This document shows positions 1-8,552 of a DNA stretch of 8,552 nucleotides, piece after piece (within the stretch, counting starts at the first letter, position 1; each line of letters begins with the position of its first letter). Position numbers and translations under genes: made by a program. The notes below the pieces were generated by a model. The model did not search any database and had not been told where the DNA came from. It saw only the letters and a program-made list of their open reading frames with translations. Location of the stretch: NCBI GenBank assembly GCA_002450035.1, contig DJYF01000046.1, positions 1 to 8,552 of the forward strand. The letters run 5' to 3'. The DNA comes from Caryophanales bacterium UBA6985. GTDB lineage: Bacteria > Bacillota_I > Bacilli_A > RF39 > UBA660.

Positions 1-144
1 AATCCTTTCACTGGACAGATGGGTAATCCTTATATGTCATTTGATGAGGATAGTGCAATCTTCCATAGATATGCAGCTCTTGGTGTATGTGTTTTAGACC
101 CAACTAGAACTCTGTCACTTATTCCTGCAATTCTGCAAGGTTGA
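1..144 (+). CDS. C-terminal end of probable major capsid protein (partial)
   Basis: The open frame enters from the left edge and gives 47 residues ending at TGA (142-144). The visible tail contains NPFTGQMGNPYMSFDEDSAI followed by a hydrophobic beta-like stretch around LGVCVLDPTRTLSLIPAIL. I call it the major capsid protein because it lies directly upstream of a capsid-adjacent structural gene and a connector pair, which is the usual order in crAss-like phages, and because a strong terminator follows it immediately, as is common after a highly expressed capsid gene. The motif impression is from memory of the family and not from an alignment. There is no in-frame TAG in the visible part. It could instead be another abundant virion protein; the 47 residues alone do not prove identity. 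Confidence 0.55.
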   Translation, partial: NPFTGQMGNPYMSFDEDSAIFHRYAALGVCVLDPTRTLSLIPAILQG

Positions 145-152
145 TTAATTAC

Positions 153-210
153 AAAATAAGGAGAGGGAGACCTCTTCCTCTCCTTTATTTATTATTATTG
201 TTTTAATTTT
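153..210 (+). terminator. Intrinsic terminator after the capsid gene
   Basis: A hairpin forms between GGAGAGG (160-166) and CCTCTCC (177-183). It is extended by AATAA (155-159) against TTATT after one bulged T (184-189). A T-rich tail follows (184-211). An alternative shorter stem GAGG-GAGA-CCTC (163-174) closes on a GNRA-type tetraloop and competes for the same left arm. The hairpin lies 10-20 bases after the TGA of the capsid frame, as expected for a factor-independent terminator or an attenuator. Confidence 0.75.
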
Positions 211-215
211 TAATA

Positions 216-220
216 GGGAG
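216..220 (+). promoter_or_regulatory. Shine-Dalgarno-like site for the 225 gene
   Basis: GGGAG ends 4 bases before the ATG at 225. Most other starts in the window have only A/T-rich leaders, as is usual in Bacteroidetes and their phages, so this purine-rich site is one of two exceptions. The other is GAGGGAG at 8051-8057, 9 bases before the ATG at 8067. It supports the choice of 225 as the start. Confidence 0.4.
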
Positions 221-224
221 AAAA

Positions 225-1232
225 ATGGCAAAGAAGAGTAGTAAAACTGAGATTGTAGATATTGATTTGGATGAAACTCCAATGCAAGAAGTACCAAAAG
301 AAGAAGTGAAGAAAGAAGAAGTAAAGCAACCATATAGTAAACATGAAACCAGTCATGGTTTAGTTTCTTGTTTAAGGAATGAAAGAGTTATTGTAAGACA
401 TATACCAAAGGAAACTGGTATAGTTACAGACCCAAGACATATATTATATGGTGGTTTGGCTGAAAATGCAAGAAGAACTTTTGTAGTTCCTGTACTTCGT
501 AATGGTGCTTATGTAAATATTCTTACTGATGCAGAGAAAGAGTTTCTTGAAAATGTAATGGGTTTAGAGTACAATGCTTTAAGTATTTATAAGCAACAGA
601 ATAACTATTGGGATGACTCTAATATTGGTTGTGTAAACTCTATTACATTAACAAAAGATGATACATATCTTGATTTAAGTAATCCAGAGGATTATATCAG
701 ATATAAAATTCTTTTGGCAAATAAGGACTATATAGCACCTTCAATGAAAGACCTTGAAGACCATCCTAAAGCAACATATCAATTTGTTATAATTGGTCAA
801 GATACCGAGGTTAATAGAGCTAAAACAAAGATGTCTATATCTATGCAGGCTGTTAAGGAGTTTGGTAAGATTGAGGATGATTATGATAAGCTCAGATACT
901 TACTTCAAACATTGGAAGGTAGACCTGTATCACCTAAAACCAAGATTGATTTCATTCAAACAAAGATATACGATTTCATACAAAATGGTAGAGATAGTAA
1001 GAGAGTATTGAATATTCTGCAAGACCCTCTGTTAGATGCAAAGATTCTTATCAATAAAGGTGTAGAATATGGAGTTATATCTAGAAGAGGTGATTACTAT
1101 TATTTAAAGGCAGATGGTTCTGCTATTTGTGAACCTGGGCAAGACCCCACTTTAAATATAGCTGCTGAGTATCTTAATAGTCCTAAACATCAAGATGTAC
1201 TGTTTGCAATACAAGGTAAGATAAATAGCTAA
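225..1232 (+). CDS. Capsid-adjacent virion structural protein
   Basis: This frame encodes 335 residues ending in TAA. The first 45 residues are charged and of low complexity, with KEEVKKEEVK near residues 25-34, and are probably disordered. The rest looks like a soluble mixed alpha/beta protein with no membrane segment or signal peptide. Its place directly after the capsid gene matches a conserved structural gene of crAss-like phages, some of which encode a head auxiliary protein; assigning that role here is inference. It contains 14 glutamines by hand count, all CAA or CAG and none TAG, unlike the tail genes downstream. The start is supported by GGGAG 4 bases upstream. The next gene begins one base after its stop, so the two are probably co-translated. 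A scaffold or other head protein is possible. Confidence 0.55.
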   Translation: MAKKSSKTEIVDIDLDETPMQEVPKEEVKKEEVKQPYSKHETSHGLVSCLRNERVIVRHIPKETGIVTDPRHILYGGLAENARRTFVVPVLRNGAYVNILTDAEKEFLENVMGLEYNALSIYKQQNNYWDDSNIGCVNSITLTKDDTYLDLSNPEDYIRYKILLANKDYIAPSMKDLEDHPKATYQFVIIGQDTEVNRAKTKMSISMQAVKEFGKIEDDYDKLRYLLQTLEGRPVSPKTKIDFIQTKIYDFIQNGRDSKRVLNILQDPLLDAKILINKGVEYGVISRRGDYYYLKADGSAICEPGQDPTLNIAAEYLNSPKHQDVLFAIQGKINS

Positions 1233-1233
1233 T

Positions 1234-1884
1234 ATGACTAACGCTGAATTAAAATCATATTTTAATTTACTTTACAACAACATTAATAACAATTCTGCGC
1301 CTGGTTTAAAGGATAAGGAAATATCAATGTTTCTTACTAAAGCACAAGATGAAGTTGTAAAAAATCATGCACTTACTAACAATACTTATCAGATGGGTAT
1401 AAACCAAATGAGTAAACGAGATAATGAGTTAGGCAGTCTTATTAAAGTGTATGCTACTACAACATTTTCTACATAGAGTGCACCAAGATTGCATCCACAT
1501 AGTGTAACTTGTGTATGTAATATTAATCCGTTAGTTATATTATCAGAAACAGCAAATGATAAATTAGATGTTGTGGAGTTAAGTTATATTCAGTTTAATA
1601 AGTTTATGGCAGGAATATACAAACACCCTAAAAAGAATCAATGTTGGAAACTTAGACATGATTCTATAATTGAATTAGTTATGCCTGCAAGTGTAAATAC
1701 ATTAACTAAATATGTTATGGTCTATGTAAAAAAGCCTGCAGATATTGATGTTAATGGTAGCACTACTGAAGTACCTGAAACACTACATCAAGAAATAGTG
1801 CAAAGAGCAGTTGAACTGGCTAAAGCTGCTTATATGAGTGAATCTGTTAGTATACAAACACAAATGGGTCAAAGAAGTGAGTAA
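1234..1884 (+). CDS. Head-tail connector (ring-like) protein, one in-frame TAG
   Basis: Reading TAG at 1474-1476 as Gln (residue 81) gives 216 residues ending at TAA; under the standard code it would be an 80-residue stub plus a 3' fragment with only a TTG start. The N-terminal part holds LTKAQDEVV (34-42). The C-terminal part holds KYVMVYVKKP (159-168) and a helix ETLHQEIVQRAVELAKA (182-198). All three features recur in the same order in the next gene, so the two are paralogues. In crAss-like phages several small paralogous proteins of this kind stack as rings between portal and tail; the family assignment is inference from size, order and paralogy. It starts one base after the previous stop and overlaps the next ATG by one base. 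Confidence 0.6.
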
Positions 1885-2684
1885 TGAATGAAAAAGAATT
1901 TTCTGATAAATTTGATGCTTTATTAAATAGCTATAAGACTAGTGTTCCTTATGGTTATGAGCAAGGTAATTTTGATTTTACATTAAATGAATATGAAAAA
2001 TCATTATATCTTACTCAATCTCAAGAATAGTATGTTGAAAATTATTTTACATCAACCACTGATATTGATAGCACATTTGAAGGTACTGAGAAAGCCAGAA
2101 AAAGTTTAGAAGCTTTGGTAAGAGATAGATATCTTGAAGAAGATACTACAGAGCGTAGACATATTGTAAAAGATTCACAATTCTTTAAAGTGGCTGATGA
2201 TGTATGGTTTACAGTGTATGAAGCTGTAGAATACAATACTGAGAATGGAGATTGTGTTGTTCTTCCAGATTGTATAAATAGTAGCGTGCAGGATTTAGGT
2301 GCTGCATATACTACAGTATTACCTATAACACATGATGATTTTTATAGAACATATCATAATCCTTTTAGAGGTGTTACAAATAAAAGAGCTTTAAGACTGA
2401 CAGCAGGAGAAAAACTATATGAAGTTGTATCAAAATATCCTATAAATAAGTATCTTATAAGATATGTAAAAAGACCAAATCCAATAATACTTGAAACCTT
2501 ACCTGATGGTCTTACTATTGAAGGCAAAAGTGGTATGCAAACTTGTCAATTGGATGAAAGTCTACACGATACTATTTTAAGTATGGCTGTACAACTAGCT
2601 CTAAATTATCATAGATTAACTGCAAGTAGTAGTACATCTCAACCACAAACGACAACTAAATCATCAAAAGATGATAATGATTGA
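1884..2684 (+). CDS. Second head-tail connector (ring-like) paralogue, one in-frame TAG
   Basis: The frame starts at the ATG that overlaps the previous TAA (TAATG) and runs 266 residues to TGA, with TAG at 2028-2030 read as Gln 49. The sequence LTQSQE-Q-YVEN (43-53) lines up with LTKAQDEVVKN of the upstream gene, so the TAG sits inside a conserved motif where a polar residue is expected. KYLIRYVKRP (189-198) and ESLHDTILSMAVQLALN (225-241) match the C-terminal features of the upstream protein. Residues from about 246 on are a Ser/Thr/Gln-rich tail. Without readthrough the only remaining frame would begin at TTG 2115 and lose the conserved N-terminal motif. The likely role is a neck ring or tail adaptor; which ring position it takes cannot be told from sequence alone. 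Confidence 0.6.
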
Positions 2685-2720
2685 TAATTAATTTTATTGT
2701 TTAACTAAATACATATTAAA

Positions 2721-3827
2721 ATGGCTGTATTTAATACAAATCAAGTAAGACATTTATATGTCACTGGTGTTAATGAAAATGGTGGTTTAGCCAATGCTCA
2801 ATTAGGACCTGTAACAAAGACTGCTGCGCAAATGGCTACATTTAAACAGAAGCCTGTTGGTTATATGGTTCCTGTTGTAGATAATCTTACTAATCCTACC
2901 AAGTTGCACTTTGTATATAAAGGTTTTGGAGGCCCCATTAGAAGTGATTTAATTGACCTTAGAAAGGCTACTTATTACAGCATTGTAGACCCAGCTAATG
3001 ATAAGTACACTCTTAAAGCTAAGAAAGTTAGCTTAAGAAGTGACGTTAATGGTGGTAACCCTGTTGCTGGACAAGATTATATCTTAGGTATTGAGATTAA
3101 GGGTTTTACTAGTGGCTTTGATGAGGATACCTATACTAAGCAAGGTATGGTTCATGCCTTCAGTAATATGGACGCTAAGAAGTTCTACAATGTATTAGCA
3201 CTCTCGTTGTGGATGAACTTTAGCCGTGAGACTACTAAGTTCTTCACTTTCTGGTTAGGTACTCAGGAAGTAAATGAGGATAGTGTCAAGGTTATCAAGG
3301 CTGCTCTCAAGAGTGGTGATGATAGCTCTCTCTATGCTGCTGATGGCGTAGTTATCCAAGAGGCTCCACAAGATTGGGATTTAGGTAGAATGCAGGAAGA
3401 GCATCTATTCTTTGATGTTAGCGGTGACACTATTGTATTCAATGGTGATGAGCTGTTATGGGCAGAGATTGAGGATGTAGCTGCTGCTAATATGAATAAT
3501 GATCCTACATTAGGTGGTACCACTATTCCTAATTCTCATAGAATTGCTGACCTTGAGTACTTCTGCATGGGTGAGAGAGGTGACATCTATCGCAATATGG
3601 GATGGCCTAACACTATCTTTAATCCTGCTAGCTTGTTAGTAGACCCAACTAATACTACTGGTTACTTTGTATTCAACATTCACTTTGCATTTACTGATAG
3701 TAGAGAGGGTCCTCAGCGTTCAGAGAAAGATTTGCAGATTGTTGCTCCTACCAATGTATTTGCTAATCTCAAGAGTCTTCTTGATGCAGCAGGTGTTAAG
3801 GAGTTGGTTAGAGATACTGGTGATTAA
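2721..3827 (+). CDS. Probable abundant virion protein, role unknown
   Basis: The frame gives 368 residues ending at TAA with no in-frame TAG among 12 glutamines. It starts MAVFNTNQVRHLYVTGVN and contains alternating beta-like and loop segments, an aromatic stretch KFFTFWLG near the middle and a C-terminal VKELVRDTGD. No signal peptide or membrane helix is seen. Codon choice differs from the neighbours, with more AAG, TTC, CTC, AGC and GAC, the kind of bias seen in highly expressed genes. A strong terminator follows it directly. These points suggest a protein made in many copies. Its place between connector and fibre genes fits a tail tube-like, tail hub or other virion protein. I do not recognise the family with confidence. 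Confidence 0.5.
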   Translation: MAVFNTNQVRHLYVTGVNENGGLANAQLGPVTKTAAQMATFKQKPVGYMVPVVDNLTNPTKLHFVYKGFGGPIRSDLIDLRKATYYSIVDPANDKYTLKAKKVSLRSDVNGGNPVAGQDYILGIEIKGFTSGFDEDTYTKQGMVHAFSNMDAKKFYNVLALSLWMNFSRETTKFFTFWLGTQEVNEDSVKVIKAALKSGDDSSLYAADGVVIQEAPQDWDLGRMQEEHLFFDVSGDTIVFNGDELLWAEIEDVAAANMNNDPTLGGTTIPNSHRIADLEYFCMGERGDIYRNMGWPNTIFNPASLLVDPTNTTGYFVFNIHFAFTDSREGPQRSEKDLQIVAPTNVFANLKSLLDAAGVKELVRDTGD

Positions 3828-3863
3828 TGATCTCTTTTCATAAACAATAGTGTTAAACTTTAA

Positions 3864-3895
3864 TGGGGTTGGGCATTGCCCCAATCCCATTTTTA
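3864..3895 (+). terminator. Strong intrinsic terminator
   Basis: TGGGGTTGGG (3864-3873) pairs with CCCAATCCCA (3880-3889) over 10 base pairs with a single G-T wobble, a six-base loop CATTGC, and then TTTTT AATTT. It lies 36 bases after the TAA of the 2721 gene and only 18 bases before the next start codon. Confidence 0.85.
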
Positions 3896-3907
3896 ATTTA
3901 TACAGCT

Positions 3908-4564
3908 ATGGTATATATAAATAGTTTTGATTTTAATAATGAATATAATCAAATCAATGCTGATGTATCTTTACCACCATATGAATTAACATCAGAAGTA
4001 TACATAGATACAGTAATTATAGGTTCTTAGAATGCTTATGATGTAGAAACTGGAGAATTCAAATTTGATGATGAAGGAATTACTGAATCTTACAATTAGT
4101 ATTTTACCAAAACTACATACAATTATGGCTGGGTATTTAAAGCAAAACATGAGTACAATACTGAAGATGGGTATCCAACAGCTAAAACTTTTTCAGTGCA
4201 AGGGTTACCTATAAACACTAGTAATCTAAGTATTAATGATTTATATTTCATACAAATAAAAACTCAAGGTGCTTATAGTGCTGATACTCCTTGTAGCAAT
4301 ACAGGTGATACTTGGGGTTCGTTATATGATAAATTTAGTATTGATGCTAAAGGTATGTAGTATATGAAAGAATTAGCAGATGATTGTAATACTCCCACAG
4401 ATTTGATTGATTATATTCTTAACAAGAATGCTATTGATGTAGCTGCAGGATGTGGAGATTATGCTACTATGATTTCTAGATATAATGAACTTATGGGTTA
4501 TAGTAATGTAACTACCATAAGTAGTGTAACTAACAATTATAAAAAGTGTGGATGCAATGGCTAA
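3908..4564 (+). CDS. Tail/fibre adaptor protein, three in-frame TAGs
   Basis: Reading TAG at 4028, 4097 and 4358 as Gln (residues 41, 64 and 151) gives 218 residues ending at TAA. The first ~145 residues are beta-rich, including a stretch from NLSINDLYFIQIKTQGAYSA leading into DTPCSNTGDTW. The last ~70 are helical, with YMKELADDCNTPTDLIDYIL, and the protein ends in a short cysteine cluster KKCGCNG. From memory, proteins with a DTPC segment, such a helical part and a terminal Cys cluster recur just upstream of tail-fibre genes in gut Bacteroidales phages; I infer a virion adaptor. None of the pieces left by treating TAG as stop would be a credible gene alone except the last 66 residues. The end overlaps the next gene by 8 bases. 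Confidence 0.6.
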
Positions 4565-5213
4565 TTGTTGTGTTAATGGTTTGAATCAAGTATTCTGTAA
4601 TGCTTTTAATAAGTATTATAATACATTATATGCTAATGGAGAAATATCTAAAGAAGAAACTAATAATCTTCTTATAATAGATTACATTAGACAATGTTTA
4701 TCTGATGACAGATACAGTGGTTATTATAATATATTATTAAAAGCACTACGATGTATTGCAAATAATTCTTGCTTATTAGATACAAGTTGGTTATACAATA
4801 GAAATGTAATACCTAAAGTTACTAATTAGTTTGTTACAGTATTAACAAAATAGCCTTTTGTAGAAACAGACCCTATATTTTCTGCATCTCCTGCTGCAAC
4901 TATAACTGAAGAAGATATAAACAATTGGAATAATTCTAGTGGAGGGGAATAGAGTGATTGGAATGAAACTGATACCGATAGTTTAGCATATATTAAAAAT
5001 AAACCTACTATACCCGCAGCACAAGTTCAAAGCAATTGGAATGAGAGCAATACAAGTTCTAAGGCTTATATTCAGAACAAACCCACTATCCCTACTGTGC
5101 CAACAAATGTTAGTTCTTTTACAAACGATGCTAACTACTTAAAGTACGAACTTGTGACTGCACTACCTGCTAATCCAGATAGTGGAACACTTTATTTAAT
5201 AGCAACGACATGA
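4557..5213 (+). CDS. Tail-fibre adaptor with DWNE repeats, three in-frame TAGs
   Basis: The ATG at 4557 overlaps the previous stop (ATGGCTAA) and is preferred over GTG 4548. With TAG at 4827, 4851 and 4950 read as Gln (residues 91, 99 and 132) the protein has 218 residues and ends at TGA. Residues 1-90 are helical and cysteine-rich and probably attach to the virion. From about residue 130 come two copies of a 22-residue repeat (QSDWNETDTDSLAYIKNKP and QSNWNESNTSSKAYIQNKP, each ending TIP) typical of phage and prophage tail-fibre proteins. The end (SSFTNDANYLKYELVTALP and GTLYLIATT) is also a common fibre segment. The first repeat begins with a TAG that aligns with CAA in the second. The TGA overlaps the next ATG (ATGA). 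Confidence 0.7.
4950..5093 (+). repeat. Tandem 22-residue DWNE/YIxNKPTIP repeat
   Basis: Copy 1 spans 4950-5015 and copy 2 spans 5028-5093, separated by the 12 bases for AAQV, giving a 78-base period. Shared residues are QS-WNE---S-AYI-NKPTIP. The first codon is TAG in copy 1 and CAA in copy 2. The segment EDINNWNNSSGG just upstream may be a weaker third copy. Confidence 0.85.
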
Positions 5214-5422
5214 GCATATATCTTGGAAATACTGAAATAGGACAGATTTATCTTGGTGAGACTGAGATTAGCAAGGCTTATCTTGGCAGTGATTTGATTT
5301 TTGAATCTGGTGGGAGCCCTACTCCACCAACACCACTCCCTTATAATGCGCAAGTAGAGTATTTGCAAGGTGGCTCTGCTCCTTATATAAATGGATAGAA
5401 AAGCATTAAGAGATAGAATTAA
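5210..5422 (+). CDS. Short fibre N-terminal module, truncated, two TAGs
   Basis: The ATG overlaps the previous TGA. Residues 3-32 are three tandem ten-residue units (IYLGNTEIGQ, IYLGETEISK, AYLGSDLIFE), then a Gly/Ser/Pro/Thr linker (GGSPTPPTP), then YNAQVEYLQGGSAPYING. In gut Bacteroidales phages an N-terminal YLG-repeat module followed by VEYLQ...YI normally leads into a lectin-like (LamG-type) domain of 150 or more residues; here the frame ends after 70 residues if TAG 5396 and 5414 are read as Gln (63, 69), or after 62 if 5396 is a stop. The DNA is visibly richer in G+C than the fibre genes on either side. I infer a fibre gene that has lost its receptor-binding part. It may still be made as a small virion adaptor. 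Confidence 0.5.
5216..5305 (+). repeat. Three tandem 30-base (ten-residue) YLG repeats
   Basis: The units start at 5216, 5246 and 5276, each with the core TAT-CTT-GG (Tyr-Leu-Gly). Units 1 and 2 match at seven of ten residues; unit 3 keeps the YLG core and is more diverged. Confidence 0.7.
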
Positions 5423-5459
5423 TGAATTAGAAGATGGAGGAGTTATTACAATTAAGTAA
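5391..5459 (+). pseudogene. Likely C-terminal stump of a lost fibre gene
   Basis: An ATG directly after TAA opens a 22-residue frame with a coiled-coil-like run RKALRDRINELED and the ending GGVITIK before TAA. It lies in the +1 frame relative to the 5210 gene and overlaps its end. Its last 13 residues (INELEDGGVITIK) resemble the C-terminus of the 5471 tailspike (ISEQNGGTDTINEGE), and the DNA matches too: ATGGAGGA then TACAATTAA at 5434-5455 and again at 8028-8049. I infer the leftover end of an older fibre whose middle was deleted. It could also be a real micro-protein, because the ATG overlaps TAG 5396-5398 in the same 8-base geometry as the 4557/4564 pair. Confidence 0.4.
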
Positions 5460-5470
5460 ATAAAATAACT

Positions 5471-8062
5471 ATGTGCAAATGTTTACTATAGGTAATTAAA
5501 TCAATTTTTTCTAACAAACAATCAAAACTTATGCAATGTAATGTAAAAATACTTGAAGGAAATAAAAAGAATGGTGTTAACTATTTAAATAGTAGATCAT
5601 TCAATAAGTCTGATACAAGATATATACTTAAGTGTGATTTTGCTCTTTGTGAGAATATTACTATACCTGATAATTGTATTTTAGAATTCGATGGAGGTTC
5701 AATTAAAAATACAGTAGAAAATGGTATAAACAAATATACATTAAGAGGAAGTCATACTGTAATTAAATCTCCACCTGTATAGATATTTGACTTTGATGGT
5801 GATTTAAATTACTTAGGTAGAATTGGTAACATAAACGCAAGACATAAAAAAGATACTGTATTCTTTGCTGGAACTTGGAAAGTAGATGAAGTTTATCCTG
5901 AATGGTTTGGTGCTAAAGGTGATGCTATCATATCTGATGAAGTAACACAAAGAAACTATGGTGGAAAACAATGGGATACACTATAGCCAATATTAAATGA
6001 TACAGCAACTGATGATTAGCCTGCTATACAAAAAGCGTTATATGCTGCAGTAGCTTTTGGTTGTTCTACAGTTAGATTTTTAAATTGTTACTTAATAGAA
6101 TCAACAGTAAGAGTTCCTGCAAATATAATGCTTGAAGGAGGACTTGATAATTATTATCATGGTAAACCTACTATATTTGCTAATTTTAAAGATAGATTAT
6201 CTGGATATGCTCTTGACTCTGATATATATACAGATGATACTTTAGAAACTAAAGTAGAAGGAGTACCATTTAAATTGAACTTTAAGGTTGTAAGAACTCC
6301 TTATGGTATAGGTACTGGTGATAATTCATTCTCTATAAAGAATTTTGGATTAGCTACAACTAATAATACTTTTGGTGCACTGCGTGTAGTAAACAACAGT
6401 AAAGGTGTATTTGAGAACATCCACATTGTTGGTTTTAATTTAGGCGTATTTACAACAAATGTTTGGTGTTGTAAGTTTTCCAATATATTCATTGATAGTT
6501 TTTATATCGGTTTAGTTATAGGACAAGATTCAACAGTATTAACATTTGAATCAGTTGACCTTGTATTACGTAAAAGCAATTCTACTATTAGATTATATGG
6601 GGTAGATGTAAATCCTACACCTAATGAAGAAGATAAGGCTTTATATGAACAATTAATCGCTGTTCCTCAAGTTATTCAACAATGTACTGACTACCATGAC
6701 CCAACAACAAATACATTTATAGAATATCATGGTTCACTAGGTGTTTTCTTTGATTATGGTAGTGCTGTATTTAACGGATGTACTATTGAAGGATTTGATT
6801 CTGGTGTATTTGGTAGACAAGTATCTATGGTATGGAATAATCCATATTTTGAATATATTAACAAATCTATATTTGGTGTAAATAAAGGTAGAATTGTTGT
6901 TAACAATATGTATGGTGTTACAACAAGAGTTCCATCAGGTAGTAGTGGAAATACGTATCGTGATGAAAATATAGGTTATGGTCCTGTAACCAACAGGTAT
7001 CTTTATGTTGCTGACTATATGTCAGCATTGTTGTTAAACAATTGTCATGCAGGAAAATGTTGGTCACCTGGTTCTCCATACTATTAGGGTATTTATTATA
7101 GTTCACCAATATATACTATACGTGGTAAGAAGATTGAAGCACGTTCATTAATAGGTTGCTTTGGAAACAATAATGATAATTATACTGACTATCCAGAACT
7201 AGATACAGTATATATATCAGATAATGGTTTCACTGAGCATTTTGGTATGAGTACATTTGATACAATAACTCCAAATACATTCTTTACCAAATTAAATGAC
7301 TCTCATATTTTTGACAATGTAAAAACTGTTGTACTTGTAGATACTTGTACTTTTGATTAGAGTTATACTATACCAGAAAAAATAGAACGTATTACATTCC
7401 AAGCATAGACTACACCATATCAACCTGATAAGATATGCAAACTATATTGGAATGCACCTCTAGTTATAGAAAATACATATGTTAAATTTAGAAGTTTTGA
7501 TGGAGATAATAAAATAAACGTTAATATTCCAGCAGAAGATTTCATATATCTAACAAGATTTTATTCTAAACATAATAGTGTTTTAGAATTTCAATATTGT
7601 GATATTGATATAGACAGCAGTATAAATAGAAATGCTTATCTTATAGCTTCTGGTATTGGTAGTCAATATAGTTTGTATTATCCTGAGGAAGTAAAACTTG
7701 TATTTAATAATTCTAATTTTGTTAAAAATGGTACTCCTTTAGAAACTTACTTTATTACTAGTGTTCATTCTAATGCAAGATTTGCATTATCTATAAACAA
7801 TGTAACAATATATCCAAAAGTTTTTGGTACCTTTGCAGATAAACCACAACATCCTTATGTGCATTTAGGAGATACATATTTTTGTACAGACAAATATGCA
7901 GAAGGTTCTACAAATGCTGGACTTCAGATAACTTTCTATGATGCAGACCATAATTATTGGATGGATGCTAACGGTAACAAAGTTACAGAGGATTCACACA
8001 ACCTAACACAAAATATTAGTGAATAGAATGGAGGAACTGATACAATTAACGAGGGAGAATAA
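5471..8062 (+). CDS. Beta-helix tailspike/tail fibre, eight in-frame TAGs
   Basis: With TAG read as Gln at residues 7, 104, 172, 183, 539, 630, 646 and 852 the protein has 863 residues and ends at TAA. Residues 63-78 (ITIPDNCILEFDGGSI) are a head motif common in gut Bacteroidales phage fibres. YPEWFGAKGD (142-151) and TDDQPAIQKAL (180-190) match the pectate-lyase/tailspike entry motif, with TAG supplying the Q. From about 220 to 550 there are many short beta strands with N/G turns, as in a right-handed beta-helix; a second beta-rich part fills 550-800, and a short aromatic end (YWMDANGNKV) follows. The likely role is binding or cutting host surface glycan, but I see no certain catalytic residues. 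The start could also be ATG 5531, which would skip the TAG at codon 7 and give 843 residues. No long virion-anchor domain precedes residue 63. Confidence 0.75.
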
Positions 8063-8066
8063 TTAT

Positions 8067-8204
8067 ATGCTTAAATAGATTATAGCATATATAAATCATA
8101 TAAATGCTAATGCTGATAATGAAAACAGTAACGATTTCATTAGAAACATATTAGCTAATTTAATTAGCAATACAGTAGATTATAATAAAATGTTTAACAG
8201 ATAA
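8067..8204 (+). CDS. Small protein of 45 residues, TAG at codon 4
   Basis: ATG 8067 follows GAGGGAG (8051-8057) by 9 bases and lies 4 bases after the tailspike stop. The frame reads MLK, then TAG (8076-8078, read as Gln), then IIAYINHINANADNENS, and ends VDYNKMFNR before TAA. It is Asn/Ile-rich, with two likely helices around an acidic Asn-rich loop; there is no signal peptide or membrane segment. I do not recognise a family. Its place between spike and holin would suit a spike chaperone or a lysis accessory, but this is speculation. Under the standard code only three residues would be made. Confidence 0.5.
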
Positions 8205-8215
8205 ATTAAAACATT

Positions 8216-8470
8216 ATGAAAAATTACTTTTTTAATTTTGCACTCGTAGCTTTAGTAGCTTGTGTTGCAGGTATTTTAACTTTCCTTTGTGGTGCTTCTA
8301 TGGCTGCTGCAATGGTAGGTGGTGTTTATTCAGGTTTAGCAACTGCATTGAGTTATCAGTTTGGTAGACTTATGGCAGGTGCTGGCTATGACGGTAAGAT
8401 GTTACTTATTCAAGTAATTGCTGGTGTACTGTTTGGTGCATTTGGTGGTTGGATGTTATCTGTAGGATGA
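8216..8470 (+). CDS. Holin-like small membrane protein
   Basis: The frame gives 84 residues ending at TGA, with no in-frame TAG. Three hydrophobic, Gly/Ala-rich segments are visible at about 5-25, 27-47 and 62-82. A short loop with Arg, Asp and Lys (51-61) lies between the second and third. Size, three helices and position after the tail genes fit a class I-like holin, which would open the inner membrane for lysis. The sequence itself carries no family-specific signature that I recognise, so another small phage membrane protein remains possible. The TGA overlaps the next ATG (ATGA), which suggests coupled translation of two membrane proteins, as in lysis cassettes. Confidence 0.55.
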   Translation: MKNYFFNFALVALVACVAGILTFLCGASMAAAMVGGVYSGLATALSYQFGRLMAGAGYDGKMLLIQVIAGVLFGAFGGWMLSVG

Positions 8471-8552
8471 GAATAAGTAAAGATAAGAAGTTACACTTTA
8501 CCTGTTGCATGTTAATAGCCTTTGCTGTTACAATACTTATTGGTTTATTATC
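8467..8552 (+). CDS. Start of a small membrane protein (partial)
   Basis: The frame begins at ATG in the ATGA overlap and runs off the right edge after 28 codons. It begins MRISKDKKLHFTCC and then enters a hydrophobic helix MLIAFAVTILIGLL. A short charged start with DKxLHF ahead of a membrane helix is a pattern that I associate with small membrane proteins next to holins in Bacteroidales phages (DUF2279/YfiM-like), but only the first residues are visible. A spanin or second holin component is a plausible role. Confidence 0.4.
   Translation, partial: MRISKDKKLHFTCCMLIAFAVTILIGLL

Follow-up and report, generated by a model that had tools for sequence, protein, structure and literature searches.

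A Steigviridae-type structural gene block in which UAG is very probably read as glutamine

Reassignment of the TAG stop codon to glutamine in crAss-like phages, Steigviridae included, is already published (PMC7886860; PMC10136315), and the same two accounts place the Beta group, that is, Steigviridae, among TAG-recoded phages of genetic code 15 (Yutin 2021, PMC7886860; review PMC10136315). As described there, the Beta group resembles the window (the whole 8,552-nucleotide stretch of DNA analysed here) and its relatives in its crAss-like genes, in TAG read as Gln mostly in late genes, and in tRNA-rich relatives with a suppressor tRNA, whereas the lineage of the window (the window and the contigs L006, L005 and L001) occupies a separate long branch of the capsid tree. 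Mass spectrometry proof of TAG read as Gln is given for two crAss-like phages (Peters 2022, PMC9523058); these share with the window the code and its occurrence in structural proteins, but belong to other groups, one to Suoliviridae and one to Zeta (PMC10136315). Bacteroides phage crAss001 and its kin (Kehishuvirus, Steigviridae) are comparable in their capsid protein, to which that of L006 is 70.7% identical, but differ in having ordinary full-length frames annotated in the corresponding region, an auxiliary capsid protein of 34.3% identity, and no CUA tRNA among the 23 tRNAs in the first 20 kb. Lak megaphages, named in the original prediction, also recode a stop codon; they are set apart by far larger genomes of about 540 kb. 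Altogether, the TAG-to-Gln recoding of the window is very probably real, yet recoding of this kind was already on record for the group, and the analysis adds a recoded lineage within Steigviridae.

Judged by homology and gene order, the window comes from a crAss-like phage, probably of Steigviridae type, and spans head and tail structural genes. Together with L006, its near-identical neighbour contig, it shows the crAss-type proteins of capsid, rings, auxiliary capsid and tail hub arranged as in crAss001, and the order gp32-33-34-35-36-38-39 is common to the window and crAss001. All features lie on the + strand, beginning with the 3' end of the major capsid protein gene (gp32-like, 1..144), which contains no TAG and stops at TGA; capsid genes of crAss001 and relatives match window DNA 1-140 or 1-186, and L006 holds the full-length capsid (Pfam Crass_capsid, E 1.2e-197). 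There follow a gp33-like gene of 335 aa (225..1232; 14 CAA/CAG codons), placed as crAss001 gp33 and with homologues in 82 of 122 loci, two tail ring proteins that are gp34-like (1234..1884, TAG at 1474) and gp35-like (1884..2684, TAG at 2028) by position, and a gp36-like auxiliary capsid protein (2721..3827; 12 CAA/CAG codons; Pfam crAss_AuxCP, E 6.9e-77). Pfam CrAss_Ring_3_4 covers residues 1-204 of the first ring protein (E 1.5e-20) and residues 1-247 of the second (E 1.3e-61), in each case spanning the TAG. The gp38-like tail hub protein A (3908..4564; TAG at 4028, 4097 and 4358) has a Pfam crAss_THA match (E 1.2e-15) that runs through each of its three TAGs, and nine full-length database homologues; its start was set at ATG 3908 because of the fit with these homologues, the program-made ORF list having 3863. 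A relative of tail hub A that is 94% identical (P0017) represents six contigs, the longest of 108,347 bases.

Further downstream, the frame at 4557..5213 (TAG at 4827, 4851 and 4950) joins a tail hub protein B-like N-terminus to a fibre-like C-terminal part, with matches to Pfam crAss_THB (E 5.3e-4, under the curated cut-off) and to a PHROG tail fiber protein (E 4.8e-16). It is followed by a 70-codon frame with YLGxTEI repeats (5210..5422; TAG at 5396 and 5414), of which the relative P0027 matches 47%, namely the first half, and by an alternative overlapping frame of 22 codons (5391..5459), whose homologue search gave one meaningless match (E 5). The tail fibre or tailspike-like protein of 863 aa (5471..8062; TAG at 5489, 5780, 5984, 6017, 7085, 7358, 7406 and 8024) is 98% identical to a public protein of 863 aa (P0001) and weakly similar to tailspike or hypothetical proteins in 28 phage records. 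A small gene of 45 aa (8067..8204; TAG at 8076) has homologues in L042, L024 and L039, and an 84-aa glycine/alanine-rich protein without TAG (8216..8470), perhaps a membrane (holin-like) product to guess from its composition, has one in L042. An Rfam scan of the window gave no match, nor did a degenerate pattern searched for in it, an exact pattern from the window had 0 matches in IMG/VR, and a capsid pattern search of the genome collection returned 16 matches with no relative among them. In 50,697 phage records, each DNA match was limited to about 2% of the window's length or less.

In these frames TAG is read as sense. The original prediction counted 19 in-frame TAGs in seven frames; all 19 read TAG at their positions and in frame, and neither TAA nor TGA occurs inside any of the seven. 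Its statement that genes end in TAA or TGA likewise agrees with the 12 frame ends examined (8 TAA, 4 TGA, 0 TAG), one of which is arguable (5396 vs 5420), and the coherence that it saw in the joined frames is reflected in the Pfam matches that span TAGs in both ring proteins and tail hub A. TAG codons do not, however, run through the entire block: the gene at 2721-3827, like that at 225-1232, contains none. On the window, the proposed comparison of codes 11 and 15 raised the coverage by ORFs of 100 or more aa from 0.51 to 0.88, and code 4 gave 0.51, the same as code 11; three loci under 2500 bases (L014, L036, L070) were skipped in the coverage measure. Sequencing error, code 4 and reassignment of TAA were rejected on ORF coverage by code. 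Gene calling under the standard code breaks all seven TAG-bearing frames of the window.

Sixteen of the 19 TAGs lie firmly inside genes. Those at 5396 and 5414, near which a lectin-like start is cut short, are doubtful because the end of the 70-codon frame overlaps the alternative 22-codon frame (ATG 5391, TAA 5457), and that at 5489 is doubtful because it stands upstream of an in-frame ATG at 5531. Homologues ending at the TAG positions, named in the original prediction as evidence against recoding, did not appear for tail hub A, since nine of nine database homologues are 212-230 aa long and cover 99-100% of it; this search admitted proteins of 0.55-1.75 times the query length only, and therefore tests TAG 4358 but neither 4028 nor 4097. 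Among the listed proteins, P0026 does stop at the doubtful TAG 5396; it is the standard-code product of this very frame of the window.

Alignment with homologues supports glutamine as the inserted residue in this phage. As had been suggested, Gln is the best candidate, weakly in the window alone and decisively in the pooled set, where 278 TAG columns from the window and the relatives taken as recoded scored +175 for Gln and -40.9 for Lys, the next residue, in an inference that recovered 60 of 61 sense codons. Gln ranked first in eight of nine relatives or relative groups analysed singly; L073, classed as recoded on coverage, gave Trp 3.3 and Gln -1.6 over six columns. The alignment-based TAG counts and the inference used stop-to-stop frames, and for this reason some counted TAGs precede start codons. 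In the capsid, one TAG column of L005 has Gln in 73 other rows and nothing else, a second has Gln in 71 and other residues in at least 16, and the two TAGs common to L044 and L045 fall in columns where Gln is commonest. At TAG 4028, Gln stands in 14 of 22 standard-code homologues, and four of the five other recoded rows read Pro. Elsewhere the standard-code homologues show Pro most often at TAG 1474 (24 of 59 gapped), Asp at 4827 (7 of 11), and Glu (2) and Ser (1) at 8076, and seven of the eight fibre-gene TAGs have no aligned homologue residue. Under the Gln reading, the window would encode the peptides TVVLVDTCTFDQSYTIPEK across TAG 7358, ITFQAQTTPYQPDK across TAG 7406 and GMQYMK across TAG 4358.

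On the level of decoding machinery, both recoded relatives of 98 and 104 kb (contigs of L057 and L069) encode a tRNA with anticodon CUA, a frequent though not invariable feature of code-15 phages, and these two relatives, rather than this phage's own genome, are the basis for proposing a phage-encoded decoder. Such a tRNA would be charged with glutamine by the host and would outcompete host release factor 1 at UAG, and TAA and TGA would keep terminating genes. For the CUA tRNA of the L057 contig, the top score (89.2, with 57 of 73 aligned positions) was to a Gln(CTG) tRNA from a relative that uses the standard code, with a Leu tRNA a near second (88.0) and Leu tRNAs ahead when a smaller set lacking this relative was compared; that of the L069 contig is closest to a Trp tRNA. 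ARAGORN read all but one of the 21 Rfam tRNA matches of L057 (the remaining one has 65 bases and an incomplete anticodon loop) and all but one of the 13 of L069 (the remaining one under the cut-off). No CUA anticodon occurs among the ARAGORN-read tRNAs of three standard-code relatives (26, 4 and 23 tRNAs); the array of L040, with 26 tRNAs so read, has at least four more Rfam matches with long inserts that were unread, four of which show no clear CUA loop by eye, though one could be hidden. The tRNA search found none in the window, L006 or L001, and none in seven of the nine recoded records searched whole, the longest of these seven being 29.7 kb, and an RF-1-domain gene was present in 0 of 4 recoded records.

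Taken together, we are highly confident that the window is the structural block of a Steigviridae-type crAss-like phage using genetic code 15, with UAG read as glutamine; L001 and L006 agree with the window in the order of their genes and in where they use TAG, and the same recoding appears in close and more distant relatives. Ordinary decay, by which the frames would be pseudogenes or assembly errors of a standard-code phage, could account for the stretch 5390-5490, which looks truncated or recombined, but is extremely improbable for the block, since random one-step nonsense changes would yield 23% TAG and an all-TAG outcome for the 16 firm codons has a probability of about 7e-11, homologous genes of L001, L012, L057 and L069 also carry TAGs, and L006 retains TAG 1474. 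Moreover, 1806 joined codons without TAA or TGA have a log10 P of about -48 under random triplets. For the 16 firm TAGs, decay is ruled out by the comparative evidence. Regulated readthrough, in which TAG would still be a stop, bypassed at a low rate to yield long and short forms of the tail proteins by design, is in keeping with head-side genes that are nearly free of TAG, a pattern that slow or leaky decoding of UAG would produce; we consider it very unlikely, given that TAG stands at no examined frame end and that nine TAGs in the ring frame of L069, or 48 in the 1681-codon frame of L109, would leave almost no product.

If TAG is a sense codon, Lys, Glu or Ser might be inserted in this phage instead, a suggestion to which the small margin over the seven TAG columns of the window alone (Gln 7.2 vs Ser 2.0 nats), the bare preference for Gln over Lys in L006 (5.0 vs 2.9) and L005 (3.9 vs 1.1), and the Lys aligned at fibre TAG 5780 (Lys 9, Thr 2 in standard-code homologues) lend some colour. 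Against it stand the first rank of Gln in the close relatives L001 and L005, the Gln columns at the capsid TAGs of L005 and the Gln column at TAG 4028, which make such a substitution highly improbable. Somewhat more credit, although still as an unlikely option, goes to decoding of UAG by a suppressor tRNA or altered release factor of the host rather than by a phage tRNA: the seven shorter recoded records lack a tRNA, and PMC7886860 describes crAss-like phages that are recoded although no suppressor could be detected in them, but both contigs of about 100 kb encode the CUA tRNA and the shorter records are fragments.

In the capsid tree, which used the L006 capsid for the window and no outgroup from a named phage of another crAss-like family, L006 falls among rows that include crAss001, DAC15, cr85 and cr112; its branch is long (0.56) and arises from an unresolved fork. 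Recoded contigs occupy three parts of this tree, from which L073 was left out and in which L004, an unclassable 2.6 kb locus with TAG-free frames, is drawn as not recoded; the capsid rows of L044 and L045 are identical.

Under the glutamine reading, TAG is unevenly used within the structural block. Across six recoded phages (the window with the L006 capsid, L001, L012, L045, L057 and L069, a set without L005, L044 and L073), three head-side genes have 256 Gln codons, 5 of them TAG, vs 57 among the 186 of the genes for rings and hubs, and the contrast recurs in recoded contigs from three separate Steigviridae clades, being weak in L045. In L044 and L073, paired ring entries carry equal counts and are probably one frame. 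Tentatively, glutamine insertion at UAG may be slow and set the dose of a protein, which would help to fix the ratio of head to tail proteins, and, as part of the same speculative reading, TAG may be avoided in shell genes with products in hundreds of copies and free in rings and hubs of about 12-24 copies, the shell side being the major and auxiliary capsid proteins, with the gp33-like protein provisionally grouped there. Recoding and lytic genes are reportedly the subject of a 2022 study by Borges. The depletion of TAG in head-side relative to ring and hub genes of one block offers a testable clue to the cost or control of recoding. Contrary to the head-gene pattern, the L005 capsid gene has 2 TAGs among its 20 Gln codons.

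All 19 in-frame TAG codons listed in the original prediction (within 1234-8204) are present and in frame in the window, and, as had been claimed, reading them as sense under translation code 15 (TAG as Gln) joins the frames into closely abutting genes; the standard code 11 breaks the TAG-bearing frames. The joined genes are those for ring, hub, fibre and small proteins, and one of their close junctions is the ATGA at 5210-5213. Comparison of the two codes over the window bears this out, as coverage of the window by ORFs of at least 100 aa rises from 0.51 under code 11 to 0.88 under code 15, with values of 0.51 when TGA and 0.65 when TAA is read as sense. The claim that genes end only in TAA or TGA likewise holds, with eight TAA, four TGA and no TAG among the 12 frame ends examined. 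Under random nonsense changes, the probability that all 16 firm nonsense codons would be TAG is about 7e-11. The tail genes contain five CAG codons against the 16 firm TAGs.

Sixteen of the 19 positions are firm, and those at 5396, 5414 and 5489 are doubtful. The first two fall where a frame of 70 codons (5210-5422) breaks off, at the start of a stretch that we take to be lectin-like, and are overlapped by a 22-codon frame with its own ATG (5391-5459), for which searches returned no convincing homologue. Among public proteins related to the 70-codon frame, P0027 has only its first half in common, and P0026, which ends at TAG 5396, is the window's own frame under the standard code. TAG 5489 is upstream of an in-frame ATG at 5531 in the fibre gene (5471-8062), and its position falls within a 98% identical public protein (P0001), a gene call known from protein only. 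Across 5210-5490, a stretch (VEYLQGGSAPYING) is interrupted beside the overlapping 22-codon frame, which has the appearance of a scar left by deletion or recombination where the fibre region changes quickly.

Pfam identifies two crAss ring proteins (1234-1884 and 1884-2684), the auxiliary capsid protein (2721-3827) and tail hub A (3908-4564), together with a below-cut-off match to tail hub B (4557-5213). Gene order follows gp32-33-34-35-36-38-39 of crAss001, although the endonuclease gene gp37 of that phage is missing. In the crAss001 structure, as described in PMC10172136, gp34 and gp35 form dodecameric rings (gp35 ring 3, gp34 rings 4 and 5, with the reverse given once), each of 12 hubs holds two gp38 and one gp39, and the shell has nine copies each of gp32 and gp36 per asymmetric unit. 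A near-identical neighbour contig (L006, 12.2 kb), whose gp33-like and first ring proteins each differ from the window's by a single residue, also carries the complete upstream capsid gene; from its position 993 through the capsid gene, TAGs occur in eight of the 13 frames counted, and its capsid protein is 70.7-72.1% identical to the best 12 of 117 matching phage records.

The meaning of TAG was scored, in nats, from profiles of homologues in loci classed as standard-code, by the amino acid that each codon favours. Over eight gene alignments with 69 TAG columns from the window and its relatives, Gln reached +59.2 against +6.7 for Glu, and 60 of the 61 sense codons were recovered; the window alone (seven columns) gave Gln 7.2 and Ser 2.0 (56 of 58 recovered), and all matched frames (278 columns) Gln +175 versus Lys -40.9. 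When relatives or groups of relatives were scored on their own data, Gln ranked top in eight out of nine, the exception being L073 (Trp 3.3, Gln -1.6; six columns), which may not be recoded. At individual window positions, Gln accounts for 14 of 22 residues at 4028, is commonest at 4358 (6 of 22), follows Glu at 2028 (19 versus 26, of 59) and is not commonest in the remaining six columns of the per-column table. Within the fibre, the 5780 column holds nine Lys and two Thr, and the other seven TAG columns hold zero aligned homologue residues. Two TAGs in the capsid gene of the relative L005 align, in rows that include recoded relatives, with 73 Gln and no other residue at one site, and with 71 Gln and at least 16 others at the second.

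Code 15 brings a clear gain in 11 of the 75 sequences of at least 2.5 kb that were compared (74 loci plus the window): L001, L005, L006, L076, L012, L044, L045, L057, L069, L073 and the window, L006 and L076 being one contig. The eight recoded rows sit at three positions in a tree of 81 capsid rows (72 of them different): L006/L005/L001, which is the window's clade and also takes in the unclassed fragment L004; L012/L057/L069; and L044/L045. At least four code changes are needed, three of them forced by starred branches; one of the changes hinges on L004 and is perhaps not a change at all. Upstream of the L001 capsid frame, a GIY-YIG endonuclease frame (L001:286-900) carries six in-frame TAGs and is perhaps an intron endonuclease sharing the recoding. 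In a stretch of another recoded contig, a 1681-codon frame (L109:1-5043) uses TAG 48 times, exceeding CAA (28) and CAG (7) combined. Recoding is already known in the family, since published accounts report TAG or TGA reassignment in 243 crAss-like phages, mostly of the Beta, Delta and Zeta groups, mostly confined to late-gene parts and imperfectly matched by suppressor tRNAs (Yutin 2021, PMC7886860), equate the Beta group with Steigviridae (PMC10136315), and, from mass spectrometry of two crAss-like phages, document Gln at TAG positions (Peters 2022, PMC9523058).

TAG usage is uneven among genes. In six recoded phages (the window with the L006 capsid, L001, L012, L045, L057 and L069), TAG makes up 2/111 Gln codons in the capsid gene, 3/79 in the gp33-like gene and 0/66 in the auxiliary capsid gene, versus 25/91 and 12/43 in the gp34-like and gp35-like ring genes, 14/33 in hub A and, in three of the phages, 6/19 in hub B. 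By phage, head side versus ring plus hub, the counts are 0/45 and 8/37 (window with L006 capsid), 0/42 and 11/40 (L001), 0/37 and 5/24 (L012), 3/51 and 5/29 (L045), 1/43 and 12/28 (L057), and 1/38 and 16/28 (L069); the head-side trio gives the biggest TAG difference among the 20 three-of-six gene choices. Because codons are non-independent and contigs related, P values are a guide only: 0/45 versus 16/63 for the window with the L006 capsid when its fibre and 45-aa genes (8067-8204) join ring and hub (Fisher P 1.4e-4), 0/26 in gp33-like plus auxiliary capsid versus 8/37 in ring plus hub for the window alone (P 0.017), and 5/169 versus 38/109 for L012, L045, L057 and L069 (P 6e-13). TAG is almost absent from window positions 225-1232 and 2721-3827 and from head-side genes of L001, L012, L057 and L069, and is in use in the adjoining genes for ring, hub and fibre; L005, outside the six-phage count, has two TAGs in its capsid gene.

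Sequence conservation offers no simple explanation, since the auxiliary capsid protein, without TAG in six phages, shows 24-38% identity to matching proteins in phage records, and the gp35-like ring protein, with 12/43, shows 29-40%. A plain reading of these raw codon counts is that decoding of UAG is poorer than that of CAA or CAG, so that genes with a strong demand for expression avoid it; a stronger reading of the same counts would have the scarcity set protein ratios. No mention of TAG depletion in head genes was found in the passages and search listings consulted on crAss-like recoding, and it is not claimed here as unreported.

Matches to tRNAs number 21 in the L057 contig (103.9 kb) and 13 in the L069 contig (98.3 kb), with none in the other seven recoded records searched; absence from a fragment says little, because four standard-code records of 54-64 kb also lack any match. 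Each of the two contigs encodes one CUA-anticodon tRNA, labelled Pyl by ARAGORN, and no Gln tRNA among those that ARAGORN read, one more match in each being unreadable as a normal tRNA. The standard-code L040 contig has Gln(TTG) and Gln(CTG) tRNAs and no CUA tRNA among the 26 read (besides these, at least four matches carrying long inserts were unread), nor was one found among the four tRNAs of the standard-code L064 or the 23 in the first 20 kb of crAss001. No RF-1-domain protein was found in the four recoded records searched. Recoded contigs with a CUA tRNA (L108, L109, L110) lack Gln(TTG/CTG) among the tRNAs read and L040 (L124) has both; a Gln tRNA may have been displaced by the suppressor or have given rise to it. 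In the L057 contig, the CUA tRNA (L108:3243-3331) has 89 bases and an extended variable region, and codon evidence there indicates Gln. On the minus strand of L040 (L124:501-1500), four matches that resemble tRNAs, 109-142 bases in length and containing long inserts, could be inserted or decayed tRNAs. The tRNA-rich region of the L057 contig also holds a tmRNA gene (L108:11058-11395; Rfam RF00023, 73.7 bits), with the tag peptide ADTYTTAYDMAA according to ARAGORN.
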